A program made the translations under genes and the position numbers. From Actinacidiphila guanduensis (GTDB lineage: Bacteria > Actinomycetota > Actinomycetes > Streptomycetales > Streptomycetaceae), in assembly GCF_900103985.1 (NCBI RefSeq), contig NZ_FNIE01000009.1:248001-312000 (forward strand): 64,000 bases of DNA. The letters run 5' to 3'. The notes under the pieces are model-generated. The model was not told where the DNA came from. It made no database searches and was given only the letters and a program-made list of their open reading frames with translations. Shown piece by piece: positions 1-64,000 of the stretch. Position 1 is the first letter of the stretch, and each line of letters begins with the position of its first letter.

Positions 1-259
1 GCTGCTTCGGCGCGTCGCCGCCCTGCCCGGGCGCGGCCGCGAGCGCCTGCGGCGGTCCGGCCCACGTTCCGGGCGTGCCCGGGCGGACGCTGTAGGCGTC
101 CACTCCTTCGGGTGCCTGCGCGAAGACCTGCCGCGGATCGGCGGGCTCGCGGCCGGAGGGGATCACCAGACCCTCGAGGACCTCACGGGAAGTTCCGGAG
201 GGCTGGCTGCCTTGGCTACGGGGTTCCTGCGCGGGCTGCTGCCCGGACCCTTCACTCAT
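1..259 (-). CDS. Hypothetical protein, N-terminal part only (runs off the window)
   Basis: Only the first 86 codons lie in the window; the reverse-strand frame is open from ATG at 259-257 to the edge. The first 25 or so residues are rich in Gln, Pro, Gly and Ser and look disordered, followed by a more ordered stretch (REVLEGLVIPSG). I do not recognise a family. There is no Shine-Dalgarno sequence; instead TATGAT on the reverse strand (272-267) ends seven bases before the start codon, which fits a leaderless transcript. It is divergent from the ABC-F gene starting at 335. No function is assigned. Confidence 0.6.
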   Translation of the reverse strand, partial: MSEGSGQQPAQEPRSQGSQPSGTSREVLEGLVIPSGREPADPRQVFAQAPEGVDAYSVRPGTPGTWAGPPQALAAAPGQGGDAPKQ

Positions 260-334
260 GGGCGGCATCATATTGCCGCTCCGGCCGCGGAAAAGGACTT
301 GGGGCGACTCCGTGGGCCGGGGAGAATCCGGCCC

Positions 335-1939
335 ATGGGACATGTCGAAGCCGCGCACGTCGAGTACTACCTCCCGGACGGCCGGGCGCTGCTCGGCGAC
401 GTCTCGTTCCGCGTCGGCGAAGGCGCCGCCGTGGCCCTGGTGGGGCCCAACGGGGCGGGGAAGACGACCTTGCTGCGGCTGATCTCCGGCGAGCTGGCCC
501 CGCACGGCGGCAGCGTCACCTCCAGCGGCGGCCTCGGCGTGATGCGCCAGTTCGTGGGCAGCGTCCGCGACGACCGCACCGTGCGCGACCTGCTGGTCTC
601 CGTCGCCCACCCCCGGATCCGGGCGGCCGCCGAGGCCGTGGACGCCGCCGAGCTGGCGATCATGGCGCAGGACGACGAGCCGGCCCAGATGGCGTACGCC
701 ACCGCGCTCAGCGACTGGGCCGAGGCGCGCGGCTACGAGGCCGAGACGCTGTGGGACGTCTGCACCACCGCCGCGCTCGGCCTGCCGTACGAGCGGGCGC
801 AGTGGCGCGAGGTGAAGACGCTCTCCGGCGGCCAGCAGAAGCGGCTGGTGCTGGAGGCGCTGCTGCGCGGCCCCGACGAGGTGCTGCTGCTGGACGAGCC
901 GGACAACTACCTGGACGTTCCCGGCAAGCGCTGGCTGGAGCAGCAGATCGCCCAGACCCGCAAGACCGTGCTGTTCGTCAGCCACGACCGGGAGCTGCTC
1001 TCCCGGGCCGCCGAGCGGATCGTCAGCGTGGAGACCGGGCCCGCGGGCTCCACCGCCTGGGTGCACGGCGGCGGCTTCGCCACCTTCCACGAGGCGCGCA
1101 AGGAGCGGTTCGCCCGCTTCGAGGAGTTGCGCCGGCGCTGGGAGGAGGAGCACGCCAAGCTGAAGGCGATGGTGCTGCGGCTGCGGCAGCAGGCCGCCAA
1201 CAGCCCCGACATGGCCTCCCGCTACCACGCGGCGCAGACCCGGCTGCGCCGGTTCGAGGAGGCGGGGGCGCCGCAGGAGCCGCCGCGCGAGCAGGACATC
1301 CGGATGCGGCTGAAGGGCGGCCGTACCGGGGTGCGGGCGCTGACCTGCGAGCGGCTGGAGCTGACCGGCCTGATGAAGCCGTTCGACCTGGAGGTCTTCT
1401 ACGGCGAGCGGGTGGCCGTCCTCGGGCCCAACGGCTCGGGCAAGTCGCACTTCCTGCGGCTGCTCGCCGGCGACACCACGGTCGCCCACGAAGGGGAGTT
1501 CCGGCTCGGCGCCCGTGTGGTCCCCGGGCACTTCGCCCAGACGCACGCGCATCCCGAACTCGTCGGGCGGACCCTGGTGGACATCCTGTGGACCGAGCAC
1601 GCGCGCGACCGCGGCCGGGCGATGTCGGTGCTGCGCCGCTACGAGCTGGAGCGCCAGGGCGACCAATCCTTCGACCGGCTCTCCGGCGGCCAGCAGGCGC
1701 GCTTCCAGATCCTGCTGCTGGAACTCGCCGGCTCCACCGCCCTGCTGCTGGACGAGCCGACCGACAACCTCGATCTGGAGAGCGCCGAAGCCCTCCAGGA
1801 CGGGCTCGACTCCTACGAGGGCACGGTCCTGTCCGTCACCCACGACCGCTGGTTCGCCCGCTCCTTCGACCGCTACCTGCACTTCGGCACCGACGGCGTC
1901 GTCCGCGAGACGGCCGAGCCGGTATGGGGCGAGGAGTAG
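335..1939 (+). CDS. ABC-F family ATP-binding protein
   Basis: Soluble protein of 534 aa with two ABC ATPase domains and no membrane domain, the ABC-F architecture. Members act on the ribosome (translation factors or antibiotic target protection) rather than in transport. NBD1 has Walker A GPNGAGKTT (residues 37-45), signature LSGGQQKRL (about 163) and Walker B LLLDEPDNYLD; NBD2 has GPNGSGKSH (about 364), LSGGQQARF and LLLDEPTDNLD. A charged helical linker (about 250-330) corresponds to the P-site tRNA interaction motif. The ATG at 335 is chosen because GGGGAGA lies about 9 bases upstream and the ABC fold begins at once. It converges with the XdhC gene 15 bases downstream. Whether it confers drug resistance cannot be read from the sequence. 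Confidence 0.9.
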   Translation: MGHVEAAHVEYYLPDGRALLGDVSFRVGEGAAVALVGPNGAGKTTLLRLISGELAPHGGSVTSSGGLGVMRQFVGSVRDDRTVRDLLVSVAHPRIRAAAEAVDAAELAIMAQDDEPAQMAYATALSDWAEARGYEAETLWDVCTTAALGLPYERAQWREVKTLSGGQQKRLVLEALLRGPDEVLLLDEPDNYLDVPGKRWLEQQIAQTRKTVLFVSHDRELLSRAAERIVSVETGPAGSTAWVHGGGFATFHEARKERFARFEELRRRWEEEHAKLKAMVLRLRQQAANSPDMASRYHAAQTRLRRFEEAGAPQEPPREQDIRMRLKGGRTGVRALTCERLELTGLMKPFDLEVFYGERVAVLGPNGSGKSHFLRLLAGDTTVAHEGEFRLGARVVPGHFAQTHAHPELVGRTLVDILWTEHARDRGRAMSVLRRYELERQGDQSFDRLSGGQQARFQILLLELAGSTALLLDEPTDNLDLESAEALQDGLDSYEGTVLSVTHDRWFARSFDRYLHFGTDGVVRETAEPVWGEE

Positions 1940-1954
1940 GGTCCCGCCCGGCTT

Positions 1955-3088
1955 CTAGCGGTGGATCGGCAGGGGCGTCGTGTCGATGAGGCGGCGGCCC
2001 GAACCGCCCCAGCGCAGCGAGATGACCTCCGCCATGATCGCCACCGCCGTCTCCTCCGGGGTGCGGGCACCCAGGTCGAGGCCGATGGGGGAGGCGAGGC
2101 GGGCGAGCGCGGACTCGGGCACGCCTGCTTCGCGCAGCCGGTGCAGCCGGTCCTCGTGCGTGCGGCGGCTGCCCATGGCGCCGATGTAGCGGGCGGGGGA
2201 GCGCAACGCCCGCTCCAGCAGCGGGATGTCGAACTTGGGGTCGTGGGTGAGCACGCAGATCACCGTGCTGTCGTCCACATCGACCCGGTCCAGGAAGCGG
2301 TGCGGCCACTCCACGACCAGCTCGTCCACCTCGGGGAACCGCTTGCGGGTGGCGAAGACCGGCCGGGCGTCGCAGACCGTGACGTGGTAGCCGAGGAAGG
2401 TGCCGATCCTGGCCACGGCCCCGGCGAAGTCGATCGCCCCGAAGACCAGCAGCCGCGGCGGCGGCGCGAAGGACTGCACGAAGACGGCGAGGTCGTCCCG
2501 GCGCTCCTCGCCCGCACGGCCCACCCGGACCACCTCGCTGGCGCCTTGGGCGAGCAGGCCCCTGGCCCGCTCGGTGATCGCCGCGTCCAGCCCGGGGTCG
2601 CCCAGCGAGCCCGCGGTGCCGTCGGCGTGGATCACCAGGTCGCGTTCGGGCGGGGTGCTGCCGGCGGAGCCGGGCCGGTCGCCCTGCCCGGCGTGCTCGT
2701 CCAGCAGCGAGGCCAGCGCGGCCGGCCGCTTCCCGGTGAGCGCCGAGAGCAGTCCGGGCAGCTGCGGGAAGTGGCCGCCGCCGGCCGGGCGGACCAGCAG
2801 TTCTATGGTCCCGCCGCAGGTCAGGCCCACGTCGAAGGCGTCGTCGTCGCTGACCCCGTAGGTGACCACCTGCGCCTGCCCGCTCTCGATCACCTCGCGG
2901 GCCAGCTCGTAGACCGCGCCCTCGACGCAGCCGCCGGAGACGCTGCCGATCACGTCGCCGTCCTCCCGGACGGCCATCGAGGCCCCGGGCTGACGCGGCG
3001 CGGACTTCCAGGTGCGCACCACCGTGGCGACGGCGAACCGCGCCCCGGCCGCCTGCCATTCGGCGATGCCCTCGGCGATGTCCCGCAA
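1955..3088 (-). CDS. XdhC/CoxI family protein
   Basis: 377-aa protein with the N-terminal XdhC_CoxI domain (about residues 1-70, with SAPRQPGASMAV and GSVSGGCVEGAVY) and a C-terminal Rossmann-type XdhC domain (LLVFGAIDFAG, then RYIGAMGSRRTHEDR). In characterised systems XdhC binds molybdenum cofactor and helps load xanthine dehydrogenase-type enzymes. No molybdo-hydroxylase gene lies nearby, so the client is unknown. The TTG start at 3088 is chosen because GGAGG sits nine bases upstream and family members begin at this point (LRDIAEGIAEW); longer readings upstream have unlikely composition. It converges on the ABC-F gene. Confidence 0.85.
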   Translation of the reverse strand: MRDIAEGIAEWQAAGARFAVATVVRTWKSAPRQPGASMAVREDGDVIGSVSGGCVEGAVYELAREVIESGQAQVVTYGVSDDDAFDVGLTCGGTIELLVRPAGGGHFPQLPGLLSALTGKRPAALASLLDEHAGQGDRPGSAGSTPPERDLVIHADGTAGSLGDPGLDAAITERARGLLAQGASEVVRVGRAGEERRDDLAVFVQSFAPPPRLLVFGAIDFAGAVARIGTFLGYHVTVCDARPVFATRKRFPEVDELVVEWPHRFLDRVDVDDSTVICVLTHDPKFDIPLLERALRSPARYIGAMGSRRTHEDRLHRLREAGVPESALARLASPIGLDLGARTPEETAVAIMAEVISLRWGGSGRRLIDTTPLPIHR

Positions 3089-3859
3089 CGCCCACTCCCT
3101 CCGCGAGCTGCCCCGGGCCCGCCGGGCGGCCCGCGGCCTGCCGGCCGCGGGGACCGGAGCCCCCTGCTTCCACGGCCGCGCCGGTCCGCCCGCGGTTCCG
3201 CCGGCTGCCGTTGCCGGGCCGGCGTCGTGCCAGTGTTCTGCCGCTTCCGTGTCGCTTTCGTGCCGCTGCGCGCCCGCCCGGTGCCGGCTGGTGTCCACCG
3301 GTGGGCGCAGACACACGCTACGCGAGCTGCGGCCCGGCACGCCATGGCCTGTCCCGGGCGGGCCGGGGCACCGTCGCGGAACGGTTCCGGGCCCACGTCC
3401 GAGCCCGCCGCCGCCCCGGGACGAACCGCGACCGAGCACGCCATGGGCGAGGATGTTCCAAGAGCTGCGCGCGGTCGGGGCCCGCTCACCGGATGCGGGT
3501 CCCCCCGCCCGGTGCGTGCGGGGACCATGGCCCGGGCGCGATGACCCGCACCCCGTGACCGCCGCCGGCCGCGCGCAAGGTCCCGGCCCGGTCCCGCGTC
3601 GCCCCGGCTGCGCCGGCCCCGTGCCGCCCGCCGTCCCAGGGCGGCGTTTTGACCCGCCAGGGCGGCCACGGGTATCCTGCGATGCTGTTATGCGTATTGG
3701 CTTGCTCTATCTCACGTGAGAGGCCCTTACGCCGGTCCACCGGGCCGATGACCAGCGGCAGGTACACGGGTTGCGTCCCCGGGTACGGCCACGGCTGTCG
3801 TGATCGTCCGGGTGGCCTTGTCAGGACCAATTCACCGAAGATAGCGAAGGCTCACGACC
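3089..3859. other. Non-coding stretch between xdhC-like gene and rplM
   Basis: About 770 bases with long open frames on both strands, but their Arg/Pro/Gly-rich translations have no recognisable domain and I call no gene. It holds the upstream region of the XdhC gene and, from 3649, the rplM promoter followed by a leader of about 175 bases. Confidence 0.6.
3649..3678 (+). promoter_or_regulatory. Vegetative promoter of rplM-rpsI
   Basis: TTGACC (3649-3654) and TATCCT (3673-3678) separated by 18 bases, a near-consensus HrdB-type promoter. Transcription would start near 3685, leaving a 5' leader of about 175 bases before the GTG of rplM. The leader contains CTCACGTGAG and other short inverted repeats, so ribosomal-protein autoregulation is possible but not shown. 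Confidence 0.65.
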
Positions 3860-4303
3860 GTGCGTACGTACAGCCCCAAGCCCGGCGACGTCCAGCGCCA
3901 GTGGCATGTCATCGACGCGCAGGACGTCGTCCTGGGCCGCCTTGCCTCCCAGGCCGCGACCCTCCTGCGGGGCAAGCACAAGCCCATCTACGCGCCCCAC
4001 GTCGACACCGGTGACTTCGTCATCATCATCAACGCCGACAAGGTGCACCTGTCCGGGAACAAGAAGACCCAGAAGATGGCCTACCGCCACTCCGGCTACC
4101 CGGGCGGCCTGCGCTCGGTGCGCTACGACGAGCTGCTCGCCAAGAGCCCGGAGAAGGCCGTCGAGAAGGCCGTCAAGGGCATGCTCCCGAAGAACTCCCT
4201 GGGCCGCCAGATGCTGACCAAGCTGAAGGTCTACTCGGGCGACCAGCACCCGCACGCCTCGCAGCAGCCGGTGCCGTTCGAGATCACCCAGGTCGCGCAG
4301 TAG
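3860..4303 (+). CDS. rplM: 50S ribosomal protein L13
   Basis: 147 aa, normal length for L13, an early-assembly protein of the large subunit. Family hallmarks are visible: the N-terminal [19 protein letters not shown], the [12 protein letters not shown] strand, and HSGYPGGLR followed by [15 protein letters not shown]. The GTG start at 3860 follows GAAGG by about ten bases. rpsI follows after 39 bases, the usual rplM-rpsI operon, driven by the promoter at 3649-3678. Confidence 0.98.
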
Positions 4304-4342
4304 TCCCGGCCACCCCCCTGACAGAGAGAACCGAGGAACATC

Positions 4343-4861
4343 GTGGCTGAGACCACCCCCGAGACCCCGCTCGCCGAGGGCGAAGAGACCTACGACGAGA
4401 TCACGACCTTCGAGTCGGAGGCCGTCGAGGGCGAGTACACCTCCGAGTCGCTCGCCTCGCGGTTCGGCGACCCGCAGCCGGCCGCCGGCACCGGCCGCCG
4501 CAAGCGCTCCATCGCCCGCGTCCGGATCATCCCCGGCAGCGGCAAGTGGAAGATCAACGGCCGCACCCTGGAGGGCTACTTCCCCAACAAGGTGCACCAG
4601 CAGGAGGTCAACGAGCCGTTCAAGGTGCTGGAGCTCGACGGCCGTTACGACGTCGTGGCCCGCATCTCCGGCGGCGGCATCTCCGGCCAGGCCGGTGCGC
4701 TGCGCCTGGGCGTCGCCCGCGCGCTCAACGAGGCGGACGTCGACAACAACCGCGGCCCGCTGAAGAAGGCCGGCTTCCTGACCCGCGACGACCGCGCGGT
4801 CGAGCGGAAGAAGGCCGGTCTGAAGAAGGCCCGCAAGGCGCCGCAGTTCAGCAAGCGCTGA
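4343..4861 (+). CDS. rpsI: 30S ribosomal protein S9
   Basis: 172 aa. The conserved S9 core starts near residue 50 ([13 protein letters not shown]) and ends with the tRNA-contacting basic tail ([12 protein letters not shown]). The N-terminal 45 or so residues form an acidic Glu/Thr-rich extension typical of actinobacterial S9 and probably disordered. GTG start with GAGGAA upstream; second gene of the rplM-rpsI operon, ended by a hairpin at 4921-4950. Confidence 0.98.
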
Positions 4862-4920
4862 CCCGTCGGCCGCCCCCGGCCGGGCGGCGCCCGCGCCTGC
4901 CCGCCGCAACGTGCGGCAAC

Positions 4921-4950
4921 GCCCCGGAGGCACCTCGGTGCTTCCGGGGC
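4921..4950 (+). terminator. Terminator after rpsI
   Basis: GCCCCGGAGGCACC and GGTGCTTCCGGGGC can form a 14-bp stem with one G-U pair and almost no spacer. There is no U-run, as is common in Streptomyces. It separates rplM-rpsI from glmM. Confidence 0.7.
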
Positions 4951-5046
4951 GTTCGCATGATGAGCTGGGGGCGTATACGTGTGTACGTGTGCTTGTCGGG
5001 CTTGCAGGACGCGCTCGAGCCGCCGCAACGCATCGGAGGGAACACA

Positions 5047-6405
5047 GTGGGACGACTCTTCGGCACCGACGGGGTGCGGGGCATCGCCAACGCGGACCTG
5101 ACCGCCGAACTCGCGCTCGGCCTGTCCGTGGCCGCCGCGCATGTGCTGGCCGAGGCCGGCAGCTTCGCCGGGCACCGCCCGGTGGCCGTGGTGGGCCGCG
5201 ATCCGCGCGCCTCCGGCGAGTTCCTGGAGGCGGCCGTCGTGGCGGGCCTCGCCAGCGCGGGCGTGGACGTCCTGCGGGTCGGTGTGCTGCCCACCCCGGC
5301 GGTGGCGTATCTCACCGGCGCGCTGGGCGCCGACCTCGGGGTGATGCTGTCGGCGAGCCACAACGCCATGCCCGACAACGGCGTGAAGTTCCTGGCCCGC
5401 GGCGGCCACAAGCTCGACGACGAGCTGGAGGACCGGATCGAGGCCGTCTACGAGGAACATCGCACCGGCGCCCCGTGGAACCGCCCCACCGGCGCCGGCG
5501 TCGGCCGGGTCCGCGACTACGACGAGGGCTTCGACACCTACGTCGCCCACCTCGTCGCCGTGCTGCCCAACCGGCTGGACGGCCTGAAGATCGTGCTGGA
5601 CGAGGCACACGGCGCGGCCTCGCGGGTCTCGCCCGAGGCGTTCTCAAGAGCCGGCGCCGAGGTGGTCACCATCGGCGCCCGTCCCGACGGCCTCAACATC
5701 AACGACGGCTGCGGCTCCACCCATCTGGAGCTGCTGCGGGCCGCCGTGGTCGAGCACGGCGCCGACCTCGGCATCGCGCACGACGGCGACGCCGACCGCT
5801 GCCTGGCCGTGGACGCCGCCGGCAACGAGGTGGACGGCGACCAGATCCTCGCCGTGCTGGCGCTCGCGCTGCGCGAGCAGGGCGCGCTGCGCAAGAACAC
5901 CGTGGTCGGCACCGTGATGTCCAACCTCGGCTTCAAACTCGCCATGGAGCGCGAGGGGATCACCTTCGTGCAGACCGCGGTCGGCGACCGCTACATCCTG
6001 GAGGCGATGAAGGAGCACGGGTACGCGCTCGGCGGCGAGCAGTCCGGGCACGTCATCGTGCTCGACCACGCCACCACCGGCGACGGCACCCTCACCGGGC
6101 TGCTGCTGGCCGCCCGTGTCGCGGCCACCGGCCGGTCGCTGGCCGAACTCGCCGCCGTCATGGACCGGCTGCCCCAGGTGCTGGTCAACGTGCCGGACGT
6201 CGACAAGAGCCGGGTCGCGGCCGTGCCGGAGCTGGCCGCCGCCGTCACCGAGGCCGAGACCGAACTCGGCGCCACCGGGCGGGTGCTGCTGCGGCCCTCG
6301 GGCACCGAGCCGCTGGTGCGCGTGATGGTCGAGGCCGCCGACATCGACCACGCCCGCGCGGTCGCCGGCCGGCTCGCCGACGTCGTCAAGGCGACGCTGG
6401 GCTGA
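5047..6405 (+). CDS. glmM: Phosphoglucosamine mutase
   Basis: 452-aa enzyme that interconverts glucosamine-6-phosphate and glucosamine-1-phosphate, the step feeding UDP-GlcNAc and so peptidoglycan synthesis. It opens with the GlmM signature [10 protein letters not shown]. The catalytic phosphoserine loop is LSASHN (Ser near 104), the metal loop is DGDADR, and the C-terminal phosphate-binding loop is [15 protein letters not shown] at 5047 is chosen because GGAGGG ends six bases upstream. It is transcribed alone after the rpsI terminator and converges with coaA. Confidence 0.97.
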
Positions 6406-6448
6406 GCACCTGTCCTTCGTTCGTGGCCCGGCCCGCGCCCCGGGCCGC

Positions 6449-7450
6449 TCACAGCTTGCGCAGCCACAGCCGCCGGACCGTGTGGTCCGGCCCCTTGCGC
6501 AGCACCAGGGCGGCCCGGCTGCGGGTGGGCAGCACGTTCTGCTCCAGATTGGGCAGGTTGACCGTCCGCCAGATGGTGCGGGCGTAGGCCAGCGCCTCCT
6601 CCTCGGGCACCTGCGTGTAGCGGCGGAAGTAGGAGTGCGGGTCGAGGAACGCGGTCTCGCGCAGCTTGCGGAACCGGCCGAGGTACCACTGTTCGATGTC
6701 CTGCGTGCGGGCGTCCACGTAGACGCTGAAGTCGAACAGGTCGGACAGCGCGAGGCCGGTGCGGCCGTCGGTGCCGGGCAGCGCGGGCTGCAGCACGTTG
6801 AGGCCCTCCACGATCAGCACGTCCGGGCGGCGCACCGTCAGCCGCTCCCCGGGCACGATGTCGTAGACCAGGTGGGAGTAGACCGGCGCGCTCACCTCGG
6901 GGCGGCCGGACTTCACGTCGGCGACGAAGCGGGTCAGGGCGCGGCGGTCGTAGGACTCGGGGAAGCCCTTGCGGGACATCAGGCCGCGCCGCTCCAACTC
7001 GGCGTTGGGCAGCAGGAATCCGTCGGTGGTGACGAGTTCGACCCGGCGCCCGCTCCCGGGCGCCCCGGTCTCCTGCGGGCCCTGCGGAAGCGCGAGCAGG
7101 GCCTGCAGCAGGCGGGCGGTGGTGGACTTGCCGACGGCGACGCTGCCCGCCACGCCGATTACGAACGGGGTGCCGGGCTGGGCGCCCGCGCCGCCGGGGG
7201 CCGCGCCCAGGAAGGTGTTCAGGGCGCCGCGCAGGCCCGAGTGGGCCGCTATGTAGAGGTTGAGCAGGCGGGCCAGCGGCAGGTAGACGTCCACGACCTC
7301 GGTCAGGTCCACCACGTCGCCCAGGCCGCGCAGCCGCTCGACGTCCTCCGCGGTGAGGGTGAGCGGGGTGTGCTTGCGCAGGGCGCTCCACTGCTCGCGG
7401 GTCAGGTCCAGATAGGGGCTGGCGGCGGGCGGGGCGGTGGTGGTCGGCAC
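6449..7450 (-). CDS. coaA: Pantothenate kinase, type I
   Basis: 333-aa CoaA, catalysing ATP-dependent phosphorylation of pantothenate, the first and controlling step of CoA synthesis. P-loop [21 protein letters not shown], the [10 protein letters not shown] segment, and YDIVPGERL followed by VEGLNVLQP are all present. The GTG at 7450 gives the usual N-terminus just before [13 protein letters not shown] and has a G-rich site about ten bases upstream. It is divergent from acpS, whose product needs CoA as substrate. Confidence 0.95.
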
Positions 7451-7532
7451 GGCCCCATTGTCCCCCCAACGTCCAGGGTCGCCCCGGTCCGCCGGCGGCG
7501 CCCCCGCGTGGCGGCGCCCTAAGCTTTCCGGC

Positions 7533-7571
7533 ATGGCGGGTGCGCGGGTGCGGCGAGCGGGGGCGGTGTGA
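7533..7571 (+). other. Possible 12-codon leaderless minicistron before acpS
   Basis: TAAGCT (7520-7525) lies seven bases before an ATG at 7533 that opens a 12-codon frame ([12 protein letters not shown]). Its stop TGA (7569-7571) overlaps the GTG start of acpS (7568-7570). acpS has no good Shine-Dalgarno sequence, so translation could reach it by coupling. Speculative. Confidence 0.3.
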
Positions 7572-7936
7572 TCATCGGGGTCGGTATCGACGTGGCCGAG
7601 ATCGAGCGGTTCGAGGCGGCGCTGGCCCGTACCCCGGGCATGGCCGAACGCCTCTTCACCGCCGGCGAGTTGCGGCTCGCCTCGGGCGCCCCCCGCGGCT
7701 CGGCCTCACTGGCCGCGCGGTTCGCCGCGAAGGAGGCCCTGGCGAAGTCGCTGGGCGCCCCTTCGGGCCTCAAATGGCTCGACGCCGAGGTCACCACCGA
7801 CCCCTCGGGCCGCCCCCACCTCACCGTCCAGGGCACCGTGGCCGCCCGAGCCGCGGCTCTGGGCGTGACGAGCTGGCACGTCTCCCTCTCCCACGACGCC
7901 GGCATCGCCTCCGCCGTGGTCATCGCCGAGGGCTGA
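7568..7936 (+). CDS. acpS: Holo-[acyl-carrier-protein] synthase
   Basis: 122-aa AcpS-type phosphopantetheinyl transferase that moves 4'-phosphopantetheine from CoA to acyl carrier proteins. Signatures: [13 protein letters not shown] at the N-terminus (Mg-binding Asp) and [14 protein letters not shown] with the catalytic Glu-Lys pair, ending in [16 protein letters not shown]. The GTG at 7568 is the only in-frame start consistent with the family, with only a weak G-rich site before it. It converges with a broken antitoxin gene. Confidence 0.95.
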
Positions 7937-7948
7937 CCCGGGCCGGAC

Positions 7949-8187
7949 TCACCCCTCGCCCGGGGCCCGGCCCTCGAGCCGGTCGATCGAGGCGAGCAGC
8001 CGCCGTGCGTTCGCGGGGCTGCGCAGCAGGTGAGCGGTCTCGTCGAGCGACTCGTCGTCGGCGAGTGGGACCGCGACGACGGGCCCGGCGCCCTCGCGGA
8101 TGACGGCGGTCTCCTCCGGGTCCTCGGTCACCGGGCGGGCACCTCGGCGTTCCGCGCGCGAAACTCGGAGTACGTCATGGTCCTCAC
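7949..8187 (-). pseudogene. Frameshifted Phd/YefM-family antitoxin remnant
   Basis: A GTG at 8187 with AGGAGG nine bases upstream starts VRTMTYSEFRARNAEVPAR and stops at TGA 8130-8128. The rest of a YefM-type antitoxin continues in the next frame: VTEDPEETAVIREGAGPV, then DESLDETAHLLRSPANARR to the stop at 7951-7949. Between the codons for Ala-Glu (in RNAE) and Glu-Glu (in DPEE) there are 26 bases where I expect 27 from family spacing, so a single 1-base loss explains the break. No toxin gene adjoins it: downstream lies convergent acpS, upstream divergent nnr. It may be a decayed orphan antitoxin or a sequencing error. Confidence 0.75.
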
Positions 8188-8312
8188 GCACAAGCACCTC
8201 CTGGTCGGCAGGAAGCCACTCTGCCACGCAGCGGGCGGTGGCAAAGCTCCTTGCGGGAGCAGGAGAGACGGGGACCGCGGGGCAGAGTGCGGCGTCGACT
8301 GGAGGGCGGAGT

Positions 8313-9761
8313 ATGCGGTACGGGCACAGTGTGGCGGCGGTACGGCGGGCTGAAGGGGCGCTCATGGCGCGGGTTGCCGAGGGGGCGCTGATGCAGCGGG
8401 CCGCCGCCGGGCTCGCCGCCGTCGGGGCCGACCTGCTCGGACGGGTGTACGGGGCGCGGGTCGTGGTGCTCGCGGGCTCCGGCGCGAACGGCGGCGACGC
8501 CCTGTTCGCCGCGGCCCGCCTGCTGCGCCGCGGCGCCTCCGGCACCGCCGTCCTGCTGTCGCCCGAGCGGGCGCACGCCGAGGGCCTGGCCGCCTTCCGC
8601 GCGGCGGGCGGCCGCGTGACCGGCGCCGAGGGCGGGCCCGCCGCGATCGCCCGCGCGGACCTCGTCCTCGACGGCATCACCGGCATCGGCGGCAAGGGCG
8701 GCCTGCGCCCGGAAGCCGAGCCGCTGGCCGAGGCCGCGCACGAGGCGCGGGCCGCGGTCGTCGCCGTCGACCTGCCCAGCGGGGTGGACGCCGACACCGG
8801 CGAGGTGCAGGGCGCGGCCGTACGGGCGGACGCCACCGTCACCTTCGGCACCTACAAGCCCGGCCTCCTCGTCGACCCCGCCGCCGAACACGCCGGCGCC
8901 CTGCGGCTGGTGGAGATCGGCCTGGACCCCGCCGAACTCGGGCCGCCCGAGTTGGAAGCGCTCCAGCACGCCGACGTCGCCGCCCTGCTGCCGCGCCCCA
9001 CCGGCGAGAGCGACAAGTACCGCCGGGGCGTGGTGGGGGTCGTGGCCGGCTCCGAGCGCTACCCGGGCGCCGCCGTCCTCGCGGTGTCCTCGGCGGTACG
9101 CGGTGGCGCGGGCGCCGTGCGCTACGTCGGGCCCGGTGGCACCGCCGTCCTCGCCCAGCACCCCGAGACGCTGGTCTCCGACGGCTCCCCGCGCGGCGCC
9201 GGCCGGGTGCAGGCGTGGGTCGTCGGTCCCGGCCTCGGCGACGACGCGCGGGCCCGTACCGCCGTGGAGGAGGTGCTCCAGGCGCCGGTGCCCGCGCTGG
9301 TCGACGCCGACGGGCTGCGCCTGCTCAGCCCCGAGGCCGTCCGCCGCCGCGAGGCGCCCACCCTGCTCACCCCGCACGCGGGCGAGGCCGCCGCGCTGCT
9401 CGGCTGGAGCCGCGAGGACGTGGAGGCCGGGCGGCTGCGGGCGGTGCGCGAGCTGGCCGCGCGCTTCGGCGCCACCGTGCTGCTCAAGGGCTCCACCACC
9501 CTGGTCGCCGACCCTGACCCGGCCGTCCCGGTCCGGGCGAACCCCACGGGCACGTCCTGGCTCGCCACCGCGGGCAGCGGCGATGTCCTCTCCGGCCTGG
9601 CAGGTTCCCTCCTGGCCGCGGGTCTGCCGGCGAGGGACGCGGGCTCCACCGCCGCCTACCTCCACGGCATCGCCGCCCGCCTGAGCACCCCGCCCCTGAC
9701 GGCCCCGGACCTGGCGGCGGCTCTCCCGGCGGCATGGCAGAACGTCTCGGGCGGGGCGTGA
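8313..9761 (+). CDS. nnr: Bifunctional NAD(P)H-hydrate epimerase / ADP-dependent dehydratase
   Basis: 482-aa metabolite-repair enzyme. The N-terminal half (about 1-210) is YjeF_N/NAXE-like: it has GSGANGGDALFAAARLL and VAVDLPSGVDADTG and epimerises damaged NAD(P)HX. The C-terminal half (about 220-480) is the YjeF_C/NAXD dehydratase with VVGPGLGDD, LTPHAGEAAALLG, VLLKGSTTLVA and AGSGDVLSGLAG. Both active-site regions look intact. ATG at 8313 is preceded by GGAGG at seven bases. The acpS-nnr-alr-hydrolase-tsaE order is the standard Streptomyces arrangement. Confidence 0.93.
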   Translation: MRYGHSVAAVRRAEGALMARVAEGALMQRAAAGLAAVGADLLGRVYGARVVVLAGSGANGGDALFAAARLLRRGASGTAVLLSPERAHAEGLAAFRAAGGRVTGAEGGPAAIARADLVLDGITGIGGKGGLRPEAEPLAEAAHEARAAVVAVDLPSGVDADTGEVQGAAVRADATVTFGTYKPGLLVDPAAEHAGALRLVEIGLDPAELGPPELEALQHADVAALLPRPTGESDKYRRGVVGVVAGSERYPGAAVLAVSSAVRGGAGAVRYVGPGGTAVLAQHPETLVSDGSPRGAGRVQAWVVGPGLGDDARARTAVEEVLQAPVPALVDADGLRLLSPEAVRRREAPTLLTPHAGEAAALLGWSREDVEAGRLRAVRELAARFGATVLLKGSTTLVADPDPAVPVRANPTGTSWLATAGSGDVLSGLAGSLLAAGLPARDAGSTAAYLHGIAARLSTPPLTAPDLAAALPAAWQNVSGGA

Positions 9762-10200
9762 GGGAATCACCAAGGAGCCGGCCCGGAGCTGACACGGAGC
9801 CGACAAGGAGTCAACAGGGCCGCGCCGCACGGCGGTTCCACGGCTCGGTGCGGGTGCCGGGCGGGAGCCGGCGGCGGCGTTGCCGAGGCCCGGCGGCAGC
9901 CCGGTGGCGGACTCGATGCCGGCTCGGTCACCGGCCCGGGCGGCGGTGCAGCGGCTGTCCGGTCCGCAGCCGGTCCGCAGCCGGTCCGCAGCCGGACCAC
10001 AGCCGGACCGCCGTCCGACTGCCGTCCGACTGCCGTCCGACCGCCGTCCCAACGTCTTCCCATCGCTGTCCCGCCGCAGGCCGGGCCCACCCCGCCCACC
10101 CCGTCGGACCCGCCTCACGATCCGCCGTACCCTCCCGCGGCGCCGCGCCTGAGACACTGACCTGGATGAACCCTGGATGAACGACGCCCCGAGGAACGAC
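9762..10200. other. Non-coding stretch between nnr and alr, repeat-bearing
   Basis: About 440 bases with no convincing gene. It contains the 11-bp tandem array at 9959-10054 and the region just upstream of alr; I see no clear -35/-10 pair. Confidence 0.6.
9959..10054 (+). repeat. 11-bp tandem repeat array upstream of alr
   Basis: Three exact copies of CCGGTCCGCAG (9959-9991) and one variant CCGGACCACAG (9992-10002) are followed, after an 8-base partial unit, by CCGTCCGACTG twice (10011-10032), CCGTCCGACCG and CCGTCCCAACG. The 11-base period is close to one DNA helical turn. The array ends about 146 bases before the alr start. Confidence 0.85.
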
Positions 10201-11331
10201 ATGGACAACCGCGCCCACGCCCGTATCGACCTGGACGCGCTGCGGGCGAACGTCGGCGCGCTGCGGGCCAAGGCGCCCGGCGCCGCCTTCATGGCCGTGG
10301 TGAAGGCGGACGGCTACGGGCACGGGATGGTGCCCTGCGCGCGGGCGGCGCGGGAGGCCGGGGCCGACTGGCTCGGGGTCGCCACGCCCGAGGAGGCGCT
10401 GGCGCTGCGGGCCGCCGGCCTCGGCGGCCGGGTGCTGTGCTGGCTGTGGACGCCGGGCGGCCCCTGGCGGGCCTGCGTGGAGGCGGACATCGACGTCACC
10501 GTCAGCGCGCGCTGGGCGCTGGAGGAGGTGGTGGCCGCCGCCCGCGCCTGCGGCCGCACCGCCAAGGTGCAGCTGAAGATCGACGCCGGCCTGGGCCGCA
10601 ACGGCGCCCAGCCCGCCGACTGGCCCGAGCTGACCCGTGCCGCCCGGGCCGCCGAGCGGGCCGGGGCGATCCGCGTCACCGGCGTGTGGGCCCACTTCTC
10701 CTGCGCCGACGAGCCCGGCCACCCCTCGATCGACCGCGAGCTGGGCGTCTTCCGCACCGCCCTGGCCCAGGCCGCCGACGCGGGCCTCGACCCCGAGGTG
10801 CGGCACATCGCCAACTCGCCCGGCACGCTGACCCTCCCCGAGTCCCACTTCGACCTGGTCCGTCCCGGTGTGGCGATGTACGGGATCTCGCCGGTGCCGC
10901 AGCTGGCCGGGCCCGAGGAGTTCGGGCTGCGGCCGGTGATGACGCTGGCCGCGCGGCTCGCCTCGGTCAAGCGCGTCCCGGGCAACCACGGCGTCTCCTA
11001 CGGCCACCACTACGTGACGCCGGGCCCCACCACGCTTGCGCTGGTGCCCGTTGGGTACGCAGACGGTGTGCCGCGGCACGCGTCCGGCGCGGGTCCGGTG
11101 CTGGTGGCCGGCAAGTGGCGGACGGTGGCGGGACGGGTGGCGATGGACCAGTTCGTGGTGGACCTCGGCGGCGACGCCGCCGACCCCGGCGACGAGGCCG
11201 TGCTGTTCGGCCCCGGCGACGCGGGCGAGCCCACCGCCGAGGACTGGGCCCGCGCCTGCGGCACGATCGCGTACGAGATCGTCACCCGTGTGGGCCCCCG
11301 GGTGCCGCGGGTCTACACAGGGGCACGGTAG
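10201..11331 (+). CDS. alr: Alanine racemase
   Basis: 376-aa PLP enzyme making D-alanine for peptidoglycan. The PLP lysine is in AVVKADGYGHG near the N-terminus (about residue 38), the catalytic tyrosine in GVSYGHHYVTPG, and RPGVAMYGISP and GYADGVPRHAS are also conserved. The ATG at 10201 is preferred over 10177 because GAGGA precedes it by five bases; the longer form would add eight residues. It sits nine bases before the alpha/beta hydrolase gene and is probably cotranscribed with it and tsaE. Confidence 0.95.
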   Translation: MDNRAHARIDLDALRANVGALRAKAPGAAFMAVVKADGYGHGMVPCARAAREAGADWLGVATPEEALALRAAGLGGRVLCWLWTPGGPWRACVEADIDVTVSARWALEEVVAAARACGRTAKVQLKIDAGLGRNGAQPADWPELTRAARAAERAGAIRVTGVWAHFSCADEPGHPSIDRELGVFRTALAQAADAGLDPEVRHIANSPGTLTLPESHFDLVRPGVAMYGISPVPQLAGPEEFGLRPVMTLAARLASVKRVPGNHGVSYGHHYVTPGPTTLALVPVGYADGVPRHASGAGPVLVAGKWRTVAGRVAMDQFVVDLGGDAADPGDEAVLFGPGDAGEPTAEDWARACGTIAYEIVTRVGPRVPRVYTGAR

Positions 11332-11340
11332 AGCGGCCGG

Positions 11341-12549
11341 ATGGGCGAGGGCGTGAAGTGGGAGCGGGCCGGCCTGGTGGGTGCGGCGATCGGCGTCGTG
11401 GCGGCGGGCGCGGCCGCGGGGCTGGCGATCGAACGGGCCACCGTGGGCCGCTCGGTGCGCCGCAAGGCGCTGCTCGCGCTGGACGCCGCGGGCCCGTACG
11501 GCAGCCTGCGCGGCACCCCCGGCACCGTGCTCGCCGAGGACGGCACCGAGCTGTACTACGAGGTCGACGAGGCCGCCGAGGAGGCGCCGGCCCCGCAGCC
11601 GCCCGGGCGGGCCGGCAAACGCGGCTGGCTGCGCTCCCGGCACACCCCGCCGCCCCCGCCGCGGGCGACGGTCGTCCTCAGCCACGGCTACTGCCTCAAC
11701 CAGGACTCCTGGCACTTCCAGCGCGCGGTGCTGCGCGGCGCGGTGCGGGCGGTCTACTGGGACCAGCGCAGCCACGGCCGCAGCGGCCGCGGCCGGGACC
11801 AGGCGGCCGGCGGGCCCGCCACCATCGACCAGCTCGGCCGCGACCTGAAGGCCGTGCTGGACGCGGCCGTGCCCGAGGGACCCGTGGTGCTGGTCGGCCA
11901 CTCCATGGGCGGCATGACGGTGATGGCCTTCGCCGACCAGTTCCCCGACTACGTCCGCGAGCGCGTGGCCGGTGTCGCACTGATCTCCACCTCGGCCGGC
12001 AAGCTCGCCGCGGTGACGCTCGGCCTGCCCGCGGCCGGCGCCCGCGCCTTCCGCGCGCTGGCGCCCGGGCTGCTGCGGGTGATGGGCCGGCAGGCCGAGC
12101 TGGTCGAGCGCGGCCGCCGGGCCACCGCCGAGCTGTTCGCGGGCGTCATCAAGCGCTACAGCTTCGGCTCCGACGACGTCGACCCGGCCGTCGTCCGCTT
12201 CGCCGAGCGGCTGATCGAGGCCACGCCGATCGACGTGGTCGCCGAGTTCTACCCGGCGTTCACCGAGCACGAGAAGGGCGACGCGCTCGCGGTCTTCGAC
12301 GGGCTGCCCGCGCTCGTCCTGGCCGGCGACAAGGACCTGCTCACCCCGGGCGCGCACAGCACCGAGATCGCCGAGCGGCTGCCCGGCGCCGAGCTGGTGC
12401 TGGTGCCGGGCGCGGGCCACCTGGTGCTCTTCGAGGCGCCCGGAACGGTCAACGCGGCCCTGGCCGCGCTCGTCACCAGGGCCGCCGACGGAGTGCGCGC
12501 CCCCGTACCGCAGCGGCTGCGCGACCTCGCGGCCACCTCCGACCAGTAG
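11341..12549 (+). CDS. Alpha/beta fold hydrolase with N-terminal membrane segment
   Basis: 402 aa. An N-terminal hydrophobic segment (about 11-30, LVGAAIGVVAAGAAAGLAI) suggests membrane anchoring or export. The hydrolase domain follows from about residue 100: oxyanion region VVLSHGYCLNQDSW, nucleophile elbow GHSMGG, acid in LAGDKDLLTP and catalytic His in GAGHLVLFEAP, so the triad looks complete. Substrate unknown. It lies nine bases after alr and eleven before tsaE; this alr-hydrolase-tsaE order is conserved in Streptomyces. Confidence 0.88.
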   Translation: MGEGVKWERAGLVGAAIGVVAAGAAAGLAIERATVGRSVRRKALLALDAAGPYGSLRGTPGTVLAEDGTELYYEVDEAAEEAPAPQPPGRAGKRGWLRSRHTPPPPPRATVVLSHGYCLNQDSWHFQRAVLRGAVRAVYWDQRSHGRSGRGRDQAAGGPATIDQLGRDLKAVLDAAVPEGPVVLVGHSMGGMTVMAFADQFPDYVRERVAGVALISTSAGKLAAVTLGLPAAGARAFRALAPGLLRVMGRQAELVERGRRATAELFAGVIKRYSFGSDDVDPAVVRFAERLIEATPIDVVAEFYPAFTEHEKGDALAVFDGLPALVLAGDKDLLTPGAHSTEIAERLPGAELVLVPGAGHLVLFEAPGTVNAALAALVTRAADGVRAPVPQRLRDLAATSDQ

Positions 12550-12560
12550 CATTCGCCCCC

Positions 12561-13148
12561 ATGGGCACACCGCACGACCCCCACGGCGCGGCCGCCGGCA
12601 CCGCCGAGGGCACCCCGTCCGTCCGCGTCACCGTCCGCACCGCCGAGGACATGCGCGAGCTGGGCCGCCGGCTGGCCGCGCTGCTCGTCCCCGGCGACCT
12701 GGTCCTGCTCACCGGCGAGCTGGGCGCGGGCAAGACGACGCTGACCCGCGGCCTCGGCGAGGCGCTGGGCGTCCGCGGGGCCGTCACCTCGCCGACCTTC
12801 GTGATCGCCCGGGTGCACCCCTCGCTCACCGACGGGCCCGCGCTGGTGCACGTGGACGCCTACCGGCTCGGCGGCGGCCTGGACGAGATGGAGGACCTCG
12901 ACCTCGACGTCTCCCTGCCGGAGTCCGTGGTGGTGGTCGAGTGGGGCGAGGGCAAGGTCGAGGACCTGTCCGACGCCCGGTTGCAGGTGGTGATCGGCCG
13001 CACCCTGGGCGAGGAGCAGCGGCGCAAGTCCGGCGAGGAGGGCGCCGACGCCTTCGGCTCCGCCGGTGAGGACGACGTGCGCGAGGTCACCGTGATCGGG
13101 ATCGGGCCGCGCTGGCTCGGGCAGGACCTGGCGCCGCTGGCCCGCTGA
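12561..13148 (+). CDS. tsaE: tRNA t6A biosynthesis ATPase TsaE
   Basis: 195-aa P-loop protein acting with TsaB and TsaD in forming N6-threonylcarbamoyladenosine at position 37 of ANN-decoding tRNAs. Walker A is TGELGAGKTTLTRGL, followed by SPTFVIARVH, VHVDAYRL and VVVEWGEG, all typical. The first 25 or so residues and the region around 150-175 (acidic, EEGADAFGSAGEDD) are variable. ATG at 12561, eleven bases after the hydrolase stop. tsaB and tsaD lie 1.2-2.4 kb downstream. Confidence 0.93.
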   Translation: MGTPHDPHGAAAGTAEGTPSVRVTVRTAEDMRELGRRLAALLVPGDLVLLTGELGAGKTTLTRGLGEALGVRGAVTSPTFVIARVHPSLTDGPALVHVDAYRLGGGLDEMEDLDLDVSLPESVVVVEWGEGKVEDLSDARLQVVIGRTLGEEQRRKSGEEGADAFGSAGEDDVREVTVIGIGPRWLGQDLAPLAR

Positions 13149-13341
13149 GCGCCTTCGCACCGCCTGTCCCGCACCTTTCCGTGGTCTTTCCGCGGCCTTT
13201 CCGCCGCCTGTGAGGGGACTCCTCGCGGGCACGGTGCCGACACGATGTCGGGAAAATGTTGCGAAGGGGTGGGCGGGCGTGGTCTGCTGGGTACGGGCAA
13301 CCGCTTAGGGTCACCTAACTTCTCGTGACGGGGAGGCGCGC

Positions 13342-13500
13342 ATGACCGCCCACGACCCGCAGGACCGCGGGCCGGAGCCGACCGCGGCCCCCACGGCCCG
13401 TGCCGTCCTGGCCGCGTGCGCGGCCGCCCGCACGGTCTCCACCCCGCCACCGCCGCCGCAGCACTCCGAGGAGAGCGAGCCGGAGGAGGCGGGGGAGTAG
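13342..13500 (+). CDS. Small hypothetical protein (52 aa)
   Basis: ATG at 13342 with GGGGAGG five bases upstream opens a 53-codon frame ending in TAG at 13500. The product has a short Ala-rich helix (AVLAACAAARTVSTPPPPP) followed by an acidic tail (EESEPEEAGE). The position after tsaE, the strong ribosome site and the codon bias support a gene. No function can be assigned; it resembles small Streptomyces-specific proteins. Confidence 0.6.
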   Translation: MTAHDPQDRGPEPTAAPTARAVLAACAAARTVSTPPPPPQHSEESEPEEAGE

Positions 13501-13579
13501 CGGCCGCGCCCCATGGGGTGTCATCCGTCCGGGTGATGTACGGCAGCCGGTGCGAAGCCGCGCCCGCCTGCGGGCGCCT

Positions 13580-14107
13580 TCAGCGCACGACGTCCACCAG
13601 GGTGCCGATTGCCGCCTGCTGCCACAGGGCGTCCGCGTCCTTGGCGGGCTCGCTGATCGCGGGGCCGAGGCGGTGGGGCGCGGGCTGATCGACCGGGGTG
13701 CAGAAGCCGACGTTGGCGCCGCCGGTCGAGGCGAACAGGACCAGGTCGGTGACGCGGTAGCCGGCGTCGGCCCGCGCGGCGCCCTCGCGGGCGAACACCC
13801 GGTGGGTGCCCACCGCGGGAGCGACCTCGCCGCCGACCACGGGGTAGGTCCGCCGGACCCGGTTCCGCTCATCCACCAGCCACACCCGCTGCCGGCCGAG
13901 GCTGTAGACGACGCGCTCGCCGCTGCCCGAGGCCGCGGGCAGCGCCCTTGCATCCGCAGTGTCCACCCCGTCCGCCGCCGCGGCCCGGTGCGCTGCTCCG
14001 TGGCGCGGCCGCAGCGGGGCGTCCGACGCCTGTGCCGTGAGCAGCCCCACCGTCCCGAGCGCCATCCCGAGCACCCCGCCCACCAGAATCCCCGACCTGA
14101 TCTGCAC
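13580..14107 (-). CDS. Membrane-anchored or secreted protein with L,D-transpeptidase-like core
   Basis: 175 aa from the GTG at 14107 (GGGAG five bases upstream). N-terminal signal/anchor segment ILVGGVLGMALGTVGLL, an Ala/Arg-rich linker, then a compact domain (VVYSLGRQRVWLVDERN, RRTYPVVGGEVAPAVGTHRVFA) that resembles the first strands of YkuD L,D-transpeptidases. The catalytic SxxxHGxxxxxxxGC region is not present, so enzymatic activity is doubtful; the only late Cys is in VGFCTPVD. It is divergent from tsaB. Confidence 0.65.
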   Translation of the reverse strand: MQIRSGILVGGVLGMALGTVGLLTAQASDAPLRPRHGAAHRAAAADGVDTADARALPAASGSGERVVYSLGRQRVWLVDERNRVRRTYPVVGGEVAPAVGTHRVFAREGAARADAGYRVTDLVLFASTGGANVGFCTPVDQPAPHRLGPAISEPAKDADALWQQAAIGTLVDVVR

Positions 14108-14357
14108 CCCGGCTCCCGTCCTCGCCGTCCCGCGCGGCCGTCGTACGCCGTCCGTCCCGCCCGGCCCGTCTGCTCCGGTGGTGTCCGGTGGCCCGCGCGG
14201 GGGCCCGTGCGGCGGTCCGTGGCGGCGGGTGCCCGCCCCCGTTGTGTGCGGGCACCCGCCGTCATTTGGCACCTTTTATCCGTTTTGCCGTATTCGACGG
14301 TAGCAGGGGAGGCGCCCGGCGCCGTGGTGCGCCGGGGGCGCGCCGTAGGCTGGGGGC

Positions 14358-15023
14358 GTGCTGCTGCTTGCCTTCGACACCGCCACGCCCGCCGTGACCG
14401 CGGCCCTGCACGACGGGGAGCGGGTGCTCGCCGAATCCACCGTGGTGGACGCCCGCCGGCACGGCGAACTGCTCGTGCCCGCCGTCGACCGGGTGCTCAC
14501 GACCGCCGGGCGGGCGCTGGGCGATGTGACGGGGATCGTCGTCGGCACCGGCCCCGGCCCGTACACCGGGCTGCGGGTCGGGCTGGTGACCGCCGTGTCC
14601 TTCGGCGACGCCCTCGACGTGCCCGTGCACGGCGTCTGCACCCTGGACGGGCTCGCCTGGGCGGCCGGCGAGGCGGGTCTCGACGGGCCGTTCGCGGTCG
14701 CCACCGACGCCCGCCGCAAAGAGGTCTACTGGGCTCGCTACGACGGCCCGCGCCGGCGCGTCGGCGAGCCGGCCGTGGACCGTCCCGCGGACATCGCCGG
14801 CGTCGTGGGCGGCCTGCCCGCCGTCGGCGCCGGTGCCGCGCTCTACCCCGAGGTGTTCGCCGACCACCGCGCCGACCCCGCCCACCAGTCGGCCGGCGCC
14901 CTGGCCGCCCTCGCCGCCCACCGCCTCGCGGCGGGCGAGCCCTTCGAACCGGTGCGGCCGATGTACCTGCGCCGCCCGGACGCCCAGGTGCCCGCCGGCT
15001 ACAAGGCGGTACTGCCGAAGTGA
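14358..15023 (+). CDS. tsaB: tRNA t6A biosynthesis protein TsaB
   Basis: 221-aa paralogue of TsaD that forms the TsaB-TsaD heterodimer. Features: LLLAFDTATPAVTAAL at the N-terminus, RRHGELLVPAVDRVL, and the glycine-rich GTGPGPYTGLRVGL. GTG start at 14358; TAGGCT (14346-14351) lies six bases before it, a pattern typical of leaderless Streptomyces mRNAs, though no good -35 is seen. The stop overlaps the rimI start by four bases. Confidence 0.95.
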   Translation: MLLLAFDTATPAVTAALHDGERVLAESTVVDARRHGELLVPAVDRVLTTAGRALGDVTGIVVGTGPGPYTGLRVGLVTAVSFGDALDVPVHGVCTLDGLAWAAGEAGLDGPFAVATDARRKEVYWARYDGPRRRVGEPAVDRPADIAGVVGGLPAVGAGAALYPEVFADHRADPAHQSAGALAALAAHRLAAGEPFEPVRPMYLRRPDAQVPAGYKAVLPK

Positions 15024-15538
15024 GCGGTGCGGACGGCATCACCCTGCAGGACATGCGCTGGTGGGATCTGGACGACGTGACGGCCCTGGAGCACGAGCTG
15101 TTCCCCGAGGACGCCTGGTCGCGCGGCATGTTCTGGTCCGAACTCGCCGACACCAGGCACCCGGCCGGGACCCGCACCTACCTGGTCGCGCGCACCCCGG
15201 CCGCCGCCGGCGGCCGGATCGTCGGCTACGCCGGCCTCGCCGCGGTGGCCGGCACCGGCGACGTGCAGACCATTGCCACCGCCCGCGACCAGTGGGGCAC
15301 CGGCCTCGGCTCCCGGCTGCTCACCGCGCTGCTGCGGGCCGCCACCGCCGCCGAGTGCCGCGAGGTGCTGCTGGAGGTCCGGGTGGACAACGAGCGCGCC
15401 CAGCGGCTCTACCGCCGTTTCGGCTTCACGCCCATCGGCCTGCGCCGGGGCTACTACCAGCCGGGCAACGTCGACGCCCTCGTGATGCGGCTCGCCGACC
15501 CCGCCCTGAACCCCGTGGAGGAGAGCACCGATGGCTGA
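15020..15538 (+). CDS. rimI: Ribosomal-protein-alanine N-acetyltransferase
   Basis: 172-aa GNAT acetyltransferase, RimI type, predicted to acetylate the N-terminus of ribosomal protein S18. It carries the acetyl-CoA loop ([20 protein letters not shown]) and the [19 protein letters not shown] motif typical of RimI. The GTG start overlaps the tsaB stop (GTGA) and its stop overlaps the tsaD start, so the three genes are translationally coupled. tsaB-rimI-tsaD is a widely conserved order. Confidence 0.93.
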
Positions 15539-16703
15539 CGAACCCCTGGTCCTGGGCATCGAGACCTCCTGCGACGAGACCGGCGTCGGCATCGTCCGCG
15601 GCCGCACCCTGCTCGCCGACGCGGTCGCCTCCAGCGTGGACGAGCACGCCCGCTACGGCGGCGTGGTGCCCGAAGTCGCCAGCCGCGCCCACCTGGAGGC
15701 GATGGTCCCCACCATCCGCCGCGCCCTGCGGACCGCGGGCGTCCAGGCGAGCGACCTCGACGGCATCGCCGTCACCGCCGGCCCCGGCCTGGCCGGCGCG
15801 CTGCTGGTCGGCGTCTCGGCCGCCAAGGCGTACGCCTACGCGCTCGGGAAGCCGCTCTACGGCGTCAACCACCTGGCCTCGCACATCTGCGTCGATCAGC
15901 TCGAACACGGCGCCCTGCCCGAGCCGACGATGGCCCTGCTGGTCTCCGGCGGCCACTCTTCGCTGCTGCTCGCGCCCGACATCACCGGCGACGTGCGGCC
16001 GCTCGGCGCCACCATCGACGACGCGGCCGGCGAGGCGTTCGACAAGGTGGCGCGGGTGCTCGGCCTCGGCTTCCCGGGCGGGCCCGCCATCGACCGGCAC
16101 GCCCGCGAGGGCGACCCGGCGGCCATCGCCTTCCCGCGCGGCCTGACCGGCGGCCGCGACCCGCTCTACGACTTCTCCTTCTCCGGCCTGAAGACGGCGG
16201 TCGCCCGCTGGGTGGAGGGCCGCCGCAAGGAGGGCCTGGAGGTGCCGGTCGCCGACGTGGCCGCCTCCTTCCAGGAGGCCGTCGCCGACGTGCTCACCCG
16301 CAAGGCGGTGCGCGCCTGCAAGGACCACGGCGTGGACCACCTGATGATCGGCGGCGGTGTCGCCGCCAACTCCCGGCTGCGGGCGATGGCCCAGCGGCGC
16401 TGCGAGGACGCGGGCATCCGGCTGCGGGTGCCGCGGCCGGGGCTGTGCACGGACAACGGCGCCATGGTGGCCGCGCTCGGCGCGGAGATGGTCGCCCGCG
16501 GCCGCGCCGCCTCCGACCTCGACCTGCCGGCCGACTCCTCGCTGCCGGTCACCCAGGTCTCCATGCCGGGCCGGGCCGACCGGGACGCCGGCCGGGATCA
16601 GGACCGGGAGCACCCGCACGGCCCGGCCCACGACGAGACCCACCACAAGGCGCACGCGCACGACCACGTGCACGAGCTGAGCAAGGAAAACCTCTACGGA
16701 TGA
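15531..16703 (+). CDS. tsaD: tRNA N6-adenosine threonylcarbamoyltransferase TsaD
   Basis: 390-aa catalytic subunit of t6A synthesis. The Kae1/TsaD core spans about 1-344: [15 protein letters not shown], the iron-binding HLASH (His114 and His118), [10 protein letters not shown] and [12 protein letters not shown]. Residues from about 345 form an unusual tail with nine histidines in 24 residues ([20 protein letters not shown]). The ATG overlaps the rimI end by eight bases; the stop overlaps the following small ORF (ATGA). The tail is discussed under findings. Confidence 0.96.
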
Positions 16704-16960
16704 CCGTCACGCTGATGTGGGAGGCCGCCGCCGCGGACGGCAGCGGCGACCAGTTGCTGGAGTGGGCCAGGGAGCAGCACCTGGACGGCTCGCCCGAGCG
16801 CGTGGAGTACCTGACCGCGCCCGGCGACCGGGTGCTGGTGCTCAGCTGGTGGGACGCCCCCTACGGCGCCAAGCTGCCCGAACTGCCCGACCCGCCGGGC
16901 GACCTGGTGCGCCGTCAGGTCCACCGCTGGCGGTTCGTCTCGGTGTCCGTCAAGCCCTGA
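16700..16960 (+). CDS. Small conserved-type hypothetical protein (86 aa)
   Basis: Starts at ATG 16700 overlapping the tsaD stop by four bases, so it is very likely translated by coupling. The 86-aa product ([46 protein letters not shown]) looks like a small alpha/beta domain, possibly a dimeric alpha-beta-barrel-type fold. I do not recognise a named family. It closes the tsaB operon and converges with the methyltransferase gene seven bases on. Confidence 0.7.
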
Positions 16961-16967
16961 CGGCCCG

Positions 16968-18146
16968 TCACGTGGCGGCGGGCGCCCCGATCAGCATGAA
17001 GGGCGCCCCGGCCACGCGGGTGACGAACACCGTCGCCTCGTTCGGCCCCTCGGGGCGCACCCGGCGCCGCACCTCCTCCGGCTCCACCGCCGAGCCGCGC
17101 TTCTTGACGGTCAGCCGCCCCACCCCGCGCTCGCGCAGCAGCGCCTTGAGCCGCTTGAGGTGGAACGGCAGCACATCGCCGATCTCGTACGCGGTCGCGT
17201 GCGGCGTCGGGCGCAGCTCGTCGGAGGTGACGTACGCGATCGTCGCGTCGATCAGCCCGCCGCCGACCTCGTCGGCCACCTCGGCGACCAGGTGCGCGCG
17301 GATGACGGCGCCGTCCGGCTCGTACAGGTAGCGCCCCACCGGCCGCACCCGCGGGTCGGGCAGGCCGCGGCCGGTCAGCGCGGCACCGGAGGGCAGCAGG
17401 GTGGCCCGCCGCACGCCGGGCGCGGTGCCGTGCCACAGGGCCGCCTCCTTCACGTCGCCGCGGTCCGAGACCCACTCGGCCTCCATGGACGCGGGCACCG
17501 CCTCGTGCGGGATGCCGGGGGCGACCTTCACTGCGGCGAGCGGCATCCTCGCGGCGGCGTCGAGCGCCCACGACAGCGGCGGCGAGTACGCCTCGGGGTC
17601 GAAGGTGCGGCCCCTGCCGGTGCGGCGGGCGGGGTCGGCGAACAGCGCGTCGCAGCCCTCGCGTCCGGGGTCGACGCCCATCACGTCCGCCAAGCGCACC
17701 TCGATGCGGCCGGCCAGGCCGAGCGCGTCGGCGTTCGCGCGGGCCACCGCGCAGGTGACGGGGTCGCGGTCGACGGCCAGCACGGCGATGCCCGCGCGGG
17801 CCAGCGCGATGGCGTCGCCGCCGATGCCGCAGCACAGGTCGGCGGCCCTCGTGGCGCCCAGGGCGCGGAAGCGGGCTGCCCGGTGGGCCGCCACAGGGGC
17901 GCGGGTGGCCTGCTCCACGCCGTTCGGGGTGAAGTACATCCGCCGCGCGTCCGCACCGAACTTCGCCGCCGCCCGCTGCCGCAACTGCGCCTGGCCGAGG
18001 GCCGCGGACACCAGCGCCGGCTCGTAGCGCTTGCGCAGCCGCGTGGCCGCGGCCAGTTCGTCCTCGGGCGCCACGTCGCGCAACTCGTCCAGCAGCGCCT
18101 GTCCCGCGGGCCCGAGCAGCGCCGCGAACCCCATCTCGTCCACCAC
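16968..18146 (-). CDS. Class I SAM-dependent methyltransferase with THUMP-like C-terminus
   Basis: 392 aa. The central Rossmann methyltransferase has motif I ADLCCGIGGDAIALA, AVDRDPVTCAVARANA and a motif IV-like LFADPARR. The C-terminal 90 residues (LKRLKALLRERGVGRLTVKKRG, EATVFVTRVAGAPFMLIG) match the THUMP-like domain of this actinobacterial family. RNA methylation is a reasonable inference, but the target is unknown. Start at GTG 18146 with GGGAG nine bases upstream; a second GTG is adjacent. It is divergent from groES. Confidence 0.8.
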   Translation of the reverse strand: MVDEMGFAALLGPAGQALLDELRDVAPEDELAAATRLRKRYEPALVSAALGQAQLRQRAAAKFGADARRMYFTPNGVEQATRAPVAAHRAARFRALGATRAADLCCGIGGDAIALARAGIAVLAVDRDPVTCAVARANADALGLAGRIEVRLADVMGVDPGREGCDALFADPARRTGRGRTFDPEAYSPPLSWALDAAARMPLAAVKVAPGIPHEAVPASMEAEWVSDRGDVKEAALWHGTAPGVRRATLLPSGAALTGRGLPDPRVRPVGRYLYEPDGAVIRAHLVAEVADEVGGGLIDATIAYVTSDELRPTPHATAYEIGDVLPFHLKRLKALLRERGVGRLTVKKRGSAVEPEEVRRRVRPEGPNEATVFVTRVAGAPFMLIGAPAAT

Positions 18147-18256
18147 CGCGCCATTCTCCCCCGCCGTGCCGCCGGTCCCGGCCCGCCCCGGCCCCGGCGG
18201 CAGGGGGCGGTCCGGCCGCGCGGCAGGCCGGGAGTGTCCGTCGGTGGGGCGACGCG

Positions 18257-18283
18257 TTGGCACTCCGCTTGACCGAGTGCTAA
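18257..18283 (+). promoter_or_regulatory. CIRCE operator 1 (HrcA site)
   Basis: TTGGCACTC-N9-GAGTGCTAA matches the CIRCE consensus TTAGCACTC-N9-GAGTGCTAA with one change. The N9 spacer contains the groES -35 element, so HrcA binding would block RNA polymerase. Confidence 0.92.
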
Positions 18284-18297
18284 GCGCGTCCTAGTCT
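18269..18297 (+). promoter_or_regulatory. groES-groEL1 promoter
   Basis: TTGACC (18269-18274) and TAGTCT (18292-18297) with 17-base spacing, a strong HrdB-type promoter embedded in CIRCE operator 1. Transcription would start near 18304, at the left edge of CIRCE operator 2. Confidence 0.8.
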
Positions 18298-18302
18298 CGG
18301 TC

Positions 18303-18329
18303 CTGGCACTCGGCTGCGCTGAGTGCCAG
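18303..18329 (+). promoter_or_regulatory. CIRCE operator 2
   Basis: CTGGCACTC-N9-GAGTGCCAG has perfectly complementary 9-base arms and CIRCE spacing. It lies at the predicted transcription start and within the untranslated leader, so it could act as an operator and as an RNA hairpin. Confidence 0.88.
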
Positions 18330-18431
18330 ACACTCAGCGACGGGCAGGTCCGGCACCCGCGACGACGGGCCTACCAGGTCGCCGACCCAGACAGACACTC
18401 CCGTGAGCCCTTTGAAGGGGGAGGTCGGATC

Positions 18432-18740
18432 GTGACGACCGCCAGCACCAAGGTTGCCATCAAGCCGCTCGAGGACCGCATCGTGGTCCAGCCGCTCGAC
18501 GCCGAGCAGACCACGGCCTCGGGCCTGGTCATCCCGGACACCGCCAAGGAGAAGCCCCAGGAGGGCGTCGTCCTGGCCGTGGGCCCGGGTCGCTTCGAGG
18601 ACGGCAACCGGCTGCCGCTCGACGTCTCCGTGGGCGACGTCGTGCTCTACAGCAAGTACGGCGGCACCGAGGTGAAGTACAACGGCGAGGAGTACCTCGT
18701 CCTCTCGGCCCGCGACGTCCTCGCGATCGTCGAGAAGTAG
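18432..18740 (+). CDS. groES: Co-chaperonin GroES
   Basis: 102-aa heptameric lid of the GroEL chaperonin. The conserved [26 protein letters not shown] start, mobile loop and [34 protein letters not shown] end are complete. GTG at 18432 has GGGGGAGG about eight bases upstream. It is controlled by the paired CIRCE operators and followed 130 bases later by groEL1. Confidence 0.98.
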
Positions 18741-18770
18741 CAACAGCCTCCGGCGCCCAGAGCCGTGATC

Positions 18771-18816
18771 CCGCCCCGGACCCTCCGCGCCGTTGTCCGG
18801 CCGGGACCCGGGGCGG
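18771..18816 (+). other. Hairpin in the groES-groEL1 spacer
   Basis: CCGCCCCGG (18771-18779) pairs perfectly with CCGGGGCGG (18808-18816). I recall that streptomycete groES-groEL1 mRNA gives a shorter groES-only transcript; this stem is a candidate processing or partial termination site. Confidence 0.5.
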
Positions 18817-18861
18817 CTTCGTTGGCCGTCCTTGACGACGAGATACGAGTAGACGAGGTAG

Positions 18862-20496
<1,635 letters not shown>

Positions 20497-20522
20497 GGTC
20501 CCACTGGCGGCTTCGCCCGTTC

Positions 20523-20580
20523 GCAGCAAGGGCTCGGCCCGGCGCTCCCTTTCGGGGGTGCCGGGCCGAGCCCTTGCTGT
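20523..20580 (+). terminator. Terminator after groEL1
   Basis: CAGCAAGGGCTCGGCCCGGC (from 20524) and its exact complement ending at 20579 form a 20-bp perfect stem with a 16-base loop. It probably serves both groEL1 and the convergent SDR gene. Confidence 0.9.
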
Positions 20581-20630
20581 GCCGGCCGTGTCGGCTGTGC
20601 TCGTCTGCGTTCGTCTTGTGTCGCCTGCGG

Positions 20631-21422
20631 TCAGCGGGTGGAGCGGCGGCGCGGGTCGTAGCGGCGTCCGGTGCGGGTGGAGACGGCGCCGAACAGGCCG
20701 GGCGGCACGTGGCGGGCGAGCGAGACGACCGCCTTGTAGCGCGCGGAGGGCACGCTGACCGTACGGCCGCGGGCGAGGTCGCGCAGGGCGGCGGAGACGA
20801 CCTCGTCGGGGTCGAGCCAGGCGACCGAGGGCAGCCGCGAGGCGTCCATCCCGGCGCGGGCGTGGAACTCGGTGCGCACGAAACCCGGGCACAGGGCGAG
20901 GAAGCGCACGCCGGTGCCGCGCAGCTCCTGCGCCAGCCCCTCGGTGAAGCGCACCACCCACGCCTTGCTCGCCGCGTAGGTGCCGCGCGGCATGAAGGCC
21001 GCGACGGAGGCGACGTTGACGACGAAGCCGCGCCGCCGCTCGCGCATCCCCTCCACCGCCGCGGTGGTCAGCCGCAGCACCGCCTCGCAGTGCAGCCGCA
21101 GCATGCGCAGCTCGTCCTCGACCGGCACGTCCAGGAAGACGCCGCGGTTGCCGAAGCCCGCGTTGTTGACCAGGACGTCCACCGGTCGCAGCGGGTCGCG
21201 CAGCCGCTCCTCGACCGCCTCGATCCCGTCGTCCGTGGCCAGGTCGGCGGGGAGCACCTCGACCTCGACGCCGTGCCGCCCGCGCAGGTCGGCGGCGAGC
21301 CCTTCCAGCCGCCCCGCGGTCCGGGCGACCAGCACCAGGGCGTGCCCGTCGGCGGCCAGCCGCCTGGCGAAAGCCGCCCCGAGCCCGGCGGTGGCCCCTG
21401 TCACCAGAGAAGTCGTCGTCAT
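20631..21422 (-). CDS. SDR family short-chain dehydrogenase/reductase
   Basis: 263-aa classical SDR. Nucleotide-binding TGATAGLGAAFARRLA, NNAGFG, and catalytic Ser plus YxxxK in VNVASVAAFMPRGTYAASKAW are present, followed by CPGFVRTEFH. NADP(H) is likely; the substrate is unknown. The ATG at 21422 gives the exact SDR N-terminus (MTTTSLVTGA). On the reverse strand TAGGGT precedes the start by seven bases, suggesting leaderless transcription. It lies 23 bases downstream of the MOSC gene on the same strand. Confidence 0.9.
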   Translation of the reverse strand: MTTTSLVTGATAGLGAAFARRLAADGHALVLVARTAGRLEGLAADLRGRHGVEVEVLPADLATDDGIEAVEERLRDPLRPVDVLVNNAGFGNRGVFLDVPVEDELRMLRLHCEAVLRLTTAAVEGMRERRRGFVVNVASVAAFMPRGTYAASKAWVVRFTEGLAQELRGTGVRFLALCPGFVRTEFHARAGMDASRLPSVAWLDPDEVVSAALRDLARGRTVSVPSARYKAVVSLARHVPPGLFGAVSTRTGRRYDPRRRSTR

Positions 21423-21445
21423 GGCGCCCACCCTAGGGGCCCGCG

Positions 21446-22093
21446 TCAGGTCTGCGAGCGGCGGCGGGCGGTCTCGTAGTCCGCGGCGGGCAGCGCGGTC
21501 GCCGCGGCCAGGCGGGGGAGCAGGCCGGGCTCGGTGGTGAGGGCCCGGAAGCACAGGGCCACCGTCACGTCGTGGCCGGGCCGCAGCAGCACCTCGACGG
21601 CGTCGCCCGCGGCAAGTTCGCCCGGCTCGATCACCCGCAGGTAGGGCCCGGGCAGCGCGGCCGCGGTGAACCGCTGCAGCCAGCCCTCCTCGCGGAGCCA
21701 GCCGGCGAAGGTCGCGCACGGGATGCGCGGGCAGGAGACCTCCAGCACGGTGGAGCCGATCCGCCAACGCTCGCCGATGAGCGCGGAGTTGACGTCGATC
21801 CCGGTCGTGGTGAGGTTTTCGCCGAAGGAGCCGTTGGGCAGCGGCCGGCCCAACTCGCGGGCCCAGGTGTCCAGATCCTCCCGCGCGTAGGCGTACACGG
21901 CCTGGTCGTCACCGCCGTGGTGCCGCACGTCGTACACCCGGTCGCCCGCGAGCCCCACGGCCCCGGTCCCCTTGGGCCCGGGCGCGCGCACGGCGACGGG
22001 CCCGGTGACGGGCCGCTTGTCGATCCCCGTGGCCGGCAGCCGCTTCCACGGATTGGGCTGCGGCCGCCCCACGTTGACGCTCAGTACCTCCAC
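21446..22093 (-). CDS. MOSC domain protein (YiiM-like)
   Basis: 215 aa. MOSC domains carry a conserved Cys thought to bind sulfur in molybdenum-cofactor sulfurase and molybdopterin N-hydroxylated-compound reductase systems. Here: GDRVYDVRHHGGDDQAVYAYAREDLDTW, GSFGENLTTTGIDVNSALIGERW and the Cys segment LEVSCPRIPCATFAGWL. Start at GTG 22093 with a GGGAGG site upstream, giving the usual VEVLSVNVGRP beginning. Its substrate is unknown. Confidence 0.85.
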   Translation of the reverse strand: MEVLSVNVGRPQPNPWKRLPATGIDKRPVTGPVAVRAPGPKGTGAVGLAGDRVYDVRHHGGDDQAVYAYAREDLDTWARELGRPLPNGSFGENLTTTGIDVNSALIGERWRIGSTVLEVSCPRIPCATFAGWLREEGWLQRFTAAALPGPYLRVIEPGELAAGDAVEVLLRPGHDVTVALCFRALTTEPGLLPRLAAATALPAADYETARRRSQT

Positions 22094-22205
22094 GCCCGCC
22101 CTCCCGCCTGCCGCTCGCCCCACTCCGGGCGCCCGCAGGCGCATTCCAGCACGCTCCCACCCCGCGCTCCACCGGATTTCCACCGGCGGCAGCCGAACGG
22201 GGCCG

Positions 22206-23288
22206 CTAGGAAAGGGCGTTGAGGGCCGTGTCGATGTCGGCTTGCGTGGAGTGGAGGTGGGGGGAGAGGCGGACGGAGTCCGCGGGGGTGGAGAAGCGGA
22301 TGCCCGCCGCGGTCAGGCGCTCGGGGACCCAGGGCGGTGGCGAGGGGAGGGAAACGATCGGGGAGTCGCCGGGGAGGCAGGCCAGGCCCAGCGAGGCCAG
22401 GCCGGTGCGCAGGCGGGCCGCGAGCGCGAGGTCGTGCGCGCGGACGGCCGCCACGCCGAGGTCGAGCAGGAGCGACAGCGACGCCGCGGCGCCCACGAAC
22501 GGCAGGTACGCGGGCCGGGCGTCGAACCGGCGGGCGCCCGGGGCGAGCCGGGCGACGGGCCCGTAGGTCCCGGCCCACGGGTCCTCGGCCGCGTACCAGC
22601 CGGCGAACGCGGGGGACAGGGCCTGCTCGGCGTGCTCGGCGACGGTCAGGAAGCAGGCGCCGTGTGGGCTGACCAGCCACTTGTAGCCGTGGGTGATGGT
22701 GAAGTCGTACTGCCCGGGGTCGATCGGCAGCCAGCCCACTGCCTGGGTGCCGTCCACCAGGGTGCGCGCCCCCACGGCGGCCGCGGCGGCTCGGATCGCC
22801 GGCAGGTCGGCCACCCGGCCGTCGGCGGACTGGGCCGCGCTGACGGCCACCAGGGCGGTCGAGGGCCGCACCTGGTCGGCGATCGCCTCCAGGGGCGCCA
22901 GCCGCAGCCGCAGGTCCGCCCGCCCGGCGAAGGGCTGCACCACGGAGCTGAAGTCCCCCTCGTAGGCGAGCACTTCGGCCCCGGCGGGCAGCGCGGCCGC
23001 CACCAGCCCGACCGCGCCGGCCACCGTGCTCGCCAGCGCGACCCGGGCGGCGTCCACCCCGACCAGCCGGGCGTAGCCGCTCCGCGCGGCGGCCACGGCC
23101 TCCTCGTAGCCGTCCAGGTCGGGGCGGCCGGCCGCCCAGGAGTCCAGCGCGCGGCGCAGCGCGGCGGCGGTACGGGCCGGCGGCAGGCCATGGGTGGCGG
23201 TGTTGAGCCAGCCCGGCACGACCCCCGCGTACTCGGCGGCGAGCAGGTCCTGGAAGTCCGTGGTGGGTGCGGTGGCGTCCATGGCCAT
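22206..23288 (-). CDS. Aminotransferase class V-fold PLP enzyme
   Basis: 360 aa of fold type I PLP enzymes (cysteine desulfurase/kynureninase-like). The PLP lysine is in ITHGYKWLVSPHGACFL, the cofactor Asp in RTLVDGTQAVGW, and the phosphate contact in ALASTVAGAVG. The product is more like isopenicillin-epimerase-type enzymes than NifS, since no cysteine-bearing desulfurase loop is seen. Start at ATG 23288 or, two codons on, 23282. It is divergent from the LysR gene, which probably regulates it. Confidence 0.82.
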   Translation of the reverse strand: MAMDATAPTTDFQDLLAAEYAGVVPGWLNTATHGLPPARTAAALRRALDSWAAGRPDLDGYEEAVAAARSGYARLVGVDAARVALASTVAGAVGLVAAALPAGAEVLAYEGDFSSVVQPFAGRADLRLRLAPLEAIADQVRPSTALVAVSAAQSADGRVADLPAIRAAAAAVGARTLVDGTQAVGWLPIDPGQYDFTITHGYKWLVSPHGACFLTVAEHAEQALSPAFAGWYAAEDPWAGTYGPVARLAPGARRFDARPAYLPFVGAAASLSLLLDLGVAAVRAHDLALAARLRTGLASLGLACLPGDSPIVSLPSPPPWVPERLTAAGIRFSTPADSVRLSPHLHSTQADIDTALNALS

Positions 23289-23366
23289 CCAGCCTGGCGA
23301 ACCCCGCTGTCAAAGTCCATCACCGGGAAGTCCCAGGTCTCCCCAAGCATGCCTTATGGTGGCGGG

Positions 23367-24293
23367 GTGATCGAGGCACGACACCTGAGGGTGCTGCGCG
23401 CGGTGGCCCGGAGCCGGTCCTTCTCCGCCGCCGCCCGCGAACTGGGCTGCACCCAGCCCGCCGTGAGCCAGCAGATGAAGGCCCTGGAAGGCGCCGCCGG
23501 CACCCCGCTGCTGGTCCGCGGCGCCCGCGAGATGCGGCTGACCGAGGCCGGCGAGGTGCTGGTCCGGCATGCCGACGGCATCCTGGCCGGGCTGACCGCG
23601 GCGGAGGAGGAGGTCGCCGCGATCGCGGGCCTGCGCGCCGGGCGGGTGCGCCTGGCCTCCTTCCCCACCGGCAGCTCCACCCTGGTGCCCAGCGCCGTGG
23701 CCGACATGCGCGCCCGCCATCCCGACACCCGTGTCTCGCTGGTCGAGGCGGAGCCGCCCCAGTCGGTGGACCTGCTGCGGGCCGGCGACTGCGACATCGC
23801 CCTCGCCTTCCGCTACGTCGACCTGCCCACGCCCGCCGAGGAGTCCTGGGCCGACCTGGTGGTACGCCCGCTGCTGGCCGATCGGCTGGTCGGGGTGGTG
23901 CCCGAGAGCCACCCGCTGGCCGCCGTGGGGCCGGCCCCGGTGCCCTTCGCCGCGCTGGCGGACGAGCAGTGGATCGCGGGCTGCCCGCGCTGCCGGCGGC
24001 ACCTGGTCGAGGTCTGCGAGCGGGCCGGCTACACGCCCCGGATCGACTTCGCCACCGACGACTACCCGGCGGTGGTCGGCCTGGTGGCCGCCGGGCTCGG
24101 GATCGCGGTGCTGCCCGAACTCGCTCTCGCCTCGGTGCGCACCGACGGGGTGGCCGTGCTGCGGATGGAGCCCGCCGTGGAGCGCGAGATCGTGGCCCTC
24201 ACCCTGCCCGACCTCGCCCAGGTCCCCGCGGTGGACATGATGCTCGCCCGGCTCGCCCGCGCCGCGATGCGGCCCCGCCTGCAGGCGGCCTGA
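23367..24293 (+). CDS. LysR family transcriptional regulator
   Basis: 308 aa. The N-terminal winged helix (RHLRVLRAVARSRSFSAAAR, GCTQPAVSQQMKALEG, LLVRGAREMRLTEAGEVL) is classical LysR; the rest is a periplasmic-binding-like effector domain. GTG at 23367; TATGGT (23355-23360) six bases before it suggests a leaderless mRNA. The divergent aminotransferase gene starts 79 bases away, the usual LysR target arrangement. The inducer is unknown. Confidence 0.9.
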   Translation: MIEARHLRVLRAVARSRSFSAAARELGCTQPAVSQQMKALEGAAGTPLLVRGAREMRLTEAGEVLVRHADGILAGLTAAEEEVAAIAGLRAGRVRLASFPTGSSTLVPSAVADMRARHPDTRVSLVEAEPPQSVDLLRAGDCDIALAFRYVDLPTPAEESWADLVVRPLLADRLVGVVPESHPLAAVGPAPVPFAALADEQWIAGCPRCRRHLVEVCERAGYTPRIDFATDDYPAVVGLVAAGLGIAVLPELALASVRTDGVAVLRMEPAVEREIVALTLPDLAQVPAVDMMLARLARAAMRPRLQAA

Positions 24294-24421
24294 GGCCTCC
24301 GGTGCCGTAGCCGCCCGCAGCGGGCGCCCGCGCCGCGTAAGTCGGCCGGTCCGCTCCTCAGGAGGGCGGCCCGGCCGGGCAGAATCGATTCTTCAGCGTT
24401 GTCGGCAGGAGTCTGGATCGT

Positions 24422-24985
24422 TCAGTAGCTGCGCACCGGCTCGGTGTCCCAGTCGTGCCCGCCGGAGGGTCCCATGGCGTCCATGGGGTGCACCTCCTCG
24501 GCCTCATCCTCGGCCATGTCGCGCTCGTCGTAGTCGTCGTACCCGTCGTACGGGTCGCGGGCCCCGCGGCCGGTCCGCTCGTGGTCGTCGTCGCCGTAAT
24601 CGTCGCCGTAACGGTCCGCCGTGGTGCGGGTGCGCGATCCATGGCGGCCGCCGGACGAACCGGAGCCGTCAGACACGTCGTGGTCCTCGTGCCGGTCGGT
24701 CGAGCGGCTGCGCGAGCGGCCCATCATGGCCTCGCGCTCGTCCTCGGTCAGGCCGCCCCAGACCCCGTAGGGCTCGCGGACGGCGAGGGCGTGCGTGGCG
24801 CACTCCGCGCGTACCGGGCAGCGCATGCACACCTCCTTCGCGGCGGCCTCGCGTGCGCTGCGAGCGGCTCCCCGCTCGCCTTCGGGATGGAAGAACAGCG
24901 AGCTGTCGACCCCTCGGCAGGCGGCCACGAGCTGCCAGTCCCACAGGTCCGCGTTCGGGCCGGGAAGACGGGAGAAGTCTGCCAT
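24422..24985 (-). CDS. whiD: WhiB-family regulator WhiD, with long acidic C-terminal extension
   Basis: 187 aa. The first 90 residues match WhiD almost exactly: [4Fe-4S] ligands Cys23, Cys53, Cys56 and Cys62 (AACRGVD, VCMRCPVRAEC), then the GVWGG turn and basic GRSRSRS region. WhiD is a sporulation regulator that binds the vegetative sigma factor. Streptomyces WhiD is, from memory, about 112-130 aa; this one continues for roughly 90 residues rich in Asp, Tyr, Arg, Gly and Glu, apparently disordered. ATG at 24985 with GAGGGG eight bases upstream. It is divergent from bldM across a 530-base regulatory region. Confidence 0.93.
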   Translation of the reverse strand: MADFSRLPGPNADLWDWQLVAACRGVDSSLFFHPEGERGAARSAREAAAKEVCMRCPVRAECATHALAVREPYGVWGGLTEDEREAMMGRSRSRSTDRHEDHDVSDGSGSSGGRHGSRTRTTADRYGDDYGDDDHERTGRGARDPYDGYDDYDERDMAEDEAEEVHPMDAMGPSGGHDWDTEPVRSY

Positions 24986-25052
24986 TGCTCATCCCCTCGA
25001 AGCGTGGGTGCCGGCCGAGCGGCTCGGTCGCGCCCGACCGTGCTTCCGACCG

Positions 25053-25077
25053 TACATCTACTGTCGTAGTAGATGTA
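25053..25077. promoter_or_regulatory. Palindromic operator candidate upstream of whiD
   Basis: Arms TACATCTACT and AGTAGATGTA are perfect reverse complements around GTCGT. The site is 68 bases before the whiD start codon. On the whiD strand TTGGCG and TACTAC, 18 bases apart, could be a promoter whose -10 lies inside the palindrome. The CTACTACGAC-type core recalls MecI/BlaI-family operators, but the regulator is unknown. Confidence 0.7.
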
Positions 25078-25276
25078 AATATGACTCATCGCCAATCTAG
25101 CGACGAATACCCCAAGAGCCAGAAAAGAGCCGCCAAACAGTTCAAAGTCCGGCATATCACCCGAATGGTGGCGTTCGCGCCGCGCCGACTTGCGCTTCCA
25201 TAGGCCGTCCGGCCTCGCAAAACACCTCCGCCGTACCGGTGTGACCTGCGGGCCTTACCGCTCTGCGCCCACATGA

Positions 25277-25290
25277 TCACGTAGAGTGCA
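25277..25290 (+). promoter_or_regulatory. Possible BldD box upstream of bldM
   Basis: TCACGTAGAGTGCA fits the BldD consensus tnACncAGnGTnAn except at two positions. It lies 20 bases upstream of the sigma-BldN promoter. BldD represses many developmental genes; this site is a weak match. Confidence 0.35.
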
Positions 25291-25309
25291 CGCAGTGGCG
25301 ATCCGACGT

Positions 25310-25337
25310 CGTAACTCTTTCGGGTGAGGGTCGTTGA
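25310..25337 (+). promoter_or_regulatory. Sigma-BldN-dependent promoter of bldM
   Basis: CGTAAC (25310-25315) and CGTTGA (25332-25337) with exactly 16 bases between them, which is the known sigma-BldN consensus and, from memory, identical to bldMp1 in S. coelicolor. It places bldM under the BldN cascade. Confidence 0.9.
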
Positions 25338-25514
25338 GTGTGGCGGAAGCGGTTGGCGGGGCTCCGTGGTTCCGGGCATCCGGGGCGGCCCGGAGCAGTC
25401 CGGGCAGATCCGGGCGATCGGGCATCTGTCCGGGCCGTCAGCCCCACCGGTGAAGATTCGTACTTCGTACAGCCTGGAGGCACAAGTGACGCGGTTCAGC
25501 TGCGGGGGGCGGTC

Positions 25515-26126
25515 ATGACGTCCGTCCTCGTCTGCGACGACTCCCCGCTCGCCCGAGAGGCCCTGCGCCGCGCGGTGGCCACCGTGCCCGGCGTCGAGCG
25601 CGTAACCACCGCGGCCAACGGCGAGGAGGTGCTGCGCCGCTGGGGTGCCGACCGCTCGGACCTGATCCTGATGGACGTGCGCATGCCCGGCCTCGGCGGT
25701 GTGGAGACCGTGCGGCGGCTGCTGTCCGCCGACCCCGGCGCCCGCATCATCATGCTCACCGTCGCCGAGGACCTGGACGGGGTGGCGCTCGCCGTTGCCG
25801 CCGGTGCCCGCGGCTACCTGCACAAGGACGCCTCCCGCGCCGAGTTGCGGGCCACCGTCACCCAAGCGCTCGCCGACCCCACCTGGCGGCTGGCGCCACG
25901 CCGGCTGCGCTCGGCCGAGATGGGTGCCGCGCCCACCCTGACGGCCCGCGAGATCCAGGTGCTGGAGGGCATGAGCCACGGCCGCTCCAACGCCGAGATC
26001 GGCCGCGAGCTGTTCCTGTCCGAGGACACCGTGAAGACGCACGCCCGGCGGCTGTTCAAGAAGCTCGGCGCCTCGGACCGCGCGCACGCGGTGGCACTCG
26101 GCTTCCGCTGGGGCCTGGTCCGCTGA
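25515..26126 (+). CDS. bldM: Orphan atypical response regulator BldM
   Basis: 203 aa, the same length as S. coelicolor BldM. N-terminal receiver domain ([16 protein letters not shown], Asp54 in [13 protein letters not shown]) and C-terminal LuxR-type helix-turn-helix ([40 protein letters not shown]). BldM is needed for aerial hyphae and sporulation, acts as homodimer and as heterodimer with WhiI, and is reported not to need phosphorylation. No sensor kinase gene is adjacent. ATG at 25515; a G-rich site precedes it. Transcribed from the sigma-BldN promoter at 25310-25337. Confidence 0.95.
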
Positions 26127-27049
26127 ACGGCGCCGCGGCAGCCGCCCGACCGGCCCGCGGCCCTACCGCGGGCCCGACGGAGGGCTCCGCGAGCGCGATG
26201 GCGGGCTCCACGGTTCCGGGTCCGGGTGCGTTCCCGGCTGCCGGCGGGCGGGGCGGCACGGCCGTCCGCGCCGGTGCGAAGGAGTGCCCGTGGCATCCGG
26301 AACACCCGGAAGCCGCCCACGAGTCCTCGGTTTCCCGGGCGAGGACGCATGCTTGGGGTATGGACTTCCTCGGGGATCGGCGGGGGCCGGGTATGGCCGA
26401 GTTGACGGCGGCGGCCGCGCAGCCGCGCACCGCCGCGGCGCCGGACGGGCGCGGCGGCGAGCGGGACGCGCGGTCCGCGCCGGGTGGGCGGAACGTACGG
26501 GAGGCGCGGGTCGAACCGGACGCACGCGGCCGCGCGGGCGGCGGGACCTCGGTCCCGTACGGCCCGGTCGGCGCCGACCCTGCCGACGGCGCCGATCCTG
26601 CCGGCAGCGACGGCCGCGCCGACCGCCCGGCTCACCCGGACCGCGACGACCAGGTAGGCCGCGCGGGTCACGTGGACGGGGACGCGCATCCGGACCGCGC
26701 GGGTCACGCCGAGCGCCCGGGTGACGGCGGCCCGGACGGCCATGCCGGCAGCGACGATCGCGGTGACCGCGAGGGTCACGTGGGCCACTTGGGTCACGCC
26801 GACCGCACAGACGCCACCGATCGCACGGGTACCGGCGACCGCGGTGGTCACGACGGTCACCCGGGTCACGTCGAGCCCGGTCACGGCGGGGCATCGGGGC
26901 GCACCGAGCGCTCCGATCCGGCCCGCCGCGCTGCCGACACGGCCCGCGCCGACGGCTTCGCCGCAGGTGGCGGCGGCCCGGATAACGCTTCGGTGCAGAA
27001 GTACGACCGCGATGCAACGGAACGCGCGGCGGCGAGGCACCATGGAAGG
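26127..27049 (+). other. Low-complexity stretch between bldM and shbA; possible N-terminal extension of ShbA
   Basis: The ShbA reading frame stays open upstream to an ATG at 26198 (284 extra codons) with moderately biased codons. The predicted product is very hydrophilic (Gly, His, Asp, Arg) with no known domain. It contains the GGTCAC repeats listed separately. I cannot tell whether it is translated, is a separate small gene, or is non-coding. Confidence 0.4.
26666..26884 (+). repeat. Degenerate 9-bp-phase repeat built on GGTCAC
   Basis: GGTCAC occurs at 26666, 26702, 26774, 26792, 26846, 26855, 26864 and 26879. The first six gaps (36, 72, 18, 54, 9, 9) are all multiples of nine, the last is 15. 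In the ShbA frame each copy encodes Gly-His. This looks like a decayed 9-bp tandem repeat. Confidence 0.7.
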
Positions 27050-29369
<2,320 letters not shown>

Positions 29370-29474
29370 GGCCGCGCGGGGGGCGGTTCCCCGCCGCGGG
29401 GTCCTGTCCCGTGCCCGGCCGCGGGCCGGCGTTCTCGCGCAGTTCCTCCGCCTCAGCTTCGCCAGGGAGGCAGC

Positions 29475-29496
29475 CCCGCGCCCCTTCGGGCGCGGG
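29475..29496 (+). terminator. Hairpin after guaB
   Basis: CCCGCGCCC and GGGCGCGGG form a 9-bp stem around CTTC, 105 bases after the guaB stop and 54 before guaB3. It could terminate guaB transcripts or attenuate read-through. Confidence 0.5.
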
Positions 29497-29549
29497 TTCC
29501 CGCCGTGCGGCTGAAATAATGGGCTCCTCGTTGAGAGAGAGGCGTGGAT

Positions 29550-30671
29550 GTGACTGAGATCGAGATCGGGCGGGGCAAGCGGGGGCGCAGGGCGTACGCG
29601 TTCGACGACATCGCCGTGGTGCCGAGCCGGCGGACCCGGGACCCCGAGGAGGTCTCGATCGCGTGGCAGATCGACGCGTACCGCTTCGAGCTGCCGTTCC
29701 TCGCCGCGCCCATGGACTCCGTGGTCTCGCCGGAGTCGGCGATCCGGATCGGCAACCTCGGGGGGCTCGGCGTGCTCAACCTCGAAGGGCTGTGGACCCG
29801 TTACGAGGACCCCGAGCCGCTGCTCGCCGAGATCGCCGAGGTGGACGACGCCCGCGCGACCAGCCGGCTGCAGGAGATCTACGCCGCGCCGATCCGCGAG
29901 GAGCTGATCGGGCAGCGGATCAAGGAGGTCCGCGACGCCGGGGTGGTCACGGCCGCGGCCCTGTCCCCGCAGCGCACCGCGCAGTTCTCCAAGGCCGTGG
30001 TGGACGCGGGCGTGGACCTGTTCGTGATCCGCGGCACCACCGTCTCCGCCGAGCACGTCAGCGGGTCGCACGAGCCGCTGAACCTCAAGCAGTTCATCTA
30101 CGAGCTGGACGTCCCGGTGATCGTCGGCGGCTGCGCCACCTACACCGCGGCCCTGCACCTGATGCGCACCGGCGCGGCGGGCGTGCTCGTCGGCTTCGGC
30201 GGCGGCGCCGCCCACACCACCCGCAACGTGCTCGGCATCCAGGTGCCGATGGCCACCGCGGTGGCCGACGTGGCCGCGGCCCGGCGCGACTACATGGACG
30301 AGTCCGGCGGCCGCTACGTGCACGTCATCGCCGACGGCGGCTTCGGCGCCAGCGGCGACCTGCCCAAGGCGATCGCCTGCGGCGCCGACGCGGTGATGAT
30401 GGGCTCCCCGCTGGCCCGCGCGGTGGACGCGCCCGGCCGCGGCTTCCACTGGGGCATGGAGGCGGTCAACGTCGAACTGCCGCGCGGCAAGCGGATGAAC
30501 CTGGGCACCGCGGGCACCACCGAGGAGATCCTGCTCGGCCCCTCGCACGCCCCCGACGGCTCGATGAACCTCTTCGGCGCCCTGCGCCGGTCGATGGCCA
30601 CCACCGGCTACTCCGACCTGAAGGAGTTCCAGCGCGTCGAGGTCACCGTCTCCCCGACCCACCACCGCTGA
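29550..30671 (+). CDS. guaB3: GuaB3 family IMP dehydrogenase-related protein
   Basis: 373-aa barrel protein related to IMPDH but without CBS domains. Features: AYAFDDIAVVPSRRTRDPEEV, the IMPDH-like LAAPMDSVVSPESAI, VGGCATYTAALHLM carrying the probable catalytic Cys, and DGGFGASGDLPKAIACGADAVMMGSPLA. GuaB3 proteins of actinobacteria and cyanobacteria sit beside guaB; a cyanobacterial member has been reported to have IMPDH activity. GTG at 29550 is preferred to 29544 because GAGAGG then lies at normal distance. A strong terminator follows. Confidence 0.9.
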   Translation: MTEIEIGRGKRGRRAYAFDDIAVVPSRRTRDPEEVSIAWQIDAYRFELPFLAAPMDSVVSPESAIRIGNLGGLGVLNLEGLWTRYEDPEPLLAEIAEVDDARATSRLQEIYAAPIREELIGQRIKEVRDAGVVTAAALSPQRTAQFSKAVVDAGVDLFVIRGTTVSAEHVSGSHEPLNLKQFIYELDVPVIVGGCATYTAALHLMRTGAAGVLVGFGGGAAHTTRNVLGIQVPMATAVADVAAARRDYMDESGGRYVHVIADGGFGASGDLPKAIACGADAVMMGSPLARAVDAPGRGFHWGMEAVNVELPRGKRMNLGTAGTTEEILLGPSHAPDGSMNLFGALRRSMATTGYSDLKEFQRVEVTVSPTHHR

Positions 30672-30695
30672 GCACCGCTTCCGCAAGCAGCGCGA

Positions 30696-30738
30696 GCGCG
30701 AAGGGCCCGTACCGGCGGACGGTACGGGCCCTTCGCGC
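30696..30738. terminator. Bidirectional terminator after guaB3
   Basis: An 18-bp perfect stem (GCGCGAAGGGCCCGTACC and its complement) with a 7-base loop between the convergent guaB3 and membrane-protein genes. Confidence 0.92.
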
Positions 30739-30807
30739 GTGCGGTCCTCGCGGGTGGGCGGGCCGGCGCCTCGCCTCGACGCGCAGCCGCGGCACCGGCT
30801 TTTCGGG

Positions 30808-31386
30808 TCAGCTCTCGCCGACCCGCTTGGCCAGGCCGAAGCCGACCACCGCGGCCAGCGCGAGGAAGATGAAGCGGGCCGCGCTGAAGTCGGCCTTCCA
30901 CGCCTTCCACAGGTCGCCGAAGTGGTGGAAGAAGATGTCGGTGACCGACAGGCTCACGCCGTGCTGGTCGGCGTAGTGGCTGATCACCAGGGCGCCGCCG
31001 AACAGCTCGCCGAAGATCACCGAGCCGAGGGCGACCAGGCCCGCGACGAAGGGCAGCGCCACGTTGCGGCCGCCGGCCTTGCCCACCGCGAAGCCGATCA
31101 GCGCGCCCACCGCGATGGCCGCGTAGTGGAACTCGGTGGTGGTGCCGTCGTCCTTGGCGAGCGCGCGCAGCAGGCCGCCGTAGGCGAGCGCGGCGACGAC
31201 GGCCGCGACCACGCCGGCCACCACGCCCAGGCCCACGTTCTCGCGCCGGGCGGCGACCACCGGCGGCGGGTAGGCGGCGGCGTTGAAGCCGGGCTGGGCC
31301 GGGGCGCCGTAGGGCGCCTGCGGCGGGGCCGCGTACGGGTTCTGGCCGGCCGGCGGTTGCGGCGGCGGCGGGAAGTTGGCGCTCAT
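30808..31386 (-). CDS. Hypothetical membrane protein with Pro-rich N-terminus
   Basis: 192 aa. The first 45 residues are Pro/Ala/Gln/Tyr-rich and disordered (FPPPPQPPAGQNPYAAPPQ). Four hydrophobic segments follow: LGVVAGVVAAVVAALAYGG, AAIAVGALIGFAVG, VALPFVAGLVALGSVIFGEL and RFIFLALAAVVGFGLA. No enzymatic motif is seen. ATG at 31386 with GGGGGA upstream. It lies alone between terminator 30696-30738 and the nucleotide-sugar dehydrogenase. Confidence 0.75.
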   Translation of the reverse strand: MSANFPPPPQPPAGQNPYAAPPQAPYGAPAQPGFNAAAYPPPVVAARRENVGLGVVAGVVAAVVAALAYGGLLRALAKDDGTTTEFHYAAIAVGALIGFAVGKAGGRNVALPFVAGLVALGSVIFGELFGGALVISHYADQHGVSLSVTDIFFHHFGDLWKAWKADFSAARFIFLALAAVVGFGLAKRVGES

Positions 31387-31674
31387 GGAGGTTCCCCCGA
31401 AGGTGACGAGCTGTGAGAAGACGGGACGTCGCCGCCGGCCGAAGAGGTGCCGGCGGGATCACGATGACGCCGAAATCTAGCAGGCAGGGGCGACAATCGG
31501 ACAAGACGATTCATCCGGTCGTTACAGGACCACGACACCGTCACCGCCCCGGTCCATCCCCCCTGCCCGCAGCGCCACTTGTGCCCCACCGGCCCCGGCG
31601 CCGCACCCCGTCCGGCACCGCGGCGAACGAGCGTGTCAGGGTCTGGCGGCCGAGCCGGATGTGCCGGACAGGCC

Positions 31675-32955
31675 CTAGAGCCGCGCCGCCGCCCCCGCCG
31701 GGGTCGCGCCCCTGGTGTCCAGCATCAGCTGGGCCTTCACCGCCAGGCCCTGCAGGTCGTAGGTGCGGTGGTGCTGGAGCAGCAGCGTCAGGTCGGCCTC
31801 GGCGGCCGCCTCCCACAGGGAGTCCGCGCGCGGCACCGGGCGGTCGAGCACCCGCCACTGCGGGACGTAGGGGTCGTGGTAGCAGAGCTGGGCGCCCAGT
31901 TCGAGCAGCCGGGCGCCGATCTCGCGGGCGGGCGCGCCCTCCTGGTCGGCGAGGTCGGCCTTGTAGGTGACGCCGAGCAGGAGCACCCGGGCCCCGCGCA
32001 GCGACTTGCCGTGCTCGTTGAGCAGGGCGGCCGCGCGCTGGACGACGTAGCGCGGCATCCGGCCGTTGACCTCCTGGGCCAGCTCGACCATCCGCATCGG
32101 GTGGCCGGGGGTGCGCGGGCGGCCGGTGCTGGAGCCGGTGGCGAAGTGCGGTGCCGCGTTGGGGTCCAGCGGCACCGAGTGGCCGCCGACGCCGGGCCCG
32201 GGCCGGAACGCCTGGAAGCCGAACGGCTTGGTCTCCGCGCAGCGGATCACGTCCCACAGGTCCACGCCGAGGTCGTGGCAGAAGACCGCCATCTCGTTGG
32301 CGAAGGCGATGTTGACGTGCCGGTAGTTGGTCTCCAGCAGCTTGACCGCCTCGGCCTCGCGCGGCCCGCGGGCCCGTACCACCCGCTCGGCGAGCCGCCC
32401 GTAGAAGGCCGCGGCCGCCTCCGTGCAGGCGGGGGTGAGGCCGCCGACCACCTTGGGGGTGTTGGCGAGGTGGAAGTCGCGGTTGCCCGGGTCGAGCCGG
32501 CCGGGGGAGTAGGCGAGGTGGAAGTCGCGCCCGGCGCGCAGCCCGCCGGCCTCCAGCAGCGGCCGCAGGTACTCCTCGGTGGTGCCCGGGTAGACCGGCG
32601 ACTCCAGCACCACCGTGGTGTGCGGGCGCAGGTGCTCGGCGAGGGTGCGGGCGGCCGCGGTGACCGCGGACAGGTCCAGCGTGTGGTCCTCGCCGAGCGG
32701 GGCGGGCGCGCAGACCACGGCGGTGCGCACCCGGCCGAGCACCGCCGGGTCGCAGCTCGCGCGGAAGCCGCAGGCGAGCATCCGGCGCAGGTCGGCGGCG
32801 GCCAGGGCGCCGGGCGGCACCCGGCCGGCGTTGATGTCGGCGACGACGGTGGGATCGGGGTCGTACCCGATGACGCCGATGCCCGCGGCGGTGGCCGCCT
32901 GGGCGAGGGGGAGTCCGGTGTGGCCGAGTCCCATCACGGCGAGGTCAGCGGGCAT
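31675..32955 (-). CDS. UDP-glucose/GDP-mannose dehydrogenase-family protein lacking the catalytic Cys
   Basis: 426 aa with the three family domains: N-terminal NAD-binding (LAVMGLGHTGLPLAQAATAAG), central (LESPVYPGTTEEYL, YSPGRLDPG, KLLETNYRHVNIAFANE with the conserved Lys) and C-terminal UDP-binding (VLLLGVTYKADLADQEGAPA). The motif that normally reads GGHCIPVDP is GGHSVPLDP here: residue 260 is Ser (TCG, 32178-32176). Mutating that Cys to Ser cripples UDP-glucose dehydrogenase, so this product may be inactive or altered. ATG at 32955. No sugar gene cluster surrounds it. Confidence 0.85.
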   Translation of the reverse strand: MPADLAVMGLGHTGLPLAQAATAAGIGVIGYDPDPTVVADINAGRVPPGALAAADLRRMLACGFRASCDPAVLGRVRTAVVCAPAPLGEDHTLDLSAVTAAARTLAEHLRPHTTVVLESPVYPGTTEEYLRPLLEAGGLRAGRDFHLAYSPGRLDPGNRDFHLANTPKVVGGLTPACTEAAAAFYGRLAERVVRARGPREAEAVKLLETNYRHVNIAFANEMAVFCHDLGVDLWDVIRCAETKPFGFQAFRPGPGVGGHSVPLDPNAAPHFATGSSTGRPRTPGHPMRMVELAQEVNGRMPRYVVQRAAALLNEHGKSLRGARVLLLGVTYKADLADQEGAPAREIGARLLELGAQLCYHDPYVPQWRVLDRPVPRADSLWEAAAEADLTLLLQHHRTYDLQGLAVKAQLMLDTRGATPAGAAARL

Positions 32956-33205
32956 GGGTGGCGGTCCTCTCCCTGGAGCCGACCGCCGGGGGACCCACGG
33001 ATGGGCTCACCGGCGGCTTCAAAACAGGCTAACCAGACAAATGGCTGATATGACCGCACGGCGCGCCGGTCGGAACCGGTCTCCGGTACCCGTCCGCGTT
33101 GGCCGCGCGAGCCCGGGCAGGCCACTATCGAGAAGAGCGCAAGGATCACGCAACGGATCGCGATCGTCCGGCGGCGCTGTCCCGGACGCAGTCACGGAGG
33201 CACGG

Positions 33206-34912
33206 ATGCGTACGACGTCACTCGGCCCCGCAGAGCGGGAGCACGCCCTCGCCCGGATGGCGGAGCACGAACTCGACATCCTGGTGGTGGGCGGCGGCGT
33301 GGTCGGCGCGGGCACCGCGCTGGACGCGGCCACCCGCGGCCTGACCGTGGGCCTGGTCGAGGCCAGGGACTGGGCGGCCGGCACCTCCAGCCGGTCCAGC
33401 AAACTCATCCACGGCGGCCTGCGCTACCTGGAGATGCTGGACTTCGCCCTGGTCAGGGAGGCGCTGAAGGAGCGCGGCCTGCTGCTGGAGCGGCTCGCCC
33501 CGCACCTGGTCAAACCGGTGCCCTTCCTCTACCCGCTCCAGCACCGCGGCTGGGAGCGGCTCTACGCGGGCAGCGGTGTCGCGCTCTACGACGCGATGTC
33601 CGTCTCCTCCGGGCACGGCCGCGGCCTGCCCGTGCACCGCCACCTCAGCCGCCGGCACGCCCTGCGGGTCGCCCCCGCGCTGCGCAAGGACGCCCTGGTC
33701 GGCGCCCTGCAGTACTACGACGCGCAGGTGGACGACGCCCGCCTGGTCGTCACCCTGGTGCGCACCGCCGCCTCCTACGGCGCCGTGGTCGCCAACCAGG
33801 CCCGCGTCACCGGTTTCCTGCGCGAGGGCGAGCGGGTGGTCGGCGCCCGGGTGCAGGACCTGGAGGCCGGCGGGGAGTACGAGGTGCGGGCCCGCCAGGT
33901 GGTCAACGCCACCGGCGTCTTCACCGACGACACCCAGGCGCTCATCGGCGAGCGCGGCCAGTTCCACGTCCGCGCGTCCAAGGGCATCCACCTGGTGGTG
34001 CCCAAGGACCGCATCCACTCCACCACCGGCCTGATCCTGCGCACCGAGAAGAGCGTGCTGTTCGTGATCCCGTGGGGCCGGCACTGGATCGTCGGCACCA
34101 CCGACACCGACTGGGACCTGGACAAGGCGCACCCGGCCGCCTCCAGCGCCGACATCGACTACCTGCTCGAACACGTGAACTCCGTGCTGTCCACCCCGCT
34201 GACCAGGGACGACGTCCAGGGCGTCTACGCGGGCCTGCGGCCGCTGCTGGCCGGGGAGTCCGACGCGACCAGCAAGCTGTCGCGCGAGCACACCGTCGCC
34301 CACCCGCTGCCCGGCCTGGTGGTCGTCGCGGGCGGCAAGTACACCACCTACCGGGTGATGGCCAAGGACGCGGTGGACGAGGCCGTGCACGGCCTGGACC
34401 GGCGGGTGGCGCCCTGCTGCACCGAGGACGTGCCGCTGCTGGGCGCCGAGGGCTACCAGGCCATGTGGAACGCCCGGGCCACCACCGCCGCCCGCACCGG
34501 CGTGCACGTCGCCCGGGTGGAGCACCTGCTCAACCGGTACGGCACCCTCGCCGACGAGGTGCTGGCGCTGATCGCCGAGGACCCCTCGCTCGGCGAGCCG
34601 CTGCCGGCCGCCGACGACTACCTGCGGGCGGAGATCGTCTACGCGGCCGCCGCCGAGCAGGCCCGCCACCTGGAGGACGTGCTGACCCGCAGGACGCGTA
34701 TCTCCATCGAGACCTTCGACCGCGGCACCGGCAGCGCCCGGGCCGCCGCCGAGTTGATGGCGCCGGTGCTCGGCTGGGGCCAGGACCAGGTGGACCGCGA
34801 GGTCGCGTACTACGAGAAGCGGGTCGAGGCCGAGCGCGAGTCCCAACTCCAGCCCGACGACCAGACCGCGGACGCCGCGCGGTTGGGGGCGCCGGATATC
34901 GTGCCCCTCTAG
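33206..34912 (+). CDS. glpD: Glycerol-3-phosphate dehydrogenase, aerobic type
   Basis: 568-aa FAD enzyme oxidising sn-glycerol-3-phosphate to dihydroxyacetone phosphate and passing electrons to quinone at the membrane. FAD site DILVVGGGVVGAGTALDAATRG, SSRSSKLIHGGLRYLE, KGIHLVVPKDR, WIVGTTDTDWD and VVVAGGKYTTYRVMAKDAVD are present, plus the C-terminal DAO_C domain. ATG at 33206 with GGAGG at five bases. No glpF/glpK genes adjoin. It precedes the kinase cluster by 59 bases, so cotranscription with the first kinase is possible. Confidence 0.95.
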   Translation: MRTTSLGPAEREHALARMAEHELDILVVGGGVVGAGTALDAATRGLTVGLVEARDWAAGTSSRSSKLIHGGLRYLEMLDFALVREALKERGLLLERLAPHLVKPVPFLYPLQHRGWERLYAGSGVALYDAMSVSSGHGRGLPVHRHLSRRHALRVAPALRKDALVGALQYYDAQVDDARLVVTLVRTAASYGAVVANQARVTGFLREGERVVGARVQDLEAGGEYEVRARQVVNATGVFTDDTQALIGERGQFHVRASKGIHLVVPKDRIHSTTGLILRTEKSVLFVIPWGRHWIVGTTDTDWDLDKAHPAASSADIDYLLEHVNSVLSTPLTRDDVQGVYAGLRPLLAGESDATSKLSREHTVAHPLPGLVVVAGGKYTTYRVMAKDAVDEAVHGLDRRVAPCCTEDVPLLGAEGYQAMWNARATTAARTGVHVARVEHLLNRYGTLADEVLALIAEDPSLGEPLPAADDYLRAEIVYAAAAEQARHLEDVLTRRTRISIETFDRGTGSARAAAELMAPVLGWGQDQVDREVAYYEKRVEAERESQLQPDDQTADAARLGAPDIVPL

Positions 34913-34971
34913 GTGCACCCACACCTGGGCGCGAGGACCGGCGCGCCCGCGGGGGATCGGAAGGGCACGGA

Positions 34972-36714
34972 ATGGTCGGACACGGCGACGAAGGGCGGCT
35001 CGTCGCGGGCCGCTACCGGCTGCTCGAGCGGATCGGCCGGGGCGGGATGGGGACGGTCTGGCGGGCCGAGGACGAGCTGCTCGGCCGCCAGGTGGCGGTC
35101 AAGAAGCTGCACCCGCCGCAACCGCACATGGACGACGAGGAGTTGGCCACCCTCTTCGAGCGCACCCGGCGCGAGGCCCGGGCCGCCGCCCGGATCAGCC
35201 ACCCCAACGTCGTCGTCGTGCACGACGTGGTGGACGACGAGGGGCTGCCCTCCATCGTCATGGAGTACGTGCCCTCGGAGACGCTGGGGGAGCGGCTGAA
35301 GGCCAAGGGGCCGCTGCCGCCCACCGAGGCGGCCCGGATCGGCCGCGGCATGATCGCCGCGCTGCGCGCCGCCCACCGCGCGGGCGTGCTGCACCGCGAC
35401 GTCAAGCCCGGCAACGTGCTGCTCGGCGACGGCGGGGAGGGCGGCGAGGCGGGCCCCCGCGTGGTGCTCACCGACTTCGGCATCGCCCAGGCGTCGGGCA
35501 CCTCCACGCTCACCCGCACCGGCGAACTCATCGGCTCCATCGACTTCCTGAGCCCGGAACGGATCCGCGGCGCGCTGCCCGGGCCCGAGGCGGACCTGTG
35601 GGCCCTGGGCGCGACGCTCTACCAGGCCGTGGAGGGCGTCTCGCCCTTCCGCCGGCCCACCGCGATCGAGACCGCGTACGCCATCGCCGAGGACCCGGTC
35701 CGCCCGCCCGAGCACGCCGGGGCGCTCGCCGACGTCATCGCCGGCCTGCTCGCCAAGGAGCCCGCCGAACGGCTGTCGGCCGAGGACGCCGAGCGGATGC
35801 TGCGGATACCCGCGGCCGAGGCCGACACCGCGCTGGTCGACCGCGGCCGCTTCGAGTCGCCCCCGCAGGGCGACACCACCGCGCACCTGGGCACGCACCG
35901 CCAACTCCCGTACGGGCAGCCCGCCCCCGCCGGAAGCACCGCCCACACCACGGCCTACGGCTCCGCCCACTCCGGCGGCGGCCCGTACGCCCCGGTCACA
36001 GGGCCCGTCCACATCGGCCCGCCCGGGCCGTCCGGCCCGCAGCAGCCCGCCGCCCGCCCCCGCCGGCGGGTCGCGCCGTGGCTGGCGGGCATCGCCGTGC
36101 TCGTCCTGCTCGCCGCCGGAGGGGCCCTGGCCGCACGGCACTTCCGCGGCGACAACGAGGCGAGCGACGGCGGCGGCACCGGCGGCCCCACCGGCAGCCC
36201 CAGCGCCCCCACCACCGCGCCCACTGCGCCCACCACGACACCGCCGCCCAGCTCCCCGCCGCCGGTCCCGGACGGCTACACCCTCGCCGGGCAGCCGGAC
36301 CACGGCTACGCGCTGCCGGTGCCCGACGGCTGGACGAAGTCGGTGAAGAACGGCGGCGACGAGGTCGACTGGGTCGCGCCCGACGGCCTCGCGGGCCTGC
36401 GGGTCAACGCGCTGGACTTCGCCAGCACCGATCCGCTCCAGCACTTCGAGGAGCTGGAGCCCCAGACCCGCGAGCAGGTCGGCGACACCTACCACCGCCA
36501 GCGGATGGAGCGCACCACGGCCTTCGGCGACCCGGCCGCGCTGTGGGAGTTCACCTTCACCGGAACCGCACGCGACTGGCACGCCATCGACCTCGGCTTC
36601 GGCAAACCCGGGCAGCGCGAGTTCGCCATCTACCTGTCGGCCCCTCAGGACGACTGGCAGCAGGAACTGCCGGTGTTCAACACGGCCGTGGCCGGCTTCC
36701 GGCAGACCGGCTGA
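34972..36714 (+). CDS. Transmembrane Ser/Thr protein kinase 1
   Basis: 580-aa PknB-type receptor kinase. Kinase domain about 14-275: G-loop IGRGGMGTVW (21-30), catalytic Lys44 in VAVKKL, HRDVKPGN, TDFGIAQ and SPERIRG, so it looks active. After a Pro/Ala-rich juxtamembrane region comes one TM helix (WLAGIAVLVLLAAGGALAA), a Thr/Pro linker and an extracellular domain of about 140 aa beginning GYALPVPDGWTKSV. That ectodomain is shared with the next two genes. From memory, the syntenic kinase cluster of S. coelicolor (about SCO4775-4779) has been linked to spore-wall synthesis. Confidence 0.92.
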   Translation: MVGHGDEGRLVAGRYRLLERIGRGGMGTVWRAEDELLGRQVAVKKLHPPQPHMDDEELATLFERTRREARAAARISHPNVVVVHDVVDDEGLPSIVMEYVPSETLGERLKAKGPLPPTEAARIGRGMIAALRAAHRAGVLHRDVKPGNVLLGDGGEGGEAGPRVVLTDFGIAQASGTSTLTRTGELIGSIDFLSPERIRGALPGPEADLWALGATLYQAVEGVSPFRRPTAIETAYAIAEDPVRPPEHAGALADVIAGLLAKEPAERLSAEDAERMLRIPAAEADTALVDRGRFESPPQGDTTAHLGTHRQLPYGQPAPAGSTAHTTAYGSAHSGGGPYAPVTGPVHIGPPGPSGPQQPAARPRRRVAPWLAGIAVLVLLAAGGALAARHFRGDNEASDGGGTGGPTGSPSAPTTAPTAPTTTPPPSSPPPVPDGYTLAGQPDHGYALPVPDGWTKSVKNGGDEVDWVAPDGLAGLRVNALDFASTDPLQHFEELEPQTREQVGDTYHRQRMERTTAFGDPAALWEFTFTGTARDWHAIDLGFGKPGQREFAIYLSAPQDDWQQELPVFNTAVAGFRQTG

Positions 36715-36810
36715 GCCCTCGCGGTTCGCCACCACCCTTCCGATTCGGGGATGATGGGCACTCACACATCCCCCACAAGCCGGCGGCAGCAGACAGTGCA
36801 GAGGTCATCC

Positions 36811-38682
36811 ATGAGCGAGGTCGAAGGTATCGACGGGCGCCTGCTGGCGGACCGGTACCGCCTCGAAAGCGTGCTCGGCAAGGGCGGCATGGGCACGGTG
36901 TGGCGCGCGGTCGACGAGACCCTGGGCCGCAACGTGGCGGTCAAGGAGCTGCGCTTCCCCGGCAACACCGACGAGGACGAGAAGCGCCGCCTGGTCACCC
37001 GCACCCTGCGCGAGGCCAAGGCGACCGCCCGGATCCGCAACACCGGCGCCATCACCGTCTTCGACGTCGTCAAGGAGGACGACCGGCCCTGGATCGTCAT
37101 GGAGCTGATCGAGGGCCGCTCGCTCGCCGACGCCATCCGCGAGGACGGCCCGCTCACCCCCAAGCGCGCCGCCGAGGTCGGCCTGGTGCTGCTCGACGTG
37201 CTGCGGGCCGCGCACGCCGAGGGCATCCTGCACCGCGACGTCAAGCCGTCCAACGTGCTGCTCGCCGACCGCGGCCCGGCGGCCGCCGGGGGGCAGGAGG
37301 GCGGCCGGGTGGTGCTCGGCGACTTCGGCATCGCCCAGATCGACGGCGACCCCTCGGTCACCTCCACCGGCATGCTCGTCGGCGCGCCCTCGTACATCTC
37401 GCCCGAGCGGGCCCGCGGCCAAAAACCCGGGCCGCCGGCCGACCTGTGGTCGCTGGGCGCGCTGCTGTACGCCTGCGTCGAGGGCCACCCGCCCTACGAC
37501 AAGGGATCGGCCATCGCCACGCTGACCGCGGTGATGACCGAGCCGGTCGGCCCGATGCGCAACGCGGGGCCGCTCGCCGAGGTGATCACCGGGCTGCTGG
37601 CCAAGGACCCGGCCCAGCGGCTGGACGAGGCCGGCGCCCGCGCGCTGCTGACCAAGGTCGCCGCCATGCCCGACCGCCCGGTCGCGCCCCCGGCGGACGC
37701 CACCGCCACCGCCACGCTGCCCGCCGACCCCCAGCCCACCCCCACCGACGCGCCCCCCGCCGCCCGGCAGGCCGCCCTCGACCAGGCCAGGGCCCGCGAG
37801 GCGCTGCGCGCCCTGCGCCAGGCCGGCGGCGACCGCAAGGCCGCCAGGACCGCGCGGACCGAGAAGGCCCCCGAACCCGGTACCCCCGCCGGCGGGGTGC
37901 CGGCGCCCCCGCGCGCCCCGCTCAGCGACGTGGTGCCGCGCCGCACCCTGGTGATCGCCGCCGTCGTGCTCGCCCTCGCGCTGATCGGCACCGTCATAGG
38001 CATCGCCGTCGCCAACTCCGGCGGCGGCAGCGGCGGCAAGGGCGGCGACGGGGCCACCAAGGGCCCGGGCACCGGCAGTTCGCAGAGCACCAAGGGCACG
38101 GGCAAGGACGGCCGGAACGGCAAGGCCGACTCCACCGACCTCGGCGCGCCCGCCCCGGCCGACCCCACCACCGCGGCGACGACGGCGGCCACCACGGCGG
38201 CCGAGTCCCCCGCCGGCCCCGCGCTGCCGCCCGGCTGGCACACGTACCGCGACAGCGAGGGCTTCTCGATCGCGCTGCCCAAGGGCTGGAAGCGGATCGG
38301 CAACAACGGCTTCGGCAGCGGCAGCCGCTTCGGCCCCTCCGCGAACAGCACCCTCAACCTGCTCGTCGACTGGACCCACACGCCCGGCAAGAGCGCGCTG
38401 GGCGACTGGCAGAGGTCCGATCGCAACGCGCGCGACGGCGGCATGCCCGACTACCACCTCGTCCATCTGGGCCCGGCCGATTACCGCGGCTACGACGCCG
38501 CCGACTGGGAGTACAAGCGGTCCCAGGCGGGTAAGCCCGTACATGTCCTGGACCGGGGCATGGTGACCGGCCCGGGGCACGGCTACGCCATCATGCTGAC
38601 CACCCCCGCGGGGGACTGGGGCGACGCCGCGAACTCCCTGGCCCTCGAGAGGTTCTTCGCAACCTTCAAACCGGCGAAGTAG
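36811..38682 (+). CDS. Transmembrane Ser/Thr protein kinase 2
   Basis: 623 aa. Kinase domain with LGKGGMGTVW, VAVKELRF, HRDVKPSN, GDFGIAQ and SPERARG intact. A long Ala/Arg-rich linker (about 280-375) leads to a TM helix (LVIAAVVLALALIGTVIGIAV), a Gly/Lys/Thr-rich low-complexity stalk and an ectodomain starting GFSIALPKGWKRIG, like that of its neighbours. ATG at 36811 is chosen for GAGG six bases upstream. It lies 97 bases after kinase 1 and 141 before the pseudokinase. Confidence 0.92.
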   Translation: MSEVEGIDGRLLADRYRLESVLGKGGMGTVWRAVDETLGRNVAVKELRFPGNTDEDEKRRLVTRTLREAKATARIRNTGAITVFDVVKEDDRPWIVMELIEGRSLADAIREDGPLTPKRAAEVGLVLLDVLRAAHAEGILHRDVKPSNVLLADRGPAAAGGQEGGRVVLGDFGIAQIDGDPSVTSTGMLVGAPSYISPERARGQKPGPPADLWSLGALLYACVEGHPPYDKGSAIATLTAVMTEPVGPMRNAGPLAEVITGLLAKDPAQRLDEAGARALLTKVAAMPDRPVAPPADATATATLPADPQPTPTDAPPAARQAALDQARAREALRALRQAGGDRKAARTARTEKAPEPGTPAGGVPAPPRAPLSDVVPRRTLVIAAVVLALALIGTVIGIAVANSGGGSGGKGGDGATKGPGTGSSQSTKGTGKDGRNGKADSTDLGAPAPADPTTAATTAATTAAESPAGPALPPGWHTYRDSEGFSIALPKGWKRIGNNGFGSGSRFGPSANSTLNLLVDWTHTPGKSALGDWQRSDRNARDGGMPDYHLVHLGPADYRGYDAADWEYKRSQAGKPVHVLDRGMVTGPGHGYAIMLTTPAGDWGDAANSLALERFFATFKPAK

Positions 38683-38822
38683 CGGCGCCGAAGCACGTAT
38701 GGTGAGGAGATGCGGACTGTCCGCAGCCGCGATGTGAGCGCGGCGGGACGGAAAGCAGAAGGAAAGCGACCGGACGCGACCGTTTCGCGCCGGAGGACGC
38801 AGGGGCCGGGAAGGGGGGCGCC

Positions 38823-40892
38823 GTGGAGGAATACGCAGGGCGGGTGCTCGCCGACCGGTACCGGCTGCCCCGGCCGCCGGCCGACGGCTTCGAGCTGGTG
38901 GAGACCCGCGCCTTCGACACCTACAGCGGCCAGGAGGTCCTGGTCCACCAGGTGCTGCTGCCCGAGGTCGTCTCGGCCGAACTCCTGGACGGCGAGGGCG
39001 GGCCCGACAGCGCCGACGGGCTCGGCGAGAGCGCCCGCCGCGCCCTGGACGCGGCCCGCACCGCCGCCGCGATACCGGACCACCCGCGCCTGGTGCAGGT
39101 CTTCGACATCTTCGTCGAGGACGGCAGCCTGTGGATCGCGAGCGAACTGGTGTCCGCCCGCCCGCTGGCCGCGTTACTGGCCGAACGCCCGCTGGACGCC
39201 TACCGCGCCGCCGAGGTCGCCTCCGACGTGCTCACCGCGCTGCGCGCCCTGCACGCCAATGGCTGGACCCACCGCAACGTCACCGCCGGCACCGTCCTGG
39301 TCTGCGACGACGGCCGGGCCATGCTCGGCGGCCTGGCCGCGGGAGCCGCCCAGGAGGCCCTGTGCGGCTACGACCCGCTGCCCGAGCAGGTGCTCGCCGG
39401 CGGCGCCGAACCCGGCTGGCACGGGCCGCAGTCCGCGCTGGAGCAGGAGCGGGCCCGGCAGAACCGGATCACCGTCGTCGGCGCCCTCACCGAGCGCTGG
39501 GCACCCGAGCAGGCGCACGAGGTGCACGAGAACTGGCGGCTGTCCCCGCCGGTCGGCCCGGCCGCCGACCTGTGGGCGCTGGGCGCCCTGCTCTTCCGCA
39601 GCGTGCAGGGCCACCCGCCGTACCCCGAGGAGAGCGCCGCCGAGCTGGTGCAGCTGGTCTGCGCCGAGCCGCCCGCCTTCGCCGAGGACTGCGGGCCGCT
39701 GCGGCCGGTGGTCGAGTCGCTGCTGCGGCCCGACCCCGAGGAGCGGCCCGAGGCCGAGGAACTGGGCGGCTGGCTGCGCTCGCTGATCCGCTCCGCGCCC
39801 GAGCCCGACCTCGGCACCGCCACCGTCCAGGTCCCCGCCGACCCGGCCCGGCTGCCGGTCAAGCGCCGCCGCGGCGAGCTGGTGCGCCGCAGGCGCCGCT
39901 CCTCCGACGAGGGCGCCCAGCACCGCAGGCACGCCCGCGGCAAGACCGCCCGCGCGACCCGCGCCCCCAAGCAGGCCAAGCCGGCCAAGCCCGCGCCCCT
40001 TCCCCGGCCGGGCAAGGCGGCGCCCGTACGGCCCGAAGCCCCGGCCCGCCCGGCCCGTTCGGAGGCCCGCACCTCCGTGCACCACAGCGGCCCGGCCGCG
40101 GCCGCCCGCGCGCACATCCACGAGGACGACGTCGTCTACCGCCGGCCCGGCGGCACCGAGGCGGCCTCCCCGCGCCGGCTCGGCCTGCGGCTGCTCATCG
40201 CGGTGCTGCTGATCCTCGCCGCCGTGGTGGCCTACGCGCTGCTGGTCATGCCGCACCGCGGCACCTCCGACACCGGGCAGCCCGACCGCAGCGTGCCCGC
40301 CCGCATGCCGGGGCCCGGCGGCGGCTCCGGGAACGACGGCAAGGCGGCCACCAAGACGCCCAAGCCGCGCAGCACCCCCGCGACGCACCCCACCACCAAG
40401 GCCGCGGCGCCGCCCGCCAAGCCCCCGGCGAACACCCCCGCCCTCGGCCCGGACTTCGCGCTGCACCACGACGCCGACGGCTTCAGCGTCGCCGTCCACA
40501 AGGGCTGGGCGCGCACCGGGCGCAACGGCAAGGACGAGGTCCGCTTCAGCGGCGACGACCTGCAGCTGACCGTCGTCCCCGGCCGCGACTCCGCCGGCTC
40601 CTACGGCACCGACCCGGTCGCCTACCAGTTGAACGAGGCCGAACTCGCCGACTTCCGCGCCTCCTCCTGGTCCTCCGCCTCCGGGCTGCAGTCCCTCACG
40701 CTCGACGGGCACCCGGCCGCCGAGGGCGAGTACACCTACCGCGACTCCAGCGGCCAGGGCATCTACGCCCGCAACCTGGCGATCCTCATCGACGGGAAGT
40801 ACCACGTGGTGCTCGTCACCGGCCTGGACAGCCAGCGGGCGGACGTCCAGCAGGCGTTCGACAAGGCCGTGGAGACGTACACCGCGGGCTGA
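38823..40892 (+). CDS. Transmembrane pseudokinase, kinase 3 of the cluster
   Basis: 689 aa with a protein-kinase-like N-terminal domain lacking its catalytic residues. The VAVK lysine is replaced (VLVHQV, His42), HRD is HRN (150-152) with Thr at the usual Asn, and DFG is missing (AMLGGLAAG). Later helices are kept (PAADLWALGALLFRSVQGHPPYPEE). A very basic linker (about 345-400), one TM helix (LLIAVLLILAAVVAYALLV) and an ectodomain starting GFSVAVHKGWARTG complete it. GTG at 38823 with GGAAGGGG upstream. It may act as a scaffold or allosteric partner of the two active kinases before it. Confidence 0.88.
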   Translation: MEEYAGRVLADRYRLPRPPADGFELVETRAFDTYSGQEVLVHQVLLPEVVSAELLDGEGGPDSADGLGESARRALDAARTAAAIPDHPRLVQVFDIFVEDGSLWIASELVSARPLAALLAERPLDAYRAAEVASDVLTALRALHANGWTHRNVTAGTVLVCDDGRAMLGGLAAGAAQEALCGYDPLPEQVLAGGAEPGWHGPQSALEQERARQNRITVVGALTERWAPEQAHEVHENWRLSPPVGPAADLWALGALLFRSVQGHPPYPEESAAELVQLVCAEPPAFAEDCGPLRPVVESLLRPDPEERPEAEELGGWLRSLIRSAPEPDLGTATVQVPADPARLPVKRRRGELVRRRRRSSDEGAQHRRHARGKTARATRAPKQAKPAKPAPLPRPGKAAPVRPEAPARPARSEARTSVHHSGPAAAARAHIHEDDVVYRRPGGTEAASPRRLGLRLLIAVLLILAAVVAYALLVMPHRGTSDTGQPDRSVPARMPGPGGGSGNDGKAATKTPKPRSTPATHPTTKAAAPPAKPPANTPALGPDFALHHDADGFSVAVHKGWARTGRNGKDEVRFSGDDLQLTVVPGRDSAGSYGTDPVAYQLNEAELADFRASSWSSASGLQSLTLDGHPAAEGEYTYRDSSGQGIYARNLAILIDGKYHVVLVTGLDSQRADVQQAFDKAVETYTAG

Positions 40893-41127
40893 GCACGCGC
40901 GGGCAGCGGGCCGGACGCGGACCGTCCGGTCGTCGGCAGGATGGACGGCGCCGCGCGCCGCGCTCGGCCGGCACCCCCGCCCAGGCCGGCCCGTGCTCGG
41001 TCGTCCGGCCCCGTGACCTGCGCCGATCCCGATCATGCCACCGGCTGCTGGCGTGATTGTGCCCCTTCCGTGAAAGGTTGCTACTGACGGGTATGCGGCA
41101 GGGGCCGCCCGCCGTACCCTCACCGGC

Positions 41128-42762
41128 ATGACGGATTCGCCGGACCGCACCGCACCCCGCACCGACGCCGACGGCGCCGTGGGCAACCCCGTCGCGCCCG
41201 CCCCGGCCGTCGCGCGCGGCCCCCGCGACGTGGTGACGCCCGAGCTGGTCGCCCACCTGACCCGCGGCGTCCTCGGCTCCGGCCGGACCGCGAACCACAC
41301 CCCGCTGACCGGCGAACTGCTCGCAGAGCTGCCCGAGGCCGGGCCCGAGGACGTCGCCGAGGCGTACCGGCGGGCCCGCGCCGCGCAGGCCGGGTGGGCG
41401 GCGGCCTCGCCGCGCGAGCGGGGCCGGGTGCTGCTGCGCTTCCACGACCTGCTGATGCGCCGGCAGGACGAGGTGCTGGACCTGATCCAGCTGGAGACCG
41501 GCAAGGCCCGGCTGCACGCCCACGAGGAAGTGGAGATCGTGGCGATCGCCGCCCGGCACTACGGCCTCAAGGCCCCCGCCTACCTGCGGGCCCGCCGGCA
41601 CGCCGGGGCGCTGCCCGCGCTCACCAAGGTCGTCGAGCTGCACCACCCGCGCGGGGTGGTCGGCCAGATCGCGCCCTGGAACTACCCGCTGGAGCTGTCG
41701 GTCGGCGACGCGCTGCCCGCCCTCGCGGCCGGCAACGCGCTGGTGACCAAGCCCGACACCGAGACCGCGCTCACCGCGCTGTGGGCCCGCCGGCAGCTGA
41801 TCGAGGCCGGACTGCCCGAGGACGTCTGGCAGATGGTCATCGGCGAGGGCCCCGTCGTGGGCCCGGCGGTCGTGGCGCACGCCGACTACGTCTCCTTCAC
41901 CGGCTCCACCCGCACCGGCCGCGAGGTGGCGCTGGGCGCGGCCGCCCGGCTGGTCGGCGCCTCGCTCGAACTCGGCGGCAAGAACGCGCTGCTGGTGCTC
42001 GCCGACGCCGACCTGGACAGGGCCGCCGAGGGCGCGGTGCGGGCCTGCTTCTCCTCCGCGGGCCAGCTGTGCATCTCGATGGAGCGGCTCTACGTGCACG
42101 AGTCGGTGGCCGGCGCCTTCCTCGACCGCTTCACCGCCCGCACCCGCGCGCTGCCGCTGGGCACCGCGCTCGCCTACGGCGCCGGGATGGGCTCGCTCGC
42201 CGGCGAGCGCCAACTGGCCACCGTCACCCGGCACGTGGAGGAGGCCCGGGAGAAGGGCGCCACCGTGGTCACCGGCGGCCGGCACCGCCCCGACATCGGT
42301 CCCTACGTCTACGAGCCGACGATCCTGGAGGGCGTGCAGCCGCCGATGGCGGTGTGCGCCGAGGAGACCTTCGGCCCCGTCGTCTCGGTCTACCGCTTCC
42401 GCGACGAGGACGAGGCGGTGCGGCTGGCCAACGCCACCGCCTTCGGCCTCAACTCCAGTGTGTGGAGTCGCGATCCGCGCCGCGCCCGGCGGATCGCCGC
42501 CCGTCTGCAGTCGGGCACCGTCAACATCAACGAGGCGTACGGGGCGGCGTACGGCAGCGTGCGCGCGCCCATGGGCGGGATGAAGGACTCCGGGCTCGGC
42601 CGCCGGCACGGCGCGGAGGGGATCATGAAGTACACCGAGGCGCAGACGATCGCCACTCAGCGGATCATGCCCCTCGGCCCGGCCTTCGGCATGTCGGACG
42701 AGACCTACGCGAACCTGGTCGGCCGCTCGCTGCGGCTGATGAAGGCGCTCCGCCTGCGCTGA
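41128..42762 (+). CDS. gabD: Succinate-semialdehyde dehydrogenase [NADP+]
   Basis: 544-aa aldehyde dehydrogenase, best matching actinobacterial succinic semialdehyde dehydrogenases that oxidise succinate semialdehyde to succinate. Catalytic Glu281 (LELGGKN) and Cys315 (SSAGQLCISMERLYV) are 34 residues apart as in the family; FTGSTRTGREVA and APWNYPLELSVGDA line the cofactor site. The first 45 residues are variable. TACCCT (41115-41120) lies seven bases before the ATG, suggesting a leaderless transcript. The GMC oxidoreductase gene follows after 49 bases. Confidence 0.85.
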   Translation: MTDSPDRTAPRTDADGAVGNPVAPAPAVARGPRDVVTPELVAHLTRGVLGSGRTANHTPLTGELLAELPEAGPEDVAEAYRRARAAQAGWAAASPRERGRVLLRFHDLLMRRQDEVLDLIQLETGKARLHAHEEVEIVAIAARHYGLKAPAYLRARRHAGALPALTKVVELHHPRGVVGQIAPWNYPLELSVGDALPALAAGNALVTKPDTETALTALWARRQLIEAGLPEDVWQMVIGEGPVVGPAVVAHADYVSFTGSTRTGREVALGAAARLVGASLELGGKNALLVLADADLDRAAEGAVRACFSSAGQLCISMERLYVHESVAGAFLDRFTARTRALPLGTALAYGAGMGSLAGERQLATVTRHVEEAREKGATVVTGGRHRPDIGPYVYEPTILEGVQPPMAVCAEETFGPVVSVYRFRDEDEAVRLANATAFGLNSSVWSRDPRRARRIAARLQSGTVNINEAYGAAYGSVRAPMGGMKDSGLGRRHGAEGIMKYTEAQTIATQRIMPLGPAFGMSDETYANLVGRSLRLMKALRLR

Positions 42763-42811
42763 CCCGCGCCCCGAACCGCCCGCGCCCGCACCGACGTTCG
42801 GAAGGACCACC

Positions 42812-44620
42812 GTGGCACACGAGGAAGGCGGCACCGGCCCCGAGGAGGACGGCGCCGCGTACGACTACGACGTGATCGTCGTCGGCTCCGGCTTCGGCGG
42901 CTCGGTGTCCGCGCTGCGGCTGACCGAGAAGGGCTACCGGGTGGGCGTCCTGGAGGCCGGCCGCCGCTTCGCCCGCGAGGAGCTGCCGAAGAACTCCTGG
43001 GACCTGCGCAATTACCTGTGGGCGCCGGCCCTCGGCCTCTACGGCATCCAGCGCATCCACGTCCTGGGCAAGGTGCTGGTGCTGGCCGGCGCCGGGGTCG
43101 GCGGCGGCTCGCTGAACTACGCCAACACCCTCTACGTGCCGCCCGCCGCCTTCTTCCGGGACCGCCAGTGGGGCGGCATCACCGACTGGCAGGAGGAGCT
43201 GGCGCCCTACTACGACCAGGCCGAGCGGATGCTCGGGGTGCGGCTGAACCCCACCGTTACACCCTCGGACGTCCATCTGCGGGCCGCCGCCGAGAAGATG
43301 GGCGTCGGCGACACCTTCCACCTCGCCCCGGTCGGGGTGTTCTTCGGCGACGGCGAGGACGCCGGCGGGGTGCGCGCGGCCCCGGGCGAGGAGGTACCCG
43401 ACCCGTACTTCGGCGGCGTCGGCCCGAGCCGGCGGGCGTGCACCGAGTGCGGCGAGTGCATGACCGGCTGCCGGCACGGCGCCAAGAACACCCTCAACGA
43501 GAACTACCTCTACCTCGCCGAGCGCGCCGGCGCCCGGGTGCACCCCATGACGACCGTGCTGGAGGTCGCCGAGGACCCGGCCGGTGGCCACCGCGTGACC
43601 ACCGCCCCCACCGACCGGCTGCGCGGCGGCCCCCGCCGGGTGCTGCGCTGCCGCCAGGTGGTGCTGGCCGCCGGCACCCACGGCACCCAGACCCTGCTGC
43701 ACGCCATGCGCGACACCGGCCGGCTGCCGCACCTGTCGGACCGGCTCGGCGAGTTGACCCGTACCAACTCCGAGGCGCTGGTGGGCGCGCAGACCAGCGA
43801 GCGGCGCTACCGCAGGCGGCACCCGGACCGGCCGCTGGACTTCACCCGCGGGGTGGCGATCACCTCCTCGGTGCACCCCAACGACCACACGCACATCGAG
43901 CCGGTGCGCTACGGCCGCGGCTCCAACGCCATGGGCGGTCTGTCGGTCATGGCCGCGCCCTACGGGGGGCGGCTGCCGCGGTGGGCCGAGTTCGTGCTGG
44001 CCCACCTGCGGCACCCGGCGATCGCGCTGCGCTCGCTGTCGAAGGTCCGCTGGTCGGAGCGGACGATCATCGGACTGGTGATGCAGACCAGCGACAACTC
44101 GCTGACCACGTACCGCAAGCGGCGCGGCCCGGGCAAGGGGCGGCTGACCGCGCGGCAGGGCCACGGCACGCCGAACCCGGTGCACATCCCCGAGGGCGCG
44201 GCGGCGGCCCGGCTGCTCGCCGAGGAGATCAACGGCTTCGCGGGCAGCAACATCGGCGAGGCGACCGAGCGGCCCATGACCGCGCACTTTCTGGGCGGCT
44301 GCCCGATCGGGGCGGATGCCGCGAGCGGTGTGATCGACCCCTACCACCGGCTCTTCGGGCACCCGGGCATCCACGTCGTGGACGGCTCCGCGGTCTCGGC
44401 GAACCTCGGCGTCAACCCGTCGCTGACCATCACCGCGCAGGCCGAGCGGGCGATGGCGCTGTGGCCGAACAAGGGCGAGCCGGACCCGCGGCCCGCGCAG
44501 GGCACGGGGTACCGCAGGATCGCAGCGGTGCCGCCGGTCGCCCCGGTGGTGCCGGAGGAGGCGTTCGGCGCGCTCCGGCTGCCGCTGCTGCCCGTCCCGA
44601 AGGTGCCCAAAACGCCCTGA
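42812..44620 (+). CDS. GMC-family oxidoreductase, cholesterol-oxidase-like
   Basis: 602-aa FAD enzyme. Dinucleotide site YDVIVVGSGFGGSVSALRL at residues 19-37, GAGVGGGSLNYANTLY, and the GMC C-terminus (HPGIHVVDGSAVSANLGVNPSLTITAQAERAM). Family members oxidise sterol-like alcohols; no signal peptide is seen, so it is probably cytoplasmic. Four cysteines at 210, 213, 216 and 220 (CTECGECMTGC) form a ferredoxin-like spacing. GTG at 42812 with GGAAGG upstream. Probably an operon with gabD. Confidence 0.85.
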   Translation: MAHEEGGTGPEEDGAAYDYDVIVVGSGFGGSVSALRLTEKGYRVGVLEAGRRFAREELPKNSWDLRNYLWAPALGLYGIQRIHVLGKVLVLAGAGVGGGSLNYANTLYVPPAAFFRDRQWGGITDWQEELAPYYDQAERMLGVRLNPTVTPSDVHLRAAAEKMGVGDTFHLAPVGVFFGDGEDAGGVRAAPGEEVPDPYFGGVGPSRRACTECGECMTGCRHGAKNTLNENYLYLAERAGARVHPMTTVLEVAEDPAGGHRVTTAPTDRLRGGPRRVLRCRQVVLAAGTHGTQTLLHAMRDTGRLPHLSDRLGELTRTNSEALVGAQTSERRYRRRHPDRPLDFTRGVAITSSVHPNDHTHIEPVRYGRGSNAMGGLSVMAAPYGGRLPRWAEFVLAHLRHPAIALRSLSKVRWSERTIIGLVMQTSDNSLTTYRKRRGPGKGRLTARQGHGTPNPVHIPEGAAAARLLAEEINGFAGSNIGEATERPMTAHFLGGCPIGADAASGVIDPYHRLFGHPGIHVVDGSAVSANLGVNPSLTITAQAERAMALWPNKGEPDPRPAQGTGYRRIAAVPPVAPVVPEEAFGALRLPLLPVPKVPKTP

Positions 44621-45038
44621 AGGCGCTGTAATGTGTACTCTCGCAGAGCGGCCGGCACCGGGCGTCCCCGGGTGCCGACCGCCTCTTTGAAGGCGCGACC
44701 GGGCTGCTGTCCCCTGCCGTCCGGCCACTTCCACCGGTGCGAGGTCCCACGGCGGCCGCACGACTGCGGTCGCCTCATCGCACCGGTCACACCCCGCCCA
44801 GCTGCGTCTGGGCGGTGTCCATATCCACGCGTGGTGTTGGGTTACCGCCCCTGGCTGGCACGGACACCTCGTCCAACGAAGGGGCCGCGGGCCGGTCACG
44901 TGCCGTTCGGGTGATCCCCCTCGAAAGGGTCCTTCCGGCGCCCGGGCAGAAACGGTCCGCCGGACCTGCCGGGCCGGATCGCGGGGCCCGCCGCGAACTT
45001 GCCGCCGGGCCCCGCCGAACCTGCGGCCGGACCCGCGG
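44621..45038. other. Non-coding stretch with several strong inverted repeats
   Basis: 418 bases between the convergent GMC and chorismate mutase genes. A GC-rich hairpin near 44650-44690 (CGGCACCGGG and CCCGGGTGCCG, separated by CGTC) probably ends the GMC transcript. A compact folded element at 44733-44818 is listed separately. No gene is seen. Confidence 0.6.
44733..44818. ncRNA. Candidate structured RNA (or complex terminator)
   Basis: An outer stem of ACCGGTGCGA (44733-44742) with TCGCACCGGT (44778-44787) encloses an inner 10-bp stem, GGCGGCCGCA (44751-44760) with TGCGGTCGCC (44765-44774, one wobble), closed by a CGAC loop. A second hairpin follows, CGCCCAG with CTGGGCG (44795-44814). 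No promoter is evident and the strand is unknown. Confidence 0.4.
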
Positions 45039-45305
45039 TCAGACGCGGCCGCGGCACAGCTCCAGCAGCGTCATTGCGAGCGCGGTGCCGGGCCGGCCGA
45101 GCGCGTCGCCGTACGCGCGCAGGATCTCCATCTCGCGGGCCAGGTGCACCCGGCGGCCGCCGGCGCCCATGCGGGCCTGCTGCACCTGCCCGGAGGCGGC
45201 CATCCGCTCGTGGACCAGCTCGATGATGCGGGTGTCCAGGGCGTCGATGCGCTGCCGGGCCTCGGCGATGACGCGCTCGGCGTCCTGGGGGAGGGTGTCG
45301 CTCAC
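45039..45305 (-). CDS. Chorismate mutase, AroQ type
   Basis: 88-aa all-helical chorismate mutase converting chorismate to prephenate on the way to Phe and Tyr. The AroQ pattern is visible: ERVIAEARQRIDALDTRIIELVHERMAASGQVQQARM, then REMEILRAYGDALGRPG. It is monofunctional, as in other streptomycetes. GTG at 45305 with GAGGAG upstream. About 76 bases before it lies a strong terminator preceded by a short ORF with Phe and Tyr codons, suggesting attenuation. Confidence 0.9.
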   Translation of the reverse strand: MSDTLPQDAERVIAEARQRIDALDTRIIELVHERMAASGQVQQARMGAGGRRVHLAREMEILRAYGDALGRPGTALAMTLLELCRGRV

Positions 45306-45380
45306 GGTGTGCTCCTCGGGTCGGTCGGTCAGGTGCGACCCCTTGCGACCCGGGCCCGGTCCGGCGGCGACCATGCAAGA

Positions 45381-45406
45381 CGCCCCGGGCCGAGTGGCCC
45401 GGGGCG
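45381..45406 (-). terminator. Attenuator terminator in the chorismate mutase leader
   Basis: CGCCCCGGGCC and GGCCCGGGGCG form an 11-bp perfect stem with a 4-base loop, starting 21 bases after the leader-peptide stop. Upstream, AGGTCGC and GCGACCT (45448-45442 and 45420-45414, minus strand) can form another stem spanning the leader stop codon. Confidence 0.75.
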
Positions 45407-45427
45407 CCGTGGGAGGTCGCTTGGTCG

Positions 45428-45511
45428 TCAGCTCACGCGACGCGACCTGTGGCAGCCGGACGGGCCGGTGCCATAGGTAAACGCGAAGGACGCGGAGGCG
45501 TGCGTGTGCAT
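45428..45511 (-). CDS. Putative leader peptide for chorismate mutase (27 aa)
   Basis: ATG at 45511 opens a 27-codon frame ending in TGA at 45430-45428. It begins [16 protein letters not shown] and ends CHRSRRVS. The SFAFTY segment is encoded TCC TTC GCG TTT ACC TAT; TTT and TAT are very rare codons in this genome. CATACT ends six bases before the ATG, so the mRNA may be leaderless. The peptide is followed by a strong terminator hairpin and then chorismate mutase, the layout of a Phe/Tyr-sensing attenuator. Comparative support is not available to me. Confidence 0.6.
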
Positions 45512-45568
45512 GGCGCCAGTATGGACCACCTCCCCGGCCCGCGCGCAAGGCCCGCCGGTCCCCGACGG

Positions 45569-45574
45569 TAGACT
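45569..45574 (+). promoter_or_regulatory. Probable -10 element of guaA
   Basis: TAGACT, about 72 bases before the guaA start; no convincing -35 is visible. It lies close to the divergent leader-peptide promoter. Confidence 0.4.
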
Positions 45575-45645
45575 TGGCCTCCTGGTCACGCCGTCGTCGT
45601 CCAGTCGTCCCGCAGCACCCCGTACCGCTCGCCGGAAGGCCGCCC

Positions 45646-47226
45646 GTGTCATCAGCGACCCCAGCCGACCCCCAGACCGTCCTCGTCGTCGACTTCGGCG
45701 CGCAGTACGCCCAGCTCATCGCGCGCCGCGTGCGCGAGGCCCGGGTCTACAGCGAGATCGTGCCCTCCACGACACCGGTGGCCGAGATCCTCGCCCGCCG
45801 CCCCGCCGCGATCATCCTCTCCGGCGGCCCCTCCTCGGTGTACGAGCCGGGCGCCCCCACCCTGGAGCGGGAGATCTTCGAGGCCGGCGTGCCCGTCTTC
45901 GGCATGTGCTACGGCTTCCAGCTGATGGCCACCGCGCTGGGCGGCACCGTGGACAACACCGGCGCCCGCGAGTACGGCCGCACCGAGCTGACCGTCTCCC
46001 GGCCCGGCTCCACCCTCTTCGAGGGCACCCCCGCCGAGCAGTCGGTGTGGATGTCCCACGGCGACGCCTGCTCGGCCGCGCCCGAGGGCTTCGTCGTCAC
46101 CGCCTCGACCGACGTTGTGCCGGTGGCCGCCTTCGAGGACGACGCCCGGCGGCTGTACGGCGTGCAGTACCACCCCGAGGTCATGCACACCGTGCACGGC
46201 CAGCAGATCCTGGAGCACTTCCTCTACCGCGGCGCGGGCCTTGAGCCCACCTGGACCACCTCGGGCGTCGTGGAGGAGCAGATCGCGCTCGTGCGCGCCC
46301 AGGTCGGCGACCGGCGGGCGATCTGCGGGCTGTCCGGCGGCGTGGACTCCGCGGTCGCCGCCGCCCTCGTGCAGCGCGCCATCGGCGACCGGCTGACCTG
46401 CGTCTACGTCGACCACGGCCTGATGCGCAAGGGCGAGACCGAGCAGGTCGAGAAGGACTTCGTGGCCGCCACCGGGGTCAAGCTGAAGGTCGTGGACGCG
46501 AGCGAGCGGTTCCTCGCGGCGCTGGAAGGGGTCTCCGACCCCGAGCAGAAGCGCAAGATCATCGGCCGCGAGTTCATCCGGGTCTTCGAGCAGGCGCAGG
46601 CCGAGATCATCGCCGAGGCGCCGGGCGACCAGCCGGTGGAGTTCCTGGTCCAGGGCACCCTCTACCCGGACGTGGTGGAGTCCGGCGGCGGCACCGGCAC
46701 CGCCAACATCAAGTCGCACCACAACGTCGGCGGCCTCCCCGAGGACCTGCAGTTCCAGCTCGTCGAGCCGCTGCGCAAGCTCTTCAAGGACGAGGTCCGG
46801 ATGGTCGGCCAGGAGCTGGGGCTGCCCGAGGAGATCGTCCAGCGGCAGCCGTTCCCCGGCCCGGGCCTGGGCATCCGGATCGTCGGCGAGGTCACCCGCG
46901 AGCGGCTCGACCTGCTGCGCGAGGCCGACGCCATCGCCCGCGAGGAGCTGACCGCGGCCGGCCTGGACCGCGAGATCTGGCAGTGCCCGGTGGTGCTGCT
47001 CGCCGACGTCCGCTCGGTCGGCGTCCAGGGCGACGGCCGCACGTACGGCCACCCCGTGGTGCTGCGCCCGGTGTCCTCCGAGGACGCCATGACCGCCGAC
47101 TGGTCCCGGCTGCCCTACGACGTGCTCGCCCGCATCTCCACCCGGATCACCAACGAGGTCAAGGACGTCAACCGGGTCGTGCTCGACGTCACGAGCAAGC
47201 CGCCGGGCACCATCGAGTGGGAGTGA
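45646..47226 (+). CDS. guaA: GMP synthase (glutamine-hydrolysing)
   Basis: 526-aa GuaA converting XMP to GMP. The class I glutamine amidotransferase half (1-205) has Cys88 in GMCYGFQ and the His-Glu pair in QYHPEVMH. The synthetase half has the PP-loop [13 protein letters not shown] and the C-terminal dimerisation domain ending [20 protein letters not shown] at 45646 with GGAAGG about six bases upstream. With guaB and guaB3 it completes GMP synthesis in this window. Confidence 0.98.
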
Positions 47227-47461
47227 CGGGCCCGCGCCCCGGGCCACCGGGCGGGTCCTGAGCCACTGGGGCGCCGCTCTCGTGCCGCGTCGTGCCGTCC
47301 TCGCGCCGATCCGGTGCCGTTTTCCTGCCGCCACATCCGTCGCCCGCGCGTTGAGTCACAGCGCGCGGGTGTACGTATGACCCGGTGACGCCGCCCCGCG
47401 GAGGACCCTCCGGCCCTCCTGCCCACCCCATCGACGGGGGCGGCGGGAGAGGCAGGAGACC

Positions 47462-48037
47462 ATGCTCGACGTGGCACGGGAGACCGCACGCCGCTACGCG
47501 CTGCTGCCGTTGCGGATCTTCCTCGGCGTGACCTTCACCTACGCCGGGATCGACAAGCTGACCAGCAGCACCTTCTTCACCGACTCCGCCAACGGCTCCC
47601 TGGTGCAGACGATGCACGGGGTGCGCGACTCGGCGGCCGTGCCGGCACTGGTCGACCTCGCGCTCAAGGCGCCGCACGGCTTCGGCTACGCCATCGCGCT
47701 CGGCGAACTCGCCGTGGGCCTCGGTGTGCTCTTCGGACTGCTCGGCCGGCTCGCCGCGCTCGGCGGCGCCCTGATCTCGCTCAGCCTGTGGCTGACCGTC
47801 AGCTGGGCGACCACGCCCTACTACTACGGCAACGACCTCGCCTACCTGATGGCGTGGCTGCCGCTGGTGCTCGCCGGCACGCCCTACCTGTCGCTGGACC
47901 GGCTGATCAAGCAGCGCCGCACGGGCGGCCCGGCCGGGCAGCTGCCGGCCACCGACGGCCCCGCGGTCGCTCCGCAGCGCGCTACGTCCGCCGACGCCGC
48001 CGCAGGCGGCCCCGTACGATCCGCACCGCCTGCGTGA
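47462..48037 (+). CDS. DoxX family membrane protein
   Basis: 191 aa with four hydrophobic segments typical of DoxX (LRIFLGVTFTYAGIDKL, YAIALGELAVGLGVLFGLLG, ALGGALISLSLWLTVSW, LAYLMAWLPLVLAGTPYLSL). The C-terminal 40 residues are polar. Actinobacterial DoxX proteins have been tied to redox homeostasis; the role here is not known. ATG at 47462 with AGGAG upstream. Its last 56 bases overlap the 3' end of a convergent small membrane-protein gene. Confidence 0.82.
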   Translation: MLDVARETARRYALLPLRIFLGVTFTYAGIDKLTSSTFFTDSANGSLVQTMHGVRDSAAVPALVDLALKAPHGFGYAIALGELAVGLGVLFGLLGRLAALGGALISLSLWLTVSWATTPYYYGNDLAYLMAWLPLVLAGTPYLSLDRLIKQRRTGGPAGQLPATDGPAVAPQRATSADAAAGGPVRSAPPA

Positions 48038-48206
48038 CCAGCGCCGTCACCGCCGCCAGGGCCAGGCCCGAGACGACGATCGGCACGGTCTCGCGCGGCC
48101 GGGACAGGTCCCACACCCCGGACGCGTCCAGCAGGAAGAAGACGGCCAGCGTGATCAGCACCAGGCCCATCACCAGGGCCGCGGGCTCGAAGCGGTGCCG
48201 CCTCAC
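47982..48206 (-). CDS. Small two-helix membrane protein (74 aa)
   Basis: GTG at 48206 overlaps the stop of the upstream PspC gene (GTGA), so it is translationally coupled. The product has two hydrophobic segments (ALVMGLVLITLAVFFLLDA and IVVSGLALAAVTALVTQAV) and a very basic end (RGRLRRRRR). Function unknown; probably part of the PspC membrane-stress unit. Its 3' end overlaps convergent DoxX. Confidence 0.75.
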   Translation of the reverse strand: MRRHRFEPAALVMGLVLITLAVFFLLDASGVWDLSRPRETVPIVVSGLALAAVTALVTQAVRIVRGRLRRRRRT

Positions 48207-49528
48207 CGGACCACCTCCAGCTGTCCCGCGCCCACGCTGACATCGAGGTCCACGGTGCCGGTGGACGCCACGCCCGCGGCCGGCCCGTAGCCCAGCACCC
48301 GGTGCCGCACATTGCGCACCCGGTACCCCCTGTGCTCCGTGCCGGGCAGGACGACCCGGCCGGCGCCCACGCTGTAGACCAGGCGCACGGTCGCGTCGCG
48401 GGGCAGCAGCACCTCGGCCTCTCCCGCGCCGACCTTCAGCCGCGTGCGGACGGTGGCACCGTCCAGCCGCAGCGCCCGCAGGTCCAGCCGGCCGGTGCCG
48501 GCCCCCCGCTCGTAGGAGCCCCGCACGGCGGCCGCGTCCTGCGGGCGCCACCGGGTCGTGCCCAGGCCCTGGCCGGCGCGGGGCAGCGCGGCCGCCGCGA
48601 TCAGGCCGGCGAGCACCACCAGCGACCAGAAGACGGTGCCGCCGCGGGTCCGGCCCGCCACCGACGCCACCACGAAGGCACAGCCCAGCACGGCGAGCGC
48701 GGCGGCCAGGCCGGTCTCGATGCTCACCCCGGACGGCCGGTGCGGCCAGGAAAGACCGGTGCCGAGGGCGGCTGCCGCCACCGTGAGGACGAACACCACC
48801 AGGCCGAACAGCCAGGAGGAGTGCTCCCGGCGCACCTCCCGCCGGCGCTGCCGCCAGGCCTGGCGGTCCTCCGCCTCGTAGGGACCGTCGTCGGGCCCCC
48901 ACAGGTAGGCCGGCTCCTTCGTCAGCGGCTCGCGCCACCACGACGGGGTGGTGCCGGGCCCGGGCGGGGCCTGCGCCTCCGGCGGCGCCTCGGCGGCGGG
49001 GCGGGCACCGGCCGGCGCCGCCTCGCCCCCGGCCTGGGCCCGGCCGCGCTGCTGCGACCAGTACACGGCGGCGGCCGTCGCGAACAGCAGCAGCAGCGAG
49101 AACGCCTGGTTGGCGCCGTCGCCCAGCATCGAGGCGTACAGGCCGCAGCCGACCAGCGCCATCAGCACCGCGGTCAGCGGCGCCCCCTCGATCCGGCCCG
49201 ACAGCAGCCGGTGCGCCTCGCTCTCCTCCTCGCCCTCCTGCGGGACGACCAGCCAGCCCAGCCCGTAGAGGATCAGGCCGATGCCGCCGGTCAGCGAGAG
49301 CAGCACCAGCACGATGCGGAAGATCACCGGATCGACGTCGAAGTAGCGGCCGGCGCCGTGGCACACCCCCGCCAGCACCCGGCCGCCGCCCTCGCGGCCG
49401 CGGCGCAGCCGCGGGCGGTCCGGCGCCTCGCCGTCCGCCCGCGGCTCCCGCTCGTCGCAGGGCGCGGCCCGGGTGGTGCCGCCGCCTGCGGGGCGGGCGC
49501 GGGTGTGCTCGTCCGTCATGAGGACCAT
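48203..49528 (-). CDS. PspC domain membrane protein
   Basis: 441 aa. PspC domain near 45-110 (RVLAGVCHGAGRYFDVDPVIFRIVLVLLSLTGGIGLILYGLGWLVVP), then several TM segments and a C-terminal beta-rich domain (LKVGAGEAEVLLPRDATVRLVYSVGAGRVVLPG, VDLDVSVGAGQLEVV) resembling the LiaF/toastrack fold. Such proteins sense envelope stress. ATG at 49528 is preferred because GGGGAGG lies five bases upstream. It is divergent from a PspC-histidine kinase and overlaps the next small gene. Confidence 0.85.
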   Translation of the reverse strand: MVLMTDEHTRARPAGGGTTRAAPCDEREPRADGEAPDRPRLRRGREGGGRVLAGVCHGAGRYFDVDPVIFRIVLVLLSLTGGIGLILYGLGWLVVPQEGEEESEAHRLLSGRIEGAPLTAVLMALVGCGLYASMLGDGANQAFSLLLLFATAAAVYWSQQRGRAQAGGEAAPAGARPAAEAPPEAQAPPGPGTTPSWWREPLTKEPAYLWGPDDGPYEAEDRQAWRQRRREVRREHSSWLFGLVVFVLTVAAAALGTGLSWPHRPSGVSIETGLAAALAVLGCAFVVASVAGRTRGGTVFWSLVVLAGLIAAAALPRAGQGLGTTRWRPQDAAAVRGSYERGAGTGRLDLRALRLDGATVRTRLKVGAGEAEVLLPRDATVRLVYSVGAGRVVLPGTEHRGYRVRNVRHRVLGYGPAAGVASTGTVDLDVSVGAGQLEVVR

Positions 49529-49654
49529 GGTGGCCTCCCCGGCGCCCCCGTGGGAGCCCGGGGACCCTGGTACGACCCTGATCCGCGCCCCGGGCGTCCC
49601 CTGGGGGTCCGACCCTGATGACCTATACCGCGGCGCTGTGTGACGATCGGGGGT

Positions 49655-50956
49655 ATGCCAGCCAGCAACCCGGCCCAGGGGCCCTCCGGCCCGGTGTCCG
49701 GCGCGTCCTTCCTCACCGCGCCCGACCCGGCGGAGTCCGGCGTGCGCAAGCTGTACCGCAGCTCCGAGGGACGGATGGTGGGCGGGGTGGCGCGCGGCCT
49801 GGCCGGGCACCTCGGGCTGCCGGTGCTGTGGGTGCGCGCGCTCTTCCTGGTGCTGGCCGCCTTCAACGGCATCGGGGTGCTGCTCTACGCCGTCTTCTGG
49901 TTCTTCGTGCCGCTGGGCGTGGGCGGTGTCGCCGAGGCGAAGGAGCCGCGCGACGCCCGCTCCTGGCTGGCCGGCCGGCGCCCGGACAAGGGCCAGATCA
50001 TCGCGCTGGTCGCGCTCGCCGCCGGCACCGGGCTGCTGGTGGACAACCTCAACCTCGGCGCCGCCAACCGCGCGGTGTGGCCGCTGCTGGTGATCGCGCT
50101 CGGGGTCGCCCTGGTGTGGCGGCAGGCGGACAACGCCCGCAAGGCCCGCTGGGTGGAGATGAGCCACGGCAAGCGGTTCTGGCCGCTGGTGCGGGCCGCG
50201 GGCGGGGTGGCGCTGGTGGTGGCCGGTGTCACCGGCTTCATCGTGGTGCGCGGGTCGGGCAGCCACCTCGGCGGAGTGCTGCAGGCCGCGCTCGCCGTCC
50301 TGGTCGGCGTCGCCCTGATCGCCGGGCCCTACCTGGTGCGCATGGCGCAGGACCTGTCGGACGAGCGGCTGATGCGCATCCGCGCCCAGGAACGGGCGGA
50401 GGTGGCCGCCCACGTGCACGACAGCGTGCTGCACACCCTCACCCTGATTCAGCGCAACGCCGAGGACCCGCGCGAGGTCGCCCGGCTCGCCCGGGCCCAG
50501 GAACGCGAGCTGCGGGCCTGGCTCTACCGCCCCGAGGGCACCGGCCGCGACGACGAGCCGAGCACGCTCGCCGACGCCGTGCGGGCGGCGGCCGCCGAGG
50601 TCGAGGACGCCCACGGGGTGCCGGTGGAGGTGGTGTGCGTGGGCGACTGCCCGCTGGACGAGCGGCTGGCGGCGCAGATGCAGGCCGCGCGCGAGGCCAT
50701 GGTCAACGCGGCCAAGTACGGTGGCAGCGGCGGGCCGGTCCAGGTCTACGCCGAGGTCGAGGAGGACAAGGTCTTCGTCTCCGTGCGCGACCACGGCCCC
50801 GGCTTCGACCTCGACCAGGTTCCCGAGGACCGGATGGGCGTACGACAATCGATCATCGGACGGATGCGGCGCAACGGCGGCGAGGCACGGCTGCGGGCCG
50901 CGCCCGGCGGCGGCACGGAGGTCGAACTCGAGATGGAGAGGGTGGCGGCGGCATGA
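49655..50956 (+). CDS. PspC-domain sensor histidine kinase
   Basis: 433 aa. An N-terminal PspC domain (RMVGGVARGLAGHLGLPVLWVRALFLVLAAFNGIGVLLYAV), further TM helices to about 230, then a NarL/DesK-type kinase core: H-box AAHVHDSVLHTLTLIQRN (His255), N-box AMVNAAKYG and G-boxes DHGPGFDLD and APGGGTEVELE. It is predicted to phosphorylate the response regulator encoded immediately downstream (ATGA overlap). The neighbouring divergent PspC gene suggests a joint envelope-stress circuit. Confidence 0.9.
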   Translation: MPASNPAQGPSGPVSGASFLTAPDPAESGVRKLYRSSEGRMVGGVARGLAGHLGLPVLWVRALFLVLAAFNGIGVLLYAVFWFFVPLGVGGVAEAKEPRDARSWLAGRRPDKGQIIALVALAAGTGLLVDNLNLGAANRAVWPLLVIALGVALVWRQADNARKARWVEMSHGKRFWPLVRAAGGVALVVAGVTGFIVVRGSGSHLGGVLQAALAVLVGVALIAGPYLVRMAQDLSDERLMRIRAQERAEVAAHVHDSVLHTLTLIQRNAEDPREVARLARAQERELRAWLYRPEGTGRDDEPSTLADAVRAAAAEVEDAHGVPVEVVCVGDCPLDERLAAQMQAAREAMVNAAKYGGSGGPVQVYAEVEEDKVFVSVRDHGPGFDLDQVPEDRMGVRQSIIGRMRRNGGEARLRAAPGGGTEVELEMERVAAA

Positions 50957-51669
50957 GCGAGCCCATGGGGCCCACGGGGTCCACGGGGGCGGAGCCCGCG
51001 CAGGAGGCACGCCGGGTGCGGGTGGTGCTCGTCGACGACCACCGGATGTTCCGCACCGGGGTGCAGGCCGAGATCGGCGCCACCGCCGAGACCGGCGTGG
51101 AGGTCGTCGGCGAGGCGGCCGACGTCGACCAGGCGGTCGCCGTCGTCACCGCCACCCGGCCCGAGGTGGTGCTGCTCGACGTCCACCTGCCCGGCGGCGG
51201 TGGGGTCGAGGTGCTGCGCCGGTGCGCGGCCCTGTCGGCCGACCCCGACCACCCGGTGCGCTTCCTGGCCCTGTCGGTCTCCGACGCGGCCGAGGACGTC
51301 ATCGGCGTGATCCGCGGCGGCGCCCGCGGCTACGTCACCAAGACCATCACCGGGCCCGACCTGGTGGACTCCATCTTCCGGGTGCGCGACGGCGACGCGG
51401 TCTTCTCGCCCCGGCTGGCCGGCTTCGTGCTGGACGCCTTCGCCTCCACCGACGCGCCGCCCGTGGACGAGGACCTGGATCGCCTCACCCAGCGCGAGCG
51501 CGAGGTGCTGCGGCTGATCGCGCGCGGCTACGCGTACAAGGAGATCGCCAAGCAGCTGTTCATCTCCGTCAAGACGGTGGAGTCCCACGTCTCGGCGGTG
51601 CTGCGCAAGCTGCAGCTGTCCAACCGGCACGAGCTGACCCGGTGGGCGACGGCCCGCCGGCTGGTGTGA
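50953..51669 (+). CDS. LuxR/NarL-family response regulator
   Basis: 238 aa: receiver domain with VVLVDDHRMFRTG and phospho-acceptor Asp76 in VVLLDVHLPGGGG, then the helix-turn-helix (LTQREREVLRLIARGYAYKEIAKQLFISVKTVESHVSAVLRKL). It overlaps the PspC kinase stop by four bases and is its obvious partner. Likely targets are the two divergent pspC units, by analogy with LiaRS-like systems. Confidence 0.93.
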   Translation: MSEPMGPTGSTGAEPAQEARRVRVVLVDDHRMFRTGVQAEIGATAETGVEVVGEAADVDQAVAVVTATRPEVVLLDVHLPGGGGVEVLRRCAALSADPDHPVRFLALSVSDAAEDVIGVIRGGARGYVTKTITGPDLVDSIFRVRDGDAVFSPRLAGFVLDAFASTDAPPVDEDLDRLTQREREVLRLIARGYAYKEIAKQLFISVKTVESHVSAVLRKLQLSNRHELTRWATARRLV

Positions 51670-51754
51670 CGGCTGCCGACGGTTGCCGTCGCCGACCGCC
51701 CGGCAGTTGCTGCTCGTTGCCGCTGATCGCCGCCGGTTGCGAACGGCTGCCGCG

Positions 51755-52072
51755 TTACGCCTCGTCCTCGTCCGGCCAGAGCAGGGTGTAGTTCGGCACG
51801 CGGACCGCGCGCTGCTCCACAGGGGTGTCGATCGACTCCATCGGCACGCCGTCGGGGACCGGGCAGCGGCTCAGGTGGAGCCCGGTCAGGCACGTTCCGC
51901 ACCAGAAGGAGGCGTAGCCGACGCGGTCGGCGGGCAGCCCGCAGAACACCAGGTGCAGCCCGGCCGCGCCGCAGGACGGGCAGTGCACGTGGGGCGCCGG
52001 GTCGGGCAGTTCCTTCCAGCAGCGCTCGTAGGCGCTCATCCAGGCTCCCCAACTCGCTGTCAGGGCTTGCAT
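51755..52072 (-). CDS. Zinc-ribbon-type hypothetical protein (105 aa)
   Basis: Start at ATG 52072 with GGGAG eight bases upstream. Two CxxC pairs (VHCPSCGAAGLHLVFCG and SFWCGTCLTGLHLSRC) suggest a zinc ribbon; the N-terminus is helical (WGAWMSAYERCWKELPD) and the C-terminus acidic (LLWPDEDEA). I do not recognise a named family. It converges with the response regulator gene and is divergent from the transglutaminase-like gene. Confidence 0.7.
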   Translation of the reverse strand: MQALTASWGAWMSAYERCWKELPDPAPHVHCPSCGAAGLHLVFCGLPADRVGYASFWCGTCLTGLHLSRCPVPDGVPMESIDTPVEQRAVRVPNYTLLWPDEDEA

Positions 52073-52254
52073 CTTTGCATCTCCCGTCACCTCGGATTCC
52101 CGGGCGGTCGTCGAGACTACGCCTGTCCCGCGGCCCGGTGGGACCGGTGTCCGCAATCGTGACCCGGCAACGGGCACCGGCCGGGTCCGTTCCCTGGACA
52201 ACCCCGGTGGGTTTTGGCACGGTGAGGCGACCGAGCCGCAGGGGGTAACCAGCA

Positions 52255-53163
52255 ATGGCCGCACATGTCCTCGGCCGGGAGGCCGCCGCCTTCTACACCG
52301 CCCAGAGCACCGTCAGCGACCCCGGCGCCCTCGTCGGCTGGTACGCCGACCTGCCGCGCGACCCCGGCAAGCTGGCCCGGGTGGTCCGCGACGTGATGGT
52401 CCACCGGGTGGAGGGCGAGCAGTTCGGCATACCGATCCCCGAGGACCGGATGCACAACGACGCCGAGACCCGCTACGTCGACGACATCCTGCGGCTGCTC
52501 GTGGCGCGTGACGGCGCGCCCCTGGTCGAACCGCGGGCGTACGCCGACCGGTTCGTCGGGATCTGCCGGGACTTCACGCTGCTGCACGTCTCGCTGCTGC
52601 GGCACGTCGGGATACCGGCGCGGATGCGCTCGGGCTTCGCCGACTACTTCGGCGGCGACGGCTTCCACTACGACCACGTCGTCACCGAGTACTGGGACGA
52701 GCAGCGCGGCTGGCTGCTCGCCGACGCCCAGATCGCCGACCCCGAGCGCCACCCGCTGCCCTTCGACCCGGCCGACGTGCCGCGCGACAGGTTCCTCACC
52801 GCGGGCACGGCGTGGCGGGCGATCCGGGCCGGGGCGGCCGACCCGGACACCTTCGGGCTGCCGCTGCCGGACCAGCCGCTGGTCGGCCCCTGGTTCGTGG
52901 CCGGCAACATCCGGCTGGACCTGGCCGCCCTCAACAAGGTCGAGACCCTGCTGTGGGACGTGTGGGGGGTGGGCGCGCAGGGCGAGGGCGAGATGGCCGA
53001 CGAGGTGCGCGACCTGTACGACCGGGCCGCGCTCGTCACCGGTGACGACGTCCCCTTCGAGCGCGCCCGCGCCCTTTTCGCCGACCACGACGGCTTGCGC
53101 ACTCCGCCCACCGTCCTGTCGCTCGCCCCCTTCAACGGCCCGGTCCAGGTCACCCTGCGCTGA
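52255..53163 (+). CDS. Transglutaminase-like domain protein
   Basis: 302 aa, cytoplasmic (no signal peptide). The papain-like triad is visible: Cys104 in VGICRDFTLLHVSLLRHVGIPAR, His141 in HYDHVVTEYWD and Asp157 in WLLADAQI. Such proteins act as proteases, peptide N-glycanases or cross-linkers; the substrate is unknown. ATG at 52255 after a GGGGGT-containing leader. Confidence 0.85.
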   Translation: MAAHVLGREAAAFYTAQSTVSDPGALVGWYADLPRDPGKLARVVRDVMVHRVEGEQFGIPIPEDRMHNDAETRYVDDILRLLVARDGAPLVEPRAYADRFVGICRDFTLLHVSLLRHVGIPARMRSGFADYFGGDGFHYDHVVTEYWDEQRGWLLADAQIADPERHPLPFDPADVPRDRFLTAGTAWRAIRAGAADPDTFGLPLPDQPLVGPWFVAGNIRLDLAALNKVETLLWDVWGVGAQGEGEMADEVRDLYDRAALVTGDDVPFERARALFADHDGLRTPPTVLSLAPFNGPVQVTLR

Positions 53164-53214
53164 ACGGCCCCTCTGCGCAGGGGAGTTGGGCGCCGCCCGT
53201 ACCGGCCTTCGGGC

Positions 53215-54426
53215 TCAGACGGGCCGGGTGGCCCCCGCGAAGGGCATCTCGGAGATCGGCGCGATGCGCACCGCCGCGCCGGGGTGCGGGGCGTGGATCA
53301 TCCTGCCGTCGCCGATGTAGATGCCGACGTGGCTGATGCCGGAGTAGAAGAACACCAGGTCGCCCGGCCGCAGTTGGGACTCCGGCACCCGGGTGCCCGC
53401 GTTGATCTGGGTGTAGGTGGTGCGCGGCAGCGCGACGCCCGCCGCACGCCAGGCCGCCTGGGTCAGGCCCGAGCAGTCGTACGCGTTCGGGCCGGTGGCG
53501 CCCCAGACGTAGGGCAGGCCGAGGGCCCGGTAGGCGAAGGCGACGGCCTGGGCGGCCCGGCTCGACGGCGCCGGGAGGGTGCCGATCGGGGCGCGGGAGG
53601 TGCCGCGGTCGGCGGCGGGCACGGCGGTGGGGGCGGCCGGCCCGTCGGCGGACTCCACGGCCGCGCGCTGCGGCGGGGTGAGCCGGGCCAGCAGCTTCCG
53701 CGCCCGGCGCAACTTGTCCTGGACCGCCTTCTTGCGGTCGGCGAGCTGCGCCTGCGCGGCCTTCAGCGCGGCGAGCTTCGCGCCCGCCTGGGTCCGTGTC
53801 TGCTCGATGTCCCGCTTCTGCCCGGCGAGTTGCGCCAGCACCGCGCTCTGCCGCCCGCCCAACTGGTCGAGGGCGCCCACCTGCTGGAGGTAGGAGTCGG
53901 GGGAGGAGCTGAGGGCGAGCTGCAGTGCGGGGTCGAGGGTGCCGGAGCGGTACTGCGCGGCGGCGATCGTGCCCAGCTCGTCCCGGGTGGCGTTCATCCC
54001 CGCGGTCTTGCGGGCGAGTTCGTCCTGGAGGCGGGCCACGTCCTGCCGGGCGGTCTCGGCTTTCGCCTTGGCGCCGTCGTAGTCCTGGGTCGCCGCGTCG
54101 GCCTGCCGGTAGAGCGCCTCCACCTGGGCCTCCACGGCGGCCCGGCCCGGCTCCGGCTCGGCCTGGGCGCCTTCGCCCAGCAGGCTCACCGAAGCGGCGG
54201 AGGCGAGGGCGAGCGAGAGGGCCGCGCGGACGGGGGTGCGGGGGAGGCGGGGGGCGCGGTGGGCGCCGGGGGAGCGGGCGGGCCGCGGGGCGGGAGCCGC
54301 CGCCAGCGGCGTGACCTGCTCGGGGGACTGCGGCTCGGGGTGGGGCCGGTGCCGGTCCCGGTGGTGGGGGGGTTGCGGGTCACTCGGGGCCGCGGGTAAG
54401 GCGGCGCGGCGACTGTGCGAGGCCAT
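53215..54426 (-). CDS. Secreted NlpC/P60 peptidoglycan hydrolase 1
   Basis: 403 aa. The export signal (VRAALSLALASAASVSLLGEGAQA) is preceded by an unusually long Pro/His/Arg-rich region of about 65 residues, which may be a true extended n-region or mean translation starts later. Coiled-coil region about 95-235, then the NlpC/P60 D,L-endopeptidase: Cys in AYDCSGLTQAAW, His in GISHVGIYIG and HAPH. ATG at 54426 with GAGGAG upstream. First (3'-most) of three paralogues on this strand. Confidence 0.88.
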   Translation of the reverse strand: MASHSRRAALPAAPSDPQPPHHRDRHRPHPEPQSPEQVTPLAAAPAPRPARSPGAHRAPRLPRTPVRAALSLALASAASVSLLGEGAQAEPEPGRAAVEAQVEALYRQADAATQDYDGAKAKAETARQDVARLQDELARKTAGMNATRDELGTIAAAQYRSGTLDPALQLALSSSPDSYLQQVGALDQLGGRQSAVLAQLAGQKRDIEQTRTQAGAKLAALKAAQAQLADRKKAVQDKLRRARKLLARLTPPQRAAVESADGPAAPTAVPAADRGTSRAPIGTLPAPSSRAAQAVAFAYRALGLPYVWGATGPNAYDCSGLTQAAWRAAGVALPRTTYTQINAGTRVPESQLRPGDLVFFYSGISHVGIYIGDGRMIHAPHPGAAVRIAPISEMPFAGATRPV

Positions 54427-54841
54427 GCGGCCGTCACTCCTCAAGCGTTCGGTGTGCCGGGCGAAGGCCCGGCGGCGCCTGCACGGGGGAACACGGCGCC
54501 GCCGGACATCGGTGGGGGTGGCCGCGCCCCCGGGTCGCGGAGGCGGTGGGGCGGCCACCTGCGAGCGACGCTAGACCCGCGCGGGGGCTCCGCCCGGGCA
54601 GGTGACCGGGACTGGTCCCAATTCCGCGGGCCGCGACCGTTTCCGACCGCCGGGCGAGGCCGCGCGCCCGATTCCCTCCGCACCGCGACCGTACGGCCCG
54701 ACCGCGCACCGCGACCGGGCGCCTGGCGCGGCGCCCACGCACGTCGCCCGCCGGAGTCGTTGCTCCCCGGCGGGCGACGCGGGCGTGCCGTACGGGGCAG
54801 CCGCGGTGGATCAGGTGGTGCGGTCAGGAGTGAGTGGCGGC
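54427..54841 (-). other. Spacer between NlpC/P60 genes 1 and 2
   Basis: About 415 bases: the terminator of gene 2 (54742-54779), a possible -10 for gene 1 (TAGCGT on the minus strand near 54570) and a GC-rich leader with further stems. No gene and no recognisable riboswitch. Confidence 0.55.
54742..54779 (-). terminator. Terminator after NlpC/P60 gene 2
   Basis: CGTCGCCCGCCGG and CCGGCGGGCGACG form a 13-bp perfect stem with a 12-base loop, 63 bases past the stop codon. Confidence 0.8.
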
Positions 54842-55891
54842 TCAGGCGATGCGGCGGGCCGCGGCGAAGGGCATCCAGCTCATCGGGGCGATCTCGACCG
54901 TGGCACCGGTGTGCGGGGCGTGCACGACCTGGCCGTTGCCGAGGTAGATGCCGACGTGGCTGATGCCGGAGTAGAAGAACACCAGGTCGCCAGGGCGCAG
55001 ATCGGACTCCGAGACCGCCGTGCCGTCCTTGACCTGGTCCCAGGTGGTGCGGCCGATGGTGATGCCGGCGGCCTTGTACGCGGCCTGGGTCAGCCCCGAG
55101 CAGTCGTAGGAGTTCGGGCCGGTGCCGCCGGAGACGTACGGCTTGCCGCGCTGGGCCAGCGCGAATTGGATGGCGGCGGCCGCGCGGCCGGAGGCGGGGC
55201 CGTTGTAGGTGTAACTGGTCTTCGCCGAGGTGGAGGTCGGCTTGGGCTGCATGGCGGCGAGCTTGGCGCGCTGGGCGGCGTTGAGGCTGTTGAGCAGCTT
55301 CTGGGCGGCGGCCAGCTTCGTCTGCACGTTCTTCTTCTGCGTGGCGAGCCTGCCCTGCGCGGTGGTCAGCTGCCGCAGGCTCGCGGTGGCCTTGGCGCGC
55401 TGGATCGACGCCTGCTCCTGCTGGGCCTTGAAGTTCTGCAGCGCCTGCTCCTGGGTGCCGGAGAGGCGGTCGAGCAGGTGGGCCTGGGAGAGGAACTCCG
55501 CCGGGTCGTCGGAGAGCAGCAGCTGCGTGGTCTCGTCCAGGCCGCCGTTGCGGTACTGCTCGTCGGCGAACTGGCCGAGGATGCGCCGCGACTCGTTCAT
55601 CTTCTCGGTCTTGTCGGCGACCTGGGCGAGCAGCTGGTTGGTGGTGGCGCGCTGCGCCGCGGTCTTCTCCTTGGCCTGGTCGTACTGCTGGGTGGCCACC
55701 TCGGCCTGCTGGTTGAGCGTGTCGACCTGCTTCTTGACCTCGCTGATGGAGGGCTTGGCAGGAGCCGGGGCCGCGTGGGCGGTCTCGCTCATCAAGGTGA
55801 CCGATGCCAGGGCCGTGGCGGTCAGGCCGACGGCGGCGCGCGGCCCGGCCGAGGCGAGTATCCGGGTACGCGGCTTGCGGTGCGACGCCAA
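54842..55891 (-). CDS. Secreted NlpC/P60 peptidoglycan hydrolase 2, c-di-AMP riboswitch controlled
   Basis: 349 aa. Signal peptide to about residue 40 (VGLTATALASVTLMSETAHA), coiled coil to about 205, linker, and NlpC/P60 domain with Cys in SYDCSGLTQAAYKAAG, His in GISHVGIYLG and HAPH. The start is TTG at 55891, with AAGGAG eight bases upstream; no ATG or GTG gives the conserved ASHRKPRT beginning. The leader carries a c-di-AMP riboswitch, tying wall hydrolase production to that messenger as known for other Streptomyces hydrolases. Confidence 0.92.
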   Translation of the reverse strand: MASHRKPRTRILASAGPRAAVGLTATALASVTLMSETAHAAPAPAKPSISEVKKQVDTLNQQAEVATQQYDQAKEKTAAQRATTNQLLAQVADKTEKMNESRRILGQFADEQYRNGGLDETTQLLLSDDPAEFLSQAHLLDRLSGTQEQALQNFKAQQEQASIQRAKATASLRQLTTAQGRLATQKKNVQTKLAAAQKLLNSLNAAQRAKLAAMQPKPTSTSAKTSYTYNGPASGRAAAAIQFALAQRGKPYVSGGTGPNSYDCSGLTQAAYKAAGITIGRTTWDQVKDGTAVSESDLRPGDLVFFYSGISHVGIYLGNGQVVHAPHTGATVEIAPMSWMPFAAARRIA

Positions 55892-55905
55892 GGAGGCGAC
55901 TCCTT
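55890..55905 (-). promoter_or_regulatory. Hairpin that can hide ribosome site and TTG start
   Basis: On the minus strand the Shine-Dalgarno AAGGAG (55905-55900) is exactly complementary to CTCCTT (55895-55890), which runs into the TTG start codon. A 4-base loop separates them. It is a plausible translational switch for the riboswitch above it. Confidence 0.6.
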
Positions 55906-55910
55906 CCGTG

Positions 55911-56051
55911 GACCGCCGACCGGGTTAGCTGACGGGTTCGGGCGGAAAGGTCGCCCTACGGGTCGGACGCCTGCGCGTCCTGCCCCGATTCACCCCGATG
56001 TGCCTGTGGGTCCCCGGCTCCGGCCGAGGCCGGATTGAGCGGAGGTGGCTC
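55911..56051 (-). promoter_or_regulatory. c-di-AMP riboswitch (ydaO/yuaA class)
   Basis: The minus strand shows the conserved blocks in order: CCGCTCAATCCGG, GCCGGGGACCCA, GGGGTGAATC, AGGGCGACCTTTCCG and CCCGAACCCGTCAGCTAACC, then GGCGG pairing back towards the 5' end. This is the ydaO class, which binds c-di-AMP and in Streptomyces precedes cell-wall hydrolase genes such as rpfA. It ends about 20 bases before the NlpC/P60 gene 2 start. Confidence 0.9.
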
Positions 56052-56217
56052 GCTGCCGGGCCGTGTGCCGGCGGGGGGCGCGCCACCTAGCGGGTCACCG
56101 TAGTCAACTTCGGCGGGTCTTGGGAAGTTTGGATTGCAATGTGACCGAAATCGCTTTGTGACCTTACGTTTTGTGCGGCAGCTTTGCGGCGGAACCGGGC
56201 GGCCCGGTCACCGCGCA

Positions 56218-57363
56218 TCAATACGGGCGTACCGCCGCGTAGAAGGGCATCTCGGTGATCGGGGCGATCTTGACCACCGTGCCGGTGTGCGGGGCGTGGA
56301 TCATCTCGCCGTTGCCGATGTAGAGGCCGACGTGGCTGACATCGCTGTAGAAGAAGATCAGGTCGCCCGGCTGCAGGTCGTCCTCCGAGACCCGGGTGCC
56401 GACGTCCACCTGGTCGTAGGTGGTGCGCGGCAGGTCGATGCCCGCGGCCTTGTACGCCGCCTGGGTCAGCCCCGAGCAGTCGTAGGAGTCCGGGCCGGTC
56501 GCGCCCCACACGTAGGGCTTGCCCAACTGGTCGCGGGCGAAGGCGATGGCCTGCTGGGCGACCGAGGAGTTCACCGGGGCGTTCGTCGTGGTCGTGGAGG
56601 TGCCCGCGGCCTTCGCGGCGGCGGCCGCCTTGGCCGCGGCCTCCTGCTTGGCCTTCTCCTCGGCGGCGAGCTTGGCCGCCTTCGCCTGCGCCTCGGCCTC
56701 CTGCTTGGCGGCCAGCTCCGCAAGGCGCTTCTTCTGCTCGGCGTTGAGGCTGTTGAGCAGCTTCTGGGCGGCGGCCAGCTTGTCCTGCACGTCCGCCTTG
56801 GCGGTCTTCAGCTGGGCCTGCTGCGAGGTCAGGGTGGCCAGGCTCTTGGCCGCCTCGATCCGCTGCTGGGTGGCCGCGGCCTGCTGCACGCGGTAGCTCT
56901 CCACCGCGCTGCGCTGCCGCTCGCTGAGCACCTGCGTGAGGTGGGCGGCGTCGGCGAGGTCCTCGGGGTTGGGCGAGAGCAGGTAGCGGGTGGTGGTCAG
57001 GTCGCCACCGTCGCGGTACTGCGCGGCCGCGTACTCGCCGAGCACCCGCCGGGAGTTGTTGAGCGCTTCCGTCTTCTGGGCGGCCTGGGCGAGCAGCCGG
57101 TTGACCTTCGCGCTCTGCTGGTCGGCCTGCTCCTTGGCGCCGTTGTACTTCTGGGTGGCGGCCTCGGCCTGGTGCGTCAGGGCGTCGACCCGGGCCTTCA
57201 CCTCGGCGATCGAGGGCTGCGCGGGTTTGGCGGGCGCGGGGGTCGCGCTCGCGCTCTCGCTCAGCAGGGTGACAGTGGCCAGGGCGGCGGTGGTGATGCC
57301 CACCGCCGTGCGCGGCCCAGGGGTGCTGAGTAGCGCGGTACGAGCCTTACGGTGCGTCGCCAT
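56218..57363 (-). CDS. Secreted NlpC/P60 peptidoglycan hydrolase 3
   Basis: 381 aa. Signal peptide to about 40 (VGITTAALATVTLLSESASA), a long coiled coil with an Ala/Lys/Glu-rich stretch (about 205-245), a Thr-rich linker and the NlpC/P60 domain (SYDCSGLTQAAYKAAGIDL, DVSHVGLYIG, HAPH). Clearly paralogous to genes 1 and 2. ATG at 57363 with GAGGAG upstream. Its own leader has no riboswitch that I can see. It is divergent from pcrA. Confidence 0.92.
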   Translation of the reverse strand: MATHRKARTALLSTPGPRTAVGITTAALATVTLLSESASATPAPAKPAQPSIAEVKARVDALTHQAEAATQKYNGAKEQADQQSAKVNRLLAQAAQKTEALNNSRRVLGEYAAAQYRDGGDLTTTRYLLSPNPEDLADAAHLTQVLSERQRSAVESYRVQQAAATQQRIEAAKSLATLTSQQAQLKTAKADVQDKLAAAQKLLNSLNAEQKKRLAELAAKQEAEAQAKAAKLAAEEKAKQEAAAKAAAAAKAAGTSTTTTNAPVNSSVAQQAIAFARDQLGKPYVWGATGPDSYDCSGLTQAAYKAAGIDLPRTTYDQVDVGTRVSEDDLQPGDLIFFYSDVSHVGLYIGNGEMIHAPHTGTVVKIAPITEMPFYAAVRPY

Positions 57364-57607
57364 GGCGGACGTACTCCTCTCGGACGCTGCCGACTGCGGC
57401 TGGTGCGGAACCGTAGTGGCCGCTCCGCGCGGCTGGGAAGGGCCATGTCCGACAGCTCCCGATACCTGTTCGTTATCTTTTGCCGATCCGAGGGGTACCC
57501 GCGGTAAGCGTCACTCGCTGTGGTATCGGCGCTACCCGGGAAGCCGGAAGGGGCGACTTCCGCGGACGGGGCGGGAGTGTCGGCCCGGGCGCCTAAAGTG
57601 GGAGGCG

Positions 57608-60067
57608 ATGAGCAGCCTCTTTGACGACAGCTTCCTGGCCGGTCTGGACGCGGCCCACGGCCCGGCCGACTCCGAGCAGCCCCCGCCCCCGGAGGAGGAC
57701 GCCGCGGGCGGCGGACCCGGCGAGGAGGTCCCGCACGACCTGTTCCAGGGCCGCTACGACGGCCCGCCGGAGCACGACGCGCACTACCGCAACGGTGCCG
57801 CGCGTCCCGTCGCCGACCCCGCCCAGCTGCTCGAGGGGCTCAACGAGCAGCAGCGCGCGGCCGTCGAGCACCACGGCGGCCCGCTGCTCATCGTCGCCGG
57901 CGCCGGCTCCGGCAAGACCCGCGTGCTCACCCACCGCATCGCCTACCTGCTCGGCGCCCGCCACGTCCACCCCGGCGCCATCCTCGCCATCACCTTCACC
58001 AACAAGGCCGCCGGCGAGATGAAGGAGCGGGTCGAGGAGCTGGTCGGCCCGCGGGCTAACGCGATGTGGGTGTCCACCTTCCACAGCGCCTGCGTGCGCA
58101 TCCTGCGCCGCGAGTCCAAGGCGCTCGGCTTCACCTCGTCCTTCTCGATCTACGACGCCACCGACTCGCGCCGGCTGATGGCCCTGGTCTGCCGCGACCT
58201 CGACCTGGACCCCAAGCAGTTCCCGCCGAAGTCCTTCAGCGCCCAGGTCTCCAACCTCAAGAACGAGCTGGTCGACGAGGAGACCTTCGCCGACAAGGCC
58301 CAGAACCCGTTCGAGAAGAAGCTCGCCGAGGCGTACGCGATGTACCAGGCGCGGCTGCGCGAGGCCAACGCACTGGACTTCGACGACATCATCATGACCA
58401 CCGTCAACCTGCTCCAGGCGTTCCCCGACATCGCCGAGCACTACCGGCGGCGGTTCCGGCACGTCCTGGTGGACGAGTACCAGGACACCAACCACGCCCA
58501 GTACACGCTGGTGCGCGAGCTGGTCGGCGCAGGGGACGAGGCCGCCGAGCTGTGCGTCGTCGGCGACGCCGACCAGTCGATCTACGCCTTCCGCGGCGCC
58601 ACGATCCGCAACATCCTCCAGTTCGAGGAGGACTACCCGCAGGCCCGCACCATCCTGCTGGAGCAGAACTACCGCTCCACCCAGACCATCCTCAACGCGG
58701 CCAACGCCGTGATCGAGCGCAACGCCAACCGCCGCGCCAAGAACCTGTGGACGCAGGCCGGCCAGGGCCCGGTGATCACCGGCTACGTCGCCGACCAGGA
58801 GCATGAGGAGGCGCAGTACGTCGCCGACGAGATCGACCGGCTCACCGACGCCGGCGACGCCCGCCCCGGCGACGTCGCGGTCTTCTACCGCACCAACGCG
58901 CAGTCCCGTGTCTTCGAGGAGGTCTTCATCCGGGTCGGCCTGCCGTACAAGGTCGTCGGCGGTGTCCGCTTCTACGAGCGGCGCGAGGTCCGCGACGTGC
59001 TCGCCTACCTGCGGGTGCTCGCCAACCCCGAGGACTCGGTGCCGCTGCGCCGCATCCTCAACGTGCCCAAGCGCGGCATCGGCGAGCGCGCCGAGGCGAT
59101 GGTCGACGCCCTGGCCGCCCGCGAGCGGATCTCCTTCCCGCAGGCGCTGCGCCGGGTGGACGAGGCGTACGGCATGGCCGCCCGCTCGGCGAACGCCGTC
59201 AAGCGGTTCAACACGCTGATGGACGAGCTGCGCACCGTGGTGGAGTCCGGCGCGGGGCCCGCCGTCGTCCTGGAAGCCGTCCTCGAACGCACCGGCTACC
59301 TCGCGGAACTGCAGTCCTCCACCGACCCGCAGGACGAGACCCGCGTGGAGAACCTCCAGGAACTCGCCGCCGTCGCCCTGGAGTTCGAGCAGGAGCAGAC
59401 CGACGAGGAGCCGGGCACGCTCGCCGACTTCCTGGAGCGGGTCGCCCTGGTCGCCGACTCCGACCAGATCCCGGACGACGACGAGGACACCGGCGGCGTG
59501 ATCACCCTGATGACGCTGCACACCGCCAAGGGCCTGGAGTTCCCCGTCGTCTTCCTGACCGGCATGGAGGACGGCGTCTTCCCGCACATGCGCGCGCTCG
59601 GCCAGGTCAAGGAACTGGAGGAGGAGCGCCGGCTCGCCTACGTCGGCATCACCCGGGCCCGCGAACGGCTCTACCTCACCCGCTCGGTGATGCGCAGCGC
59701 CTGGGGCCAGCCCTCCTACAACCCGCCCTCGCGGTTCCTGGAGGAGATTCCCGACTCGCTCATAAAGTGGAAGCGCACGGGCGGTTCGGCCGGCGGCGAC
59801 GGCGTCTCCAAGGCGGCGGCGTCCCTGTCCTCCACGCTCGCCGCACGCGGCCGCACGGGCACCGGCGGCTTCGCCACGCGCCGCTCCTCGGGCGACCGCC
59901 CGGTCATCTCCCTCGCCGTGGGCGACCGCGTCACGCACGACCAGTTCGGCCTCGGCACGGTCATCGCGGTCACCGGCCGCCCGGGCGACGAGAAGGCCAC
60001 GATCGACTTCGGCGACGAGCGCCCGAAGCAGCTCCTCCTCCGCTACGCCCCAGTGGAAAAGCTCTGA
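57608..60067 (+). CDS. pcrA: ATP-dependent DNA helicase PcrA (UvrD/Rep family)
   Basis: 819-aa superfamily 1A 3'-5' helicase for replication and repair. Motifs in order: Q-motif LNEQQRAAVEH, Walker A VAGAGSGKTRVL, Ia ITFTNKAAGEMKERV, II VDEYQDTN, III GDADQSIYAFRGA, IV EQNYRST, V LMTLHTAKGLEFPVVF and VI AYVGITRARERLYL. N-terminal 75 residues are acidic and disordered; the C-terminus carries the Tudor-like RNA polymerase-interaction segment (GDRVTHDQFGLGTVIAV). ATG at 57608 with GGGAGG upstream. It converges with the M23 peptidase gene. Confidence 0.96.
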   Translation: MSSLFDDSFLAGLDAAHGPADSEQPPPPEEDAAGGGPGEEVPHDLFQGRYDGPPEHDAHYRNGAARPVADPAQLLEGLNEQQRAAVEHHGGPLLIVAGAGSGKTRVLTHRIAYLLGARHVHPGAILAITFTNKAAGEMKERVEELVGPRANAMWVSTFHSACVRILRRESKALGFTSSFSIYDATDSRRLMALVCRDLDLDPKQFPPKSFSAQVSNLKNELVDEETFADKAQNPFEKKLAEAYAMYQARLREANALDFDDIIMTTVNLLQAFPDIAEHYRRRFRHVLVDEYQDTNHAQYTLVRELVGAGDEAAELCVVGDADQSIYAFRGATIRNILQFEEDYPQARTILLEQNYRSTQTILNAANAVIERNANRRAKNLWTQAGQGPVITGYVADQEHEEAQYVADEIDRLTDAGDARPGDVAVFYRTNAQSRVFEEVFIRVGLPYKVVGGVRFYERREVRDVLAYLRVLANPEDSVPLRRILNVPKRGIGERAEAMVDALAARERISFPQALRRVDEAYGMAARSANAVKRFNTLMDELRTVVESGAGPAVVLEAVLERTGYLAELQSSTDPQDETRVENLQELAAVALEFEQEQTDEEPGTLADFLERVALVADSDQIPDDDEDTGGVITLMTLHTAKGLEFPVVFLTGMEDGVFPHMRALGQVKELEEERRLAYVGITRARERLYLTRSVMRSAWGQPSYNPPSRFLEEIPDSLIKWKRTGGSAGGDGVSKAAASLSSTLAARGRTGTGGFATRRSSGDRPVISLAVGDRVTHDQFGLGTVIAVTGRPGDEKATIDFGDERPKQLLLRYAPVEKL

Positions 60068-60172
60068 AGCACAACGGGGCCGATCAATAAGCCCAAGGGC
60101 TCCCGGTGGGGGCGCCCCCAGGCAGTGACTCCGGCGCCCGGAGGCGGAGGGGCGTCGTAATAAAAGAAAAAA

Positions 60173-61801
60173 TCAGCGGGGGTCGAGGCCGTGGGAGAGG
60201 AGCCACGGGAGCGGGTCGATGGGGGCGCCGCCGTGGGGGCGGACCTCCAAGTGGAGGTGGGGGCCCGTGGTGTTGCCGGTGTTGCCCGAGTAGGCGATCA
60301 CCGTGCCCGCCTTCACCTTGCCCGAGCGGATCTTCGTACTGCTCAGGTGGCAGTACCACGTCTCCGTGCCGTCCGGCGCCGTGACGATCGCCATGTTGCC
60401 GTAGGAGCTGTTCCACTGCGTGCGCACGGTGCCGTCGGTCACCGCCATCACCGGCGTGCCGACCTGCACGGGGAAGTCGATCCCGGTGTGCAGCGCCATC
60501 CAGTGCTCGCCGGACTGCCCGAAGTACGCGCTGAGCCCCTTCTGCTTCACCGGCAGCACGAACTTCGGCCGCAGCGCCTCCTTGCGGGCGGCGGCCGCGG
60601 CGGCGGCCCGCTTGGCCGCCTCCTGGCGGTCCTTGAGGTCCACCCGCTCCTGCGAGCGGTTGGCCCGGGTGGCGAAGTCGTCCGCGTCGCGGCTCACCCC
60701 GGACAGCTGGCGGTCCAACTGCGTGGTGGGCGCGTTGCCCTGGGCGCCGTCCGCCGTGGTCTTCGAGGTGTCCTGCGCGGAGCCGACCCCGCCGATGGCG
60801 GCGGCGCTCACGGCCGCCACACCCAGCACGGCGACCGAGGGCACGGCGACCGTCAGCAGCGCCGAGCGCTTGCGGGGCGCTCGGCGGCCGCGGACGCCTG
60901 CCGGCTCGCCGTCGGGGGCGTAGTCGTGCCGCACCTGCTCCTCGCCGGACCGCGCGGCGAACACGTCCACGTCGTCGAGGAGTTCGTCCGCATCGAGGGC
61001 GTCGGGGGCGGCGACGGGGCTGTGGTGGGCGGTGGTGTCCACGCCGGGGGCGGCGAAGGCGGCCGTCTCGAAGGTGCCGGTCTCGAAGGCGGCCGCGTCG
61101 AAGGCTGCCGTGTCGAACGCGGGGTTGCCGCCGGTCTCGGCATTTGTCCGGCCGAGCGCGTCGGGAGCGAAGGCGGTCGTGTCGTACCCGCCGGTGGCGA
61201 AAGCACCCGTGTCGAACGCGCTGGTGTCGAACGAACCCGTCTCGAACGTGCTCGCCTCGAACGTGCCCGTCTGGAACGCCATCGTGTCGTACGCCGGCGC
61301 GCCCGCGCCGTAGCCGGTGGCGTACTCGGCGACCCGCTCGTAGAGCCCGGTGTCGCCCGAGGCGTCGTAGCCGTACCCGTAGCCGTAGGCGGGGTAGGCG
61401 CCCGAGTCCCAGTCCTGCTGGGGCGCGGCCGCCTGCTGCTCCGGCTGCCACAGGGCGGTGGTGTCGTAGCTGCCCGTGTCGTAGTACGCGGCCGCGCCGG
61501 GCGCGGCGTACGGGTCGACTGGGTCGGCCATGTCGGTTCGGCCGGTCGTGTCGGTGCCGGCGTCGTAACCGCCGTAGCCGGCGGTGGGGTAGGAGCCTGT
61601 GGCGCCCGGGTCGTAGCCGCCGTAGCCGTAGGCGTACGGGTCGTAGGGCATCGCCTGCTGCGGGATGTGGCCGTACGTGCCGGTGGCGGCGGTCTCCTCC
61701 GCGTAGGTGGTGCCGATGGCCTGGTAGGAGCCCGGGGAATAGGCGCCGTACGCGTGGGCGTCGTAGTCGGGGGTGAATCCCGACGGGTGACCTTCGTTCA
61801 C
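60173..61801 (-). CDS. Membrane-anchored M23 family metallopeptidase with repetitive N-terminus
   Basis: 542 aa. Residues 1-300 are low-complexity: Tyr/Gly/Asp-rich first, then repeats of the type FETGSFDTSAFDTGAF. One TM helix follows (ALLTVAVPSVAVLGVAAVSAAAIGG), a coiled coil rich in Ala/Arg/Lys, then the LytM/M23 endopeptidase with zinc ligands in HTGIDFPVQVGTPV and GPHLHLEVRPHG. Predicted to cut peptidoglycan cross-bridges outside while the repeat region stays in the cytoplasm. GTG at 61801 is preferred over TTG 61807 because GAGAAG then lies six bases upstream. Confidence 0.88.
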   Translation of the reverse strand: MNEGHPSGFTPDYDAHAYGAYSPGSYQAIGTTYAEETAATGTYGHIPQQAMPYDPYAYGYGGYDPGATGSYPTAGYGGYDAGTDTTGRTDMADPVDPYAAPGAAAYYDTGSYDTTALWQPEQQAAAPQQDWDSGAYPAYGYGYGYDASGDTGLYERVAEYATGYGAGAPAYDTMAFQTGTFEASTFETGSFDTSAFDTGAFATGGYDTTAFAPDALGRTNAETGGNPAFDTAAFDAAAFETGTFETAAFAAPGVDTTAHHSPVAAPDALDADELLDDVDVFAARSGEEQVRHDYAPDGEPAGVRGRRAPRKRSALLTVAVPSVAVLGVAAVSAAAIGGVGSAQDTSKTTADGAQGNAPTTQLDRQLSGVSRDADDFATRANRSQERVDLKDRQEAAKRAAAAAAARKEALRPKFVLPVKQKGLSAYFGQSGEHWMALHTGIDFPVQVGTPVMAVTDGTVRTQWNSSYGNMAIVTAPDGTETWYCHLSSTKIRSGKVKAGTVIAYSGNTGNTTGPHLHLEVRPHGGAPIDPLPWLLSHGLDPR

Positions 61802-61844
61802 CGCCAACTTCTCTTTCGCCTCGGCAGCAGGAGAATTAGCGGCG

Positions 61845-61874
61845 ACTGTAGCCCTCCGTACCGGGCCGGGACAA
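61845..61874 (-). promoter_or_regulatory. Promoter of the M23 peptidase gene
   Basis: On the minus strand TTGTCC (61874-61869) and TACAGT (61850-61845) are 18 bases apart, a good vegetative promoter about 45 bases before the start codon. Confidence 0.6.
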
Positions 61875-61912
61875 TCTCCTGCCGGGGCTGCCCGCCCGCC
61901 TTGCCCGGTGTT

Positions 61913-61929
61913 CGGTCGATATTCGACCG
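61913..61929. other. 17-bp palindrome between lipase and M23 genes
   Basis: CGGTCGA and TCGACCG flank TAT. It is just downstream of the lipase stop and about 40 bases upstream of the M23 promoter, so it could be a short terminator stem or an operator. Confidence 0.45.
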
Positions 61930-61940
61930 TTACGTGTCCG

Positions 61941-62942
61941 TTATGCGGCGTCGATGGCGTCCCGCAGCGGGCCGGGTCCGGACAGTGCCCGCCTGATCTC
62001 CGCGGCCACCGAGCCGTGCACGGGCATGGCGAGGTGGCCGATGCCGGAGACCTTCACATTGCGGGCCTGGAGGTCCGGGTGTTCGAGGCGCGCCGACTCC
62101 ACCGGGATCATCAGCTGGTCCAGGTCGCTCCAGAAGGCGACGAAGCGGGTGCGGCAGCCCGGTGCCGGGCGGGCCAGCTCCTCCAGCACCGCCGAACCGG
62201 GCCGCATCTGCCGGGCCAGCGGGTGCGGGGCGAGGGCGGGCACGGCCCGGGTGCCCGCGTGCGGTGTACCCAGCGTGACCAGCGTGCGGACCCGCGCGTC
62301 CCCGCCCAGGCACTGCACGTAGTAGCGCGCGACCAAGCCGCCCAGGCTGTGGCCCACGATGTCCACCTGCGCGTGGCCCGACTCCTCGCACACCCGCTCG
62401 ATGTGCGGCCCGAGCATGGCCGCGGCGGTGCGGATGTCGCCGGTGAGCGGGGAGTAGTTGAGCGCCTGCACGCGGGTCCAGCCGTTGTGCAGCAGGGAGC
62501 GCCGCAGCAGGGCGAAGGCGGAGCGGTTGTCCACGAAGCCGTGCAGCATCAGCACCGGCGGGTGGGCGCGGCCCTCGGTGGGCAGCAGCGCGGGCGCCTG
62601 CCCGGCGGGGTCCGGCTCGGCTCCGGGCTCGGCCGACCTGCTCGGGCGCGGCGGCGCGGGGGCGCGCTCGGGGAGCATCCCGGTGGGGTAGAGCAACATG
62701 TGCCCGGCGAGGACGGCCAGGTCGATCGCGGTGGCCCGGGCGATGTCCGCGCTGTGCCCGCCCCAGTGCGGCAGGGCGGAGAGCACCGGGATACGGCTCC
62801 ACGGGCTGCCGTCGACCGCGCGGTCCGGCTCGGGCTTCGGCTCGGCGGCCCTCCCGGTCCCGTCGCGCCCGGCGCCCTTCCCGGTCCCGTCACGCCCGCC
62901 GGCGTTGTCGGCCCTCTCGGCCTTGTCGGCGCTCTTGCCCAT
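61941..62942 (-). CDS. Alpha/beta hydrolase, lipase/esterase-like
   Basis: 333 aa. A charged N-terminal 40 residues, then a hydrophobic segment (ATAIDLAVLAGHMLLYPTG) that may anchor it. The hydrolase domain starts near 125: VLMLHGFVDNRSAFALLRR, nucleophile elbow IVGHSLGGLVARYYVQ, LGTPHAGT, and a late His in VSGIGHLAMPVHG. This resembles actinobacterial triacylglycerol lipases/esterases. ATG at 62942 with GGGAGG eight bases upstream, behind a hairpin leader (62967-62990). Substrate unknown. Confidence 0.85.
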   Translation of the reverse strand: MGKSADKAERADNAGGRDGTGKGAGRDGTGRAAEPKPEPDRAVDGSPWSRIPVLSALPHWGGHSADIARATAIDLAVLAGHMLLYPTGMLPERAPAPPRPSRSAEPGAEPDPAGQAPALLPTEGRAHPPVLMLHGFVDNRSAFALLRRSLLHNGWTRVQALNYSPLTGDIRTAAAMLGPHIERVCEESGHAQVDIVGHSLGGLVARYYVQCLGGDARVRTLVTLGTPHAGTRAVPALAPHPLARQMRPGSAVLEELARPAPGCRTRFVAFWSDLDQLMIPVESARLEHPDLQARNVKVSGIGHLAMPVHGSVAAEIRRALSGPGPLRDAIDAA

Positions 62943-63347
62943 TGCGCCCACCTCCCGTCGTGGCGCCCGGGGATCGGCGTCGATCCCCGGACACCCCCAG
63001 CGGGAGCCGGAGCGGAGGCCGCACCGCCTGGTCCTGCGGCTGCGAACGAGGTGGTGCGGCTTCCTTGCAGCGGCTCTCACGGAACGTGCCGGGCGTCCCC
63101 GCCGCTCCCGGCGTGTCCCTCGCCGGGGGCCGCGGGCGACCCGGACCGTTGGTGCATGTGTCCCAAGGTGTGACTTCCCCCTCCTCCCGGTTCGTAAAAC
63201 TGTCGGGCGCGGCGGGTGAGCGATAACGTTCGTTCACACGGTGGGGTGCCCGTCCCCTGCGCGCCACGCCGTCCGGTGCGGTCGGGCACCGCCCTCAACC
63301 CCCGGCCACCGCTTCGCGGCACGCGAGCCGTACCCATGGAGGCAGTG
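62943..63347. other. Divergent non-coding stretch between lipase and icmB
   Basis: About 405 bases. It has a 10-bp hairpin before the lipase gene (62967-62990, CCGGGGATCG with its complement) and, on the plus strand, a possible icmB promoter (CTGTCG and GATAAC, 16 bases apart, near 63200-63230). No gene or known riboswitch is recognised. Confidence 0.5.
62967..62990 (-). other. Leader hairpin before the lipase gene
   Basis: CCGGGGATCG and CGATCCCCGG pair perfectly around a 4-base loop, 25 bases before the lipase start codon. Could protect the mRNA or attenuate transcription. Confidence 0.45.
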
Positions 63348-63761
63348 ATGGGAGTGTCCGGACCGATCCGCGTGGTGGTCGCCAAGCCGGGGCTCGACGG
63401 CCATGACCGCGGCGCCAAGGTGATCGCGCGGGCGCTGCGGGACGCCGGCATGGAGGTCATCTACACCGGGCTGCACCAGACGCCCGAGCAGGTGGTGGAC
63501 ACCGCGATCCAGGAGGACGCCGACGCGATCGGCCTGTCCATCCTGTCCGGCGCCCACATGACGCTCTTCGCCAAGGTCGTCGAGCTGCTGCGCGAGCGCG
63601 ACGCGGAGGACATCAAGGTCTTCGGCGGCGGCATCATCCCCGAGGCCGACATCCCGCCCCTCAAGGATCTCGGCGTGGCCGCGATCTTCACCCCCGGCAC
63701 CCCCACGGGCGATGTCGTCGAATGGGTCAACGCAAACGTCGGCCAGCCCGCCGAGGCGTAG
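63348..63761 (+). CDS. icmB: Isobutyryl-CoA mutase small (cobalamin-binding) subunit
   Basis: 137-aa B12-binding subunit. Isobutyryl-CoA mutase, with the larger IcmA, interconverts isobutyryl-CoA and n-butyryl-CoA, linking valine catabolism to polyketide precursors. The cobalamin motif DGHDRGAKV (axial His), [10 protein letters not shown] and [15 protein letters not shown] are present. The sequence closely resembles S. cinnamonensis IcmB from memory. ATG at 63348 is chosen because GGAGG lies five bases upstream; an in-frame ATG at 63336 is an alternative. The large subunit is not in the window. Confidence 0.93.
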
Positions 63762-63795
63762 CGCTCCGCGGACAGCGGGGAGGGTGCCCTTGGTG

Positions 63796-63951
63796 GGGCG
63801 GTGCCCAGGCAGCTCTTGAGCTGGGGCTGCCGTTCGTAGGGCGGTGCCCAGCACCTCCCGCGGGGGGCCGTTCGCACGGCGGTACGCAGGCAGCTCCCGC
63901 GCTGGGGCCAGGACGTGCCCTTCGTACGGCGGGCGGCGCCCAGCGGCTCCC
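63796..63951 (+). repeat. Degenerate direct repeats downstream of icmB
   Basis: About three and a half imperfect units (63796-63838, 63839-63877, 63878-63926, 63927-63951), each opening with GGCGGTGCCCAG or a variant, then an AGCTCCCG-like piece, most ending in CCGTTCGTA or CCTTCGTAC. Parts of each unit are self-complementary, so the array could form serial hairpins as a terminator. No gene is seen from 63762 to the window end. Confidence 0.6.
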
Positions 63952-64000
63952 GTGTCGGCTGACGTGACCGGGCGGCCCCACTGGCCGTGTCAGCAGGGGA

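Follow-up and report, generated by a model that had tools for sequence, protein, structure and literature searches.

A putative phenylalanine- and tyrosine-sensing transcription attenuator upstream of an Rv0948c-like chorismate mutase gene in Actinacidiphila guanduensis and its relatives

The gene for an Rv0948c-like chorismate mutase (CM) of Actinacidiphila guanduensis is very probably preceded by a ribosome-mediated transcription attenuator that senses the charging of tRNA-Phe and tRNA-Tyr. The element lies within a stretch of 64,000 nucleotides (GCF_900103985.1, NZ_FNIE01000009.1, positions 248,001-312,000, forward strand), hereafter the window, to which all coordinates refer. Its parts, with the gene presumed to be regulated, are the following.

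45518-45523, minus strand: CATACT, a -10-like box lying six bases ahead of the leader ATG (sequence)
45428-45511, minus strand: leader open reading frame (ORF) of 27 codons, ATG at 45511, TGA at 45430-45428 (sequence; kept in relatives)
45485-45487, minus strand: first aromatic codon, TTC (Phe), codon 9; Phe or Tyr here in 97 of 116 leaders
45479-45481, minus strand: rare Phe codon TTT, codon 11, proposed as regulatory; present in 115 of 116 leaders
45473-45475, minus strand: rare Tyr codon TAT, codon 13, proposed as regulatory; present in 114 of 116 leaders
45445-45478, minus strand: hairpin P1, ACCTATGGCA / TGCCACAGGT with inner CCGG / CCGG; its 5' arm holds the Tyr codon (folding)
45442-45466, minus strand: 5' side of the antiterminator (AT): GGCCCG, GGC, GCC, then AGGTCGC (folding)
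45414-45448, minus strand: apical stem P2, AGGTCGC / GCGACCT (45448-45442 / 45420-45414), spanning the stop codon (sequence, folding)
45381-45406, minus strand: intrinsic terminator (T), loop ACTC, whose 5' arm is shared with AT (sequence, folding)
45039-45305, minus strand: type II, Rv0948c-like CM, the presumed regulated gene (Pfam, NCBIfam and PDB matches)

CM is the next gene after the leader; it starts with GTG at 45305 and ends at 45039, and leader and CM are divergent from guaA (GATase and GMP synthase domains). Its identification as a chorismate mutase in the original prediction is borne out by matches of the protein to Pfam CM_2 (31 bits), to NCBIfam NF005894 (104.8 bits, cut-off 73) and, in the PDB, to the intracellular chorismate mutase Rv0948c (44.9 bits, E 1.1e-10). 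The CM locus of S. coelicolor is presumably SCO4784. A second CM_2 gene of the same A. guanduensis genome (L001, G000:C27:699-935) matches Pfam better, at 83.9 bits, than does the CM of the window. By the rule used, an aromatic leader was found within 500 nt upstream neither of this second CM nor of the single class II DAHP synthase match nor of the two prephenate dehydratase-like genes of the genome, so that attenuator control seems to be aimed at the Rv0948c-like CM. A T-box or known riboswitch at the leader was rejected, since nothing reached the Rfam gathering score there. The sole family to do so in the window is the c-di-AMP riboswitch RF00379, at 55899-56051 on the minus strand (72.9 bits).

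A scan of genome contigs with the CM protein gave 341 relatives, the best 80 of which were used. In 79 of these best 80 there is a leader whose start codon is in frame with FTYG; the remaining one, L035, has only 170 nt of contig upstream of its CM match. The codons TTT ACC TAT GGC recur in 78 of the 79, L004 having TAC. A covariance model, R1, was made from the window and 38 of the 79 relatives (39 sequences in all) and run on 150 genomes of the window's family, with a cut-off of 38 bits chosen after the list had been seen. A CM family search of the same 150 genomes gave 106 over the cut-off of that search, to which G216, with a split match below it, was added, making 107. An R1 match stands upstream of CM in 104 of these 107 CM-bearing genomes, 20-277 nt from the CM match (median 62); the position directly upstream of a biosynthesis gene is the one expected of an attenuator. 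In the 43 of 150 genomes without an Rv0948c-like CM there is no R1 match of at least 38 bits. The ORF and its aromatic codons, whose conservation the original prediction had proposed as a check, are thus kept in the relatives and beside CM, and the leader element is not a product of chance.

Three R1 matches of at least 38 bits lie away from CM, two on both strands of one place in G267 and one in G167; they are plain terminators with no aromatic ORF, and both genomes also have a CM-adjacent match. Five CM copies have no R1 match nearby (those of G176, G224 and G233 and the second copies in G256 and G223), and by the same rule none of the five has an aromatic leader. These observations bear on the view that the ORF is a small protein in its own right, the hairpin an ordinary terminator, and CM transcribed mainly from another promoter. 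A strong terminator after the ORF would fit such a gene. However, the element precedes CM in all 104 genomes with a match of at least 38 bits, the three other matches lack the aromatic ORF, and the C-terminal half of the leader is not conserved as a peptide, which leaves this view very unlikely.

The comparison originally suggested was confined to Streptomyces; the element is found as expected, but reaches beyond that genus, to three named Actinacidiphila (L003, L024, L031) and, in its layout, to other families. G177, which bears the same genus label as the genome of the window, and Actinacidiphila alni (L024) have identical leaders. The CM-less genomes of family f1 (43 of 150 in total) are those of genus g94 and some of genus g1. 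Fourteen of 15 inspected family genomes without the window's type of CM keep a weakly matching CM (22-28 bits).

The leader ORF agrees base for base with the original prediction (45511-45428, a -10-like box before the ATG, and TTC, TTT and TAT codons), its aromatic run being TTC..TTT ACC TAT GGC. From the position of the -10 box, a leaderless transcript probably starts at about 45511, at or beside the A of the ATG. The box was followed in 116 leaders: that of the window, those of the 79 relatives and those of 36 loci out of 40 that had been chosen among the R1 matches for their diversity; the other four, which had no motif, were left out (L182, L188, L189 and L190, three of them from genus g94, where the R1 matches were weak). 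A box stands 5-7 nt before ATG or GTG in 108 of the 116 leaders, as against 27 of 1873 control windows, and is CATACT itself in 70. All 108 starts marked in this way share the frame of the aromatic codons and lie 12-33 nt from TTT. The eight leaders without the standard box include those of L005 type, with an AATAAT-like box.

TTT and TAT are indeed rare, as had been claimed. Five ORFs of the window with Pfam matches use TTT once and TTC 44 times, and TAT never against 53 TAC (1 of 45 Phe and 0 of 53 Tyr codons); the CM genes of the 80 relatives have TTT 0 and TTC 4, TAT 0 and TAC 61. Near-fixed, in-frame Phe and Tyr codons in a short ORF are what an attenuator responding to these end products would be expected to carry. 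Pairing in P1 can explain part of the preference for TAT; nothing comparable is seen at the third base of TTT.

Apart from F(T/S)YG, which is almost invariant in the window's family, the leader peptide is not conserved, and its N-terminal part varies freely. In the window and in L004, L006, L044, L059 and L205 the reading frame beyond FTYG shifts or stops early while the RNA is kept, which speaks for a function of the RNA, not of the peptide, in that part. A search of NCBIfam with two leader peptides returned no family. It might be supposed that the leader is an arrest peptide whose nascent FxFTYG... chain stalls on a small molecule (e.g. chorismate, prephenate or free Phe) and works the same RNA switch. 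The near invariance of F(T/S)YG in the window's family would be accounted for, as would GCHG, in frame in many leaders. Against it stand the changes of frame and early ends just described, the freedom of the N-terminal part and the fact that the leaders of other families share only adjacent Phe and Tyr and not the remaining peptide; we consider an arrest peptide highly improbable.

The terminator is also as first described: its arms CGCCCCGGGCC / GGCCCGGGGCG (45406-45396 / 45391-45381) form 11 perfect pairs, or 13 pairs in the fold, beginning 21 bases after the leader stop. A perfect hairpin of 8-14 bp stands at the position of T in 79 of 80 sequences; L050 has none that is perfect and that of L024 is shifted. 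The hairpin would thus act as an intrinsic terminator between ORF and gene, with a U-tract that is short and poor in the window (TCTTGC; TCTTGCATGG) and modest in many relatives. The leader RNA of the window folds better than 200 of 200 dinucleotide shuffles (z -3.7). P1, which begins at the Thr-Tyr codons, pairs ACCUAUGGCA with UGCCAUGGU in most leaders and ACCUAUGGCA with UGCCACAGGU in the window. For folding and permutation 112 of the 116 sequences were usable (L050, L169, L194 and L205 being dropped); T is present in all 112 full-length folds and P1 in 102, being absent from the minimum-energy fold in 10.

According to folding, AT arises when the loop and 3' arm of P1 pair with the 5' arm of T, and P2 forms its apical stem. 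The pairing GGCCCG / CGGGCC (45466-45461 / 45401-45396), which the original prediction had put forward as a possible antiterminator, forms part of this computed structure. The stem AGGTCGC / GCGACCT across the stop codon is present too, but its role is not that of the alternative then envisaged: it is the apical stem of AT and not its rival.

Whether AT forms depends in the computation on where the free RNA starts. A ribosome footprint of 12-13 bases, counted from the start of the A-site codon, was assumed. If the 13 bases that begin with UUU are hidden accordingly and the RNA stops short of the 3' arm of T, all 80 sequences form AT; under the same assumed footprint 110 of the 112 in the wider set do so. 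The two misses are one leader (L024/L191) whose terminator was misplaced; with the terminator of L024 correctly placed, AT forms. In the window AT pairing, as a fraction of the arm, is 0.73 when the first free base is +12 (stall at UUU), 0.65 at +18 (stall at UAU), 0.38 at +24 and 0 at +30. It fades likewise in four relatives by about +36, so that over the five sequences tested the fading falls between about +24 and +36. This suggests that UUU and UAU are the last codons at which a stall helps; in the folding model the regulatory codons sit where a stall would still work, and later codons do not. AT would therefore be governed by the position of the ribosome and would exclude T, on folding with an assumed footprint and with modest support from covariation.

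Several comparisons set the strength of that support. Among 21 divergent representatives, leaders with their own terminators score -22.9 and permuted pairs -21.6 (sd 0.5), 13 of 2000 permutations being as good as the own pairs; the effect is modest and relatedness is not fully removed. Own-versus-foreign AT pairing between the two main sequence classes gave a mixed result. In the RNAalifold analysis 7 of 23 pairs show changes on both sides, and all seven are in T, while the P1 pairs barely vary (alignment A1). In 43 of 80 sequences no more than five of 200 shuffles reach the AT energy; the window, with 31 of 200, is outside those 43. Since all the sequence is rich in GC, the AT of a single sequence exceeds shuffles by a moderate margin only. 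Before the 3' arm of T exists, AT is the favoured equilibrium structure in the window even if no RNA is masked, and P1 can consequently act only kinetically.

Conservation and folding together argue for the Phe/Tyr-sensing attenuator originally proposed, and we infer that the start site, translation, termination and the response to Phe and Tyr would combine as follows. Transcription would start at or next to the A of the ATG at 45511, and a ribosome would load on the leaderless leader ORF. When Phe and Tyr are plentiful, it would pass UUU and UAU and cover the middle of the leader; with the ribosome at the stop region the GC-rich T would form and transcription would end before CM. If there is no translation, P1 would form first and then T. 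When charged tRNA-Phe or tRNA-Tyr is scarce, the ribosome would be held at UUU or UAU and mask the 5' arm of P1. This would release the loop and 3' arm of P1 to pair with the 5' arm of T, P2 forming the apical stem, while the 3' arm of T is still to be transcribed, and RNA polymerase would read through into CM. Limitation of either amino acid should act, a stall at UUU leaving, in the folding of the window, slightly more AT than one at UAU.

Such an attenuator would be of a known kind, represented by pheL-pheA and aroR-aroF, which we have not found described for an actinobacterial CM in the literature searched. The AroR leader of Corynebacterium glutamicum, reportedly described by Neshat et al. 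in 2014 and likewise an actinobacterial leader peptide of the aromatic pathway, contains Phe-Tyr-Phe. Its transcript is said to be leaderless. It precedes the DAHP synthase gene aroF, whereas the element of the window precedes CM. Assignment of the element to the AroR type was rejected: it is not upstream of aroF, and the class II DAHP synthase of its own genome has, as noted, no aromatic leader within 500 nt. Read-through at aroR-aroF rises on Phe limitation, and the availability of Tyr is without effect, according to the review PMC11802643. The same review describes pheL-pheA of E. coli, where a Phe leader controls an enzyme with chorismate mutase activity (PMC11802643). That enzyme is a fused CM-prephenate dehydratase of a proteobacterium; the element of the window, in contrast, precedes a stand-alone Rv0948c-like CM, has both Phe and Tyr codons and probably belongs to a leaderless ORF. 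The actinobacterial trp, ilvB, leuS and leuA leaders resemble it in their cognate codons and their hairpins or terminators (PMC1262725, PMC8079986), but concern other amino acids. Table 4 of PMC8079986 gives eight attenuators of S. lividans, none of them at CM, and several of the leaders are leaderless. A survey of 2005 reports no conserved structures upstream of phenylalanine/tyrosine operons in Actinobacteria (PMC1262725). It also tells of an earlier study of S. coelicolor ilvB in which swaps of leader codons had no effect (PMC1262725), a result that speaks against the attenuator reading.

Among the matches listed in a search of open-licence literature there was no report of a CM leader or attenuator in actinobacteria, and the element is on that ground taken as new at the actinobacterial CM. 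It would identify where the Phe/Tyr branch is probably controlled in streptomycetes and their relatives, for which the published survey found no such point, and would tie the Rv0948c-like CM to amino-acid supply at the RNA level. Altering the switch could raise chorismate flux in antibiotic producers, and its divergent versions (21 in the window's family by the rule of the permutation set) may provide a natural series for the study of attenuation on leaderless mRNAs in GC-rich genomes.

Outside the window's family 105 CM loci were compared, from 30 of the 33 matching genomes of f18, from 67 of 71 of f4, and eight from six other families. By a fixed rule (a short ORF in which TTY is followed by TAY with no more than one codon between them), an aromatic leader precedes CM in 46 of the 105, many of the loci being close relatives: in f18 29 of 30, in f4 10 of 67 (one doubtful), in f31 2 of 2, in f14 1 of 2, and in f35, f37, f21 and f12 1 of 1 each (f12 doubtful). 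The doubtful loci are L125 and L231. The other 57 of 67 CM loci of f4 were read as having no leader. Typical peptide ends are FFYGYRPAVPVV, FYGDRARSPLRR, FYQGPG and YFYYGTG. A hairpin of at least 7 bp starting at the Tyr codon is found in 41 of the 46, as against 276 of 4600 shuffles that kept base composition only; these hairpins occupy the same place with several unlike sequences. An ORF with a promoter box occurs in 37 of 65 upstream regions; of 260 control regions taken from these loci, 1 has it. Longer U-runs follow the terminator in L226, L228, L229 and L127.

The same loci bear on a further view, in which the conserved CTTTACCTATGGC stretch is an operator or a protein-binding RNA site and the ORF is incidental. 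Such a site would account for the near invariance of TTTACCTATGGC in its nucleotides, synonymous positions included. It would not account for 108 of 108 starts in frame, nor for other families, which keep Phe-Tyr coding and a hairpin at this place but not the nucleotide sequence, and no Rfam family reaches the gathering score at the leader; we hold it to be extremely unlikely. 

Returning to attenuation, we lean, with some reserve, towards a joint reading of an old, actinomycete-wide Phe/Tyr attenuator of the CM branch point with a leaderless ORF. In the window's family it would use rare U-ending codons at the last effective stall positions; it would be absent where CM is absent (43 of 150) and would probably have been lost from most CM genes of f4.

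The leader hairpin of f18 is typically GGGG(A/G)CCG/CGGUCCCC, right after the Tyr codon, and the folds of L099, L105 and L111 of that family seem more branched in their downstream part than those of the window's family. The f4 genus with an FFYGYR leader (L083) has a CM that scores 149.8 bits against Rv0948c, from which the genus is probably mycobacterial.
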